Part shown: piece by piece, positions 1 to 64,000 of the stretch
Numbering within the stretch: position 1 is the stretch's first letter
Layout: each line of letters opens with the position of its first letter
Origin: Bacteroidota bacterium
GTDB taxonomy: Bacteria; Bacteroidota; Bacteroidia; B-17B0; Aurantibacillaceae
NCBI GenBank assembly: GCA_013816615.1
Contig: JACDED010000002.1
Coordinates: forward strand, 1 to 64,000
DNA length: 64,000 nucleotides
Direction of reading: 5' to 3'
Position numbers and translations under genes: made by a program
Notes under the pieces: generated by a model
Databases searched by the model: none
What the model was told of the DNA's origin: nothing
Seen by the model: the letters and a program-made list of their open reading frames with translations, nothing else

Positions 1-84
1 CTTACAAATAAACCTGCAGGCATTTATTTGGTTAAGCTAATAACTGAAACGGGTTTAACGATTAAAAAACTAATTAAAGAATAG
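1..84 (+). CDS. C-terminal end of a protein with a T9SS type A sorting domain (5' truncated by window)
   Basis: Frame 1 reads LTNKPAGIYLVKLITETGLTIKKLIKE*, a typical Por secretion tail (GIYLVKL...KKLIK). Confidence 0.7.
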   Translation, partial: LTNKPAGIYLVKLITETGLTIKKLIKE

Positions 85-85
85 T

Positions 86-2914
86 TTAATGTGCTGCCAG
101 CCAGTTCTCCCCAACACCCATTCCAACCTCAACTGGCACATCTAAGGGTAAAGCGTTACGCATATGCATTTCAATAATTGGTTTTACAATTTCCAGTTCG
201 GGTTTGTAAACGTCAAACACTAACTCATCATGCACCTGCAATAACATTTTTGTTTTAAAATTTTGTTCTTTAAGATCGTTATAAATATTGATCATCGCTA
301 CTTTGATCATATCTGCAGCGCTACCTTGTATTGGTGCATTAATAGCATTTCGTTCTGCAAAGCTGCGAACCGTTGCGTTGTTTGAATTGATATCGCGCAA
401 CCAACGCTTACGGCCTAACAATGTTTTTACGTAGCCATTCTCGCGCGCAAAATTGATTGTGTCATTCATGTAAATATCAATGGCAGAGAATTCTTTTTTA
501 TAGTTATCAATTATTTCTTTTGCTTCGGTGCGGCTAATACCAAGATTCTCGGCAAGACCGAATGCACCTTGTCCGTAGATGATCCCAAAGTTTACGCTTT
601 TAGCTTTGTAACGCATTTCTTTTGTTACATCGCTTTCTGCAACGTTAAATACTTTTGATGCGGTGGCGGTATGAATATCTTTTCCTAATCTAAACGCCTC
701 ACACATATTTTTATCGCCACTAATGCTTGCAACAATACGTAGTTCTATTTGCGAGTAATCGGCGCTTAATAAAATATGATCTTTATCGCGTGGAATAAAT
801 GCTTTACGAATTTGTCTTCCCCGTTCTGTTCTGATAGGAATGTTTTGCAGGTTTGGATTATCGCTGCTTAAGCGTCCGGTAACAGCTACAACCTGGTTAA
901 ACGAAGTGTGAATACGGTTTGTTTTTTTATTTACCAGTTCCGGTAAAGTATCTACATAAGTAGATTTTAATTTTACAAGTTCGCGGTAATCCAATATTTT
1001 TGAAACGATAGGATGTGTGCCTTCCAGCTTGCTTAAAACCTCTTCACCGGTAGCGTACTGACCTGTTTTTGTTTTCTTGGCCTTATCAGTGATTTTTAAA
1101 TATTCAAATAAAATTTCGCCAACTTGTTTTGGTGATGATACATTAAATTTAGTTCCGGCTAAATCCTGTATTTCTTTCTCTACATTTGCAATATCAATTT
1201 GTAATTGGGCAGAGAACTCTCTCAAAACGGGTACATCTAAATTAATGCCTTCGCGCTCAATGTTAGCAAGCACTTTTATTAGCGGCACTTCTACATCGTT
1301 AAATAAATTTTCAACGTCATTTTCTTTTAATAAAGGGGCAAACTTTTTTTGTAATTGAATGGTTACATCGGCATCTTCGGCAGCGTAATCTTTTATCACA
1401 TCTATTGCTACTTCGCGCATGCTAATTTGTTCCTTACCTTTTTTGCCGATCAATTCGGTAATACTAACAGGCGAATAATTTAAATAAGTTTGAGCGAGGA
1501 TATCCATACCATGGCGCATATCAGGCATAATTAAAAAATGCGCCACCATGGTATCGAACAATTTATTTTTTATTTCGATATCATAGTTCAATAAGATCTG
1601 GTAATCGTATTTTATATTTTGACCTATTAATACTTTTGAAGCGTCGTCAAAAATTTTACGAAAAGGTGCTAATTGCTTTATAGCTTCGTCTTTATTTTCG
1701 GAGATCGGAACATAATATGCATGATGCGATTTTATTGAAAATGATAATCCAACTAATTCCGCTGTAATTGTATCAAGTCCCGTTGTCTCGCTATCAAAAC
1801 AATATTCAGTTTCTTTTTCAAGAACAGAAACAAGCGTATTTATTTTTTCGATTGAATCAACTAATTCATAATTGTGTTCAACATCATGAATGGTTTTAAA
1901 ATTGGTAACCGGCGTTTGTGTTTCAACGTTTTCATTTGATGAAGAGAAAAGATCCGGATCGCTGAACAGATCTTGTGTTGCTGCTTTTTGAGGTTTTGGT
2001 TCCGGTAATTTTTCTTTGCCACCAATATCTTCGCCTAAAACTTTTTGCGCAATAGCGCGAAACTCAAGTTCTTTAAAAAGCTCAAGAAGGCTTTCTTTAT
2101 TAATAGGTTTTAGTATCAATTCTTTTTCATCGAGCTCAACAGGGCAATCCAAACAAATAGTAGCTAAACGTTTTGACTGAAGCGCCATTTCTTTATTATT
2201 CTCAACCTTTTCTTTTAATTTGCCTTTTAATTTATCAGTATTCGCTAATAAATTTTCAACGCTTCCATAATCTTTAATAAGCTGGATGGCAGTCTTCTCG
2301 CCCACTCCGGGAATGCCGGGAATGTTATCCACTTTATCACCCATTAAACCTAAAATATCAATTAATTGCAATACATTTTCTATTTCCCACTTCTTACAAA
2401 TTTCCTGGGGACCTAAAACCTCGGCGGCATTGCCAAAACGTGCGGGTTTATAAATAAATGTATTGGAGTCAACCAGCTGTCCATAATCTTTATCCGGCGT
2501 CATCATGTAGGTTGTAAATCCTGCCTTCTCTGCTTTAATAGCAAGAGTACCAATAATATCATCCGCCTCGTAACCCGGTGTGCCAAGTGTTTGAATATTG
2601 AAGCCTTTTATCAGATCCATAATTAATGGAATAGATTTGCGAAGATCTTCCGGCATTTCTTCACGGTTGGCTTTGTAGGCTTCAAACTCAACGTGGCGCT
2701 GTGTTGGACCTTCCATATCAAACACAACGGCAATGTGCGTTGGCTTTTCTTTATTTAAAATTTCGAGTAAGGTATTTGTAAAACCGAAAATAGCCGAGGT
2801 ATTAAAGCCTTTTGAGTTGATACGCGGCGCATTGCTGAATGCAAAAAAAGCGCGGTAAATAAGCGCATACGCATCTAATAAAAATAATTTTCTTTCAGTG
2901 TCTTTTGTGATCAT
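86..2914 (-). CDS. polA: DNA polymerase I
   Basis: 942 aa; 5'-3' exo (GYEADDIIGTLA), 3'-5' exo (FDSETTGLD) and pol A motifs (SADYSQIELRI, RYKAKSVNFGIIYG, QVHDELVF). Confidence 0.98.
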   Translation of the reverse strand: MITKDTERKLFLLDAYALIYRAFFAFSNAPRINSKGFNTSAIFGFTNTLLEILNKEKPTHIAVVFDMEGPTQRHVEFEAYKANREEMPEDLRKSIPLIMDLIKGFNIQTLGTPGYEADDIIGTLAIKAEKAGFTTYMMTPDKDYGQLVDSNTFIYKPARFGNAAEVLGPQEICKKWEIENVLQLIDILGLMGDKVDNIPGIPGVGEKTAIQLIKDYGSVENLLANTDKLKGKLKEKVENNKEMALQSKRLATICLDCPVELDEKELILKPINKESLLELFKELEFRAIAQKVLGEDIGGKEKLPEPKPQKAATQDLFSDPDLFSSSNENVETQTPVTNFKTIHDVEHNYELVDSIEKINTLVSVLEKETEYCFDSETTGLDTITAELVGLSFSIKSHHAYYVPISENKDEAIKQLAPFRKIFDDASKVLIGQNIKYDYQILLNYDIEIKNKLFDTMVAHFLIMPDMRHGMDILAQTYLNYSPVSITELIGKKGKEQISMREVAIDVIKDYAAEDADVTIQLQKKFAPLLKENDVENLFNDVEVPLIKVLANIEREGINLDVPVLREFSAQLQIDIANVEKEIQDLAGTKFNVSSPKQVGEILFEYLKITDKAKKTKTGQYATGEEVLSKLEGTHPIVSKILDYRELVKLKSTYVDTLPELVNKKTNRIHTSFNQVVAVTGRLSSDNPNLQNIPIRTERGRQIRKAFIPRDKDHILLSADYSQIELRIVASISGDKNMCEAFRLGKDIHTATASKVFNVAESDVTKEMRYKAKSVNFGIIYGQGAFGLAENLGISRTEAKEIIDNYKKEFSAIDIYMNDTINFARENGYVKTLLGRKRWLRDINSNNATVRSFAERNAINAPIQGSAADMIKVAMINIYNDLKEQNFKTKMLLQVHDELVFDVYKPELEIVKPIIEMHMRNALPLDVPVEVGMGVGENWLAAH

Positions 2915-2960
2915 GTTATAATTTTTTGTAGAAATTAATTTTGCGAAGCTTATAAAAAGA

Positions 2961-3503
2961 TCAGCTTCTGTTATTGTATTTGGTGATCACTTCTACGGCT
3001 TTTTCTTCGTTTAGTTTTTTGTCGCCTTCATATTCGTTAGCGTACCCGGCAGCTCCACTCATCATATCCTGTAATTGCTTTTTAAATTTTCCTTCTTTAA
3101 CGGTGGTCATTTTTTTATCGTCTTTACGCATCATGTAATATTCTCCTTCCCAGCTAATGGCATTCATATTGGCTACTTCAAACATCATTTTATAAAGAGA
3201 GATTTCTCCGCGTACAAGCACACGATAAAACTTTTGTTCTCCTTCATATTCCATGGCAATGTAATGTTGGTTGTCAAAACCATACGCTTTCACTTTGTTT
3301 GCTTTGTAATTTTTTTGGGTGCCGCTTTCCTCTTTAAAAAAAACCTTACTGTAATTATCCTGTTCTTTTTTCGGATTTATTTTCACTTCGCCTTTAAGCG
3401 TGTCGCCTTTTTCGTTAACAATATACCCCTTTACAAAAGTAATTTGCGCATTGACACAAAATGTTACTAAGCTTATCAATAGAGCTGTGAGCGTATTTTT
3501 CAT
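2961..3503 (-). CDS. Secreted hypothetical protein
   Basis: 180 aa ORF with N-terminal signal peptide MKNTLTALLISLVTFCVNAQ. Confidence 0.75.
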   Translation of the reverse strand: MKNTLTALLISLVTFCVNAQITFVKGYIVNEKGDTLKGEVKINPKKEQDNYSKVFFKEESGTQKNYKANKVKAYGFDNQHYIAMEYEGEQKFYRVLVRGEISLYKMMFEVANMNAISWEGEYYMMRKDDKKMTTVKEGKFKKQLQDMMSGAAGYANEYEGDKKLNEEKAVEVITKYNNRS

Positions 3504-3686
3504 AAAACAAATTTTAAACAGGCTTATAAAGAAAATTAAATTTTAGCTCTAAAAAAAGCTTTGTTAGAACTGTGTGAATAAGTTGAGCTGTTATTTGCAA
3601 ATACTGCGGTTTTTGACTGATTTTGTTAAAAACATTTGCCAAACCACTGTTAAAATATATCTTTATATAAGAGTAATTTTTATTAC

Positions 3687-4622
3687 ATGAGCGTAGGCAG
3701 AAAAATTAAATTTACATTAAAGTGGATAGTTATTCTCGTCTTTATTGTTGTACTGTTTTATTACCTGTGGTTACTTTTTTATTTAACATGTGTTGCAAGA
3801 ACCGAAGCAATAAAAAAAGACGATTATTTAAATACACTTATAAATAAACGAGCGCTAATTATAACAGCGCATACTGACGATGATGTTGGTATGGCCGGCA
3901 CGTTACTGCAATTGGCAAAAAACGGCTGGCAATTAAAACATGTTATTTTTAACAATGAAGATCAGACGGATATTAAAGAACGTTTTGCAAATGCCTGCAA
4001 ACAAATACAGGTAAATGAAACCGGAGTTTTTGCTGTTAATATTCGTCGTGATTTGGATACAAATAAAAAAGCTTACTGGCCTTTACCTTTTGCGGTTTGG
4101 GATAAAGTATTTGATCACGATACGGTTTACAGCATCCTCAGCAAAGAAATTTTAGATTATAAACCATCTGTTATTTTTACTTTAGATGACAGCATTGGCG
4201 GTTACGGCCACCCGGAGCATGTTTTGATAAGCAAGGTGGTACATGAGATCTGCACGAATTATAAGAATGAAGAAATTTATAAAGGCGGCACTTTATTTTC
4301 AGTAGAAAAAATATACCAGGCAGTACTTCCAAAAAAAATGGCGCATAAATTATTGGTTGATGGTAGCAGGGTGCAAAAAAGTGCTAATGTGTATTTAGCA
4401 GCACAGGCAGCTTACAGTTGCTCTGGAATGCCAGACCCGGAAGTTGAAGTGGAGATAAAAGGTCTTTCGAAAGAAAAAATGAATTACATTAAAGCTTACA
4501 ATATGGGTGAAAGAAAAAATATTGGAAAAGTGTATAGGTATTACAATTATTTTCCACACTGGATCTACTTCGGCATTTTTGATAAAGAATACTTTAACGT
4601 GATCGATCTGCGAAAAAATTAA
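3687..4622 (+). CDS. PIG-L/LmbE family deacetylase with N-terminal TM helix
   Basis: ALIITAHTDDDVGMAGTLLQL and GYGHPEHVLIS motifs. Confidence 0.85.
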   Translation: MSVGRKIKFTLKWIVILVFIVVLFYYLWLLFYLTCVARTEAIKKDDYLNTLINKRALIITAHTDDDVGMAGTLLQLAKNGWQLKHVIFNNEDQTDIKERFANACKQIQVNETGVFAVNIRRDLDTNKKAYWPLPFAVWDKVFDHDTVYSILSKEILDYKPSVIFTLDDSIGGYGHPEHVLISKVVHEICTNYKNEEIYKGGTLFSVEKIYQAVLPKKMAHKLLVDGSRVQKSANVYLAAQAAYSCSGMPDPEVEVEIKGLSKEKMNYIKAYNMGERKNIGKVYRYYNYFPHWIYFGIFDKEYFNVIDLRKN

Positions 4623-5461
4623 TGTGCAAATTTAACTTCAAACATTTTTGGCCAAAGCTTACCGGTAACGTAAATTTTGTCGGCAATAGAATCGTAAGCA
4701 ATACCGTTCATTTCTAAGGCATTTGGATTCAGGTTACGCATATCATAATTTATTGGCGTAAAGTTAATTTTTGCAACTACGTTTCCTGTTTTAGGATCGA
4801 TCTTTACAACATAACCGGTTGTATAAATGTTGGCATAAATAAATCCTTTAATAAACTCCAGTTCGTTTAAAGCGTCGGCAGCATAACCGTTTTCGTTAAC
4901 GGCAAGGGTTTTTACAGGCTTCATTTCCGCATCAAAATAAGTAAGGTTATTTGTACCGTCACTCATAATAATATGAGTTCCATCTGTAGTTAAACCCCAG
5001 CCTTCTTTATTAGCATAATTAAACTGACCAATTTTTTTAAATGTTTTTGCATCATAAATAAAACCGGTTTGTTCTTTGTAAGTTACCTGGTAAATTTTCC
5101 CGTTTAAAATAACCATGCCTTCGCCAAAAGGATATGCTTTTTTATCCAGTTCTACTTTTGCATCGAGCTTTCCGGTTTTCATATCAACAATACCTAAAAC
5201 CGACTTTAACTCCGGCATATTATCCGGTGAGCCTGTACTTTCGAATAATTTATTATCGTGAAATAAAAGGCCTTCTGTAAAGGCAGTTGGATCATGAGGT
5301 AATGTGGTAACAATAGAATAATCTAAAAAAGGAACAGGGGGTTTTTCATCAACCACTACTTTTATGTCAGGCTGTTTTTCTACTTTGGTTTCGCAAGAGC
5401 TACAAGATACAAATGCAATAACAATTGCAGAAAAAGAAATTATTTTTTTAACACTTTTCAT
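4619..5461 (-). CDS. Glutaminyl-peptide cyclotransferase family lipoprotein
   Basis: HDPTAFTEGLLFHDNKLFESTGSPDN ... AYPFGEGMVILNGKIYQVTYK; Cys-rich lipobox; start placed at MKSVKK (track ORF begins 5476). Confidence 0.85.
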   Translation of the reverse strand: MKSVKKIISFSAIVIAFVSCSSCETKVEKQPDIKVVVDEKPPVPFLDYSIVTTLPHDPTAFTEGLLFHDNKLFESTGSPDNMPELKSVLGIVDMKTGKLDAKVELDKKAYPFGEGMVILNGKIYQVTYKEQTGFIYDAKTFKKIGQFNYANKEGWGLTTDGTHIIMSDGTNNLTYFDAEMKPVKTLAVNENGYAADALNELEFIKGFIYANIYTTGYVVKIDPKTGNVVAKINFTPINYDMRNLNPNALEMNGIAYDSIADKIYVTGKLWPKMFEVKFAH

Positions 5462-5463
5462 TT

Positions 5464-6927
5464 TTATATTTTCCACGATGAGCCTTCCTTAGTATCTTTT
5501 ATCTGAACGCCGGCATCGGTTAGTTTATTGCGGATCTCATCACTTAAGGGAAAATTCTTTTCTACTTTTGCTTTGTTACGAATATCTAAAACAAGATTCA
5601 CTACTTTATCCAATACAGCTGTCGTTTTAGAATTCTCTTTTTCTTTCTTTAAGCCCATTACATCAAAAACAAAATTCTGATATATTGTTTTTAAAAGATC
5701 AATATCTGCTTGCGTTAAGCTTAGTTTGCCATCATTAGCAGAATTAATAATTCTTACCGTATCAAATAAATGTGCAACCAGAACGGGCGTATTAAAATCA
5801 TCGTTCATGGCATCGTAACATTTTTGTTGCAATGCTTTTATATCTTCGGTTGAAGTGGATGCCGCTGTTAATGTTAGCAAAGTATTATGCGCTTCCATTA
5901 AACGCTCAAATCCTTTTTCGCTGGCCTGTAATGCTTCGTTAGAAAAATCAAGCGTACTGTGGTAATGTGTTTGCATCATAAAGAAGCGCACGCCCATTGG
6001 GCTGTAGCCTTTCTCTAATAAAGGATGATCGCCGGTAAATAACTCGCCCGGTAAAAAACCATTGCCTGCAGATTTTGACATGCGTACACCGTTAACGGTT
6101 AACATGTTTGTATGCATCCAATAATTTACCGGTGCTTTATGATTACATGCCTGTGATTGTGCAATTTCGTTTGTGTGATGTGTGGCCTGCAGATCCATGC
6201 CGCCGCCATGTATATCAAACACATCGCCTAAATATTTACTGCTCATTGCCGAACACTCGATGTGCCAACCCGGAAAACCCCAGCCCCACGGCGATGGCCA
6301 ACGCATTAATGTTTCGGGTTTTGCTTTTATCCATAATGCAAAATCCAAACGACCATGTTTTTCATCTTGTCCGCTTAGTTCACGGGTACCTTCTAAAAGT
6401 TCTTCCAGTTTTCTATTCGTTAATTGTCCGTAAGAAAAATCTTTATTGTATTTCTCTACATCAAAATACACTGTGCCATCAACAACGTAAGCAAAACCTT
6501 TTTCAATAATTTCTTTTATCATTTCTATCTGCTCGCAGATATGGCCTGTAGCGGTTGGCTCAATGCTTGGCGGCATATTGTTGAATGCCTGCATTACATC
6601 ATGAAAACCAACGGTATATTTTTGTACAATTTCCATCGGCTCTACCTGCTCCAGTTTTGCTTTTTTCGCGAACTTATCATCCCCTTCATCACGATCACCT
6701 TCCAAATGCCCGGCATCAGTAATGTTGCGCACATAACGTACTTTATACCCAATATGAATTAAGTAACGGTAGATCATATCAAAAGAAATGAAGGTGCGGC
6801 AATTGCCTAAATGCACATCACTGTAAACCGTTGGGCCACAAACGTAAAGTCCAACCAAGGGTGGTTTAATTGCTTTAAATTCTTCTTTTTTACGCGTAAG
6901 CGTGTTGTATAAAAATAATGGTTGCAT
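5464..6927 (-). CDS. cysS: Cysteine--tRNA ligase
   Basis: [14 protein letters not shown] (HIGH-like), [17 protein letters not shown] (KMSKS-like). Confidence 0.98.
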
Positions 6928-7111
6928 AAGGAGAAGTAAAAGTAAGAAAATTAAAGGATTTCTAAAACTTACCCCTAAAGGAATTGCAGGATATTTAAAT
7001 CTTAAATTATTTAAGATTATTCTATTGGAGCGTCTTCAACGTAAATTCCATCTTTATAAACGGCTATTCGGCTTAATACTTTGTTATCATCATATATGTA
7101 TGCTTTACCAT

Positions 7112-7732
7112 TCATAAATCGATTGTTTTCAAAAAAACCATCTTTGGTAATCTGCTTGCATTATTATATAAAACATGGTTACCCCATAAAGGAAATATAA
7201 CATCAAAATATTTTCCGCAAGAAAGCTCAGATGAATCTTTAATTACTTCTTTACCGATATTAAAAAAATCGTCAGAAATTCTTATGATTTGCGAGCCTTC
7301 TACTTTCCCTTCTAGTTTAAAAAAGCGTTCGTACACAACTTTCCCGGTGGTGTCAAATTGCTGATACTTTTCAACCCAGTGATTGTTCCTCCAGGTTCCC
7401 GTTTCCTTTATCACACCATTTTCATGGTACATAGAAGCTTCGCCGTTTGGTCTCCCCTCTACGAAAGTCAATTTGTTTCTTAAATTTCCGTTGCAGTAAT
7501 GTTCTGTCCAAATTCCACTTTTTCTATTATTAATGTATTTTCCTTCTTCAACTGTCTGATCTACTTGATAGCAGGTTCCGGGTCTTAGTTTTCCTGTTAT
7601 GCGCCACTGGTCTTGCTTTTTTCCTTCAAGATCAGTGCGGTTAATAGTATCACCATTATATATTTCAAACGTTTGGCTAATGCCTAAAACAGACAAGAAC
7701 ACGAAACAAAACATATATGTGTAAATTTTCAT
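7112..7732 (-). CDS. MORN/YwqK-like repeat protein, apparently frameshifted (original end probably 7017)
   Basis: Paralogue of 7785..8657; repeats G.W..NHW, signal peptide; C-terminus diverges at a 1-nt frameshift (see findings). Confidence 0.75.
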   Translation of the reverse strand: MKIYTYMFCFVFLSVLGISQTFEIYNGDTINRTDLEGKKQDQWRITGKLRPGTCYQVDQTVEEGKYINNRKSGIWTEHYCNGNLRNKLTFVEGRPNGEASMYHENGVIKETGTWRNNHWVEKYQQFDTTGKVVYERFFKLEGKVEGSQIIRISDDFFNIGKEVIKDSSELSCGKYFDVIFPLWGNHVLYNNASRLPKMVFLKTIDL

Positions 7733-7742
7733 GGAGACAAAA

Positions 7743-7765
7743 AAGGCGGAGTAAAACTCCGCCTT
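7743..7765 (-). terminator. Rho-independent terminator after 7785..8657 gene
   Basis: Hairpin AAGGCGGAGTTTTACTCCGCCTT followed by T-run on minus strand. Confidence 0.75.
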
Positions 7766-7784
7766 ATATTTAAATAATAAAAAA

Positions 7785-8657
7785 TTAGTTTTCTATTGGC
7801 GCATCGCCAACGTAGATGCCGCCTTTGTAAACAGCAACCTGTGTTAAAATGCCATTTTCGTTATAGATATAGGCCTTTCCTTCCATAAAACGATTGTCTT
7901 TAAAAACACCGTCTTTAGTTACCTGTTTGTTTTTGTTGTAAAGTGTTTGCTTACCATTTAAAACCAAGGCCCCTGCTGGTTTTTCAATTACTGCAATTTT
8001 TGGTGGATTTGGTGCATCTTCTGTTTTCTTGGCAACTTTTTCAGTTGATTCGTAAGTTTTAATAGTAGCAACATCTACATTACCATTATCGTATTTTTTT
8101 TCAGCTTTTAATTTGCCGTTCTCATAAAATTCCTGAACGGTTCCTGTTTCTTTTCCGTTTACAAAATTTCCTTTAACAGCTGTTTCACCGTTTTCGTATT
8201 TGTAGGTTTGCACGCCTTCGCGCTTACCGCTGGCGTTAAATGTAAATTCGTGTTGTACCTGTCCGTTATCGTAATATTGTTTAAAGCCGCCAACCCAATG
8301 GTTATTTTTCCATTGTCCTTCTTCTTCAATTTTTCCGTTCTCGTGGTAAACGATTGCGTAGCCATCTGGACGGCCATTTGCGAATGTTATTTTGTTTTTT
8401 GTATTTCCGTTACAGAAATACTCCATCCAAATTCCGGTTTTACGGTTTTCTTTGTACGATCCTTCTTCCGCTTTTTGACTGGGGGCATAACATGTATTTG
8501 GTTTATGTTTTCCGAATAAAACCCATTTACCTTGTTTTTTGCCAAGCTCATCAATAAAGTTAATAGTATCCATGGTGTTAGGGATCACTTCATATGTTTG
8601 CGCAAAATGGGTATTTAAATACCCTAAACTTAGTGCGAATAATAATGTGATTCTCAT
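7785..8657 (-). CDS. MORN repeat / YwqK-family protein, secreted
   Basis: Repeated NG....G.....NG..E.E..W....WVGG..QYYDNGQ; signal peptide. Confidence 0.8.
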   Translation of the reverse strand: MRITLLFALSLGYLNTHFAQTYEVIPNTMDTINFIDELGKKQGKWVLFGKHKPNTCYAPSQKAEEGSYKENRKTGIWMEYFCNGNTKNKITFANGRPDGYAIVYHENGKIEEEGQWKNNHWVGGFKQYYDNGQVQHEFTFNASGKREGVQTYKYENGETAVKGNFVNGKETGTVQEFYENGKLKAEKKYDNGNVDVATIKTYESTEKVAKKTEDAPNPPKIAVIEKPAGALVLNGKQTLYNKNKQVTKDGVFKDNRFMEGKAYIYNENGILTQVAVYKGGIYVGDAPIEN

Positions 8658-8826
8658 AATTAACAGTTTTTATTATATTGAAGTTAGGAAATTCAGATGG
8701 CTAATTAACTCAGGCTTAGCGTGGAGTTATTAACAATGCGAGGAGGATTTGGCGAAAATTAGACGAGTTTGTGTTATTTGCCGACGAATTTTATCCTTGT
8801 ATTTAGCTCCTTTGAATAAACAAAAA

Positions 8827-8854
8827 AACCCTCTGCATTTTAATACAGAGGGTT
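8827..8854 (-). terminator. Rho-independent terminator after ompH-like gene
   Basis: AACCCTCTG..ttaaaa..CAGAGGGTT plus T-run on minus strand. Confidence 0.75.
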
Positions 8855-8872
8855 CTTGAAAAACTATTGCAA

Positions 8873-9484
8873 TTATTTATTTCCTTTTGGAGGTGTTTTT
8901 CCACCGCCACCACCTTGAGGAGGAGTTTTAATACCACCCGTTGGGTTGGCCGCACCTGGAATAACTGCCGCAGGCATAGAGTCTAATTTCTTTTTAACTG
9001 CCATTAAAACATCATCAGATGCTTCGCTGTATAGAACGCTTCCAGCACTTGTATCTAAAATATACTTGTAACCGCCTTCTTTTGCCACTGCTTCAATTCC
9101 TTTTTTGGCTTTATCCATAATAGGTGCAGTTAATTCAGCTGTTTTACGTTGATAATCCTGCTGTGCTTGTTGTTTGAATTCTTCGATACGACGTTGTAAT
9201 TGGTTTAACTCGTCTTCTTTTGTTTTTTTTACAAGATCGCTCATTGTGGCATTATCCTGCATATATTTTTGATACTTAGCTTCTAACTCAGATTGCATAC
9301 TGATAGATTCAGCATCAATTCCTTTTAAATAATTTTGGGCTGTTTCTTTAGCTATTTTTGTTTCAGGCATTAAGCTGATCAAAGAGTCTAAACTCAAATG
9401 TGCAATTTTTTGGGCTTTTGCAAAAGAGAATAATCCAATTGCCGCAATAATCAGGGCTACTCTTGTAAATTTTTGTTTGTTCAT
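8873..9484 (-). CDS. OmpH/Skp family periplasmic chaperone
   Basis: Signal peptide, coiled-coil, KGIEAVAKEGGYKYILDTSAGSVLYS; Gly/Pro tail. Confidence 0.9.
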   Translation of the reverse strand: MNKQKFTRVALIIAAIGLFSFAKAQKIAHLSLDSLISLMPETKIAKETAQNYLKGIDAESISMQSELEAKYQKYMQDNATMSDLVKKTKEDELNQLQRRIEEFKQQAQQDYQRKTAELTAPIMDKAKKGIEAVAKEGGYKYILDTSAGSVLYSEASDDVLMAVKKKLDSMPAAVIPGAANPTGGIKTPPQGGGGGKTPPKGNK

Positions 9485-9554
9485 AGTGTTTGTTTTTTAT
9501 GCTATTAAAGCATGGGTTTTATTGGTGTTTTTATTGTTTATTAATTCTATAAAA

Positions 9555-10085
9555 TTATTTTTTGTAACCAAGATAGGTTAAAACATCATCGCTTTTATCG
9601 TATTTGCTGTTAGCATACAAAATAGAAACTTGTCCGCTTTTATCTAAAATAAACCCAAGGCCTGCTTTTTCAGCAACGGTTTTAATAGCATTGTAAACCT
9701 TATCCTGTATAGGTTTTACTAATTCCTGGCGTTTTTTAAATAATTCGCCATCCACACCAAAACGTGATTTTTGAAGATCTTTTACTTCTTTCTCTTTGTT
9801 CACGATCTCATTCTCGCGTTTCTTTTTCATTTCGTCTGTTAACAAAATGGCATCAGCCTGGTAAGCTTTGTAAAGTTTATCCACCTCAGAATATTTTCCT
9901 TCAATTTCTTTTTGCCATTGCACGCTTGTTTTATCCAACTCGCTTTGCGCTGCTTTATATTCGGGTATTTGCGATAAAATGTAATCTGTATCCACATAAC
10001 CAAATTTTGCTGCACCACTTTGTGCAAATCCAAAACCTGAAAAGATCACTAATAAAGCACAAACTATTTTACTTCTCAATTTCAT
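9555..10085 (-). CDS. OmpH/Skp family periplasmic chaperone
   Basis: FGYVDTDYILSQIPEYKAAQSELD ... KAGLGFILDKSGQVSILYA. Confidence 0.92.
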   Translation of the reverse strand: MKLRSKIVCALLVIFSGFGFAQSGAAKFGYVDTDYILSQIPEYKAAQSELDKTSVQWQKEIEGKYSEVDKLYKAYQADAILLTDEMKKKRENEIVNKEKEVKDLQKSRFGVDGELFKKRQELVKPIQDKVYNAIKTVAEKAGLGFILDKSGQVSILYANSKYDKSDDVLTYLGYKK

Positions 10086-10155
10086 ATTTTAAGTTTTTAA
10101 ATTTAATCATAAAACGTGCCAATTTAAAAAATATCGTTCAATTAACACATTTTTG

Positions 10156-12757
10156 CTATAATTCGCCAAGGGCGCCACCAATGGTAAAGTGGAACTGGCC
10201 CGTGCCATTGCCAATGCCCGGCTGACCCGGAACATTATCAAAGCCCCAACCATAATCAATACCCAATAAACCAAACATTGGTAAGAATACACGTAAGCCA
10301 AAACCTGCACTGCGCTTAACCTGGAAAGGATTGAATTTTTTGTAATCAGTCCACGCGTTACCTGCTTCGGCAAAGCCTAAAACAAATATGGTTGCCTGTG
10401 GATTTAAGCTGATAGGATAACGAATTTCCATAGTGTAACGCGCTACAATAGGGTCGCCCACGGCATTACCACCCGAATACGTTTGCACCAATGAATTATC
10501 CGGATAACCTCTTAAGCCAATGATCTCTCTTGCCACAAAGTTTTGAAAGCCGCTAATACCGCTACCACCAAGATAAAAACGTTCGAACGGTGAATAACCC
10601 ACCGATTTATTATAACGTGCTAAAAAGCCATAACCTACTTTTGTACGTAGTACTAAATTGCGTGCCTCTTTACCTTCTGCCGCTTTTTTATTGGTTAATT
10701 GTGTAAACCATTCTGCGGTGATCTTATATTTTTGATATTCGATATAACGGTATTTTTCCGCATCGGCCAGGGTGCTGTAATCCTTATTATTGAAAAGAGA
10801 ATATGGTGGTGTAAACTGGCCTAAGAATGTAAAGTTAGAGCCTGTTTTAGGATAAATAGGCGCATCAATAGAGTTACGCGAAATATTTAACTGGAAGTTA
10901 AGATCGTTTGCAAAACCATTTGTGAAAATAAAGGCGCCGTAATTTTTAAGATCGTAATAATTATAATTAATGTTGGTGAACATATTAAAATAATTATCGG
11001 GCCACTTTAATCGTCTTCCTAAACCAACCGAACCACCAATAATACTCATGCTTTGGCGTTTTGGATTATAAATTTTTCCTACTTCGCTATCAACGTATTT
11101 TTTTTGTCCGTTACTGAATAAAGAGTGAAATGCCGAAACCGTTAGTGAGTTTGGTTTTTTACCTCCTAACCAAGGCTCAGTAAATGAAAAGTTATACGAC
11201 TGGTAATAAATACCGTTTGTTTGCGCACGTAAGCTTAAACGCTGACCATCGCCACTTGGTAAAGGTCGCCATGATGAAGCTTTAAATAAATTTTTTGCCG
11301 AGAAGTTATTGAACGTTACACCCAGTGTACCAATTATACCAATACCACCCTGCCCGCTTTGGTTGTTCAATGAGTTTCTTCCACCCCAACCACCGCTTAA
11401 TTCGATCTGATCGCTTGGTTTTTCTTCTACAATGTATTCAATGTCAACAGTTCCGTCAGCAGGGTTTGGTTGTGGTTTTACATCTAGTTTTTCAGGATCA
11501 AAATAACCTAACTGCGCTAACTGACGTTGTGTACGAATAATATCCGAACGTCTGAACAACTGACCAGGCTTGGTAAAGATCTCACGATAAATTACATGGT
11601 CGTTTGTTTTATCATTTCCTTTAACGGTAATTTTATTAATGGTTGCTTGTTTTCCTTCAAAAATTAAAATGTCAAAATCAATTGTATCATTATGAATATT
11701 ACTTTCCTGTGGATTAACCTGGAAGAACAAATAACCATCATCCATATAAAGACTCATAATATCAAAACCGTTAGGATTCTGATATAATTTTTGATCTAAT
11801 TTAGTTTGATCATAAACCGTTCCGGGTGCAATATTTAAGATCGTATCCAGCTGACCGCTTCGGTATTTAGCATTTCCAAACCATTTAAAGGTTCCAAAAT
11901 AATACTTGTGGCCTTCATCAATTGTAATATCAATTGCCACACGGGTTGGGCTCACAAAATAAACAGTGTCTTTAACAACGCGTGCATCACGATAGCCTTT
12001 TGCATTATATTTTGCGGCAATAGAAGGCAGATCTTTCTTTAAATTATCTTCTAAATATTTTCCTGAATTAAATGGATTGTACCAGCGGCGTGGCTTGCTG
12101 TCTTCTAGCTTGCGGCGAAGTTTCCAATCTTTAATTACCGTATTACCGTAAATATTTACATCCTGTATTCTTACTTTCCGGTTTTTTGTAACCTTAATTG
12201 TAAGAATGGTATATGGTGTTTTCCTGCTGGTATCTTTTCTTTGAGTGATCTCAACCTGGTTAAAATAATAACCCTTATCCAAATAAAAATCTCTAACGGT
12301 GTTTTTAATGGTGCCCACCATATAGTCAGTAACCACGCGGTTTTCAAGCAACCGAATCTTTCCACGAATATCATCCGCATCGCTTTTTTTAACATCGCCT
12401 TTAAATGAGAATTTTGATAAACGCGGGCGCTCAACTACTCTTATGATCAAAAAGATATCACTACCAATAATTTTATCCTGAAGAATTTGAACGTCTTCAA
12501 AAATATTTTGTTTCCATAATGCTTTTACGGCATCGCTTATTTTATCTCCGGGAATAGTAACCTCATCGCCAACGGCTAATCCCGATAATAAGGTCAATAC
12601 ATTTTTATCTGTGTTATCGGCACCTTCGATGGAAATACCCCCGATCTTATATTTCTTTGGATTCTTAACGGTTTCTAAGAATGTAGAGTCTTGTTGTGCA
12701 AATCCGCTTAAACAGATCATTAATAGAAAAACTACTTTTATAAATTGTTTTCCCATT
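10156..12757 (-). CDS. bamA: Outer membrane protein assembly factor BamA
   Basis: POTRA repeats and Omp85 barrel (GGSGISGFQNF...LRGYPDNS); start placed at MGKQFIK (12755-12757), directly after uppS stop. Confidence 0.95.
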
Positions 12758-13504
12758 TTAGTTTTTTGAAAGTTGTTCGCTTGTTTGTCCGAAACGGCGT
12801 TCGCGGTTTTGAAAAGATAAAATGGCTTTAAAGAAGTCGTCTTTTCTAAAATCGGGCCATAAAGTGTCGGTAAAATAAAATTCGGCGTAAGCCAATTGCC
12901 ACAATAAAAAATTACTGATACGGTGCTCACCACTGGTGCGGATCATTAATTCAGGATCAGGATATTTATTGGTGTTTAAATGTTTTTCAATATGTTTTGA
13001 TGTAATTTCAGAAGCTTTTAATTTTCCTTCTTCAATTTGTTTTGCAAGTTCTTTTACAGAGTGTGTGATCTCCCATTTGCTTGAATAGCTTAAAGCAAGA
13101 ATTAAGGTGACCGTATCGTTCTTTGAAGTAATATCAATAGATTCCTGTAATTCTGCCTGGCACGATTCAGGTAAGCTTTTAATATCGCCAATAGCTTGTA
13201 AACGCACGCCTTTTTTGTTAAGGTTAGGAGTTTCCATGCTAATAGTTGCAACTAGCAATTCCATTAAAGCGTCTACTTCATCTTTTGGGCGATTCCAGTT
13301 CTCGGTGCTGAAGGCATAAAGTGTAAGAAACTTAACACCTATTTCGCCACAGGCCTCAACAATTTCGCGAACAGAATTTACACCTTCGTGATGGCCAAAA
13401 ATACGGTCTTCACCTTGCTGCTTGGCCCAACGGCCATTTCCATCCATAATGATGGCAACGTGTTGCGGGATGTTGTTTTTATCGATCGATTGCTTTAAAT
13501 CCAT
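12758..13504 (-). CDS. uppS: Isoprenyl (undecaprenyl diphosphate) synthase
   Basis: HVAIIMDGNGRWAKQ, LTLYAFSTENWNRP, RTSGEHRISNFLLWQLAYAE. Confidence 0.97.
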   Translation of the reverse strand: MDLKQSIDKNNIPQHVAIIMDGNGRWAKQQGEDRIFGHHEGVNSVREIVEACGEIGVKFLTLYAFSTENWNRPKDEVDALMELLVATISMETPNLNKKGVRLQAIGDIKSLPESCQAELQESIDITSKNDTVTLILALSYSSKWEITHSVKELAKQIEEGKLKASEITSKHIEKHLNTNKYPDPELMIRTSGEHRISNFLLWQLAYAEFYFTDTLWPDFRKDDFFKAILSFQNRERRFGQTSEQLSKN

Positions 13505-13670
13505 GGGATACTGGGGGCAGACAAAGATAGTAAAATAGTCAAAATGAGTTAATTAATTTGTTTTGTTTTGCTTATTTTAACAGGTAAACGTAAACAAATG
13601 GCTGTAAAGTAAAAAGCCACAGATTACACAAATTTCACTGATAAGAAATTAAATAGGTTTTTAATAAAAC

Positions 13671-13700
13671 AAAAGCCCATTGTAAATACAACGGGCTTTT
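13671..13700 (-). terminator. Rho-independent terminator after TPR gene
   Basis: AAAAGCCCGTTGTATTTACAATGGGCTTTT hairpin. Confidence 0.7.
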
Positions 13701-13719
13701 AAAATTTACTAATCAGTTT

Positions 13720-15435
13720 TTATTTTGTACCTGCGGGTTTAGTGCCTTGCTTGGGCGGATTAAAATAAAATTGTTGTTTTTTATTAGTTGGATCTAGTTC
13801 TTTTACAAGATTCCACATTTCATCCGCCTTTACTTTATCTTTTCCCTCTTTACTGTTGGTGTAATAATCGCCTAAATATTCTGCCGCCTCAATCATATTG
13901 TTTTTATAGGTTGGTGTAGCTTTTTCTTCTGGTTTAACCAGTGAATTTGCTTTTTCATAATGTTGCTTAGCCAACCATTTATCATTTTTAGGATCTAATT
14001 GCACATTTGCTTTTCCTCTCCAGAAATAACCAACTGGCCATGCCGGGCTTAATTGCGTTAGTTTTGAGAAAGAAGAATCCGCACTGATAAAAAGTGGTGT
14101 AGTTTCTTCTTCTTTTTTTGTACGTTGTTTAGCGTCCTTTATAGCCGCGGCTTCACGTTGTATGTTTCCTCCCCAATAATAATATGCGCGGCCCATTGTA
14201 AAATAATCATTGTTGGTTAAATTTTTCCAGTCGCCATTCATTTTACGTTCAAAAGCCTTTATTACATTTTCGTATTTTTTTGATTTCATGTAAATATCCG
14301 CAATAGCTGTATTTAACTCGCCCGAAGCTGCAGGATCAAGCACAATGGCTTTTTCCATTTCTAAAACTCCCAACGAATCTTTACCGGTACGCGCTAACAA
14401 TAAGCCTTTGTATTTATAATCATTATATAAATATTTAAAGTTAGGCCCTGCCATTTGAAAGAAATTTTCAATAGAGTTTAAACCTTTATTGTATGCTTCC
14501 ACATCCGTTTTATTTCCTATCTCATAATAACTATAACCTGCAAGACGCTCTAAATAAAGACTTTTAAAGCCTGATTTTTTTAAACCTTCGTATTCTGTAA
14601 TTGCATCTGTATATTGTTTGTTAGAAAACAACGCGCTCATAAAACGGTAACGTGCTTCATCGCTATTATTTAATTCTAAATATTTTTTCCAGTTCTCAAT
14701 TGCTTTTGCGTGTTGTTGGTATAACGAATACACCTCAGCCAATTCTCTGTAAGCAGGTGCAAATGTTGGGTCAATAGCAACTGCTTCTTTGTATTTATCA
14801 ATTGCCAACTGGTAGTTACGGCCACGTTGATATAATTTACCCTCACGTAAAATACCTTTTACACTTTTTGGATTTAAAGTTGTAGCCTGTTTGTAGCTTT
14901 TAATGGGGCCGCTGCCATCTGTTGGATTTTTTTCCAATTGCGCATCACCAAGAATAATATAATTCTCAGGATTTTTTGGTTCTAATTTAATAGCTGCATT
15001 TATTTGTACTAAAGCTTCATCAGCATTTTTTGTATCTGTTGCTAACCACGCCTCTGCTACTTTACGTAACAACTCAGCATTTTTATTTGCGCCTAGCGCA
15101 ATTGCTTTATAAAATTGTGTTTTTGCATCGGCAACGTTGCCTTTTGCTAAAAATACTTTACCAATACCTACATAATTTAATGGGTATGTAGCATTTGCTT
15201 CTGCACCTTTGTTATAAAAAATGCTGGCGCTATCTAGCTGGTCGTTCTTAAAAAAATTCTCGCCGTAGTAAAAATAGTTTTCTCCTTTAGCGGCATCTTT
15301 CGTAATTAGCGCGCGAAATTCAACTGCGGCCGCTGCAAAGCGCTCGTTCTCTGTTTTAGCAACAGCATCCTGTAATGTTTGCGCGTTTAAAAAACCTGTA
15401 AAGGCAATAGCGCTAAGTATGATCGTTTTTTTCAT
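13720..15435 (-). CDS. Tetratricopeptide repeat protein, secreted
   Basis: Multiple TPR motifs (LEPKNPENYIILGDAQLEKN etc.), signal peptide. Confidence 0.9.
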   Translation of the reverse strand: MKKTIILSAIAFTGFLNAQTLQDAVAKTENERFAAAAVEFRALITKDAAKGENYFYYGENFFKNDQLDSASIFYNKGAEANATYPLNYVGIGKVFLAKGNVADAKTQFYKAIALGANKNAELLRKVAEAWLATDTKNADEALVQINAAIKLEPKNPENYIILGDAQLEKNPTDGSGPIKSYKQATTLNPKSVKGILREGKLYQRGRNYQLAIDKYKEAVAIDPTFAPAYRELAEVYSLYQQHAKAIENWKKYLELNNSDEARYRFMSALFSNKQYTDAITEYEGLKKSGFKSLYLERLAGYSYYEIGNKTDVEAYNKGLNSIENFFQMAGPNFKYLYNDYKYKGLLLARTGKDSLGVLEMEKAIVLDPAASGELNTAIADIYMKSKKYENVIKAFERKMNGDWKNLTNNDYFTMGRAYYYWGGNIQREAAAIKDAKQRTKKEEETTPLFISADSSFSKLTQLSPAWPVGYFWRGKANVQLDPKNDKWLAKQHYEKANSLVKPEEKATPTYKNNMIEAAEYLGDYYTNSKEGKDKVKADEMWNLVKELDPTNKKQQFYFNPPKQGTKPAGTK

Positions 15436-15535
15436 TTTCTAATTATAAATCGTGGTAAAAATAACACAATATTTTATATTGCAAGTTAGGTACCAATTAA
15501 TTATTAAAGTCTGTTTTTAGCATTTTTTAAGGGAA

Positions 15536-15925
15536 TCAATGGCCTATTCCAAATTTTATGGGTAGTAAAAAATATGATTTTACAATTCTCCCTGACATTT
15601 TTGCGGGTTTCCATTTGGGAAACATTTTTACCACTCTCAATGCTTCGTCATCACAGGGCGAGCATCCGTTGCAACTTTTAAAAACAAACGGATCAGTAAC
15701 AATGCCCTCTTCATTAATAATGAACTTTATGTATGTTCTGCAATGGATAGCGTCTTCATTGCTTTCAATATGTTTTAAATTTCCTGCTATGAATTTATAC
15801 ATTGCGCTTATTCCACCCGGATACTCGGCGGGTTCTTCAACAATAGTAAAAACCGTAACCGTGTCGCTTTGCGAAACACAATAAAAAGCATTCAAAATAA
15901 AAAACATGGCAATGATTTTTTTCAC
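15536..15925 (-). CDS. Stand-alone secreted TonB C-terminal-domain protein
   Basis: FTIVEEPAEYPGGISAMYKFI ... DDEALRVVKMFPKWKPAKMSGRIVKSYFLLPIKF, parallel to TonB at 17176..17970. Confidence 0.85.
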   Translation of the reverse strand: MKKIIAMFFILNAFYCVSQSDTVTVFTIVEEPAEYPGGISAMYKFIAGNLKHIESNEDAIHCRTYIKFIINEEGIVTDPFVFKSCNGCSPCDDEALRVVKMFPKWKPAKMSGRIVKSYFLLPIKFGIGH

Positions 15926-15929
15926 AAAA

Positions 15930-16901
15930 CTATTTCAATTTTACTTCTATACTTCTTTCCTGCTGTTTGGTTGGTAACAAACCTTGTTTTAAAAATGTGG
16001 TTTGTCCTTTTGGGCCTGCCACAAAGGTTTCAAAGCCTTTTGCTAAACTAAATTCTCCTGTTTTTTTAATTACATACACCGTTCTTGTAAAGGGATATGT
16101 GTTTAGTTTAAAACTGCTTTGGCTTGGAAGCTCAAATTGATCGTTAGTGTTTTTTTGGCCAACAGGAATGAATTTTATTTTGCCAAGATTGGCCTTAAAA
16201 AGAGAATCGTCTACATCGCTTAACCAGGCAAAATCAATAAACGCAATTGTGTTTTTATTTGCCGCCACATAATTAATGCTTTCTAAGCTTGATCCCAAAA
16301 CGCTGCAATCAGGGGAAAATGCGGCGCCTTTTAAAAGTGAGTCTCTTAAATAAAACATTACTGAAGAATTATTTTTATCGAACAACACTTTCATTTTTGT
16401 TTCGTTGTTTAAAGAATCTTTTGTTTTCAATTCTTTGCTTAGCAGCTCTACTATTTGTTCGTAAGAAAGGTTTTTTACCGGCGTGTTTATATTTGTAATT
16501 AAAGCAATACCGCTTTTTGCTACCGCTGTTGGATTAGGCGTATAGCTTTTAGAGGAAAATGCCTGTTTTTCTTTTTCATTTAAATTGCGTGAAATAACAA
16601 TGGCTTCGCAACTATCGCTGTATAAGGCCTGCACGGCTTCATTCTCAGTTACAGAAAACAGTTCGATGTTAGCGTTTCCATAAAGTGCCTCGAAAGTATA
16701 CACCTGGTTTTCTACATGGGATCTTAATCCTTCGTCATAATACACTTTTAATTTTCCTGAAGTTGGCGTGTTATCTTCGTAATCATTTTTAAAATAATCA
16801 CTGCAGCCATACATTGAGATAAAAGATACAAGATACAAGACGCAAGACGCACCTGCGAAGAAACCAGAAACCTGAAACTTAAAACGTTTATTGTTCTTCA
16901 T
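15930..16901 (-). CDS. PstS-like phosphate ABC transporter substrate-binding lipoprotein
   Basis: PstS-like fold motifs (AVAKSGIALITN, LSYEQIVELL, YPFTRTVYVI); start placed at MKNNKRFK with lipobox SMYGC. Confidence 0.85.
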   Translation of the reverse strand: MKNNKRFKFQVSGFFAGASCVLYLVSFISMYGCSDYFKNDYEDNTPTSGKLKVYYDEGLRSHVENQVYTFEALYGNANIELFSVTENEAVQALYSDSCEAIVISRNLNEKEKQAFSSKSYTPNPTAVAKSGIALITNINTPVKNLSYEQIVELLSKELKTKDSLNNETKMKVLFDKNNSSVMFYLRDSLLKGAAFSPDCSVLGSSLESINYVAANKNTIAFIDFAWLSDVDDSLFKANLGKIKFIPVGQKNTNDQFELPSQSSFKLNTYPFTRTVYVIKKTGEFSLAKGFETFVAGPKGQTTFLKQGLLPTKQQERSIEVKLK

Positions 16902-17109
16902 TTCTTTTTTGTTGTTTAAGTGTTTGATATAATCGAAAGCCCCTGTAAACCGCATATGCAAATAACATAATAACAAAACCGGTGCGCTTGTTTCCGTAAA
17001 GCCTATCGCTCATCAGATCTGTTGTGGCAAAGGCAATAGCGCCTGCTACAACCAAAACGATCATAAATGCACCGGTCCAAATGGTAAATGAATTCAAAAT
17101 TGGTTTCAT
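16888..17109 (-). CDS. Small two-TM membrane protein of the TonB/ExbD operon
   Basis: MKPILNSFTIWTGAFMIVLVVAGAIAFATTDLM...; position between tonB and PstS-like gene; start at 17109. Confidence 0.75.
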   Translation of the reverse strand: MKPILNSFTIWTGAFMIVLVVAGAIAFATTDLMSDRLYGNKRTGFVIMLFAYAVYRGFRLYQTLKQQKRNEEQ

Positions 17110-17124
17110 GTTTTTATAGAATGA

Positions 17125-17158
17125 AAAAAGCCACAACGCGCGAGGTGTTATGGCTTTT
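17125..17158 (-). terminator. Terminator-like hairpin after tonB
   Basis: AAAAAGCCATAACACC..GTTGTGGCTTTTTTC hairpin with T-run. Confidence 0.6.
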
Positions 17159-17175
17159 TAAATATTAAAATTTAT

Positions 17176-17970
17176 TTATTGAATTTTAAAGCTGATAGGT
17201 AAGTTAAAGTAACATTTTACCGAACGGCCTGTCATTTTTGCTGCTTTCCACTTAGGCATTGATTTTACAACACGCATAGCTTCTTTATCGCAATCTGAAC
17301 ATCCCGGAACGCCTTTTAATACTTCAACGTTACTGATATCACCGTTTTCGTTAACAACAAATTTTAAGAAACATTTTCCGCTAATTCCTGCTTCACGGGC
17401 CATTGCCGGATATTGTAATTTCTCCCTGATAAATTTACTCATTTCAGCAATTCCACCGGGAAACTCAGCTTGTTCTTCCACAATTGTAAAGATCTCCGGC
17501 GCAGCAGCTTCTGTTGGGCCTTTTATCTCTGTTGGTGGAGCAACAATATCCTTGTCACCTTCCTGATCTTTAACACCTACGTTAGTTTCTTTTACCTCTT
17601 CCTGTAATTTTTGAGGCTCTTCTTCAACAGCATCATCCTTAATTACCGGCGGAACGAATTTAACCATCTCAACCATTGGCGGTGGTGGCGGTGGTGGTGG
17701 TGGTGGTGGTATTTCTTCAATTGGTGGCGGTGGAGTAAGATCAATTTGTGTGTTCACGATCTTTTCAACAACCTCTTCATCTGCCGGCCTGTCCATAAAT
17801 TTCTTTACACCCATTAGTGCTAAAGAAAATACGATCATACCACCAATAATAAACGTTACACGTTTATTATAATTTCTTCTTAGCTCAAACGCGCCGTATT
17901 CCTGGTTTCTACCTTCAAATACCAGGTCGTTACGCGAATCAAGGGTTACATCATTCCAATTTTGTAACAT
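17176..17970 (-). CDS. tonB: Energy transducer TonB
   Basis: Single TM, PPPPPPPPPPP linker, C-terminal FTIVEEQAEFPGGIAEM...YFNLPISFKIQ. Confidence 0.93.
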   Translation of the reverse strand: MLQNWNDVTLDSRNDLVFEGRNQEYGAFELRRNYNKRVTFIIGGMIVFSLALMGVKKFMDRPADEEVVEKIVNTQIDLTPPPPIEEIPPPPPPPPPPPMVEMVKFVPPVIKDDAVEEEPQKLQEEVKETNVGVKDQEGDKDIVAPPTEIKGPTEAAAPEIFTIVEEQAEFPGGIAEMSKFIREKLQYPAMAREAGISGKCFLKFVVNENGDISNVEVLKGVPGCSDCDKEAMRVVKSMPKWKAAKMTGRSVKCYFNLPISFKIQ

Positions 17971-17985
17971 GTTTTCCTCCTATTA

Positions 17986-18627
17986 TTAATTTGTAACTTT
18001 TTCAGTAACCAGATCCATTTCCGGTTTCAAAATATCTACCATTACGTATTTACCTACAACGTTCACATTTAACTCGTCAATTACATCAATCACGTTTTTG
18101 TAAGTGGCTTTATCATCTGTTTTAATAAGGTAAGTATATGAAGCGGGATTCGCTTTTACTTCTCTTACCATACGTTTAAAGGTTGTATCTTCTAACTGTT
18201 TGTTCTTATGCTTTACATCCAATGCGCGGATCTGATCCTGCATTACTTTACTTTTCTTTAGCAAATACTTGTGCAAACTTGCATTGCCATCCTGAGAAAA
18301 ACTCAATTCAGATAAAGTTGTTTTTAAACCTTTTTCATCATCTGCGGGCCTGAATTCCCCTTCGTAATAGAAGATGCGATCATCTTTAGATAATAAAAAA
18401 GTAATCCCATTTTTTAATGCTGGTTGATCTTTTGGATTATCGGGTGGTGCAGGAAAAGTTAACTCCATTGATTTTGGTTTACTGAACGTAGCTGTTAAAA
18501 CGAAGAACGTTAATAACAGGAACGCTAAATCCACCATGGGCGTCATATCAATACGCGTACTTTGTTTCTTGGCCCTTTTCTTGCCACCTTTGTGGCCTCC
18601 GCCACCACTGTCTGCTATTTCTGCCAT
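17986..18627 (-). CDS. exbD: Biopolymer transporter ExbD
   Basis: RIDMTPMVDLAFLLLTFFVLTATF. Confidence 0.93.
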   Translation of the reverse strand: MAEIADSGGGGHKGGKKRAKKQSTRIDMTPMVDLAFLLLTFFVLTATFSKPKSMELTFPAPPDNPKDQPALKNGITFLLSKDDRIFYYEGEFRPADDEKGLKTTLSELSFSQDGNASLHKYLLKKSKVMQDQIRALDVKHKNKQLEDTTFKRMVREVKANPASYTYLIKTDDKATYKNVIDVIDELNVNVVGKYVMVDILKPEMDLVTEKVTN

Positions 18628-18646
18628 TGTTTAATTTTTTTAATGA

Positions 18647-19330
18647 TTATTTTGTTGGATCAATTACTGTTCCTCCGCCTTCCAAAGAAGTAATGAGGTT
18701 AAATTGGTACAACTTTAAATCTGTAAATGTTTTAATTACGTCTTTTACATAAATGTATTTTGTTTTAGCATCACATTTAATCGCATAACGCGGCTTTTCG
18801 GCTTTAAATTCGCCACCGGCATCGGCTGCTTTTATTTTTGCTTCTTCATACATTTCAACTGCTTTTCTACCACCAATGGCAATCCAGTCCTTCAACTGAT
18901 TGTTTGGTGTTATGGTATCCAAAGGCACGCCTCTTTGTCCTTTAAAGTTTTTACGGGCTTCTTCTTTTGCATCTATGTATGCAGGAAGGTCCTTAATATC
19001 TACTCCAAAGCTTGGCAAGCCACTAAATTTAACGATCTGCTCTTCTGTAAAAGGCACTTTATATTTTGCTGACATGTCGCGCAAGGCGTTCATTTTAGCA
19101 GTTGAATTGCTGATCCCGAAAAAAGCGCGGCCGTCATTATCAATGGTAACTAAAATATGATTATCCGGTAAATCTACCTGGCCAATAGACGATGGAGGAT
19201 CAACCACCACCGGCTCTGCCATACGGAAAGACGCCGTTAACATAAAGAATGTTACCAATAGGAAGGCAAGATCCACCATGGGCGTCATATCTAACGCCGG
19301 GGCTCCTCCTTTTGATGGTTTTTTTGACAT
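18647..19330 (-). CDS. exbD: Biopolymer transporter ExbD (second copy)
   Basis: ALDMTPMVDLAFLLVTFFMLTASF. Confidence 0.93.
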   Translation of the reverse strand: MSKKPSKGGAPALDMTPMVDLAFLLVTFFMLTASFRMAEPVVVDPPSSIGQVDLPDNHILVTIDNDGRAFFGISNSTAKMNALRDMSAKYKVPFTEEQIVKFSGLPSFGVDIKDLPAYIDAKEEARKNFKGQRGVPLDTITPNNQLKDWIAIGGRKAVEMYEEAKIKAADAGGEFKAEKPRYAIKCDAKTKYIYVKDVIKTFTDLKLYQFNLITSLEGGGTVIDPTK

Positions 19331-19398
19331 TGCTTATTGTTTTAATTAAGATGAATACTTTATTTAAATTCCATAAATAATTTTGAAAAAACTCAAAA

Positions 19399-20202
19399 TT
19401 ATTTTCCTGTAGCCTGGAACTCTTGAATAATAGAGAATCCTGCTTCGTCCATAGCGTAAGTAATTTGGTCAATTCTATTACTGAAATAGTTATAGAAAAT
19501 GATCGCTAAAGCAGAAGTTAAGATACCTACCAATGTATTTACAAGAGCCTCAGAGATACCCGTTGCTAACGCAGAAGTATCAGGAGCACCCGCAGCAGAT
19601 AAGGCCGCAAACGCACGGATCATACCCACAACCGTACCAATAAGACCAGCTAATGTACCAATAGATGCCATTGTTGAAATAACCACCATGTTTTTAGATA
19701 ACATTGGTAATTCTAAAGCTGTTGCTTCTTCAATTGATTTTTGGATAGCGTGAACTTTTGCTTCTTTATCCATATGTGAATCGTTTTGTACGAATTCGTA
19801 TTTTTTAATGCCTTCGCGAACAACGTTAGCTAAAGATCCTTTTTGACGATCGCACTCAGCAATAGCACCTGCAAAATCGTGGTTAGAGATCAATGATTTA
19901 ATTTTAGCAACAAATTTATCAGTTGCTCCGCTTCCGCCTGCTTTCATAATTGTAATAAAACGCTCAATAGCAAAAGTGATAACCGTTAATAAGAAACCAA
20001 TAAGGATAGGCACAATGAAACCGCCTTTGTACATAGTTCCTAAGATATTGCGTGGATGTCCTTTTTCTGCATCGCCACCTTCAAAGTTAGATGCTGCCCC
20101 TAAAATCCCTTTAAAAATAAAGATACCGATGAAAAGGCAAATTACAATTGCTAATGCCGAAACAATTAGTGGGAATCCTCCCGATGTTTTTTTTGTGCTC
20201 AT
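19399..20202 (-). CDS. exbB: MotA/TolQ/ExbB proton channel family protein
   Basis: STMASIGTLAGLIGTVVGMIRAFAALSAAGAPDTSALATGISEALVNTLVGI. Confidence 0.95.
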   Translation of the reverse strand: MSTKKTSGGFPLIVSALAIVICLFIGIFIFKGILGAASNFEGGDAEKGHPRNILGTMYKGGFIVPILIGFLLTVITFAIERFITIMKAGGSGATDKFVAKIKSLISNHDFAGAIAECDRQKGSLANVVREGIKKYEFVQNDSHMDKEAKVHAIQKSIEEATALELPMLSKNMVVISTMASIGTLAGLIGTVVGMIRAFAALSAAGAPDTSALATGISEALVNTLVGILTSALAIIFYNYFSNRIDQITYAMDEAGFSIIQEFQATGK

Positions 20203-20410
20203 AGTTGTTGTTATTTTATTATTTAGTTATTTTTCTTATTTAAAATTTGAATGCCAAACTTAATAAAATAGAATCTATTCACAAACTATTTTTAGGATTA
20301 AACGCCATTTGAATACAAATATTGGCATGTTTTAGCAATTAAAAATGCCTTGTTTTACATCTGGCATAATTTTTAGCATATTTGGTGTAGATATTAAGAA
20401 ATTGTTAAGC

Positions 20411-20761
20411 ATGAGCATTGAAGAGATAAGAGAGCATTGCCTTTTAAAAAAAGGGGTTACAGAAGGTTTTCCGTTTGATAATGAAACACTTGTTTTTAAG
20501 GCCGTAAAGATTTTTTTACTTACCGGCTTAAATTCAAACCCCATTCAGTTTAACGTAAAATGCGATCCTCCAAAAGCAATTGAGCTCCGCGAAAAATACG
20601 ATTTTGTTCGGCCCGGTTATCATATGAACAAACAACACTGGAACACAATTATATGCGATGGCCGGGCAACAAAAAAACAAATTTTTGAGTGGATAGATGA
20701 CTCCTATGAGCTTATCGTTCAATCGCTGCCAAAAAAACAAAGAGAAGCGTTTTTGAAGTAA
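20411..20761 (+). CDS. MmcQ/YjbR family DNA-binding protein
   Basis: MSIEEIREHCLLKKGVTEGFPFDNETLVFKA ... HWNTIICDG; start at MSIEE. Confidence 0.88.
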   Translation: MSIEEIREHCLLKKGVTEGFPFDNETLVFKAVKIFLLTGLNSNPIQFNVKCDPPKAIELREKYDFVRPGYHMNKQHWNTIICDGRATKKQIFEWIDDSYELIVQSLPKKQREAFLK

Positions 20762-20763
20762 TA

Positions 20764-20825
20764 ATGTTTCAGGTTTCTTGTTCCTGGTTTCTTGACTGTG
20801 TCTTAAGTCCTGTGTCTTGAATCCT
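20764..20825. repeat. Dispersed GTTTCAGGTTTCTTG / GTCTTGAATCC-type intergenic repeat
   Basis: Same word order as 16818..16878 (minus strand) and related to 53906..53974. Confidence 0.6.
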
Positions 20826-20915
20826 TTATCCTATAATAGAAAATACAATTCATTTTTCTTTTCTTTTAACGTTAATCTCAACAAAAGCCTGCGTATATTT
20901 GTAAGACTATTTCAC

Positions 20916-22049
20916 ATGCAAATGAATGTAAACGAGCTGTTAGAACGCGCCTTAAAATTTGAATTTTTAAGTATTGAAGAGGGTGTTTTTCTTTATGAAA
21001 ATGCGCCTACCGCCGAGTTGATGTTTGTTGCCAATGAGCTTAAAAAAATTCAGAAAAAAAACTCGAACAAAGTTACCTGGCAAATAGATCGTAACCTTAA
21101 CACTACCAATGTTTGTATTGCCAACTGTAAATTCTGTAATTTTTACCGCATTCCGGGTCATAAAGAATCTTACATTACCGATATTGCTACTTACAAGAAA
21201 AAAATAGAAGAAACCATTAAATACGGCGGCGATCAACTATTGCTGCAAGGCGGGCACCACCCTGATCTTGGCCTTTCGTTCTATGTAAATCTTTTTAAAG
21301 AAATAAAAAAATATTTTCCTCAAATAAAACTGCACTCTCTTGGGCCACCAGAAATTGCGCACATTACCAAATTAGAAAAAAGCACGCATACAGAAATTTT
21401 AAAAGCTTTGGTAGAAGCCGGGTTAGACAGTCTGCCAGGTGCTGGTGCCGAAATTTTAAACGACCGTGTTCGCCGGTTAATAAGCAAAGGTAAATGTACA
21501 GGACGCGAATGGTTAGAGGTGATGAAAGCCTGTCACCAGTTAAATATCACAACCAGCGCTACTATGATGTTTGGACACGTTGAAACCATTTACGAACGTT
21601 TTGAGCATTTAGTATGGATCCGTGAAGTGCAGGCACAAAAACCCGCTAATTCAAAAGGTTTCCTGGCCTTTATTCCGTGGCCATTTATGGATGACGGCAC
21701 TTTATTAAAACGTGTTAAAGGTGTAAAAAACACCGTTACTTCAGATGAATATATTCGTATGATAGCACTTAGCCGCATCATGCTTCCTAATATCATAAAT
21801 ATACAAGCCAGCTGGTTAACTGTTGGTAAAGCAACGGCGCAAATTTGTTTGCAAGCAGGCGCTAACGATTTTGGAAGTATTATGATAGAAGAGAACGTAG
21901 TGAGTGCCGCTGGTGCGCCACACCGCTTTACATATAAAACTATCCAGGATGCTATTCGCGAAGCCGGCTTTGAGCCACAATTACGTAATCAACAATACGA
22001 ATTCAGAGAGATCCCTGAAAATATAGAGGAACAAGTTGTTAATTATTAA
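20916..22049 (+). CDS. mqnC: Dehypoxanthine futalosine cyclase (radical SAM)
   Basis: CIANCKFCNFYR radical SAM motif, GGHHPDLGLSFYVNLFKEIK, LDSLPGAGAEIL; start at MQMNVNELL. Confidence 0.93.
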   Translation: MQMNVNELLERALKFEFLSIEEGVFLYENAPTAELMFVANELKKIQKKNSNKVTWQIDRNLNTTNVCIANCKFCNFYRIPGHKESYITDIATYKKKIEETIKYGGDQLLLQGGHHPDLGLSFYVNLFKEIKKYFPQIKLHSLGPPEIAHITKLEKSTHTEILKALVEAGLDSLPGAGAEILNDRVRRLISKGKCTGREWLEVMKACHQLNITTSATMMFGHVETIYERFEHLVWIREVQAQKPANSKGFLAFIPWPFMDDGTLLKRVKGVKNTVTSDEYIRMIALSRIMLPNIINIQASWLTVGKATAQICLQAGANDFGSIMIEENVVSAAGAPHRFTYKTIQDAIREAGFEPQLRNQQYEFREIPENIEEQVVNY

Positions 22050-22112
22050 ACTTTTTACGGCCACCAGTACCAAAATAAACCAAGTTTATAATTAATAATT
22101 TATCTTTGGTTC

Positions 22113-22763
22113 ATGCTTAAAAAAGTTCTTCTGTTTTTGGTTTTTAGTTTCTCGTTTCAATCAGTTGTTTCACAAACTACAGTTCAGGATACTATTTATT
22201 TAATGAATGGCCATGTTGTTGGCGAAAGAGTAATTGATACACTTTTAGGTGCTGTTACTATTATAAATCCAAAAAAACCAAGCAAAAAAATTCATTACGA
22301 ATGGGATCAGCTTTTTATGGTGCGTTTTGCCAATGGCGATAAACGTTATTACTACAAACAGGATTCATTATTAAGCAATTGGTTTACGCGTGATGAAATG
22401 TGGATGTACATGAAAGGCGAGAACGATGCACGCAAAGGTTTTAAAGCCCGCGGCGCTATGATCGGCGCAGGTATTGCAGGTGTGATTGGCGGAATGACCG
22501 GTACGTTTTGGGGGCCTGTTGCCCCTTACGGATTTATGGCTTTAACCGGTTTACCAAAAGTTAGAATAAGGCATAGCACTATTAGCAATCCAACGTATGT
22601 AGAAAGTGATGCTTACATTTTAGGCTACGAGCGTGTGGCAAGGCAACGTCGAAAAATTAAGGCCGTAATTGGCGGAACCGTTGGGCTTGCAATTGGCTAT
22701 ACTATTTATGCTCTCTTTCATTCTTCTTATCCTGAAAATATAGATGTGGGTTTTAATAAATAA
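22113..22763 (+). CDS. Secreted hypothetical protein with glycine-rich TM segments
   Basis: Signal peptide; DTIYLMNGHVVGE...; GAMIGAGIAGVIGG. Confidence 0.7.
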   Translation: MLKKVLLFLVFSFSFQSVVSQTTVQDTIYLMNGHVVGERVIDTLLGAVTIINPKKPSKKIHYEWDQLFMVRFANGDKRYYYKQDSLLSNWFTRDEMWMYMKGENDARKGFKARGAMIGAGIAGVIGGMTGTFWGPVAPYGFMALTGLPKVRIRHSTISNPTYVESDAYILGYERVARQRRKIKAVIGGTVGLAIGYTIYALFHSSYPENIDVGFNK

Positions 22764-22774
22764 AATTTAAAGGC

Positions 22775-24910
22775 ATGAAAAAAATAATTTTATTCCTCGC
22801 TTGTAATTTGCTTTTGTTAGAAGCATATGCGCAAGATCAACACGGTTGTATTACTGATCAATACTATCAAAAACAAATGCAAAATAATGCTGAGTTTAAA
22901 AAGAACCAGGATGCATTAGAAGTATTTACACAGGAGTTTATTAAAAAAGCTTCTGCTGCCAAATCAGCAACAGCATCGCTTTATATTATTCCAATCGTGT
23001 TTCATGTGATTCATACAGGTGGTTCAGGAAATATTTCTGATGCCCAAATAATTGACCAGGTGCAAATTTTAAATAAAGAATTTCCACGTCAACAAGCCGA
23101 TACCGTTTTAACCCCCGCGGCTTTTAAAACAGCAGCAGGCGCCTTTAATGTTGAGTTTCGTTTAGCAACTATCGACCCAAATGGTAATTGCACAAATGGC
23201 ATTAACAGGGTTTATAATTCAATTAGTAATTGTTCGGTTAATGAAGATGATCCAAAATCATTATCGTACTGGCCAAGCAATAAATATTTAAACGTTTGGT
23301 TGGTTCAATCCATGCATTATTCTGGTCAAAGCGGTTGTGCGGGCGGCGGTTATGCTACATTTCCCGGAGGCGCAGCAACATTAGACGGGATAAATATTCG
23401 CGGAGATCTTATTAGTAATATTGGTACATCTGCAAGCAATAGCGGTTGGGGAAATTTTAAGGGGCGCTATTTAATTCATGAATTAGGGCATTGGTTTAAC
23501 CTGCGTCATATTTGGGGCGATGCCAATTGTGGTAATGATCTTGTATCAGACACTCCTCCGCACGTTAACAGCAACAGCGGTTGTCCGAACTTTCCAAGAA
23601 ACCCAAACAACTCTTGTGGCGGCGGACCAAATGGCGAAATGTATACCGACTATATGGATTATACTAACGGATCATGTTTAAATATGTTCACCGCGGGGCA
23701 AGTAGTGCGTATGACAGCTTGTATTAACGGCGCGGCATCCGGCAGAAATAATTTATGGAGCAATGGTAATTTAATTGCAACAGGTACGGCCGATCCTTAT
23801 ATTTATCCTGTAGTATGTACTGCCGTTCCCGATATATTGCCTTTTGGAACCATCGTTGCCTGCGTTGGCGATTCGGTAAAATTTACTGACTATTCATACG
23901 GCGGTAATTCTTCTTCACGCAGCTGGAATTTTTTCGGAAGTCCTTCCTCCAGCTTAACGGATAGTATTGTAAAAGTAAAATATAATTTTCCCGGCGTTTA
24001 TAATATTGCTTTAACCAAAACTTATTTGTCTTCAAGCAAAACAACAACATTTACAAATAAAGTTTATGTATTGGATAGCGCAACTTCAAGCCACACAATT
24101 CCTTACAGCGAAAGCTTTGAGAACGCGGCTACTTTTGTAAATGAATGGACAGCTGTAAATAAAAATAATGACGTGGCCGATTGGCAAAATGTAAGCACAA
24201 CAAATTACACAGGAAATAATTGTGTGAGCATTGCTAACCATAATTCAATTGCACCATCAACCGATGAACTAATTTCACCGGCGTTTGACCTGAGTGCAAC
24301 CGCAAGTAATACATTAAGTTTCAGATTACATTTTGCAACGCGTGCAACAACCAATTCAGATAAGCTGGATGTTTCTATCTCAAATAATTGCGGGCTAACA
24401 TGGTTCTCGGTTTACAGTAAATCGGGTAGCGCTTTAAAAACGGTTACCGGTAATATAAACGGTTCAAACGTTCCTGCTCCTGCATCACCAGAATGGCGCG
24501 AAGAAAAAATAAATATTGATGATACACATCTTTCTGCCAAAACACGTTTCAGGTTTTCGTTTACGGCAGGTGGTGGTAATAATATTTTTATTGATGATAT
24601 AAATATTAATGGTATCAGTACGGTTGGTATAAAAGAAAATTCGGCAATAGCTTCTATTAATTTATTTCCAAATCCGGCAAACGCTATTTTGAATTTGAAT
24701 TATACTTTAAAAAACAAAGCTGCTGTTAAGTTAGAGATGACCGATATATTGGGAAAAATTCAAGCTATACAAACTACTGAAACAGTTAACGAAGGAGAAA
24801 ATAAGAACACAATAAACACCTCTTCTTTAAAACAGGGAATTTATTTCATCAGCATAAAACAAAACGGTGCTGTTATCTATTCTTCTAAATTTATAAAACA
24901 AGGCTCTTAA
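22775..24910 (+). CDS. M43 family (pappalysin-like) zinc metalloprotease with PKD region and T9SS type A sorting domain
   Basis: [15 protein letters not shown] zinc motif, [23 protein letters not shown]-terminal [15 protein letters not shown]...[11 protein letters not shown]. Confidence 0.93.
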
Positions 24911-24915
24911 TTTTT

Positions 24916-26085
24916 ATGCAAAAAAAAGTAATGCTGCTTGGCAGCGGTGAATTAGGTAAAGAGGTTGTTATTGCTTTACAGCGTTTAGGCCAATATGTGA
25001 TTGCTGTAGATAGTTATGAGAATGCGCCGGCTATGCAAGTAGCACATGCTTTTGAAGTAATTAATATGTTGGATGGTGAAGCGCTTGATAAAATTGTAGC
25101 CAAACATAAACCCGATCTTCTTGTTCCTGAAATTGAGGCTATACGCACCGAGCGTTTTTACGATTATGAAAAGCAAGGCATAACAGTTGTGCCAAGTGCA
25201 AAGGCTGCTAACTTCACCATGAATAGAAAGGCCATTCGCGACCTTGCTTCAAAAGAATTACGATTAAGAACTGCTAATTATTTATATGCAACAACTTTAG
25301 AAGCATTTAAAGATGCTGTTTCTAAAATTGGAATTCCTTGCGTTGTAAAACCATTAATGAGTAGCAGCGGCAAAGGGCAAAGCGTTATTAAAACCGAAGC
25401 AGATGTTGAAAAAGCCTGGAACTATGCCATGGATGGATCGCGCGGCGATTACAAAGAAGCGATCATTGAAGAATTTATAAAGTTTGATTCGGAAATTACA
25501 TTATTAACTGTTACGCAAAAGAATGGCACTACATTGTTTTGCCCGCCAATTGGCCACAGGCAAGAGCGCGGTGATTACCAGGAAAGCTGGCAACCTTGCG
25601 CCATAAGCGACAAAGATCTGAAGGAGGCGCAGGAAATGGCCGAGAAAGTGACCAAAGCATTAACCGGTTATGGTATTTGGGGTATTGAATTTTTCTTAAC
25701 GCAAAAAGGGGTTTACTTTTCTGAATTATCTCCTCGTCCGCACGACACTGGAATGGTAACATTGGCCAACACACAAAATTATAACGAGTTTGAATTACAC
25801 GCGCGCGCCATTTTAGGTTTACCAATTCCAAATATTGAATTGGTTAAGTGTGGTGCATCAGCTGTTATATTAGCAAATAAAGAAGGGGTTAGCCCTGGCT
25901 TTACCGGAATAGAAAAAGTTCTTGAAAATAAAAACACAGATGTAAAGGTTTTTGGCAAACCTACAACACGCCCGTACAGAAGAATGGCCGTTGTTGTTTG
26001 TAATGATGTACCAAACGGAGATGTAAATGCAGTGAAAGAAAAAGCAATAGCACTTTCAAAACAAATTGAGATCGTTTATACATGA
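24916..26085 (+). CDS. purT: Formate-dependent phosphoribosylglycinamide formyltransferase
   Basis: ATP-grasp; [61 protein letters not shown]. Confidence 0.96.
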
Positions 26086-26624
26086 GAAAATTATTCCTGA
26101 TAGCGTTTGTTGTTTCTTGCTCTTTGCTTCAGGCGCAAATAGATTCTCTTATAATTCCTGCAAACAGCATCTTAAAAGATCTAAAAGTTGGCGATTCGTT
26201 AACCTATTACCAATGCCATGTGGAAGAAGCCACACAGCAGCTTTCAACGGTATCCGGACAAACGCTTACCGGTACACAACAAAAATACACCATCACCGAA
26301 AAGTATGTGGTGAAAAAAATCGCGAGCGGTTATACTGCTGATTATTATGCTGCTTCGTTAGCAGTATTTCCAAACAGAAAATTTTCTGCATTAAAAATAA
26401 GAGAGAAACCGTATTGGGGATTTAAAAAAGAAAAAGAATTTGTGTTAACAGACAAAGATCTTAAATATCTTATTGCCCTTGAAAAAAAAGGAAAAGAAGC
26501 TATTGAATACGATTATGCTATTACAAAATATAACACCAATCAATTAATTATCCGCCAGGGAAAAAACTTTAAGCAGTTGGTAATTGATGGCAATTATATT
26601 TTATCGAAGTTGTTGGGGAAGTAA
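26082..26624 (+). CDS. Secreted hypothetical protein
   Basis: Signal peptide [23 protein letters not shown] overlap with purT. Confidence 0.7.
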
Positions 26625-26855
26625 TAATAATCCCCTGTCATCCCGACGCAGGAAAATCTTACATGCAATATTTTTAATTTGGGCGTGTCCCGCAGCCTGT
26701 GCTGAGTCTATCGAAGCGGGTCGGGCTTTGCGCTACAAGTCCTCGCTTCGCTGCGGGCTTTTCACTTCAATCCCTCACGCACATTGCGAGGGAAAAAACT
26801 TTAAGCAACTGGTAATTGATGGCAATTATATTTTATCGAAGTTGTTGGGGAAGTA
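26557..26855. repeat. 67-bp direct duplication of a gene 3' end (26557-26623 and 26789-26855) flanking a composite intergenic repeat
   Basis: Copies differ only at two adjacent bases (GT/AC); offset exactly 232 bp. Confidence 0.92.
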
Positions 26856-26870
26856 GTTTTGTTTTCTACT

Positions 26871-27260
26871 CTATAAAAGATCTTTAATATTTAGAACTGA
26901 GTTATTTGCTATTTTATTTTCGTTATTCTTTATAATAGCAGATAATAATATACGCTGCTCCGGGTTTTCCTTCCAATACTTTTTATCAATCCCAGTAACA
27001 CTATTAAGTAAATCTCCGAGATAAAAATCGCCTTCAGCTAAAACATCTTCTGTTAATTTTTCAATAGCAATATTCACAAGAAATTTTAATCCGATCTGTT
27101 GTCCTACTAAAACTCTTAGATCTTCGATGTTGAGTTTTTCTAATGGAACTTTTCTCAATGAATGACACCGTTTAACAAGATGTGTGTCGTAAGTTGGTTC
27201 AGGCCAAACCTCGTTTTCAAGTTTTTCGAGAGAAAGTTTACGATTTTCTGGTTTTTGCAT
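26871..27260 (-). CDS. CdiI-like contact-dependent growth inhibition immunity protein (orphan)
   Basis: LEKLENEVWPEPTYDTHLVKRCHSLRKVPLEKLNIEDLRVLVGQQIGLKFLVNIAIEKL...LAEGDFYLGDLL resembles the CdiI_2 family. Confidence 0.75.
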   Translation of the reverse strand: MQKPENRKLSLEKLENEVWPEPTYDTHLVKRCHSLRKVPLEKLNIEDLRVLVGQQIGLKFLVNIAIEKLTEDVLAEGDFYLGDLLNSVTGIDKKYWKENPEQRILLSAIIKNNENKIANNSVLNIKDLL

Positions 27261-27264
27261 AAAG

Positions 27265-29379
27265 CTATTTCTTCGCTTTAAACTTAGCTAAGCCTCTATC
27301 CAACCATTGAATGTATTTTGCAATATCAGGATCGTAGCTGGTAGAATCGCTGTAATGATTTTCGTTACCATCAATGATCCAGTACTGTGGTTGTGTGCTT
27401 GAGCTGTATTTTGTATTTTGTAAATAGCTCCAGCGATTTCCTACAGAAGATAATTTACGCGTCGATCCGCTCCACTCTACTTCTTTTTGTAATTCTACCG
27501 GTAATTTTTTCTTATCGTCAACATAAAGAGAAACTAAAATAAAATCTTCGCTTAACCTGCGTTTCACAGCCGGGTCGCTCCAAACTTGTCCTTCCATCCT
27601 ACGACAATTAACACAAGCCCAACCTGTAAAATCGATCATCAAAGGTTTTCCAACTTTTTTAGAGTATTCTAAAGCATAATAATAATCATCAAATGCAGGA
27701 ATGCCGTTTGGACCTTTGTGCGCATGTTCCGGCAGGTCTGAGTGAGCGCCGTTTGATGAAGAGATCTGCGATCTGCTTCCGCCAAAACCTTCGGGCGATT
27801 CACTATAAAAATCGGGTGGAGGAAACCCGTTGATCAATTTTAAAGGGGCACCCCATAAGCCTGGAATTAAATATATTGTAAAAGAAAAAACAATTACCGC
27901 CATTAATAATCGTGGTACCGAAACATATTTCATATCGCTGTCATGCGAAAGTTTGAACCAACCCATTAGGTAACCGCCAAGCAATGCAAAGATCACGATC
28001 CAGATCACTAAGAAAATTTCGCGTGTAACAATTCCAGCTTGTACAACAAGATCCGCATTTGATAAAAATTTCATTGCCAATGCTAATTCTAAAAAGCCTA
28101 AAACCACTTTTACAGAATTTAACCAGCCCCCCGATTTTGGTAACGAATTTAACCAACCCGGAAATGCGGCGAATAAACCAAACGGTAAAGCAAGTGCCAA
28201 TGAAAAACCAAACATGCCAAAAAATGGTCCCGCTAAAGCGCCTGTAGATGCAGCTTGCACAAGTAATGTTCCAATGATTGGTCCTGTACACGAGAATGAA
28301 ACCAAGCCTAAAGTAAAGGCCATAAAAAAGATGCCGATCAATCCGCCTTTATCTGATTTCGCATCCATTTTATTTACAAAAGCAGAGGGCAAAGTAATTT
28401 CAAACGCCCCTAAGAACGAAATAGCAAACACAACCAATAAAACAAAGAAGGCTAAATTAAACCAGACGTTGGTTGCGAGATTGTTCATGGCGTCGGCACC
28501 GAATATTAAAGTAACACCTAAGCCAAGCGCAATGTAAATGGCGATGATAGAAATAGCATAAATAAATGCATTACGAATACCCGCTGCTTTTGTTTTACTT
28601 TGTTTAGTAAAAAAACTAACCGTCATTGGTATCATAGGAAACACGCATGGTGTAAGCAATGCTGCTAAGCCACCAAAAAAACCTGCAATAAATAATCCTA
28701 AATAGGTTCTATCTGCTTTTTTTTCTTTTGGTGTTTCAGAAACTGTTGTTTCTTTGGTATTTGTTGTAGTAACAGTATTGTCACTTATAGTAGCTTGTTG
28801 TGTCGAATCAACTTTTGCTTTTTCAATCGCGGCTGTAGTTTCTGTATTAGCAGCAACTTCTGCGCCTTCTATTTTAAAACTAAATTCAGGTGAGGGCGAA
28901 AATTTCTGACATTGACTTTCGTTACAAGCCATTCCATCTATATACCCTTTTATAGTAAATGATTTATCTGTAAGTGCTTTAATTTTTTGTTTGAAAGTTG
29001 CGCTATTTGAAAAAGAACGAACAATTTTTCCGTCCCAAACAGGCTCAGCTTCTTCGTGTGGTTTTGGCTCGCTTGTTTTACCAATTAATTTATAGTCTTT
29101 TGATTTTTTAAAATCGAATAATGTTGGTAATGGTCCATCAGGCGTTTCTATTTGCGAATATAAATGCCAGGTAGGTTCTATAGTTGCTTTAAAGGTCAAT
29201 TCAAATTCATCTGCGCTTATCTTTTTTTGAGAATAGGTCCAGGTAACATATTGTTTGTTCTGGTAAGAAGCTTCTGTATTTATTGATTCAGGCGTTTTTT
29301 TAATATCAGGAGTTTTCTCGCCTCCATAAGAGCAAGAAGTAATAATGACAAAAAACAAGCCAACGAAAAATCTTTTCAT
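27265..29379 (-). CDS. dsbD: Thiol:disulfide interchange protein DsbD
   Basis: nDsbD domain, cytochrome-c-biogenesis TM region (LTPCVFPMIPMTVSFF, SCTGPIIGTLL), C-terminal thioredoxin WACVNCRRME. Confidence 0.93.
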   Translation of the reverse strand: MKRFFVGLFFVIITSCSYGGEKTPDIKKTPESINTEASYQNKQYVTWTYSQKKISADEFELTFKATIEPTWHLYSQIETPDGPLPTLFDFKKSKDYKLIGKTSEPKPHEEAEPVWDGKIVRSFSNSATFKQKIKALTDKSFTIKGYIDGMACNESQCQKFSPSPEFSFKIEGAEVAANTETTAAIEKAKVDSTQQATISDNTVTTTNTKETTVSETPKEKKADRTYLGLFIAGFFGGLAALLTPCVFPMIPMTVSFFTKQSKTKAAGIRNAFIYAISIIAIYIALGLGVTLIFGADAMNNLATNVWFNLAFFVLLVVFAISFLGAFEITLPSAFVNKMDAKSDKGGLIGIFFMAFTLGLVSFSCTGPIIGTLLVQAASTGALAGPFFGMFGFSLALALPFGLFAAFPGWLNSLPKSGGWLNSVKVVLGFLELALAMKFLSNADLVVQAGIVTREIFLVIWIVIFALLGGYLMGWFKLSHDSDMKYVSVPRLLMAVIVFSFTIYLIPGLWGAPLKLINGFPPPDFYSESPEGFGGSRSQISSSNGAHSDLPEHAHKGPNGIPAFDDYYYALEYSKKVGKPLMIDFTGWACVNCRRMEGQVWSDPAVKRRLSEDFILVSLYVDDKKKLPVELQKEVEWSGSTRKLSSVGNRWSYLQNTKYSSSTQPQYWIIDGNENHYSDSTSYDPDIAKYIQWLDRGLAKFKAKK

Positions 29380-29427
29380 ATTAAAATATTTTAGTAAAAT
29401 ATACAGGCTAAAAATACTATTATTTTT

Positions 29428-29874
29428 TTATTGCACCTTAACGCTAAGTTCGTTTGTTTTTGGAGGCAGGCACATTTGATCGTTACAGCACATAAACTCT
29501 ATCTTAAACGCCACGTTAAAGCCTGCTTTAGCGAATTTTACTTTTTGTTTAAATACCGATTTATCTGTTACCACAAATATTTTAGCGTCAAACGCTTTAT
29601 CAAATTCTTCATGCACATTACTCTCTTCTACTTTGCCAACCAATGTATATTGTTTTGATTCGGTAAAATTAAACGATGTTGGAACAGGACCATCAGCCGT
29701 CACTTTTTGAGAATAACTATGCCAGCCTTTTTCTACTTTAGGGATAATTATAATTTCACCTTCTGTTGCAGAAATTGATTTATAAGTTACCTGCCAGGTT
29801 ATAGGGTTTTGTTTTTGAGCGTTCACCCCAAAAAAAGAAATTACCGAGAGTAAAAGAATAAATAATTTTTTCAT
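29428..29874 (-). CDS. Stand-alone DsbD N-terminal-domain protein, secreted
   Basis: ITWQVTYKSIS..EG.I...KVEKGWHSYSQ parallels DsbD N-terminus; conserved CCNDQMC. Confidence 0.85.
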   Translation of the reverse strand: MKKLFILLLSVISFFGVNAQKQNPITWQVTYKSISATEGEIIIIPKVEKGWHSYSQKVTADGPVPTSFNFTESKQYTLVGKVEESNVHEEFDKAFDAKIFVVTDKSVFKQKVKFAKAGFNVAFKIEFMCCNDQMCLPPKTNELSVKVQ

Positions 29875-29954
29875 GAAATTGATGTTTTATTAAAGTTGGT
29901 TCTATTTTCTAATTTACGCAAATACGTTAAACAAAGTTTAACATTTATCTGTTT

Positions 29955-31907
29955 TTATCTGCCCAAATCGCTTATTCGGGAGAAAATAATTTTAAGATCA
30001 TTCTCAACTTTATAATCTTTAGAGTAATTTAAATACGATTTGTTGATGCGCTCTTCAGAGATCTCACCACGAAGAATATCAGACGGTGTTAAGATAGAAG
30101 GACGAATAGATGGCAGATCTTTTCTAGGACTTTTCCCATAACCCACCCACGAATAAATACCTACCAGCACTTTAAGCACGTTGGCAATAAAATTAAATTT
30201 ATTCTTTTGAAACCACATAAGGATCCAGAAAAATAATAAAGCAACCGCACTAACAATAAGGTCCAATAATCTTTTCTTACGCCTGTTCTCCGGCCTTCCC
30301 ACATTATTTACATCTATTACATAAAGATCCCCCGCTGTATCAATACTATTACTACCAATAATAGAGAGGCTTTCGGGCGGTGCAATTTTAAATTCAACAC
30401 CTTTTGTAACTAAGGTGATCATCTTGTCAATAATTTCCTGGGATGAAATATCGCGTGCGCAAAAAATAATTTCATTCAACTGATGAACATCAATTGCCTC
30501 GTTGATCTGGTGAAAATGGCCAATGTAAGCTGTGTTCCTTATACCATTGTTTTCGCTGCTGATAAAACCAATAAACTCTGATTGGATATTGGTTTTTTTA
30601 AGGATATCATTTACACGGTTAAACTCTAATTCGCTACCAATAATGGCAATGCGCGCATTTGTTTTATAACCACCAATTTTAAATTTTTTGATCTTTGCTA
30701 AGTGATATATGAAACGTGTAATTAAATAAATTACTAAAGTAGAGGCTGAGCCAATTAAAATAAGCGCCCTCGAAAAACGATAATATTCAGGTAACAACGA
30801 ATACACAATTAAAATAAATGCAGTACCCGCCAACACACCTCTAATTACTTTTGTTAAGCGCAAAGGTACATCATAACCGCCGCTCAGGTAAACAAAGAAC
30901 ATCCAAACCAAGGTATAAATTGGGAAGAAAAAATCTATTATCTCTTTAGAATAAAAATTTGGAAAGAGCTTAAAATGCGTTTCATAAACGTTTTTACAAA
31001 GGTATAATCCTAAAAGCGCTAAGGTAAAATCGATTGCCGGAAAAAACCATTGTTTTATAAAGCGCGCTGTAATAGCTGCTGCAGCTCTTAAATAAATAGC
31101 AAAGTAAATTAAAAAGCCAAAGGTGCGCGCGTGGTTTTGGCTAAAATGTTTTTGCGCAAAAATGGCCATTGCTTTGTAAAAAACAATTACATAGTTAACA
31201 CTGCTTTTTTTAGTGCTCTCGCCTTTGTAATGAATGATACTGCTATCGGCAAAATAATAATTCTTATATCCTCCTTGTGTAATTCGGTAAGACAGATCGA
31301 TATCTTCACCATACATAAAAAAAGTTTCATCAAGCAAACCCACTTTATCCAAAGCTTCTTTACGCATAAGCATAAAAGCCCCGCTCAAAATATCTATTTG
31401 ATGGTTTTTATTTTTATTGAGAAAAGTTAAATGGTATTGCCCGAATTTTTTTGAGCCCGGAAACAGTTTTGCAAGACCAAAGATCTTATAAAAAGCAACG
31501 GCAGGTGTTGGCAGTCCACGCTTACTTTCAGGCAAAAAATTTCCCTTTCCGTCAAGCATTTTAATGCCAAGTCCGCCCGCATCAGGGTGGGTTTCCATAA
31601 AAGCAAGGGTTTTTTCAAAAGTGTCTTCCTGTACCACCGTATCGGGGTTAAGTAAAAGCACATATTTGCCTTTAGCTACGTTTATACCCTGGTTATTGGC
31701 AACCGAAAAGCCGGTATTGTTGCTGTTTGCAATTAATTTTACATTGGGGAATTTTTCGCGGATCAGAGCAATAGAGCCATCTACAGAGTTATTGTCTACA
31801 ACAATTACCTCAGCATCTGTGTTTTTTAACGCTTTAAAAACCGAAAAAAGGCACTGCTCTAAAAAGTGCTTAACATTGTAATTAACTATGATTATAGACA
31901 GCTGCAG
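29955..31907 (-). CDS. Family 2 glycosyltransferase fused to a polyprenyl glycosylphosphotransferase-like C-terminal region (probable CTG or other non-canonical start)
   Basis: Upstream of the track ORF the same frame reads L-Q-LSIIIVNYNVKHFLEQCLFSVFKALKNTDAEVIVVDNNSVDGS..., the conserved GT2 N-terminus; C-terminal CoA-binding-like region and KRLLDLIVSAVALL. Confidence 0.82.
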   Translation of the reverse strand: MQLSIIIVNYNVKHFLEQCLFSVFKALKNTDAEVIVVDNNSVDGSIALIREKFPNVKLIANSNNTGFSVANNQGINVAKGKYVLLLNPDTVVQEDTFEKTLAFMETHPDAGGLGIKMLDGKGNFLPESKRGLPTPAVAFYKIFGLAKLFPGSKKFGQYHLTFLNKNKNHQIDILSGAFMLMRKEALDKVGLLDETFFMYGEDIDLSYRITQGGYKNYYFADSSIIHYKGESTKKSSVNYVIVFYKAMAIFAQKHFSQNHARTFGFLIYFAIYLRAAAAITARFIKQWFFPAIDFTLALLGLYLCKNVYETHFKLFPNFYSKEIIDFFFPIYTLVWMFFVYLSGGYDVPLRLTKVIRGVLAGTAFILIVYSLLPEYYRFSRALILIGSASTLVIYLITRFIYHLAKIKKFKIGGYKTNARIAIIGSELEFNRVNDILKKTNIQSEFIGFISSENNGIRNTAYIGHFHQINEAIDVHQLNEIIFCARDISSQEIIDKMITLVTKGVEFKIAPPESLSIIGSNSIDTAGDLYVIDVNNVGRPENRRKKRLLDLIVSAVALLFFWILMWFQKNKFNFIANVLKVLVGIYSWVGYGKSPRKDLPSIRPSILTPSDILRGEISEERINKSYLNYSKDYKVENDLKIIFSRISDLGR

Positions 31908-32013
31908 ACGTATAAACGTTAATCCACTAAAATAATTATAATTGTTTAAATAATTTTTTTTTTTACATTTGCATTCTCAAAAAATAGTTCTATCCGCTAT
32001 TTTAAAGGAATTT

Positions 32014-32087
32014 GGTCCCATAGCTCAGCTGGATAGAGCACAGGTTTTCTAAACCTGCGGCCGCTGGTTCGAATCCAGCTGGGATCA
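32014..32087 (+). tRNA. tRNA-Arg (anticodon TCT)
   Basis: Cloverleaf resolved by hand: acceptor GGTCCCA/TGGGATC, anticodon arm CAGGT-TTTCTAA-ACCTG, T arm GCTGG-TTCGAAT-CCAGC; CCA not encoded. Confidence 0.95.
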
Positions 32088-32102
32088 CAGCAAATGCAAA
32101 AG

Positions 32103-32127
32103 GCTACTCGAAGGAGTAGCTTTTTTT
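32103..32127 (+). terminator. Rho-independent terminator of tRNA-Arg
   Basis: GCTACTC-GAAG-GAGTAGC followed by TTTTTTT. Confidence 0.85.
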
Positions 32128-32187
32128 GTTTTGAGGAAACGCACGAAAACGTAGTTTTCAGTAAGTTGACGAAAAACAAAAATAATT

Positions 32188-32365
32188 TTCCGAAGGAAAA
32201 TGCTTTTGTATTTACAGCTTTGAGAAACCTGGATCTGCTTTAGCAAATCCACTACATTTCCTCCACCGTCGCTTCGCGCCACCTCCTCCAAAGGAGGACA
32301 CTATTTGCCTAAAAAATTCCGAAGGAAAATGCTTTTGCATTTACAACTTTCGTTCACAATGGATC
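32188..32365. repeat. Imperfect direct repeat pair (32188-32235 and 32317-32365)
   Basis: TTCCGAAGGAAAATGCTTTTG(T/C)ATTTACA(G/A)CTTT...GGATC in both. Confidence 0.75.
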
Positions 32366-32419
32366 AACGGTAGTTAATCTCCGAATGATGCTTCGACTCC
32401 GCTCAGCATGCCACTTTAT

Positions 32420-32497
32420 CGTCATTGCGAGCGATAGCGAAGCAATCTAACACATAAAGGTTTGAGATTGCTTCGTCGTTACCTCCTCGCAAAGACG
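32420..32497. repeat. Palindromic intergenic repeat (GTCATTGCGAG...GAAGCAATCT type)
   Basis: CGTCATTGCGAGCGATAGCGAAGCAATCT facing AGATTGCTTCGTCGTTACCTCCTCGCAAAGACG. Confidence 0.85.
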
Positions 32498-32553
32498 AAC
32501 TTCGACATTTTAACCCTTCGCCTGACATTCATTAATACATAAATATTCTTTTC

Positions 32554-32776
32554 TTGGGCGTTGCCTCCGGCCCGGGCTAAAGTTTATCCTGAGCCTGACG
32601 AAGGGCTACTCGCTTTTTTTATTTCGCTATCGCTGCATAAAAAAGAGCTCAAACAAGCGCTCTATCCCTACGCTATACACTATAGTTGCGTTAGGGATTG
32701 CAGCAGATATCCTTTTTATGATTTTTGAAATTATAAAAAGATAGCAGCGAAAAGCCCGGCCGAAGGCAACGCCCAA
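32554..32776. repeat. MITE-like element with terminal inverted repeats
   Basis: TTGGGCGTTGCCTCCGGCCCGGGCT at left; AGCCCGGCCGAAGGCAACGCCCAA at right (one substitution, one indel). Confidence 0.85.
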
Positions 32777-32826
32777 AAAATAGTTAAATGAATTCTTCGA
32801 AATAACTTATTTGTTTATTAAACGCG

Positions 32827-33645
32827 TTAATGCTTCGCGATAAAAAAATTGTTCTTTAAATTCTCTTTATTGTATCGCATGGGTAAATTGGTTTCAAGGT
32901 CAATTAACGCGCAACCGGCCTCTTCGAGTATACATTGCCCTGCGGCGGTATCCCATTCCATTGTAATGCCCAGGCGCAGGTATTCATGCGCTTTACCCTC
33001 TGCTACCCAACATTGTTTTATACTACTACCAACGTTAATAGTTTCCACTTCGCTGTATACATTTTTTAGTTTATCAATGTGTTGATTGAGCTCTCTGCTA
33101 AGATGCGAGCGGCTTGCAACTACAGTATACTTTTTTGGGAGTTTTTGTAAAGGTAATTTTTTTGCTGCCAGAATTAAATTGTCAACTAATGTATCTTCCT
33201 TTTTATTTATCTCTGTAATTGTATCGTGTTGTGAAACTTTAAAGCTGCCGTTAGTTTTAGAAGCAAAATAAATTTCTTTGCTCACCGGCGAATAGATCAC
33301 ACCAATAACAGGTACATTGTTTTCTACTAAAGCAATGTTAACCGTAAACTCACCGTTGCGCTTTACAAATTCTTTTGTGCCATCCAGTGGATCAACCAGC
33401 CAAACATGCGTCCAGGTTTTACGGATCTTATGGTCTAAAATCGTTTCTTCTTCGCTTATAATTGGAATGTTTGCTGGTGTAAGTGTTTTAATAATAGAGT
33501 CGCTCGCGCCTTTATCTGCCAGTGTTACAGGAGTATTATCGCTTTTGGTTTGGACAAAGAAATCGGTGTCGTAGATCTTTAAGATCTCATCGCCCGCTTT
33601 GAGTGCTGCGGTAATTGCCAATTTTAAAAGTGCATTATAATCCAT
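32827..33645 (-). CDS. cysQ: 3'(2'),5'-bisphosphate nucleotidase CysQ
   Basis: Inositol monophosphatase fold: WLVDPLDGTKEFVKRNGEFTVNIALVE, MEWDTAAGQCILEEAG. Confidence 0.94.
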   Translation of the reverse strand: MDYNALLKLAITAALKAGDEILKIYDTDFFVQTKSDNTPVTLADKGASDSIIKTLTPANIPIISEEETILDHKIRKTWTHVWLVDPLDGTKEFVKRNGEFTVNIALVENNVPVIGVIYSPVSKEIYFASKTNGSFKVSQHDTITEINKKEDTLVDNLILAAKKLPLQKLPKKYTVVASRSHLSRELNQHIDKLKNVYSEVETINVGSSIKQCWVAEGKAHEYLRLGITMEWDTAAGQCILEEAGCALIDLETNLPMRYNKENLKNNFFIAKH

Positions 33646-34282
33646 TCAATTCTTTGTTTAAGATTTTGTTGATATCGTTGGGTCGACTAACGATCATAAT
33701 GTGAGAGCCCTGTGGAATTAAATGAAAGTTACTGCTTTTTTTATAAGGCAAAAGCCAATCTGCAGTGCCATGAATCCGTATAAAATTTCCATTACTGGTT
33801 TTTCTATCCCACTGTACAATATAATTAATACAAATTGGGAAATAATTTTCAGGCATTTGATTGATCATTTCAAAAAACAAACGATCGAATGATCTTTTAA
33901 AACCAATAAGCCTTCGTTTAGACCTGGCCAGTGAACGGATCATCTTATCTGAAAATAATTTGTGCACCGGAAAAATTCTCAAAGTTTTTAAAAGCAAAGG
34001 AAATTCAGAATTATCCCTACACGACGAGATTAAAATTACTTTTTTTGTTTGTATCTGTTCTGCGATCTCTGAACACAGCATGCCTCCAAACGAAACGCCC
34101 ATAAGGTTTACGGGCGAACTTACATCTATTTGCTCAATAAATTTTGTTGCATAATCTTTTAAAGTGTATTCTTTTTTCGGTTCCGGCCAATTCAAAACTT
34201 TTATTTCATAATTTTGAATAGAAATATTTTGAAATAATTCCTTAGTAGTTCCTAAACCGGGTATGGCATAAATTATTTCCAA
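33635..34282 (-). CDS. Alpha/beta hydrolase
   Basis: AIPGLGTTKELF, nucleophile elbow GVSFGG, HGTADWLLP. Confidence 0.8.
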   Translation of the reverse strand: MEIIYAIPGLGTTKELFQNISIQNYEIKVLNWPEPKKEYTLKDYATKFIEQIDVSSPVNLMGVSFGGMLCSEIAEQIQTKKVILISSCRDNSEFPLLLKTLRIFPVHKLFSDKMIRSLARSKRRLIGFKRSFDRLFFEMINQMPENYFPICINYIVQWDRKTSNGNFIRIHGTADWLLPYKKSSNFHLIPQGSHIMIVSRPNDINKILNKELNGL

Positions 34283-34283
34283 T

Positions 34284-35882
34284 CTATTTTATTTTTTTCA
34301 ATACAAAAAAAGTGTCTGTTTTAAAAGGCACAAAACGTTGATAGGTGTATGTTTTAAAAATTTCGTACTCTTTTACAGGCCGCCTTGTAATTAAACAGAT
34401 CTTATCATCCAGGTGATCCCAGTTTATCCAGTTAATGTTATTGTCACTCCTGTCCCATAACTGGTACTCAAAACCGGCGCTAACTCTTTCTGGAATTATT
34501 TTATCATTAACAGCTAATTCATTCAGCATTTTGTTTTTTAATCGCGCAGCAGTAAAATAATCTTTTGTTGCGAGAACAGAGAAACAAAAAATAAAAGCAA
34601 AAATAATGACGGACGCTTTAAATGATCTTTGCGAATACAAAAGTGTATTGCTCATTAAAAGAACTAATGCAAATAACCCAAAGAAAATACAATACCTGTC
34701 AAAGGATGAATCAGCAATGCCTATTAAAATTAAATACAGAATTAAAATGGCCAATATTATTTGCTTTGATGGCGACATTTCTTTTATCCTTTTCCATTTA
34801 GCAGCACCGATTAAAAAAGCAAATAAAAAATAGCCGGCGTAAAAAAGGATCATTAACAATACAAAAAGCAAGGTGCTTGTAGCATGAAGGTCGGTAGCAT
34901 AGATCATGAGCATGTCAACCGTAGATTCAATACCTACACCAACATTAATGATAATATCACCCAAGGCGTGTTCTTTAAAGTTTAAATAGAAATACAAGCC
35001 AAACGTTGCCGAAACAATTGCCAATACATATCTGTTTGCTTTTTTTATTCTTTCAAAAAAGAAAGGTGCTGTTAACACCAAAACAAGCAATAACCATAGG
35101 CCGCTATTTTTAATGATCATAAATGTTTTAGTAATAGCTCTTGGAATGGTTTCTATTCCGATTGGCATTTTTGTTGGAGATAAAAATAAACCCTGGTAAC
35201 TCCAGTCCCAGCGGAACCGTGAGGATTCAAAAAGCTCAAATAAATAAAGAACCGTAAGTCCGCAGGCAAATAAAACAAATGGCAATATCCATTTTTTTGG
35301 CGATCTAAGGTTATTAATTAGTTCAACAAATACGTAGGCTAAAAATAATGCAAGCCCCAATTGTCTTGTTAAGGTTGCCAAAACAGCAAACGAAAAAAAT
35401 AATAACAGGTTGTGCCATTTTTTTTCAAGAAAATATTCGTTCAAATAATAAAAAGCCAGAAAAGAAAAATTAAAAAAAGTAAGATCCGTCATAAATGAAT
35501 TAAAAATATTCATGTAAAAGGGATTAAAAATTATAAAGGCACAAACCAAAGCAGAAATAGATGCTTTGTTTTTTTTGCAGAAGAATTTGTAAAGATGAAA
35601 TAGGGTTATTATACATAAGAACATATTTGCAAGGCGCAAAACAGTAAAAGAAAAGTCAAACAGTTTTACGAAAACAACCCCGAGTAAGGCGTGCGAATAA
35701 AGTGTCATAGCGGGCCATAAACCAATTACAAATTCATTATACTTATTAAAATGGTAAACCGATTTTGCGTAAGCCCAATCGTCATTTAAAGCAAAATCGC
35801 CTACAGGATAAATAAATAATTCAACAAGAAATAAAACAAGGAGCACTAAAAGAAAAGACTTGTATTTTTTTAAGAACTGCAA
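34284..35882 (-). CDS. Polytopic membrane protein, ArnT/PMT-like (GT39/GT83-like) glycosyltransferase
   Basis: FALNDDWAYAKSVYHF near first TM; about 10+ TM segments. Confidence 0.7.
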   Translation of the reverse strand: MQFLKKYKSFLLVLLVLFLVELFIYPVGDFALNDDWAYAKSVYHFNKYNEFVIGLWPAMTLYSHALLGVVFVKLFDFSFTVLRLANMFLCIITLFHLYKFFCKKNKASISALVCAFIIFNPFYMNIFNSFMTDLTFFNFSFLAFYYLNEYFLEKKWHNLLLFFSFAVLATLTRQLGLALFLAYVFVELINNLRSPKKWILPFVLFACGLTVLYLFELFESSRFRWDWSYQGLFLSPTKMPIGIETIPRAITKTFMIIKNSGLWLLLVLVLTAPFFFERIKKANRYVLAIVSATFGLYFYLNFKEHALGDIIINVGVGIESTVDMLMIYATDLHATSTLLFVLLMILFYAGYFLFAFLIGAAKWKRIKEMSPSKQIILAILILYLILIGIADSSFDRYCIFFGLFALVLLMSNTLLYSQRSFKASVIIFAFIFCFSVLATKDYFTAARLKNKMLNELAVNDKIIPERVSAGFEYQLWDRSDNNINWINWDHLDDKICLITRRPVKEYEIFKTYTYQRFVPFKTDTFFVLKKIK

Positions 35883-35893
35883 ATTATTGACGG

Positions 35894-36271
35894 CTATTTT
35901 GTTTCGACCTCAAAACCTTTGTTTTTCCAGTCACCAAACCCTTTTTCGAGATTAATAACTTCTTTAAATCCTTGCTTTTGCATAAGCTCTGCGCAGTCAA
36001 TGCTTCGCCCACCACCCGCGCAATAAATAAGATAGCTTTTATTTTTATCTAATTTTTCAATATTCGTTTCAGCGTTCTTATCTAAAAAATCAATTTGTGT
36101 TGCGCCTTTTATCATGCCTTTACTTTTGATCTCATCGTTAGTTCGAAGATCGATCAAAACATATTTCTTTTCATCAATTAATTTTTTGAAAGCAACAGCG
36201 TCCACATTTTTTATTTGTGCGAAAATTGAAAAAGAAAAGAACAAGAGAAAAACCGCGCCTAATTTCTTCAT
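35894..36271 (-). CDS. Secreted rhodanese-like domain protein
   Basis: YVLIDLRTNDEIKSKGMIKGATQIDF, active-site loop CAGGGRS; start at MKKLGAVF. Confidence 0.9.
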   Translation of the reverse strand: MKKLGAVFLLFFSFSIFAQIKNVDAVAFKKLIDEKKYVLIDLRTNDEIKSKGMIKGATQIDFLDKNAETNIEKLDKNKSYLIYCAGGGRSIDCAELMQKQGFKEVINLEKGFGDWKNKGFEVETK

Positions 36272-36273
36272 AA

Positions 36274-36696
36274 TTATATTGATTTGTCTTCTAGTGCCAA
36301 AAGCCATTCTACAGCATTGTCCTTGTTTTCAAACATACGCATGTGCATGTTTTGCTGACGGGCAAAGCTGATAATAAAGTTAATTAAGATGCGGTGAGCA
36401 AGCGACTTTATAATTACAGCGCTGCCCAAAGTCATTTTATTTGTTTCGGGCAGAGTAGAAAATTCCCTGGCTTCTTTTGCAATAGTAGTATAACGTCCGG
36501 ATTCTGTTAAGACGCGTAGTTTGTTTTTACCGTCAAATTTCGCCTTTAAAAAAGCGTGATGTTCTTTGGCATCGGTAAGTGTAACTTCAGAATTATCATC
36601 CAGCTTAATAAATATAATTCCATTGTCCCAAAACTCGGTAATAGAAGCACGGCTCCGGTGCGACTCAAGTATTATATATTTTTCTGTTAGAGTCAA
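36274..36696 (-). CDS. STAS/SpoIIAA-like small protein
   Basis: 140 aa; C-terminal MFENKDNAVEWLLALE typical of Bacteroidota STAS-like proteins. Confidence 0.65.
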   Translation of the reverse strand: MTLTEKYIILESHRSRASITEFWDNGIIFIKLDDNSEVTLTDAKEHHAFLKAKFDGKNKLRVLTESGRYTTIAKEAREFSTLPETNKMTLGSAVIIKSLAHRILINFIISFARQQNMHMRMFENKDNAVEWLLALEDKSI

Positions 36697-36709
36697 AATG
36701 TATGTATAT

Positions 36710-36744
36710 CAAAGATAATAATTAATTGACCCGGCGAACAAAAA
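36710..36744 (-). promoter_or_regulatory. Bacteroidota-type promoter for 36274..36696
   Basis: Minus strand TTTTTG-N21-TATCTTTG (TTTG / TAnnTTTG consensus), 13 nt before ATG. Confidence 0.6.
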
Positions 36745-36758
36745 TTAACCTAAAGTAA

Positions 36759-37949
36759 TTAAGAAACACGCTTTAACAACGCCATGTAAAAGCCGTCAAA
36801 TCCTTGGCTTGGAAGGATGGTACGCTCTTTTACAAACTCGAAATTAGCATTGTTTGTTAAAAACAGATCCACTTGTTTTCTGTTCTCGCTTGGTAAAATG
36901 CTACAGGTGCTGTAAACCAATTCGCCACCGGGTTTTACCATTATTGAATAATCTGAAATAATTTTTTGTTGCAGAGTTTTTGTGCGTTCAATCACCTCAG
37001 CATTTAACTTCCATTTAGCGTCAGGATTTCTTTTGATCACACCAAGGCCACTGCAAGGAACATCTAATAATACTTTATCTGCTTTTCCTTCCAAACGTTT
37101 TATGGTTTTAGAATCTTCTATCACGCGTGTTTCAATATTAAAGACACCCGCACGCTTAGCGCGTTTTTTTAATTCTTCCAGCTTAAATCCTTCCACATCC
37201 ATACTTACCAGCTTGCCTTTATTATTCATTAAAGCGGCAATGTGTAGGCTTTTACCCCCGGCACCAGCACAGGCATCCACAACAAACTGGTTTGGCTTAG
37301 GGTCAAGAAAAGAAGTTATCTCCTGCGATCCGGCGTCCTGAACTTCGAACCAGCCTTCTTTAAAGAATTTATTCTGAAAAACATTTTCGCGCTTTACTAA
37401 TTGTAACGCGTTCGTAATTCCATCTACTTCTTTTAAAGCAATGTTTTCTTTTGTAAACTCTTCTATTAATTTTGTTGCAGATGTTTTTAAAGTGTTTGCG
37501 CGTAACACAACAGTAGCCTGGTGATTCATGGCCAGCGCTTCTTTTATCCACGCCTCTTCGCCAAGCTCATCAATTCCTAATTGCCACAACCAATCGGGAT
37601 ACGATTCATAAACCGGCAAGTTACTTTTTAAATGTTCTTTTTGTTTTTTTATCGCTTCCCTGTCAAGATCTTTAAACTCCTGCCAATCAGGAAATTCAAT
37701 TTCTTTTACTACTAACCAAACAGCTGTAATGAACCAAAAATTCTTTTGCGATTGTGCCAGTTCTGAATACAAACGAAAATTTCTTACAATGTCGTATACG
37801 GCCTCGGCTACAAAACGCCTATCTCTGCTGCCCCACTGCGGATGTGCTTTAAATAGCTTTTCAATTGCTTTATCAGCATAACGGTTCTTTACAAAAATTT
37901 CCTGGAGGGTTTCTGCAACGGAATTAACAAGGTTTTTATAGAGCTTCAT
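36759..37949 (-). CDS. RsmB/NOP-family rRNA cytosine-C5 methyltransferase
   Basis: QDAGSQEI, DACAGAGGKSLHIA, LLDVPCSGLGVIKRNPDAKW, YSTCSILPSEN. Confidence 0.93.
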   Translation of the reverse strand: MKLYKNLVNSVAETLQEIFVKNRYADKAIEKLFKAHPQWGSRDRRFVAEAVYDIVRNFRLYSELAQSQKNFWFITAVWLVVKEIEFPDWQEFKDLDREAIKKQKEHLKSNLPVYESYPDWLWQLGIDELGEEAWIKEALAMNHQATVVLRANTLKTSATKLIEEFTKENIALKEVDGITNALQLVKRENVFQNKFFKEGWFEVQDAGSQEITSFLDPKPNQFVVDACAGAGGKSLHIAALMNNKGKLVSMDVEGFKLEELKKRAKRAGVFNIETRVIEDSKTIKRLEGKADKVLLDVPCSGLGVIKRNPDAKWKLNAEVIERTKTLQQKIISDYSIMVKPGGELVYSTCSILPSENRKQVDLFLTNNANFEFVKERTILPSQGFDGFYMALLKRVS

Positions 37950-37976
37950 AATTTAATGAAGCAAAGGTAATCAGAA

Positions 37977-40700
37977 TTATTTTACAACCTGCATATAACC
38001 TTTAAGACTGCGTTTAATGGTACCTTTTAATCGTGGTTCAAACACATCGCATATATAAAAGAATGTGCCTTCGCTAACCTGTTGTTTGCTTTGCAGGCTG
38101 GTACCATCCCATTTAAAATATGGATCTTTTGTTTTGTAAACCAAAGTGCCCCAACGGTCAAAAATTACAAGATCAATTTCTTTTATCTGGCGTACTTTAA
38201 TGGCTTTATAAAAATCATTCACACCATCACCATTTAAAGTAACAATATTGGGTAATTCAAATTCAGGGCAATTATCAATACAAAAATCAGGGCTTAACGG
38301 ACTCACATTATTACTTGAATCAATCGCTTGAACAGCGTAACAGCCCGAGATCAACTCTAAACCATCGTAATTAAAAGATGTTGTATTAGCGCCAAATAGT
38401 GCTACCTGTGAATATATATCACCGACGGTTGCTTTGTAGAACAGAATATAATTTATAACATCGTCACTACAAATTGGCCGCACGTCTGTCCAGCTCACCT
38501 CCACCATTCCTGTTGGGCAGTCGGCAATAACACTTAGTGTTGGTGTACATGGTGGTGTAAGATCAACTGCTGTAGCACACACCTCCTGTGAATTATTTAA
38601 TAACGGTTTTGTTATTGACGGATCAGAATATTGTCCTTCACTTAAAATTTTATAACAATAGGTTGCGCGGTTAACAATGTTTATTGTATCATTATAATTT
38701 GTTAGTGATGTTGTGGCAATAGCATTGAACACGGTTGCCGAAGGACTCTTTCTATAAATTGTGTACATATAATTATTCCACGGTGTAAGTGCGTTCCATT
38801 GAAGGTCGATGTGCCGGTCTCCAGGAATAGTATTTAAAAATACTGAAGAGCCGCGTTGTGATATACCAACGGTTGTTGTGCCGGCAATAAACTCCACAAC
38901 ATATTCTACATTGCTTATTGTTGTATTGATGTTGATGTGCGTAAATTGCGTTGCAAGATTTAAAAAATATGGACTGGTAGAATTAAAGACCGGATTAAAT
39001 GGGCCTGAAGATCCTTCGCGGTATTTTAAAATAAATTGGTATGGGCCGGGAAATGAAAGCGTATCAAGATTTCCGGCGTTAGTTAATGGTTTTTCCCAAC
39101 GCACAAAAACAGAACCTGTAGTTAAAGATGTAGAAAGAATATCAACATTTAAAAGTACGGGTACATCGCGTTTTAATTTTGAACATACCTGCGAGCTGCC
39201 ATAACTCTTAGATCCGTCTTTATAAACAGCAATTATAAGATAACTATAATCCTGTCCAACGGTTAGCCCGTTGCCGTTATTATTATCTGTAAAAACATTT
39301 ACCGTTGAAGGCGTTTGCCCGATATAAGAAAAGCCTGAACCGGCAGGGTTTCCTGTTTCGCAAGGATCATGCGTAAATAGTGTGCAATCATTTTTCCTGT
39401 AAACTTCATACGCGATGATTGGGTTTTTAGTTGGATTACAGGTAGAAAATGACCAACTAAGATTAATTGCCGAGCCTTGTGGTGTAGCTATAACGTTTTG
39501 CACCGCCGGAGGAACAACCCGAATGTTGTAAGTAGTAAAAGAAACAAGATTTATGCCCGGTCCATTATCTTCTGCTTTAAAAACGGTTTGATAGGGTTGA
39601 AAACGAACGTGATCGCAAGCTGTTTGCCACGAAAAAATTGCAGATGTATTTGTTTGAATTGAATTAACAAAAGTAGTATTTGAAAGTGTTGCTAAGGGAG
39701 ATGCTCCTGCAAAGGCGCCGCTATTGCCCAGCAATGTTATTGTGCTTATTTGATTGTGATCGCCGTAAATAATGTTTTTAGTAATTAAGGCTCCAGCCTC
39801 AACACAGGTATCGATAGGTACATTTACAAACGGCGGATCATTATTTGGACACACGCCAACAACTACCTGCATATCACGCAAAACACTGCCAACAAATACG
39901 TAATTACCACTGGTGTTCTTACGCCATTCTTTTACAATAAAAGCAAGATTATACTCTCCTTGAATTTGATAAGGTGAACACCATGTTAAAAGTCCGGAAA
40001 TAGAATCTATTTTATATACCCCATTTGGCCCTGGGTTTGGTAAACTATAGCCAGGAACTATATTTCCATCCTGGCCTCTTGAATAAGACATATGATAGGT
40101 TACAAGGTCGCCATCTGGATCAACCGCACCGGGATTATGATAAAAACATTTATCTAAACAAGCGCGATCTATTGGATAATTTTCAAATTGTGGTGATGAG
40201 TTAGCGCCAGTAAAATCATTTACAACCAAATATGATTCAAGATAAAAATATTGTGAGGATGAATTAGGAATATTAATCACGCCCGCATTTCTGTTAGGTT
40301 CACGTGAGCGGATCCTATAAGTACCTGAACTTGGATACGTGTGTTCTATTTTATAAATATTTATCTTTACTTTGTAATTGCTTTGGTTTATAAGCAAGCT
40401 TCCACATTGTGGGCAATCGTTACAAAGCGCGGCGCCACCATTTGTTCGGTTAGCAATACCAACCTGTCCGTCACCAAAAAAAACACTGTCTTCGCAAAGA
40501 TCAGCTACCTGGTGGTTGGCATCAGAATGATCGGTATATTTTATTACGGTAATTTCATATTTATAAACCGAAACGGTTACACCACCAACAACCTGTGTAA
40601 ATGGAGCAATGCGTTTGTATAAGATCTCTCCTGCGCGATTATGAGTTGCAAAAACACTTAAAGAAAAAATAAGGAAAATTATGCTTAAGCTCTTTTTCAA
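37977..40700 (-). CDS. Large secreted protein with Fn3-like repeats and T9SS type B (gliding-motility) C-terminal sorting domain
   Basis: THNRAGEI N-terminus; C-terminal LPNIVTLNGDGVNDFYKAI...IFDRWGTLVYKT...WDGTS...GTFFYIC. Confidence 0.92.
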   Translation of the reverse strand: MKKSLSIIFLIFSLSVFATHNRAGEILYKRIAPFTQVVGGVTVSVYKYEITVIKYTDHSDANHQVADLCEDSVFFGDGQVGIANRTNGGAALCNDCPQCGSLLINQSNYKVKINIYKIEHTYPSSGTYRIRSREPNRNAGVINIPNSSSQYFYLESYLVVNDFTGANSSPQFENYPIDRACLDKCFYHNPGAVDPDGDLVTYHMSYSRGQDGNIVPGYSLPNPGPNGVYKIDSISGLLTWCSPYQIQGEYNLAFIVKEWRKNTSGNYVFVGSVLRDMQVVVGVCPNNDPPFVNVPIDTCVEAGALITKNIIYGDHNQISTITLLGNSGAFAGASPLATLSNTTFVNSIQTNTSAIFSWQTACDHVRFQPYQTVFKAEDNGPGINLVSFTTYNIRVVPPAVQNVIATPQGSAINLSWSFSTCNPTKNPIIAYEVYRKNDCTLFTHDPCETGNPAGSGFSYIGQTPSTVNVFTDNNNGNGLTVGQDYSYLIIAVYKDGSKSYGSSQVCSKLKRDVPVLLNVDILSTSLTTGSVFVRWEKPLTNAGNLDTLSFPGPYQFILKYREGSSGPFNPVFNSTSPYFLNLATQFTHININTTISNVEYVVEFIAGTTTVGISQRGSSVFLNTIPGDRHIDLQWNALTPWNNYMYTIYRKSPSATVFNAIATTSLTNYNDTINIVNRATYCYKILSEGQYSDPSITKPLLNNSQEVCATAVDLTPPCTPTLSVIADCPTGMVEVSWTDVRPICSDDVINYILFYKATVGDIYSQVALFGANTTSFNYDGLELISGCYAVQAIDSSNNVSPLSPDFCIDNCPEFELPNIVTLNGDGVNDFYKAIKVRQIKEIDLVIFDRWGTLVYKTKDPYFKWDGTSLQSKQQVSEGTFFYICDVFEPRLKGTIKRSLKGYMQVVK

Positions 40701-40766
40701 AATTGGTTTTTTATTAAGTTAGAGCATTTCCTCAGGCCTCACAATCTTTTATGAAAGAATTCCGGA

Positions 40767-43544
40767 TTATTTCACAACCTGCATATAACCTTTAAGACTG
40801 CGTTTAATGGTGCCTTTTAATCGTGGTTCAAACACATCGCAAATATAAAAGAAGGTGCCTTCGCTAACCTGTTGGTTGCTTTGCAGGCTCGTACCATCCC
40901 ATTTAAAATATGGATCTTTTGTTTTGTAAACCAAAGTGCCCCAACGGTCAAAAATTACAAGATCAATTTCTTTTATCTGGCGTACTTTAATGGCTTTATA
41001 AAAATCATTCACACCATCACCATTTAAAGTAACAATGTTGGGTAATTCAAATTCAGGGCAATTGTCAATACAAAAATCAGGGCTTAACGGACTCACATTA
41101 TTACTTGAGTCAACCGCCTGAACTGCGTAACAGCCCGAGATCAACTCTAAACCATCGGATACAAAAATGGTTGAACTAGCAGGCGCTAATGTACTTATTT
41201 GTTGATACGGATCATCAACGGTTGGTTTGTAAAATAAATAATATTTAACCACATCATCGCTACAAGATAATTTTACATTGGTCCAGCTTACCTCAACCAT
41301 ACCTGTTGGACAATCGGCATTAATAGATACTGTTGGTGAACACGGAAGAGTAAGATCTATTGCTGTTGCACAAACCTCCTGTGAATTATTTAATAACGGT
41401 TTTGTGATTGACGGATCTGAATATTGGCCTTCACCCAAAACCTTATAACAATAAACATAATTGCGTGTGCTGTTACTGTTTACAATATGAGTAGTGTCCG
41501 AATAGGTTGTTAATGTTGTTATGGCAATAGCGCTGAATGTAGTGGAAGATGGATCTTTGCGGTATACCGTGTATTTATAATTATTCCATGGGGTGGATGC
41601 TGCCCAGGAAAGATCAATACGTCTATCGCCCGGGGTTGGTGTTAAAAAGATAGAAGTAGCGCGTTGAGAAGAACCAACTGTAACCGTTCCTGAAATAAAT
41701 TCAACAATATATTCTTCATCGGTATCAACTGTATTTACAGCCGTGTGTGTGTATTGAGTTGCAAGATTTAAAAAATACTGACTGGTTGTATTGAATACTG
41801 TTGTAAACGTACCTGTGGCGCCCTGGCGGTATTTTAAGTTGAATTGATATGGGCCTGTAAATATAAGCGTATCTAAATTACCTGTATTGGTCAATGGTTT
41901 TTCCCAACGCACAAAAACAGAGCCCGTGGTAGTAGATGTAGAAAGTATATCCACGTTCAACAACACCGGGATATCGCGTTTTAATTTTGCACACACTTGT
42001 GAACTGCCAAAACTTTGTGAGCCGTCTCTGTAAACAGCTACTACCAAATAACTATAATCCTGGCCAACTGTTAATCCATTGCCGCCATTGTTATCTAAAA
42101 AAGCACTTATTGTAGGTGTGGTCTGTCCAATAAAAGTAAAACCTGAACTTGCCGGAACACCGGTTTCGCAAGGGTTGTAAACAACAGGGGTGCAATCATT
42201 CTTTCTATATATTTTATAAGCTATTATAGGATTGTTTGTTGGATTACAGCTTGATAAAGACCAACTCACATTTATTGAAGAGCCCATTGGTACGGCGGTA
42301 ACGTTTTGTACTGCAGGTGGAACCACGCGAATATTATATGTGGCAAAGTTAACAAGATTTATAATTGGCGTGATACCCGGCTGCCCGTTATCTTCGGCCT
42401 TAAAAACAGTTTGATAGGGTTGCGAGCGGATATGATTGCAATTTGTGTTCCAGGTAAAAATTGCATTTGCTGTGTTTGTAGGTGAGCTTGATGTTATTAT
42501 AATGTTTGTGTTTGATAAAGTAGCAACAGGACTTGGGCCCGAAAAGGCACCGCCATTGCCTTGCAGCGTAACTATATTTGTAAATACGTTAGTTGATGTT
42601 GGTATGTTCGGATCTCCAAAATAAATATTTTTTATAATTGAGGTTCCCGCTACAATACAGGTGTCAATTGGTGGGGTTATAAATGGTGGATCGTTGTTTG
42701 GACATATACCAACAACAACCTGCATATCACGTAAAACATAACCTATCAAAACATATATACCGCTTGTGTTCTTTCTCCATTCTTTAACGATAAATGCCAG
42801 GTTATACTCGCCTGAACCTTGCGGCTTGCACCATGTTAAAAGGCCAGTAATTGGGTTTATACCATAAACGCCGGAATTTCCAGCATCAGGAAAAGAGTAA
42901 CCCGGAACGGTTTGTCCGTTCTCACCTCTTGAAGTTGAGATCTCGTAACTTAAACTATCCCCATCGGAATCATAGGCTCCGGGGTTGTGATAAAAACATT
43001 TGTCAATACAAGCCCTGTCTATTGGCGCATACTTAAACTCGGGCGATGAATTAGCACCGGTAAAATTATTAATGACCAATAAAGTTTCAAGATAGAAAGA
43101 TTGGTTAACGGAATTAGGAATGTTGATAACCCCGGCGTTCCTATTTGGATCGAAAGAGTGGATAAGGTAAGACCCCGAACTTGGATAAGTATGAATTATA
43201 ACATAAACGTTTTTCTTTACAGTATAAGTTCCATTACTAATAATTATTTCTCCACAAGGCCCACTACAATCGCAAGCAGAAGAAGTACCGTTTATCCTTG
43301 GAGCTTCGCCTCTTTGGCCATCACCAAAATAGATAGTATCTATACAACGGTCGGCAATACCCGATCCATCGGCAGTATATTTAGTAAGTGTAATGGAGTA
43401 AGTGTAAACCGGAAAGGTACCAACACCGGGAATTGTTTGTGTAAAAGGTGCTATACGCTTATATGTGATCTCGCCGGCCCGGTTATGAGTAGCAAAACCA
43501 TAAACAGAAAAAAATATCAAAATAAGTACTAAAAGCCTTTTCAC
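40767..43544 (-). CDS. Tandem paralogue: T9SS type B sorted secreted protein
   Basis: Colinear with 37977..40700; nearly identical C-terminal domain. Confidence 0.92.
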   Translation of the reverse strand: MKRLLVLILIFFSVYGFATHNRAGEITYKRIAPFTQTIPGVGTFPVYTYSITLTKYTADGSGIADRCIDTIYFGDGQRGEAPRINGTSSACDCSGPCGEIIISNGTYTVKKNVYVIIHTYPSSGSYLIHSFDPNRNAGVINIPNSVNQSFYLETLLVINNFTGANSSPEFKYAPIDRACIDKCFYHNPGAYDSDGDSLSYEISTSRGENGQTVPGYSFPDAGNSGVYGINPITGLLTWCKPQGSGEYNLAFIVKEWRKNTSGIYVLIGYVLRDMQVVVGICPNNDPPFITPPIDTCIVAGTSIIKNIYFGDPNIPTSTNVFTNIVTLQGNGGAFSGPSPVATLSNTNIIITSSSPTNTANAIFTWNTNCNHIRSQPYQTVFKAEDNGQPGITPIINLVNFATYNIRVVPPAVQNVTAVPMGSSINVSWSLSSCNPTNNPIIAYKIYRKNDCTPVVYNPCETGVPASSGFTFIGQTTPTISAFLDNNGGNGLTVGQDYSYLVVAVYRDGSQSFGSSQVCAKLKRDIPVLLNVDILSTSTTTGSVFVRWEKPLTNTGNLDTLIFTGPYQFNLKYRQGATGTFTTVFNTTSQYFLNLATQYTHTAVNTVDTDEEYIVEFISGTVTVGSSQRATSIFLTPTPGDRRIDLSWAASTPWNNYKYTVYRKDPSSTTFSAIAITTLTTYSDTTHIVNSNSTRNYVYCYKVLGEGQYSDPSITKPLLNNSQEVCATAIDLTLPCSPTVSINADCPTGMVEVSWTNVKLSCSDDVVKYYLFYKPTVDDPYQQISTLAPASSTIFVSDGLELISGCYAVQAVDSSNNVSPLSPDFCIDNCPEFELPNIVTLNGDGVNDFYKAIKVRQIKEIDLVIFDRWGTLVYKTKDPYFKWDGTSLQSNQQVSEGTFFYICDVFEPRLKGTIKRSLKGYMQVVK

Positions 43545-43775
43545 GTCTCAAAAATCTATTATATAAAATTAAACCATTTTATTTGAATACACAATGGCTA
43601 TTCGTTAAAACCTGCCTTTTAAGTCTTTTGTTCGGGTGGTTTTTCTTAAAAAAAGTTATTTCTCATAATCTAACGTTAATCTTCAGTTTTTTATTGTTTA
43701 TGCCTGTTTTTTTTTTAACCATGCGCATAAATAAATAATTAGTCGCAATTATGATTTTGATACTCCTTTTTATAT

Positions 43776-43783
43776 TAATTTTG
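43776..43783 (+). promoter_or_regulatory. Possible -7 element upstream of kup
   Basis: TAATTTTG with TTTTG 16 nt upstream. Confidence 0.4.
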
Positions 43784-43805
43784 CTCTCTTTATCTAAACA
43801 CCCTC

Positions 43806-45758
43806 ATGGGAAATCACCAGAATGGCCATGTAAGTAAAATAACGCTTGCAGGTTTACTTTTAACTCTAGGTATCATTTACGGTGATATTGGAACCTCGCC
43901 TCTTTACGTGATGAAAGCCATTGTTGGCGATAAGCCAATAAATTCTACTGTAATTATTGGTGGCATGTCCTTAGTGTTTTGGACACTTACTTTACAAACC
44001 ACTATTAAATATGTAATTTTTACTTTAAGGGCAGATAACAAAGGTGAAGGTGGGATTTTTTCTTTGTATGCTTTAATTAAAAAAGCAAAACGCAAATGGC
44101 TTATCTTTCCTGCTATTATTGGCGGCTGTTGCATTTTAGGCGAAGGAATTATTACGCCTCCTATATCAGTTGCCTCGGCAATTGAAGGTTTGCAGCTTAT
44201 TCCACGCTTTAGTGATATTCCTACAATTCCTATTGTTATTGCTATTATTACAGGTTTATTCTTTATTCAGCAATTTGGTACAAAATTTATCGGTAAGTTT
44301 TTTGGGCCCGTAATGATGATCTGGTTCTTAACTCTTGGTATAATGGGAATTATAGGCCTTTCGCATGATTTCACAGTTTTAAAAGCTTTAAATCCATATT
44401 ACGGTATTAATTTATTGATCAATCATCCGGGTGCTTTCTGGTTATTAGGTGCTGTATTTTTATGTACAACCGGGGCAGAAGCGCTTTATTCAGATATGGG
44501 CCATTGCGGCCGCCACAATATCCGCATTAGCTGGATCTTTGTAAAATTAATGCTTGTATTAAACTACATGGGCCAAACGGCCTGGTTGGTTTCTATGGAT
44601 GGTAAAACATTAGATGGTGCAAATCCTTTTTATTCTATTATGCCGGCATGGTTCTTGCCTTTTGGTATTGGTATTGCCACAATAGCTACGGTTGTTGCTT
44701 CACAGGCCTTAATAAGCGGTTCGTTCACTTTAATTAACGAGGCCATGCGTTTAAATTTCTGGCCAAAAGTAAAAATAAAATATCCTACCGATTTAAAAGG
44801 ACAAATGTATATTCCATCAATTAACTGGATGCTTTATTTTGGCTGTGTTGGTATTGTATTGTTCTTTAAAGAATCTAAAAACATGGAGGCCGCTTACGGC
44901 TTAACTATTATTTTAGGCATGATCATGTCGTCGCGCTTGCTTGCGTTTTTTATGCGCTTAAAAAAATATCCTCATTGGTTCTTAAATATTTTTGCCATCA
45001 CTTATATAGTTATTGAAGGCGCTTTTTTAATTGCCAACTTAGAAAAATTTCCGAAGGGTGGTTACATCACTTTAATTATTGCGCTTATTTTAGCGGGTGT
45101 AATGGCGTCGTGGTACTTAGCTAAGCTAATACGTCAACGCTATGTTGATCTTGTACCTTTAGATAATTACAAGCAAATGCTGGTTGATCTTAGCAGCGAT
45201 AACACCATTCAAAAATATGCAACGCATTTGGTGTATATGACCAGCGCTAATAATCCTTTAATGATTGAATCAAAAGTTATTTATTCCATTCTGCAAAAAC
45301 GGCCGAAAAAGGCAGATATTTACTGGTTTGTACATGTGGATGTAATGGATGAGCCTTATCGTATGGAATATAAAGTAACGCAAATTGCTAACGAAGATAT
45401 TATTCGCGTTGATTTTAGAATTGGTTTCAGGATAGCGCCGCGTATTAATTTGATGTTTAGAAAAGTGGTTGCGGATATGGTAAAGAACAAAGAAGTGGAT
45501 ATTACCAGCCGTTACGAATCATTAAATAAAAACAATGTAATTGGAGATTTTAAATTTGTGGTGCTGGAGAAATTCTTGTCATACGAGAACGATCTTCCAT
45601 TCTTTGAAAAACTGATCTTAAACATTTATTTCCTTCTTAAGCGTTTCAGTTTAAGTGAAGCAAAAGCGTTTGGATTAGATAGCAGCTCCGTTAAGATCGA
45701 GAAATTTCCAATGGTGATAAATCCACCAAAAGAAATTTTCCTAAAACGTATTCAATAA
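43806..45758 (+). CDS. kup: KUP family potassium transporter
   Basis: GIIYGDIGTSPLYVMKAI, GEGGIFSLYAL, GADALYSDMGHCGR-like (GAEALYSDMGHCGR). Confidence 0.96.
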   Translation: MGNHQNGHVSKITLAGLLLTLGIIYGDIGTSPLYVMKAIVGDKPINSTVIIGGMSLVFWTLTLQTTIKYVIFTLRADNKGEGGIFSLYALIKKAKRKWLIFPAIIGGCCILGEGIITPPISVASAIEGLQLIPRFSDIPTIPIVIAIITGLFFIQQFGTKFIGKFFGPVMMIWFLTLGIMGIIGLSHDFTVLKALNPYYGINLLINHPGAFWLLGAVFLCTTGAEALYSDMGHCGRHNIRISWIFVKLMLVLNYMGQTAWLVSMDGKTLDGANPFYSIMPAWFLPFGIGIATIATVVASQALISGSFTLINEAMRLNFWPKVKIKYPTDLKGQMYIPSINWMLYFGCVGIVLFFKESKNMEAAYGLTIILGMIMSSRLLAFFMRLKKYPHWFLNIFAITYIVIEGAFLIANLEKFPKGGYITLIIALILAGVMASWYLAKLIRQRYVDLVPLDNYKQMLVDLSSDNTIQKYATHLVYMTSANNPLMIESKVIYSILQKRPKKADIYWFVHVDVMDEPYRMEYKVTQIANEDIIRVDFRIGFRIAPRINLMFRKVVADMVKNKEVDITSRYESLNKNNVIGDFKFVVLEKFLSYENDLPFFEKLILNIYFLLKRFSLSEAKAFGLDSSSVKIEKFPMVINPPKEIFLKRIQ

Positions 45759-45760
45759 AT

Positions 45761-46480
45761 TTATTTATAGATCTCCATTAAAAATCTACCCGTTTCGTAT
45801 TTTAATTCGTGAAATGTATTTGATTTGATCTTTAATGCTATTGCACCTGCAACACTTATAACCAATGGCGTAAACACATAAACAGAATTAGGCCCTTTTG
45901 GAATTATAAAAAAACGCGACTTTGAATCTTTCTTAAAAAAGATCTTTTTGGGAGCAAGGCCGGAGCTCTTAAGTGTGATTATATTTTTCTCATTCATAAC
46001 AATTGGAATTGAGAAATACCTTGATGGTGTAAAATATGTTTTCTTTTTATTTAAATAAAAGTAGGCACTATCCTTTGCAAATTTTGTTTGGTTAAACACA
46101 AAAGCGCCGTTAATAATTCGTTTTGTTTTATTTGTTTTTAAAACGTTTTCTCCGGCAAAAAATAGCTTTACAATAAGGTTTGCGTTTGTTTCTGTTTCAA
46201 AATATTTTGTTACGTAATACGCGTTTGCCCCTAATTCTTTTGCCTTAATTTTTACAAGATCGAGCCATTGCATCATACTAAGCTCATTATCATAAACACC
46301 ATATAAGCGCAAAACAGCAATGTATTTTAAGCGCGTGGTGTCTTTCAGGTCTTCAATATAATTTAAGCTGCTTACAACGTAATCATGCTTAAATCCTGAA
46401 GGATCAATAATTTCCGTCTTTTGTGATTGAGCAGAAAAGTTTTTAAAAAGTAAGATGAATAAAAACGCTTTTAAGCGCAT
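45761..46480 (-). CDS. Hypothetical secreted protein
   Basis: 239 aa with N-terminal signal peptide. Confidence 0.7.
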   Translation of the reverse strand: MRLKAFLFILLFKNFSAQSQKTEIIDPSGFKHDYVVSSLNYIEDLKDTTRLKYIAVLRLYGVYDNELSMMQWLDLVKIKAKELGANAYYVTKYFETETNANLIVKLFFAGENVLKTNKTKRIINGAFVFNQTKFAKDSAYFYLNKKKTYFTPSRYFSIPIVMNEKNIITLKSSGLAPKKIFFKKDSKSRFFIIPKGPNSVYVFTPLVISVAGAIALKIKSNTFHELKYETGRFLMEIYK

Positions 46481-46483
46481 ATT

Positions 46484-48010
46484 TTAGTGTTTAAAATGTC
46501 TTACCCCGGTGTTAACCATACTCACGCCATTGGCATTGCAGTAATCGATACTTTCTTTATCTTTAATTGAACCTCCCGGTTGTATCACGGCAGTAATCCC
46601 AACTTTATGGGCGATCTCCACACAATCAGGAAAAGGGAAAAAAGCATCGCTTGCCATTACAGCACCTTTAAGATCAAAACCAAAATTGTTTGCTTTTACA
46701 ATTGCTTGTTGCAATGCATCTACACGCGATGTTTGCCCTGTGCCGCTTGCAAGCAACTGTCCGTTTTTTGCAAATACAATGGTGTTTGATTTTGTATGTT
46801 TCACTAATTTGTTAGCGAATAAAAGATCTTTAATTTCTGCTGCAGTTGGTGCTTTTGTTGTTACAACCTTAAGATCTGCTTCTGTTTCTGTTTTTAGATC
46901 TTTATCTTGTTCAATTACACCATTTAATAAATTGCGGAAAGAGTTTTTTCCAAGCGCTACTTTATTTTGAATTAAAATAATACGGTTTGGTTTTGATTTT
47001 AATAGCGCCAAAGCATCATCGTTATAAGAGGGTGCAATAACAACTTCACAAAATAATTTATTTACTTCGGTTGCTGTTGCCATATCAATGGCGCGGTTAG
47101 CAATTAAGATCCCACCAAAAGCAGACACCGGGTCTCCCGCCAATGCATCTTTGTAAGCTTCGCTAATTGTATTTCTTGAAGCAACGCCACAAGCATTATT
47201 ATGTTTTAAAATGGCGAAGGTTGGTTCTTCAAAATCGGCTATTAAATTTACTGCTGCATCAACATCTAAAAGATTATTATATGAGAGTTCTTTGCCGTTC
47301 AGTTTAGTAAATATTGCATCCAGGTCGCCATAAAAAACTCCCTTTTGGTGCGGGTTTTCGCCGTAACGTAAGGTTTGGCCTTTTTGTAGGCTTTGTTTGA
47401 ATTGTGTAATCTCTTCTGATTGATTAAAATAGTTAAAGATGGCAGAATCGTAATGCGAAGATGTTGCAAATGCTTTTGCAGCGAATTTTTTTCTGTCTGC
47501 AAGATCAGAGCTTCCGCCTTTTGTTTCTAATAAATTTAATAATTCAGAATAATCATTTCTTGAAGAAACAATTATAACATCGTTAAAATTTTTAGCTGCT
47601 GCCCGAATTAACGAAATGCCACCAATATCAATTTTTTCAATAGTATCTTCTTCTGAAGCTTTTGCGGCAACGGTTTCCTCAAAAGGGTACAGATCAACAA
47701 TTACAAGGTCAATATCTGGAATGTTGTGTTGTGCTTTTTCTTTTTGATCCGATGCGTTATCTCTTCTGTTTAAGATGCCGCCAAAAATAGCAGGGTGCAG
47801 GGTTTTTACACGGCCACCAAAAATTTCCGGGTATGTTGTAACAGAATCAACCGCTGTAACAGGAATGTTTAATTTTTCTATGAATGAAAGCGTACCGCCG
47901 GTGCTATATAACTTTACATTAAGGCTGTGTAATTTTTTGATGATCGGCTCTAAATTGTCCTTATAATAAACCGATACTAAGGCACTTTTAATAGTTTTTG
48001 AATTGCTCAT
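46484..48010 (-). CDS. purH: Bifunctional AICAR transformylase/IMP cyclohydrolase
   Basis: ALVSVYYKDNLEPIIKKL, STGGT, GRVKTLHPAIFGGIL, KHNNACGVA, QPGGSIKDKESIDYCN. Confidence 0.97.
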   Translation of the reverse strand: MSNSKTIKSALVSVYYKDNLEPIIKKLHSLNVKLYSTGGTLSFIEKLNIPVTAVDSVTTYPEIFGGRVKTLHPAIFGGILNRRDNASDQKEKAQHNIPDIDLVIVDLYPFEETVAAKASEEDTIEKIDIGGISLIRAAAKNFNDVIIVSSRNDYSELLNLLETKGGSSDLADRKKFAAKAFATSSHYDSAIFNYFNQSEEITQFKQSLQKGQTLRYGENPHQKGVFYGDLDAIFTKLNGKELSYNNLLDVDAAVNLIADFEEPTFAILKHNNACGVASRNTISEAYKDALAGDPVSAFGGILIANRAIDMATATEVNKLFCEVVIAPSYNDDALALLKSKPNRIILIQNKVALGKNSFRNLLNGVIEQDKDLKTETEADLKVVTTKAPTAAEIKDLLFANKLVKHTKSNTIVFAKNGQLLASGTGQTSRVDALQQAIVKANNFGFDLKGAVMASDAFFPFPDCVEIAHKVGITAVIQPGGSIKDKESIDYCNANGVSMVNTGVRHFKH

Positions 48011-48081
48011 TTTTTAAAAATAAAGAGCAAAGATAAGTTAAGAATTGAAAAAGAAAACGATTGTTTAAAAAGGTTGAAAGC

Positions 48082-48468
48082 TTATTTGGCCTTTGCCTTT
48101 TCTTTAAGCCAATCTATTGCTTTATCACGATCATCAAAAAAACGGGTGGGTACAATAGGGTTATTTACTTTTAAAAACAGGTTGCCAATAATTTTTTCGT
48201 GAAGTCGATTGCTGCATAAGGCCACGGCGGCTACATGTTTTGAATATTCCTCTGAAGCGCCCGCTCTTCTTGCATCTGCCGAAACATCAAAGTTCTCTTC
48301 CACTTCAAACAACACATAAAATTTTTTGCCGGGCATATAGCCTGTTGATTGTTCACGCGACTCCCAAATATCTTTATCTAACAGCTTAACGTTTTTTTTA
48401 ACTTTAAACTCTATTAAAAGATCATCATGAACATGCATCACGTAAGCATCCGTTTCAAATGTTTTCAT
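48082..48468 (-). CDS. STAS/SpoIIAA-like small protein
   Basis: 128 aa; FFDDRDKAIDWLKEKA C-terminus, similar organisation to 36274..36696. Confidence 0.65.
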   Translation of the reverse strand: MKTFETDAYVMHVHDDLLIEFKVKKNVKLLDKDIWESREQSTGYMPGKKFYVLFEVEENFDVSADARRAGASEEYSKHVAAVALCSNRLHEKIIGNLFLKVNNPIVPTRFFDDRDKAIDWLKEKAKAK

Positions 48469-48525
48469 TTGTGTAAATATATAGATTTAAGCTCTAAATT
48501 TCGAAAGAAATAAGTTATTCTGCTT

Positions 48526-50025
48526 TTAAAACGAGTAACCAAACTGCATGGATACCATAAACGAATTTATAGTAGGGTTTCTGGTGAGAACCTTATTGGT
48601 TTTTAATTGTACAGAGATATCATTCACAACATAATTATCATAATAATGACCAAGCGCCAGGTTCATAAGAAAGCTAAAGCCTTTTTTGGCGCGTAACACA
48701 AAGCCTCCGTTTGCATAAGCGTAGTATTTATTCAAAACAAATCTTTCTCTGCCATAACCTCCATCAAATTGTGCTGCCCTCAATAAAGGACCAATAAAAA
48801 TAAAAGAACGTTGCTGCGGTTGTGAAAAATTATAATTCATTCCTAAACTAAAATCCATGAATTTTTTATCTAAATGATAGTTTCTGTTATTCTCCATTAA
48901 AATACCATTGCTAAAACCAGATGATAAGTCGTTTAAGGGAATAGATGCAGAACCCACAAGGCTTAAAGCTTGTCTATAGAATATCCTGAAATATGTAAAT
49001 CCTATTGCTCCGTCGCCTAATTCGATTGGGTTATAAAAAACAATATTCTTTCTTTTATAGTTTGATGAGTCGCGCTTATACATCAACTCTTTATACCAGC
49101 CTTTTGGTGGTTGTTTAATTACATATGAAAAACCAAAATTTAAATAAGGTACAAACGACAGACCTTCTTTCATATAACTGGTTTGCAATTTTGGTATATT
49201 ATTTGGATCTGTAATAAGAGGTTGTGGTATACTTTGCCCTTGTTGATACTTATTCTGCCATGAATGATATTCGTTCTTTGTTTCGCAGCGGTATATTCCG
49301 GGAATAATAAAAAATTCATAACCCGACACATGACGTTTGAACTGAAAATTAAATTTTAAGAACGCGCCAACTCCTTTTTTTGTTTGGGTAATATTATAAG
49401 TGCCTACATCCGGTGTATATCTATACTCTGAAATGAAAGCGGCGTCTGTGATAATTTGTTGCCTGTAAGCAATTGCAGCTCCAACCGAGATCCTGCGACT
49501 TTTATAATAAAAGTGCCGTGAAACTCCTGCTCTTATTTCTGCGCCCTCAGCAAATTTATAATGAGCTGTTTTCCAATCTTGATAAAACATTTTATCCCCG
49601 GTTGAATGGAATTTGTAGAACGCATCAATATCAACAGAGTGTTTTTTGTTTAGCATTCTTTCGTAGCCAATGCTTATTTTATTCAAAAAAAGATCGGTAA
49701 AATAAATCCTGTAAGAATTTCTAATTAAAGGCAAACTGTTATAGTCAATTGGCTTTTTTGTTTCTTCCTGTATTATCTCTTTTGTTTTTACGGCAACTTC
49801 ATACGATTCGATGGTTCCGTCTTTATATTTTATCTTTAAGATGCTATCTCTTGAAACATCATAGATCTTATTGGGATCAGAAAACAGGTTATACTTAACG
49901 GTCTCCGGGTTTACTTCTATAATACTTGAACTAGCGGCCCACTTGTTCCTGAAATAAATAGTGTCCTGCGCGAGGTGCTGCGCATAAAAAAATAAAGTAC
50001 TTGTTATTATAAGAATTTGTCTCAT
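48526..50025 (-). CDS. Putative outer-membrane beta-barrel protein
   Basis: Signal peptide, alternating aromatic strands, terminal ...FMVSMQFGYSF. Confidence 0.7.
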   Translation of the reverse strand: MRQILIITSTLFFYAQHLAQDTIYFRNKWAASSSIIEVNPETVKYNLFSDPNKIYDVSRDSILKIKYKDGTIESYEVAVKTKEIIQEETKKPIDYNSLPLIRNSYRIYFTDLFLNKISIGYERMLNKKHSVDIDAFYKFHSTGDKMFYQDWKTAHYKFAEGAEIRAGVSRHFYYKSRRISVGAAIAYRQQIITDAAFISEYRYTPDVGTYNITQTKKGVGAFLKFNFQFKRHVSGYEFFIIPGIYRCETKNEYHSWQNKYQQGQSIPQPLITDPNNIPKLQTSYMKEGLSFVPYLNFGFSYVIKQPPKGWYKELMYKRDSSNYKRKNIVFYNPIELGDGAIGFTYFRIFYRQALSLVGSASIPLNDLSSGFSNGILMENNRNYHLDKKFMDFSLGMNYNFSQPQQRSFIFIGPLLRAAQFDGGYGRERFVLNKYYAYANGGFVLRAKKGFSFLMNLALGHYYDNYVVNDISVQLKTNKVLTRNPTINSFMVSMQFGYSF

Positions 50026-50064
50026 CTCTTAATTAATAAATTAAAGATACAAAAAATTAATGCA

Positions 50065-53000
50065 CTAATAACTCAAGTTCGGCCCTAACCAACGCTCCGC
50101 AAAATCAACACTTATACCCTTGCGCCTGGCATAATCCTCCACCTGTTCTTTATTTATTTTACCTATACCAAAGTAATGCGATTGCGGATGCGAAAAATAC
50201 AAGCCGCTTACTGCAGCCGTTGGCACCATAGCCAAACTCTCTGTTAAAATAATGCCGGTGTTCTTTTCTACGTCCAGTAAATTCCAAATGGTTAATTTTT
50301 CGGTATGGTCTGGTTGCGCCGGATAGCCTGGTGCCGGACGAATACCCGCGTATTCTTCTTTAATAAGATCTTCAGTGCTTAATGTTTCATTTTTTGCATA
50401 GCCCCAAAATTCCTTGCGTACTTTTTTATGCATTAATTCGGCAAAAGCTTCCGCCAAACGATCGGCTAAAGCTTTAACCATTATAGCGCTATAATCATCA
50501 TGATCTGCTTCAAAACGCTTTACATGTTCATCAATACCAATACCTGTTGTTAAAGCAAAAGATGCAATATAATCCTGCGGTGTAGCAACACCGTTTTTTG
50601 GTTTTACGAAATCTGCAAGCGCAATGTTGTATTGGCCGGCAGGTTTTTTAGTTTGCTGACGAATAGAATGGAAGGTTGCTTTTTTATTTCCTTTTTCATC
50701 ATACACTTCTGTATCATCATCATTTATAGTACTTGCAGGATAGATACCAATTACAGCATTTGCCTGCAACCATTTTTCATCAATTATCTTTTTTAACATA
50801 CCTTGTGCATCGTTAAATAATTTTGTTGCTTCTACTCCGCGTTCCGGATCTTTTAAAATTTTTGGATACGAACCTTTCATTTCCCAACTATGGAAGAAGG
50901 GCGTCCAATCAATATAATCAGAGATTTCTTTAAGGTCGTAATTGGTAAATGTTTTATTGCCAATAAAAGCCGGCTTAATAATTTCTGACTTGCTCCAGTC
51001 TATGGGAAATTTATTTTCGCGCGCTTCTTTTAAAGAAATAAATTTATTTTGTCCTTGCGCGTTTTTATTTTGTTCGCGTACACGGTCGTAATCTTTTGTT
51101 ACCTCAACCATAAATGCATCGCGTAATTCGTTTGAAATTAAACTACTGGCAACAGGCACCGATTTACTCGCGTCATTTACGTGTACTACCGGGCCAGAAT
51201 AATTTTGAGCGATCTTAACCGCAGTATGTACTTTAGAAGTTGTTGCGCCCCCAATTAATAAAGGTGTTTTAAATCCTAACCTTTCCATCTCTTTTGCAAC
51301 GTGTACCATTTCATCAAGAGATGGTGTGATCAATCCGCTTAAGCCGATAACATCTACATTTTGTTTTTTAGCTTCTTCTAAAATTTTATCGCAGCTAACC
51401 ATTACGCCAAGATCAATGATCTCGTAATTGTTACAGGCCAACACAACACCCACAATATTTTTTCCAATATCGTGTACGTCGCCTTTTACAGTCGCCATTA
51501 AAATTTTTCCAGCATTAGTTCTTCCATCACCAACAATGCCGGCTTTTTTATTTGCCTCTTTTTCAGCTTGTAAATACGGTTCTAAATACGCAACGGCTTT
51601 TTTCATAACGCGCGCGCTTTTTACAACCTGCGGTAAAAACATTTTTCCACTTCCGAAAAGATCGCCTACTACATTCATGCCATCCATTAACGGACCTTCA
51701 ATTACGTGTAAAGGTCTTCCTAATTTTAAACGCGCTTCTTCTGTATCAGCATCAATATGCTCAACCAAACCTTTTACTAAAGCATAGCTTAAACGCTCTT
51801 CAACAGTGCCCTTACGCCAGGCTTCATCTTTCTCGGTTTTCTCTTTTGTAATTCCTTTTAAAGATTCTGCATGATCAACCAAACGTTCGGTAGCATCATC
51901 CCTTCTATTTAATAAAACGTCTTCAACTAATTCTAAAAGTTTTTTATCAATGTCATCGTAAATTACCAATTGCGCTGGATTTACAATTCCCATATCCATA
52001 CCTTCTTTTATGGCATGATACAAAAACGCAGAATGAATTGCTTCACGTACGTGATCATTCCCTCTAAACGAAAACGAAACGTTACTTACACCGCCGCTTA
52101 CTTTTGCGTGTGGTAAATTTTCTTTTATCCAACGTGTTGAATTAAAAAAATCTAAGGCGTTTAAACGGTGCTCTTCCATACCGGTAGCTACCGGAAAAAT
52201 ATTGGGATCAAAAATAATATCCTGCGGTGGAAAGTTTACTTTATTAACCAATACATCATACGCACGTTTACAAATTTCTTTTCTACGCTCTAATGTATCT
52301 GCTTGCCCTACCTCATCAAAAGCCATTACAATAACAGCTGCGCCGTATTGTTTTACTTTATGTGCTTGCTCTATAAATTTTTCTTCACCTTCTTTTAAGG
52401 AAATAGAGTTAACAATTGCTTTTCCTTGCACACATTTTAATCCTGCTTCTATTACACTCCATTTAGAAGAATCGATCATGATCGGCACACGCGAAATATC
52501 GGGCTCAGATGCAATTAAATTTAAGAAGGTTATCATTGCCTGTTCGCTGTCTAACATCCCTTCATCCATATTCACATCAATAACCTGTGCACCGCCATCT
52601 ACCTGGTCTTTGGCAATAGATAATGCTTCTTCGTAATTACCTTCTTTAATTAAACGCAGAAATTTTTTTGAGCCGGTAACATTTGTTCTTTCACCAACAT
52701 TTAAAAAATTACTTTCAGGAGTTAGGGTATACGGCTCTAATCCGCTTAAATGCATTAAAGTATCTGCCTTTGGTTTTTTACGGGGCGTTGCTTGTTTTGC
52801 CAGTTCGGCAATGCGTTTAATGTGTGATGGTGTTGTGCCACAACAGCCGCCAACAATATTTATAAAGCCTGCTTTTAAAAAGTCTTCGATCTGGTGGCCC
52901 ATTTCGTGAGCATCCTGGTCATATTCACCAAACTGGTTTGGTAAACCTGCGTTAGGATATGCACTTACATAGAATGGTGCTTTTTGAGAAAGCTCTTCTA

Positions 53001-53769
53001 AATACGGACGCATATCTTTTGCGCCCAAAGCACAATTTAAGCCGACGCTTAACAGCTTGACGTGCGAAACTGAATTTAAAAATGCTTCTGTTGTTTGGCC
53101 AGATAAAGTACGGCCACTGGCATCGGTAATTGTACCTGAAACCATTACCGGCATTACGCGGTCAATGCTTTCGCAATAATTTTGAATAGCGAACAATGCC
53201 GCTTTAGCATTTAGAGTATCAAAAATAGTTTCAACTAATAACACATCGGCGCCGCCTTCAATTAATCCTTTTACCTGTTCGGTATAAGCGGTTACTAATT
53301 CATCAAAGGTAATAGCGCGAAAACCAGGATCGTTTACATTAGGTGATAAGGATAAAGTACGGTTGGTTGGCCCCAATGCACCCGCAACAAACTTAGGCAC
53401 ATTAGCAAATTCAGGAAACTCTTTTTTAAATTCTGCAATAGCTTCTTTTGCCACTTTAGCAGATTCGAAATTTAATTCGTAAGCCAGTTCCTGCATTTCG
53501 TAATCGGCCATGGCAATTGTAGTAGCACTAAACGTATTTGTTTCAATAATATCTGCGCCCGCTTTTAAATATTCTTTATGAATGGTTTTAATGATTTGCG
53601 GTTGCGTAATAGAAAGCAAGTCATTGTTGCCTTGCAGATCTTTATGCCAATCTGCAAAACGTTTACCGCGAAAATCTTTTTCCTCCAGTTTATAATGTTG
53701 GATCATGCTTCCCATGGCGCCATCAATTACTAAAATACGTTTCTCAAGTTCTTGTTCAATTGTATTCAT
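50065..53769 (-). CDS. metH: Cobalamin-dependent methionine synthase
   Basis: 1234 aa full length: Hcy-binding ([15 protein letters not shown]), pterin-binding, B12 motif [12 protein letters not shown]-terminal activation domain ([15 protein letters not shown]). Confidence 0.97.
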
Positions 53770-53788
53770 ATACTTTTTTAAAATAAAA

Positions 53789-53818
53789 AATCCCTTCGGA
53801 CTTGCGTCGGAAGGGATT
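53789..53818 (-). terminator. Riboswitch-controlled intrinsic terminator upstream of metH
   Basis: AATCCCTTCCGAC-GCAA-GTCCGAAGGGATT then TTTT; about 20 nt before metH ATG. Confidence 0.88.
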
Positions 53819-53860
53819 AGTTTTTATATTGTTTTATAAAATGTTTAACTAATTACTCCG

Positions 53861-54029
53861 ACTTATTTTTCTCGTTAAACGAGACGAATTCCCACCTTCT
53901 TTTAGTGTTCCTGGTTGAAGTTTCTTGTTTGAGGTTTTAGAACCAGAAGCGCGAAACAAAAAAACAAGAAACTCTTATAAGGGTTGGTAAAGCTTCATTG
54001 GGCGTATCCCTCTGCTTTTCTTAATAAGT
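53861..54029 (-). ncRNA. SAM-I (S-box) type riboswitch aptamer upstream of metH
   Basis: ACTTATT-AAGAAAAGCAGAGGGATACGCCCAATGAAGC..CAACC ... AAGGTGGGAATTC..CTCGTTTAACGAG..AATAAGT; P1 and P4 pair, core motifs match S-box. Confidence 0.9.
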
Positions 54030-54047
54030 GTTTTAAAGAACTGGCCT

Positions 54048-54078
54048 CAAAGATAATACAATTTATATAACTTTACAA
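54048..54078 (-). promoter_or_regulatory. Bacteroidota-type promoter for the SAM riboswitch-metH transcript
   Basis: Minus strand TTG-N20-TATCTTTG just upstream of the aptamer. Confidence 0.65.
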
Positions 54079-54080
54079 GT

Positions 54081-54509
54081 ATGAAAAAAATGGCCGTTGT
54101 AGCTTTTATGCTTTGTTGCCTTTGTTCTTTTGCTCAAAAAGACGTTAAAGGAGATCTTAAAACTGTATCTAATATTATGTCGGCACAATCGCTGGCCTGG
54201 AATAATGGCGATCTTCGTGGCTTTATGAGTTTTTACTGGAATAGCGATAGCCTTAAATTTATTGGCAGTAAGGGCATAACTTACGGCTGGCAAAAAACGC
54301 TGGATAATTATATAAAAGGCTATCCTGATAAAGCCGCGATGGGTATTTTAAAATTTACAATTTTATCTTCAGAACAATTATCTAAAACAAGCATTTATAT
54401 AATTGGCAAATGGGAGCTGGATAAAGAAAAACCGGTTGGCGGGCATTTTACGTTGCTTTGGAAAAAGATAGATAACAAATGGGTTATTATAGCTGATCAT
54501 ACCAGTTAA
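54081..54509 (+). CDS. DUF4440/SnoaL-like (NTF2 fold) secreted protein
   Basis: MSAQSLAWNNGDLRGFMSFYWNSDSLKFIGSKG...YGWQKTLDNY...GHFTLLWKKIDNKWVIIADHTS. Confidence 0.88.
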   Translation: MKKMAVVAFMLCCLCSFAQKDVKGDLKTVSNIMSAQSLAWNNGDLRGFMSFYWNSDSLKFIGSKGITYGWQKTLDNYIKGYPDKAAMGILKFTILSSEQLSKTSIYIIGKWELDKEKPVGGHFTLLWKKIDNKWVIIADHTS

Positions 54510-54745
54510 TGTATAACGGCAAAGGTAAGATGGAAAAGGTATTGCCCGGTTTATACAAACATTACAAAGGAAAAATTTACGAAGTAATTGGGGTTGCACA
54601 ACACAGCGAAACGCTTGAAAAATTAGTGGTTTACAAAGCAACGTATCAAAAAGAAGGAGAGAACTTATGGGTGAGGCCTTTAAGTATGTTTACAGAAGAT
54701 GTTGTTGTTGATGGGAAAAGGGTGAAAAGGTTTTCGAAAGTCTAA
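54509..54745 (+). CDS. DUF1653 domain protein
   Basis: LPGLYKHYKGKIYEVIGVAQHSETLEKLVVYKATY...LWVRPLSMFTEDV. Confidence 0.9.
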   Translation: MYNGKGKMEKVLPGLYKHYKGKIYEVIGVAQHSETLEKLVVYKATYQKEGENLWVRPLSMFTEDVVVDGKRVKRFSKV

Positions 54746-54796
54746 AGATTTATTATCGGACAATATTCTTACGCGAATTTCGTTTACAAAAACAGC

Positions 54797-55450
54797 GTGC
54801 GGCGTTTAATAATTATAGTAACATTCATCGTTTTACTGTTGTCTTCCTTCGGTCAAGACTCAACAAAGTGCTTTGAATTCGGGTCGAGTTTATTAACAGT
54901 AAATTCATTTACCCAAAATACATACTTCGCACAAGATCGGTCACAGTTTGAATTTCTAAATGGTATTTTCTTCAGATATACAAAAAAAAGATTTGCATTT
55001 AGAGCTTCAACGAGTTATTCCGACAATTACTCCGAGTTTAAACCTCCCATCACTTGGATTGATGCAGGCAGCGGTAGTATTCACAATAAAGATTTCAGAA
55101 TTGGGATTGGAGGCCAGTTTTCTTTTATCAAAAAAGGCTGGTTTTATCTATTCAATGATCTATCTTACCGTTATTTATTTTCTACAGGCGAATATTCAGG
55201 TGGAATTACGGGTGATCATAACACATTTAAAAGAAGATCAAATGGCTTTGAATCTCTTACAGGTTTTGGATTTAAAATACATGTATTTAAAAAAATATAT
55301 ATTTCTCCAGAGTTTGGCTATAACATCTCAGTTAAATTTGTAACCGCAAGAACTATTTCGCCGTTTGAAGGTAAGCAAACAAAATACTCTTACTTTGATC
55401 TTTTAGCTAATTCAATTCTAAAACTTCACCTTACCTTTAAAATAAACTAG
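54797..55450 (+). CDS. Putative outer-membrane beta-barrel protein (GTG start)
   Basis: 217 aa, signal peptide, alternating beta strands, terminal aromatic/hydrophobic strand. Confidence 0.65.
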   Translation: MRRLIIIVTFIVLLLSSFGQDSTKCFEFGSSLLTVNSFTQNTYFAQDRSQFEFLNGIFFRYTKKRFAFRASTSYSDNYSEFKPPITWIDAGSGSIHNKDFRIGIGGQFSFIKKGWFYLFNDLSYRYLFSTGEYSGGITGDHNTFKRRSNGFESLTGFGFKIHVFKKIYISPEFGYNISVKFVTARTISPFEGKQTKYSYFDLLANSILKLHLTFKIN

Positions 55451-55457
55451 ATCTTGT

Positions 55458-58016
55458 TTAAAAATTATCTATCGGCGGACTACGTTTCGGGATCTTGAAA
55501 TCACTTAACATAGACGCTTTTAAATTGATAGTTAAGTTATAGCTTTTTCTTAAGCCAAAAGGGATCCAATCAATACGGGCCTCCCAGCATTTAAGATCGC
55601 GGTAAATATTAAAGCTGGTATAACTTACCTGTTGATTTGTAAAATCGTAACCACTGGTAACACCAATTTTCCAATTTTTTGTTGGTGTAATATCCCCGCT
55701 AAAATTTAATGTTTGTGTAGGCTGCAATTTTCTGTTATCCGGATTTGCTAAAGAAAGGTTATAATAGATATTTAAATTCCACGAGAGTTGTTCATTTGCG
55801 TCAAGATCATTTTTAGCGCCCAGCTCTGCGCCATTAGTTAATGTGGGCGCCTGTCTTGTTTTTCGGGCGGCTTCTATCATATTACTGCCAAAGCTGGTGT
55901 TAACGGCAAAGTTAGCATTGGTTAAACGCGCAAGCGTACCATTTTCTGCATAAGAAAATTTGTTTATAGAACGTTTTTGTATTGCATCGTACACATAAGG
56001 ATCGTACGTAGAGTTTGCAACTACATCAAAATACTTAAATAGTTTTGTACGCGCCGAAACTGTTATCTGGCTCATATTAAAACTATCTGCTGCAAAATTA
56101 TAAGCGCCGCTTAAGCTTATATTTTGCATCAATGTTCTTTTCGAGTACGTAATACCTGTATCCGTTTTTTGTTTGAGCTTTGCTTCAATATTGTTGCTTA
56201 AATTAAGAGATAGTGCGTTTTGTTCGCCAATAGCCGGCCCTCCAAAAATACTTCTTTCAAAAACAGAATAGTTCTGAAAATTCCGGCCGGTAGTATCCAC
56301 CTGTACTTTTTTCCAAAAGCCATATTGTGTTTCACCAAAATCGGGGCGGTATAAATATGAAAGTGTTGGGATCAATAAGTGACGGATCTGTTTTACTTTT
56401 CCTTTCTTAAACATATAATCAAAAAACACTTTTGTATTAAAGGCGGTAGAAAAATTAGCGTCGTAACCCGTAATAAAATCATTTATGTTTTCGGTATACA
56501 CTTTTCCAATATTTGTATCCTGGGTAGAAAAATATTTGCTGATGCTTTTGGTATACATTACCGAAGATAAATTAACAGCAGGTGTTACTGTTATATATTT
56601 AGCAATATTAAAGTTGGTTGAAATTGGTAACGAATGTTTAATACCATATTTTAAACTATCTAAAAAATTATTTCCAAGTCCGCCAATTGTATCTTTAAAC
56701 CCTAAAGTGTTTTTTGCTTCGAGTAAATAGTTAACGCCGATCTTATCAAACACATTTTGTTTCACTTTACCTTCTGAACGGAAAGGGTAAAAACGGTTAA
56801 TATTAAACGTTAAAGATGGAAAGGTCATCTCAACCCGTTTTGAAATAGAGTTTTGACTGTGTGTAGCATTTAAGCTTAACGAACTTAACTTAAATGTTTT
56901 TGTAAAGTTGACGTTGGATTGAAATGAGTTTTGTAAAAATTGTCCTGAATTTATAGCGTTGATACGATTGTACGATTGGTTTTTTACATAATTTACATTC
57001 GCGCTAAAACGAATTGTTGGATCGCTTTTATTATCCTGGTTATGTGTCCATCTTACTTCATACGCTTTTTGTTTACTATAGCCTTTAGGAATATCCCTAT
57101 CTCCAATATTAAATTCGCTATAGCCTAAGTATGTATTACCGTTTGCTTTATATAAAACATTATAATTGTTTGTGGTGTTCAACGCCCAGCTCCCGTTACC
57201 GTAAATATCCCCACGAATGATCATATCCGTTTTATCGCTTATAGCCCAGTAAAAACCACCGTTACGAAGATTAAAGCCCTGTGTTGCCGAATTACCAAAG
57301 GTTGGCAATAAAATACCATTGTGTTGCTTTTTAGAGTTGGGAAAATACCCGAACGGCAACCCCAAAGGCGTTGGTACGCCTCCTATTTCAAGATACATAG
57401 GGCCGGTAACAATTTTATCGTCGGGAATTATTTTTGCTTTAGTGGCCCTGAAAACGGTTCGCGCATCCTGATACTGACAAGGGATACATTTCATATCCTT
57501 CATATAAATAATATTAGTGCTGTCTTTTTTAATTTCGCTACCGATCACTAATAATTCACCCTGTTTGGTAAGCGCATTAAAGATCTTTCCCCTTTTTGTT
57601 TTTAAATTATAGATGATCTTATCGGCTTCCATCTCCTGAGATCCGTCTTTAAACTTTGGATTACCAACATTTTTGCCCAGGCTGTCTTTTTTGCCGTAAG
57701 CGGTTATTATGTTCTTTGCGTAGTCAATTTCAATAAATTCCGACTCCAAATTCATATCGCCAAACTCTACACGGGCTTTTCCATACAGGTAAACCTGTTT
57801 TCCTAAGCTTAAAAAAACAGCGCTATCGGTGGCAGAGTAAATAATAGGGTTTTGTAGTATTTCGTTGTCTTCAGCGGGTTCCACGGTCACCACGGTATCG
57901 GCTATAACATTTGTTAACGTATCATTTGGTGCTATTTGCGCTATTAAGCTGTTAACACCCAAAGATATTAACAAGGCAAAGAAGAAAACTAGTTTTTTAT
58001 GTTGCGGTTTTATCAA
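55458..58016 (-). CDS. lptD: LptD/OstA-like LPS assembly outer-membrane protein
   Basis: OstA-like N-terminus (LYGKARVEFGDMNLESEFIEIDYAKNIITAYG), large barrel C-terminus. Confidence 0.88.
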   Translation of the reverse strand: MIKPQHKKLVFFFALLISLGVNSLIAQIAPNDTLTNVIADTVVTVEPAEDNEILQNPIIYSATDSAVFLSLGKQVYLYGKARVEFGDMNLESEFIEIDYAKNIITAYGKKDSLGKNVGNPKFKDGSQEMEADKIIYNLKTKRGKIFNALTKQGELLVIGSEIKKDSTNIIYMKDMKCIPCQYQDARTVFRATKAKIIPDDKIVTGPMYLEIGGVPTPLGLPFGYFPNSKKQHNGILLPTFGNSATQGFNLRNGGFYWAISDKTDMIIRGDIYGNGSWALNTTNNYNVLYKANGNTYLGYSEFNIGDRDIPKGYSKQKAYEVRWTHNQDNKSDPTIRFSANVNYVKNQSYNRINAINSGQFLQNSFQSNVNFTKTFKLSSLSLNATHSQNSISKRVEMTFPSLTFNINRFYPFRSEGKVKQNVFDKIGVNYLLEAKNTLGFKDTIGGLGNNFLDSLKYGIKHSLPISTNFNIAKYITVTPAVNLSSVMYTKSISKYFSTQDTNIGKVYTENINDFITGYDANFSTAFNTKVFFDYMFKKGKVKQIRHLLIPTLSYLYRPDFGETQYGFWKKVQVDTTGRNFQNYSVFERSIFGGPAIGEQNALSLNLSNNIEAKLKQKTDTGITYSKRTLMQNISLSGAYNFAADSFNMSQITVSARTKLFKYFDVVANSTYDPYVYDAIQKRSINKFSYAENGTLARLTNANFAVNTSFGSNMIEAARKTRQAPTLTNGAELGAKNDLDANEQLSWNLNIYYNLSLANPDNRKLQPTQTLNFSGDITPTKNWKIGVTSGYDFTNQQVSYTSFNIYRDLKCWEARIDWIPFGLRKSYNLTINLKASMLSDFKIPKRSPPIDNF

Positions 58017-58078
58017 GCCGAATAGGATAAATTTATTCCAACCAATGCAAGTTTACAAAGCTACAATACTTTACGGTA

Positions 58079-59641
58079 TTGCATAGGTATTTATTATTTG
58101 AGATGGTTAAAAAATTAAAATATTTTGTCTTTCTAATGTGCGTTATTGGGCTGTTTGGCGCATTTACCCATTTTAAAAAAGATAAGAATAATGGCATTAA
58201 GATCATTGTTATAGATCCCGGCCACGGCGGTAAAGACCCCGGCTGTAGCGGTGTTACACACAAAGAAAAAGATGTTTCCCTTGCCGTTGCTTTAAAGCTT
58301 GGTAAATTAATTGAAGAAAATTTAAAAGGTGTTAAAGTAATTTATACACGCACTACCGATGTGTTTGTAGAGCTGGAAGACCGCGCCCAAATTGCCAATA
58401 AAGCAAAGGCCGATCTTTTTATCTCGATACACTGTAACGCCGCCGGAAAACCTGTAATGATAAAAGACCCTAAAACAGGCAAAAAACGGGCAAAGGTTTA
58501 TAAGAACAAAAAAGGAAAGTATGTAGTAGTTGAAAAACCAAACCCGGTGCCGTTTGGAACAGAAACCTATGTAATGGGTTTAAAGAACGAAGAGGGTAAA
58601 ATGAAAGTGGCCACACGTGAGAACTCTGTTATTTTTTTAGAAGAGGATTACGAAAAAAAATATGATGGTTTTGATCCTGATAGTGAAGAAAGTTATATTA
58701 TTATGAGCAATTATACCAGCGCTTATGTGATCCAAAGCGCTAACCTTGCCGTTAAAATACAAGATGAATATATAAAAAAAGCCGGGCGCGTTGATAAAGG
58801 GGTGCACCGCCAAAGTATTTGGGTGCTTTGGAGAACATCCATGCCAAGCATTTTAACAGAGATAGGTTATTTAACCAATCCGTTAGAAGAAGGTTTTTTA
58901 GGAAGCGCAAAAGGCCAGGAGTATTTAGCGAAAGCGCTTTTTAGAGGCTTAAGAAAATATAAAGACGATGTTGAAGGAACTAAAAAAGAATATCATGACG
59001 ACATTGAAAACCAGGAACCACTAGAGAATGAAAATATAAAAGCAGGAAATATTCCGGGACAAAAGAAAGTAGAAGATGATGAGGATGAGGATGAGAAAAA
59101 AACAGAACTTAAAACAGATATAAAAGAAAAAGACAAGGTAAAAGTAGATGATGGCAAATACACTAATATTGTTTTAAAAGACACTACCACACCAAAAGAG
59201 CTGAAAATAGATACAACAGCTAATGCAAAAGCTATTGCCGAAAAATTTAAAAAAGAACAAAGAGAAAAAGACCAGAGGGATAAAGAGCAAAAGGAAAAAG
59301 AAGAGAGAGAAAAGGCTGAAAAGGAAAAGATTGAAAAAGAGAAGGTAAAAAACAATTCAATAGTTGTTGATAAAACAGAAATTATTTTTAAAGTTCAGTT
59401 TGCAAGCAGTGAAACAGAGTTAAATTTAAAACAGGAAAAATTCAGCGCTGTTGTAGATGGAAATTATTACAAAGCAAAAAACATTTTAAAATATACATCG
59501 GGTAATTTTACGCAAATAAAAGACGCGGTATCGCATCAAAACACCTTGCGTGAAAAAGGCTTTAAAGATTGTTTTGTAATAGCCATGAAAAACGGTGAGC
59601 GTATGGATATTAATGAAGCCAAGAAACAGGTTTCTCAATAA
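58079..59641 (+). CDS. N-acetylmuramoyl-L-alanine amidase with charged linker and SPOR-like C-terminus
   Basis: IVIDPGHGGKDPGC, SIHCNA, PSILTEIGYLTN; KEKDQRDKEQKEKEEREKAEKEK linker. Confidence 0.95.
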   Translation: MHRYLLFEMVKKLKYFVFLMCVIGLFGAFTHFKKDKNNGIKIIVIDPGHGGKDPGCSGVTHKEKDVSLAVALKLGKLIEENLKGVKVIYTRTTDVFVELEDRAQIANKAKADLFISIHCNAAGKPVMIKDPKTGKKRAKVYKNKKGKYVVVEKPNPVPFGTETYVMGLKNEEGKMKVATRENSVIFLEEDYEKKYDGFDPDSEESYIIMSNYTSAYVIQSANLAVKIQDEYIKKAGRVDKGVHRQSIWVLWRTSMPSILTEIGYLTNPLEEGFLGSAKGQEYLAKALFRGLRKYKDDVEGTKKEYHDDIENQEPLENENIKAGNIPGQKKVEDDEDEDEKKTELKTDIKEKDKVKVDDGKYTNIVLKDTTTPKELKIDTTANAKAIAEKFKKEQREKDQRDKEQKEKEEREKAEKEKIEKEKVKNNSIVVDKTEIIFKVQFASSETELNLKQEKFSAVVDGNYYKAKNILKYTSGNFTQIKDAVSHQNTLREKGFKDCFVIAMKNGERMDINEAKKQVSQ

Positions 59642-59669
59642 TTTGTTATTTACTAAAAACAAATTTATA

Positions 59670-61580
59670 ATGCTTTATTCTTTTAAACCAACTTATATAA
59701 TAAACGTTAAAAATAGTTTATTGTATTTAAAAATTATGTGTTGGCTTATGGTTTGTATTTGTTTTAAATGCAATCCGTCTAAAAAGGAAATAAATAGAGA
59801 TCAGAAAACTACAGATGACTCGGCAATCATTGTTAATTTATTTACTAAAGCTAGAATAAAAAAAGACTCTATTAACTTTTTTATTAAACAAGCCGAAAAC
59901 ATTGCTGCTAATAATAAATCTATAACATGTAAAGCTGTTTTTTTAGCTTTATATAGTCGTGAATTTATTTACAAAGGCGAACTTGATTCTGCCAGATATA
60001 TTGCAGAAAAAGGCTTACAATTAAACTACGACCCTACTAATATTAGTTTAAAAGGTAAGTTTTATAATTTAAAAGGGCAAACAGAGGGATTAAGTAAAAA
60101 TATTTATAGCTCAATAGATAATTACTTGCAAGCCGAAACTTATTTTATTACTGGCAAAGATTCTGTCTCTCTAGCAGGCGTTTATAGCAACATAGCCAAT
60201 TCTTATTTTAGTTTAAAAGATTATAAAACCGCCTATTTATTTGCCACAAAAGCATACAAATTAAAAAACACGATAAAAGAAAATCATATTAAAGCTAATG
60301 TAATAATTACTTACGCCATATCACTTATTAAAAGTAATAGAAATAAAAAAGCCTTATTAGTAATTAAAGAAGGTGATAGTTTAGCAACGGCTACAAATAA
60401 CATAATGGCAAAGTTAGCTACTACAATTGGTTTCGCTGAAGTATATAAATCTTTACACAATTACGATACTGCTATTTATTATTATAATAGTTGTATTGCA
60501 CTAAGTAAAAAAGTTGGCATTAAGCACTATGAGTTAATGAGTAGAGTTGGTTTAATTTGTATAAACGAGGAGCTAAAAAACCACAAACAAATTATAGATA
60601 AAGCCGATAGTTTATTATCATTAGCAAATGAAATAAATAATATTGATGTCTTGCACACATCCAAACGTATTATTGGAAGGGCTTATGCGGCACAAAGTAA
60701 CTTACAAAAAGGCTATAAATACCTTAACGAATCGTATAACCTATACGACTCTGTTGCGGGTGTCGAAAATCAAAAAAACATTAATGAAATTTTAGTAAAA
60801 TATGATACTGGAAAGAAAGAAAATGAAATTTTAAATCAGAAACTTTTACTCGTTGAGCAAAGTAACAGCTTACGAAAAAGACAACTACTTATTGCTTTTT
60901 TATTAGTTTGCCTAGCTACACTTTTGATACTTATTTGGTATGCAAAAAAAGTAAATCGCGAAAAATTGAAACGTGATGAGTTAGAAAGGCAGAGGATAAT
61001 AACAAATGCATTTTTAGTTGGTGAAGAAAAGGAGCGTAAACGAATTTCGTTTGAACTACATGATGGTATTGCAGGAACCATCACGGGATTGATTTTAAAA
61101 TTACAAGATAAAGCAAGTAAAAAAGAAGAGTTGGTTTCAGTATTGCAACAATTACATGAAGATAGCAGAAGAATATCACATAACTTGATGCCAATAGATT
61201 TTGAAAAGCAAACCATAGTAAGTGCTGTTGAAAATTTATGTTATAAAACATCATCATCAAAAGTAGATATTTCTTTTCTATGTTTAGAAAAAATAATTGA
61301 TTTGAATCAGCAAAAAAGTACTTTACTTTATCGAATTATACAAGAGCTTATTAATAACGCATTAAAACATAGTAAATGTAAAAGCATCTTTGTCAGTATT
61401 AAATTAGAGAATAAGATTTTGAAAACAACAGTGCAAGATGATGGTATTGGAATTACAACAACTACTTTTGAAAATGGACTAAGAAGCGTGAAAGAGCGAT
61501 TGGCTGCTTTAAACGGAAACATAACATTTACCTCAACGGAAAATAACGGAACAACTATAATAATATCAAATGACTACTAA
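59670..61580 (+). CDS. TPR-containing sensor histidine kinase (NarL/HisKA_3 type)
   Basis: TPR repeats, TM LLIAFLLVCLATLLILIWY, FELHDGIAGTITG H-box, HATPase NNALKHS / DDGIGI; start at MLYSFKP. Confidence 0.9.
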   Translation: MLYSFKPTYIINVKNSLLYLKIMCWLMVCICFKCNPSKKEINRDQKTTDDSAIIVNLFTKARIKKDSINFFIKQAENIAANNKSITCKAVFLALYSREFIYKGELDSARYIAEKGLQLNYDPTNISLKGKFYNLKGQTEGLSKNIYSSIDNYLQAETYFITGKDSVSLAGVYSNIANSYFSLKDYKTAYLFATKAYKLKNTIKENHIKANVIITYAISLIKSNRNKKALLVIKEGDSLATATNNIMAKLATTIGFAEVYKSLHNYDTAIYYYNSCIALSKKVGIKHYELMSRVGLICINEELKNHKQIIDKADSLLSLANEINNIDVLHTSKRIIGRAYAAQSNLQKGYKYLNESYNLYDSVAGVENQKNINEILVKYDTGKKENEILNQKLLLVEQSNSLRKRQLLIAFLLVCLATLLILIWYAKKVNREKLKRDELERQRIITNAFLVGEEKERKRISFELHDGIAGTITGLILKLQDKASKKEELVSVLQQLHEDSRRISHNLMPIDFEKQTIVSAVENLCYKTSSSKVDISFLCLEKIIDLNQQKSTLLYRIIQELINNALKHSKCKSIFVSIKLENKILKTTVQDDGIGITTTTFENGLRSVKERLAALNGNITFTSTENNGTTIIISNDY

Positions 61581-62223
61581 TTTTAAACATTATTCTATTC
61601 TAATTGCCGACGATCATGAGTTAATACTAGATGGGTTGAAAATGGTTATGAAAAATTTTAACTGTGTTAAAAGTGTAGATAGTGTAAAAAATAAATCTGA
61701 ACTTGATCTTATACTTAATAAAAAGAATTTTGATATTGTTTTTTTAGATATACATTTCGGCGAGCATGATGGACGTGATGTTGCAAAGGAGATTAAATTA
61801 AAGTACCCTAAAATTATATTAGCGGCATTTACCAGTTTTGATGATAAGGATACTATACAATCAACCGTTCATGCAGGTTTTAATGCCTTTTTCTTAAAAT
61901 CAGATGCAATTAATGAAATAGAGAACTGGCTGAACAAAGCAAATTTTGATATAGTATATATTAGCGAACAAACCAAAATGACATATACCGATTTTATTTT
62001 AATCACCGATATTAAACAAAAGCACAATATAAGTTTTTCTTTAAAAGAAAAAGAAGTGTTGCGTTTAATTTTAGACGAATATACTTCTAAGAAAATTGCA
62101 GAAAAATTATATCTGTCCGAAAAAACCATCGAAAATTACAGAAGCAATCTAATGCTTAAGCTCGGAGTTACCAATATTGCGGGCCTAGTAAAGAAAACTA
62201 TTTTACTTGGGTTATTGACTTAG
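61570..62223 (+). CDS. LuxR/NarL family response regulator
   Basis: IADDHELILDGL, phosphoacceptor FLDIHFGEHDGRDVA, HTH LKEKEVLRLILDEYTSKKIAEKLYLSEKTIENYRSNLMLKL. Confidence 0.95.
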   Translation: MTTNFKHYSILIADDHELILDGLKMVMKNFNCVKSVDSVKNKSELDLILNKKNFDIVFLDIHFGEHDGRDVAKEIKLKYPKIILAAFTSFDDKDTIQSTVHAGFNAFFLKSDAINEIENWLNKANFDIVYISEQTKMTYTDFILITDIKQKHNISFSLKEKEVLRLILDEYTSKKIAEKLYLSEKTIENYRSNLMLKLGVTNIAGLVKKTILLGLLT

Positions 62224-62316
62224 GGAAAACCCTAATTTGAGAAAGGGTAAATACCCTTACTAAAATGAGCTTTAGTAATGTTAATTTTGAAGTGAATCTT
62301 TTTAATTATCAGAATA

Positions 62317-63435
62317 ATGAAAAAATTAGCGCTACTTGCATTACTTTTTATTGGCTTAAGTACTACTAGTCAAATCAATAAAACATTCTTTTTAGGCCAC
62401 AGCTTAGTTAATTTTCATATGCCCAATATGGTAAATAAACTCTCTATCGCTGGATCTAATGTGTACAGTTATAGTGTAAATGTTGGCAACGGCGCAAACT
62501 TATTGTATCATTGGAATAACCCAACATCTGGTCAGGGTAATCAATGGAACACAACATTACCTTTAGGGGGTTTTGAAAATTTTATTGTAACCGAAGCGGT
62601 ACCGCTACTCGGACATTTGCAATGGAGTAATACATACAGGATTGCCGATAGCTTATATCACTTTGCAAAATTACAAAACCCCAACATTCAGTATTATATT
62701 TATGAAACTTGGCACTGCACAAATAGTGGAAACGGAAGCACTTCGGGTGCCGGCGGATATCCCTGTGATTGGGACCCTCAAAGCACAACCCTCTGGAAAC
62801 AAAGGCTTACAATTGATTTGCCTAAATGGGAAAGTATTGCAGATTCCATAAATTTAATACACACCAATGATATGCTGATCATTCCTGCCGGTAGAGCATT
62901 AGCGCAATTATATGATAGTATTGTTGCCAATAAAGTTCCAGGAATAACGTCTATGAATCAATTATTTTCAGATAACATTCATTTAACAAACGCTGGTAAT
63001 TATTTTATAGCCTGTGTGATGTATGGCGTTATTCATAAAATTTCACCTGTTGGATTGCCAAATCAATTAACCGATGAGTGGGGCGTTCCATACACTGTTT
63101 TTCCTACAGCGACTCAGGCTGCTGTTTTTCAGCGAATTGCCTGGAAAACGCTTTGTGGTTATCCAAGGGATGGGGTAAACTGCCTTACAACAAATATTAA
63201 TGAGTTAAACACAGACACATTTAAAATAATTCCAAATCCAACACAAAACATATTTGAAGTACCTTCCAATAGTCCACTAAACATAAGAATCGTTTCAACC
63301 AACGGGTCCATTATTTATGAAAATGAAAACTATTTCAAAGAAAAAATAAACATAGAGAAAAATGGTGTTTACTTTATTAGAATAATAGACGAAAATAAAA
63401 ACACAATCAATAAAAAAATAATTATTACAAATTAA
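62317..63435 (+). CDS. SGNH-hydrolase-like secreted protein with T9SS type A sorting domain
   Basis: FFLGHSLVNFHMPNM, SDNIHLTNAGNYFIACVMYG, C-terminal FKIIPNPTQNIFEV...GVYFIRIIDENKNTINKKIIITN. Confidence 0.85.
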   Translation: MKKLALLALLFIGLSTTSQINKTFFLGHSLVNFHMPNMVNKLSIAGSNVYSYSVNVGNGANLLYHWNNPTSGQGNQWNTTLPLGGFENFIVTEAVPLLGHLQWSNTYRIADSLYHFAKLQNPNIQYYIYETWHCTNSGNGSTSGAGGYPCDWDPQSTTLWKQRLTIDLPKWESIADSINLIHTNDMLIIPAGRALAQLYDSIVANKVPGITSMNQLFSDNIHLTNAGNYFIACVMYGVIHKISPVGLPNQLTDEWGVPYTVFPTATQAAVFQRIAWKTLCGYPRDGVNCLTTNINELNTDTFKIIPNPTQNIFEVPSNSPLNIRIVSTNGSIIYENENYFKEKINIEKNGVYFIRIIDENKNTINKKIIITN

Positions 63436-63447
63436 ACTAAAAATAAA

Positions 63448-64000
63448 ATGAGAAAATATAATTTAGTTATCGGCAAGGGAATTAAACTAACAGTACTTGC
63501 TATTGGACTTTTAGTAATGGTTAATTGTAAAAAAGAAGAGGTAAAACCAACCGAATGCCCTACGCCTATTGTTGTAGTTCCAGATCCAACATCTGTTACA
63601 GATATTGATGGAAATGTTTATCCAGTATTAAAAATATGTGGAAAATTGTGGATGACAGAAAATTTAAGAACCACTCGTTACAACGACAGTGTTATCATTC
63701 CAACAAACTTAACAGATCCTGCATGGAATGCTACTACATCAGGCGCTTATTCAGTTTATAATTCAACCGTTGTTACAAATACAACCGCATTTGGCAAATT
63801 ATACAATTGGTTTGCTGCAAGTAGCGGAAAACTAGCGCCAACTGGCTGGCATGTGGCAACAGAAGCCGAATGGGTAGCACTTGTAAATTGCTTAGGAGGA
63901 ACTTCAGTTGCTGGTGGAAAAATGAAATCAACATCATCATTATGGAATGCGCCAAATACTGGGGCAGATAATAGTAGTGGTTTTAGTGCTTTGCCCGGCG
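63448..64000 (+). CDS. FISUMP-domain (Fibrobacter succinogenes major paralogous domain) lipoprotein, 3' truncated by window
   Basis: VTDIDGNVYPVLKICGKLWMTENLRTTRYND...GKLYNWFAAS..KLAPTGWHVATEAEWVALVNCLGG...GFSALPG. Confidence 0.9.
   Translation, partial: MRKYNLVIGKGIKLTVLAIGLLVMVNCKKEEVKPTECPTPIVVVPDPTSVTDIDGNVYPVLKICGKLWMTENLRTTRYNDSVIIPTNLTDPAWNATTSGAYSVYNSTVVTNTTAFGKLYNWFAASSGKLAPTGWHVATEAEWVALVNCLGGTSVAGGKMKSTSSLWNAPNTGADNSSGFSALPG

Follow-up and report, generated by a model that had tools for sequence, protein, structure and literature searches.

Heptanucleotide repeats as apparent building material of the outer P3 helix in the metH SAM-I riboswitch of Bacteroidota

The STRR of cyanobacteria are heptameric repeats found between genes. 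Heptameric direct repeats with the unit TAACTGA are also largely intergenic and occur in Beggiatoaceae and, again as arrays, in a few Bacteroidetes (PMC4679880), and the heptad elements of Geobacter consist of short tandem words of 7 nt (PMC2700814). Inside a structured RNA, degenerate heptanucleotides form the P6b hairpin of the trnL(UAA) group I intron in Nostoc and Calothrix. The P6b repeat classes TDNGATT and NNTGAGT swap as whole regions and, although unrelated, have similar secondary structures (PMC4476775, PMC3488679). Riboswitches are described by Barrick and Breaker (2007, PMC2258182) as tolerating long nonconserved stem-loops, or 'variable insertions', at specific sites. Our literature search, which had most subscription journals outside its reach, found no earlier report joining riboswitch arms with heptanucleotide repeats.

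In this context, we analyzed a 64,000-nucleotide stretch of DNA from a Bacteroidota bacterium, referred to in full as the window, in which a SAM-I riboswitch aptamer sits upstream of metH, both on the minus strand. The leader and its gene comprise the following features.

54076-54078, minus strand: TTG upstream of the promoter-type box (sequence)
54048-54055, minus strand: -7 promoter-type box TATCTTTG (sequence; matches TAnnTTTG)
53860-54030, minus strand: SAM-I riboswitch aptamer (RF00162) with intact core (cmscan 60.0 bits, E 2.2e-11, model positions 1-108 of 108)
53856-53864, minus strand: P1 3' strand AAGUCGGAG, candidate antiterminator (complementary to the terminator strand CUUCCGAC)
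53780-53818, minus strand: intrinsic terminator hairpin and U-run, AAUCCCUUCCGAC..GUCCGAAGGGAUUUUUU (fold of 53770-53880)
50065-53769, minus strand: metH, cobalamin-dependent methionine synthase (Pfam, all five domains)

The ligand core had been called intact by the first-pass annotation, and this was borne out: the match extends over the full model length with a score above the RF00162 gathering score of 44.4 bits, and the conserved core and P1-P4 are present. A simple terminator scanner overlooked the hairpin at 53780-53818, which was recognized through folding; the region 53770-53880 has a fold z of -3.8, and none of 200 shuffles was equally stable. Based on this modeled fold, the hairpin is likely the expression platform of the metH switch. 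The P1 3' strand AAGUCGGAG could pair with the terminator 5' strand CUUCCGAC as a candidate antiterminator, and because of this complementarity the expected mechanism would be ordinary SAM-induced termination. The locus thereby combines a downstream methionine gene with a terminator and a complementary P1 strand, as is typical of SAM-I riboswitches. We read TATCTTTG as a promoter box on the basis of TAnnTTTG, which we take to be the Bacteroidota -7 consensus; with this box, its TTG, the aptamer and the terminator, the metH leader looks complete. Most likely, then, SAM would regulate metH in the conventional way, through transcription termination, and the heptad hairpin described below would be a peripheral scaffold. 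The same genome carries another SAM riboswitch on contig C219, and the second SAM switch of these genomes has a short P3 without repeats. As a separate observation on structured RNAs in the window, a Flavo-1 RNA (RF01705) scoring above its gathering score lies at 32680-32765 (plus strand); a tRNA gene (32014-32087) precedes it by about 600 nt.

The P3 helix departs from this conventional layout by an extension inserted between its two core strands.

53981-53986, minus strand: P3 core strand CAACCC, flanking the extension
53900-53980, minus strand: P3 extension of inverted heptad arrays, 81 nt (lag-7 self-identity; missing from relatives with a short P3)
53941-53974, minus strand: 5' arm, with heptads of the GTTTCTT type (sequence; full-length register is the MFE)
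53904-53936, minus strand: 3' arm, with heptads of the AACAAGA/AACCAGG type (sequence; fold)
53892-53899, minus strand: P3 core strand GAAGGTGG, flanking the extension
53919-53930, plus strand: first arm of a perfect 12-bp inverted repeat, alternative register (sequence, shuffles)
53962-53973, plus strand: second arm of the 12-bp inverted repeat (sequence, shuffles)

The extension had been noticed as about 80 nt of inverted GTTTCTT-type words, and our delimitation agrees. Its repeat unit is a 7-mer, with a lag-7 identity of 0.46 compared to 0.27 after shuffling (P ~0.0005). One arm reads GTTTCTT GTTTTTTT GTTTCGC GCTTCTG GTTC and the other AACCTCA AACAAGA AACTTCA ACCAGGA ACACT. The perfect 12-bp stem reported earlier was recovered at exactly the same positions, and dinucleotide shuffling of the insert never produced an inverted repeat of at least 12 bp (0 of 300). 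This stem is one of two possible pairing registers. When the base of P3 is included, the MFE is the full-length register, in which the outer arms pair with each other and which is likewise the predicted fold for the relatives G009 and G002. The fold z of the window insert itself is modest, at -1.3.

To place this arm among its relatives, SAM riboswitches of 40 genomes of the genus and 80 metH loci from named MAGs were compared; the basis is computational and consists mostly of MAGs, in which individual leaders may be chimeric. In most metH leaders of the genus, P3 is extended by 63-113 nt (median 81, IQR 77-84). Among 51 distinct long P3 inserts, the self-identity reaches z 26 at lag 7, 21 at lag 14 and 11 at lag 21, peaks that mark tandem, degenerate 7-nt units such as those of STRR, and in a subset of 17 inserts less than 65% alike, lag 7 still gives z 12.4 against dinucleotide shuffles. 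The best period among 4-13 is 7 in 44 of the 51 inserts and 8 in three. By eye, these are AGTT-type octads (AGTTTGAA and similar), as in the metH P3 of L112, L126 (G022) and L132 (G024). The words vary by genome: GTTTCTT in the window, G009 and G002; AAATGTTA/CATTTAT in G003 and G031; AAGTAAGA/TCTAACT in G013; AATTAAG/TTTTCAA in G028 and G011; GTTTAAG in G014; and others besides. The first-pass annotation had suggested looking for a short P3 in relatives. Five metH leaders of the genus do have one, free of repeats (G005 14 nt, G016 11, G030 24, G018 39 and G007 39), but most have a long heptad P3, usually built from other words. P3 measures only 16-25 nt in L154, L163 and L165; that of G027 is long by eye and was left out of the short forms. 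The short P3 of these relatives implies that the extension is dispensable over evolutionary time. Cobalamin riboswitches (11 sequences) and RNase P RNAs (5 sequences) of the genus vary in length but showed no comparable heptad arrays.

Outside the genus, most SAM-I riboswitches of the class among the matches listed stay near the 108-nt consensus. A heptad metH P3 is nevertheless seen in family f36, with GGAGATT/CCCTCCT words, in family f22, with ATTAAGG words in a direct array, and in family f21, with AATTATA words. The words at these other-family loci (L285, L288, L289 and L286) are unrelated to those of the genus. In families f9, f5 and f35 a long P3 is present that is not built from heptads. 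Judged by sequence comparison, heptad arrays make up the P3 arm in the genus and in three or more further families, with words that differ between close relatives.

What persists while the words change is the capacity to pair. The P3 inserts fold more stably than their shuffles (mean z -3.4, with 94% below -1.5), and the mean duplex energy is -18.7 kcal/mol for the 5' and 3' arms of one leader compared to -9.2 kcal/mol for arms swapped between species. Of the heptad arrays elsewhere in the genomes, 35% fall below z -1.5, despite taking the most stable of ten windows for each. Between metH pairs that are 85-90% identical, the core is 0.89 identical and P3 0.60, the shuffled null being 0.525 +/- 0.05. 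For the window compared with L105, L107 and L108 (metH 0.85-0.86), the core remains at 0.90-0.91 while P3, at 0.50-0.51, is at the null level. Within the genus, the ligand core, an extension length close to 81 nt and the predicted pairing of its arms thus persist.

The metH tree, built on ~870 nt and with many weak forks, contains a well-supported clade of five species, the window's among them, that carries three word families. Word-family labels, assigned by crude single-linkage clustering, change 28 times on this tree, compared to a mean of 32 and a minimum of 29 in 200 label shuffles. The Mantel correlation with metH is low for both the core (0.19) and P3 (0.15); since the forks are weak and the value for the core is low too, the replacement count is rough. 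Individual cases are discordant in two ways. The P3 of G037 (L123) and G023 (L110) is 0.96 identical even though core and metH are both at 0.81, which suggests lateral exchange of the P3 stem, and for L137 and G026 the values are 0.91 for P3, 0.89 for the core and 0.81 for metH. The 5' core of G002 exactly equals that of its sister G001, yet their P3 is only 0.48 identical, and the P3 of G002 resembles the window's type (0.80-0.83 to G000 and G009). Both kinds of discordance would fit a P3 stem that is replaced or exchanged as a unit. Owing to the limited tree resolution and possible MAG chimeras, the number of such P3 replacement events is uncertain. Taken together, P3 is a permissive helix that was repeatedly rebuilt from heptad arrays, and selection apparently acts on its pairing and not on its sequence.

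The heptad P3 has its closest precedent in the P6b hairpin of the Nostoc trnL group I intron. Both are peripheral helices of structured RNAs with heptad arms that pair, and in both, word classes are replaced as whole regions between relatives. The hosts differ, a SAM-I riboswitch of Bacteroidota rather than a cyanobacterial group I intron, and metH P3 uses many word families where P6b has two classes. Because its host RNA is a riboswitch, metH P3 works like P6b and is not a homologous member. With the STRR, TAACTGA and Geobacter elements the arrays share tandem 7-nt words and a largely intergenic setting; those elements, however, are mostly direct repeats of one conserved word, whereas the words of P3 are degenerate, turn over and form inverted hairpins inside an aptamer. 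The variable insertions of riboswitches, for which the relevant part of the 2007 account (PMC2258182) gives no repeat origin, differ in that metH P3 is built from heptads and its whole stem is repeatedly replaced. The heptad-hairpin habit of the Nostoc intron is therefore not confined to cyanobacteria or introns. The metH leaders also provide a natural replicate series of ~50 species in which the ligand core of a riboswitch stays constant and a single helix acquires new sequence but keeps its shape. Such a series allows us to ask directly where new helices in structured RNAs come from and which of their properties are visible to selection.

The first-pass annotation interpreted the extension as a dispersed repeat grafted into P3. 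The dispersed character holds for the class of arrays: in a 2.06-Mb sample out of nine genomes, 34 period-7 arrays exceeded the threshold, compared to 2 at the lag-8 control. Across the control lags 4, 5, 8, 10, 11 and 13 the maximum was 10 arrays (lag 10), and lags divisible by 3 were also high owing to coding repeats. These counts come from the replacement of a strict lag-7 detector that overlooked degenerate arrays. The arrays lie mainly outside ORFs, and each genome carries many word families instead of one family in many copies, as STRR would have it. Grafting of one particular repeat did not find the same backing. No further copy of the window's P3 insert exists in the 97%-complete genome, where the next-best match has E 0.1 over 33 nt, and the words, proposed to be multicopy, occur at 42 sites compared to 47 in a reversed control (two-word pattern, up to 2 mismatches). 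Within the window the word GTTTCTTG is mildly over-represented, with 8 occurrences for 3.2 expected, a number reached by 3 of 100 shuffles. Matching of 14-mers (up to 2 mismatches) from each P3 to its own and other genomes gave no systematic own-genome excess, in a comparison that is noisy in AT-rich DNA. Two further places in the window had been said to hold the same words between genes. Related words do occur at both, one intergenic and the other coding.

20764-20825, plus strand: intergenic direct heptad array with related words and no hairpin (fold z +0.3)
16817-16878, minus strand: heptad array in the part of a lipoprotein gene that encodes the signal peptide (ORF analysis, lag-7 test)

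On the evidence of this census, the dispersed entity is not one repeat but a class of heptad arrays that lie mostly between genes. In another genome, the locus L224 (G001:C1:4000001-4020000) shows AACTGCC/TAGTCAA-type heptad arrays clustered densely in 7 kb, at ~1100-8000.

We consider it likely that degenerate heptanucleotide repeats make up the outer P3 hairpin of the metH SAM-I riboswitch, and that this hairpin is kept by selection that acts on structure only. Since P3 would extend outward from the SAM pocket, self-folding inserts would be tolerated there. DNA slippage and template switching could create and alter the arrays, whole P3 modules may sometimes be swapped via recombination across the conserved aptamer flanks, and selection would retain variants with pairing arms and discard those that misfold the core. 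The mobile element suspected at the outset, a discrete MITE- or REP-like repeat inserted into P3 of the window genome, is by comparison highly improbable. The inverted repeat in the leader and the related words elsewhere in the window would agree with it, but the missing second copy and the lack of genome-wide word enrichment argue against a simple multicopy mobile repeat. Moreover, several near-identical copies with defined ends, as expected of MITE or REP elements, were not found in the genome, neither defined ends nor a target-site duplication were seen at the insert, and relatives share the architecture with other words. The window's P3 is better described as a recurrent sequence class that turns over than as a single repeat inserted once.

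Selection for structure has its own counterpoint, as complementary arms could stem from palindrome-making mutation. Taken to its end, this would mean that mutation alone produced the palindromic arrays, at a site that is neutral, with pairing as a by-product of template switching and no selection involved. Such a process would explain why sequence turnover is fast and why hairpin heptad arrays exist between genes too (e.g. samples 12 and 16 of G000). We find it unlikely, given that genomic arrays are hairpins far less often than P3 inserts, as the proportions above illustrate, and that most species have an array in P3, compared to a density of about 0-5 arrays per 100 kb elsewhere. A difficulty for the favored reading is the constant length of P3, which tolerance alone does not account for. 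It could reflect a positively selected role, in which an ~80-nt fast-folding hairpin of free sequence tunes co-transcriptional timing, RNA stability or pausing. The narrow length range over unrelated word families, the strong conservation of the hairpin relative to genomic arrays, the recurrence of this arm type in metH leaders of other families and the short, repeat-free P3 retained by the other SAM switch of these genomes all speak for such tuning. We entertain it only tentatively, as several relatives lack the extension, which is hence not essential, and a similar length could be inherited through in-place word turnover.

Heptad arrays can also be followed into protein-coding sequence. The array at 16817-16878 belongs to an ORF (15930-16976, minus strand) that is substrate-binding-protein-like by inspection. 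Scanning 22 orthologs (L322-L343) gave a signal-peptide lag-7 z above 2.5 in 11, and no control stretch in each of those lipoprotein genes exceeded 2.3. The words sometimes differ here as well (CTGCATA in G025, AGATTTA in G017, other words also in G010). By its period-7 signal, the lipoprotein signal peptide is a second site using heptad arrays as raw material. Only tentatively do we extend this to a broader proposal, in which heptad arrays might be a general raw sequence wherever physical form outweighs the letters, serving metH P3 in four or more families, where some of the origins are probably independent, as well as the hydrophobic lipoprotein signal peptide, with P3 cassettes exchanged between species under selection for pairing and length only. 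A further coding heptad array of the window, at 22113-22170 (plus strand), likewise lies in a signal peptide (MLKKVLLFLVFSFSFQSVVSQ).
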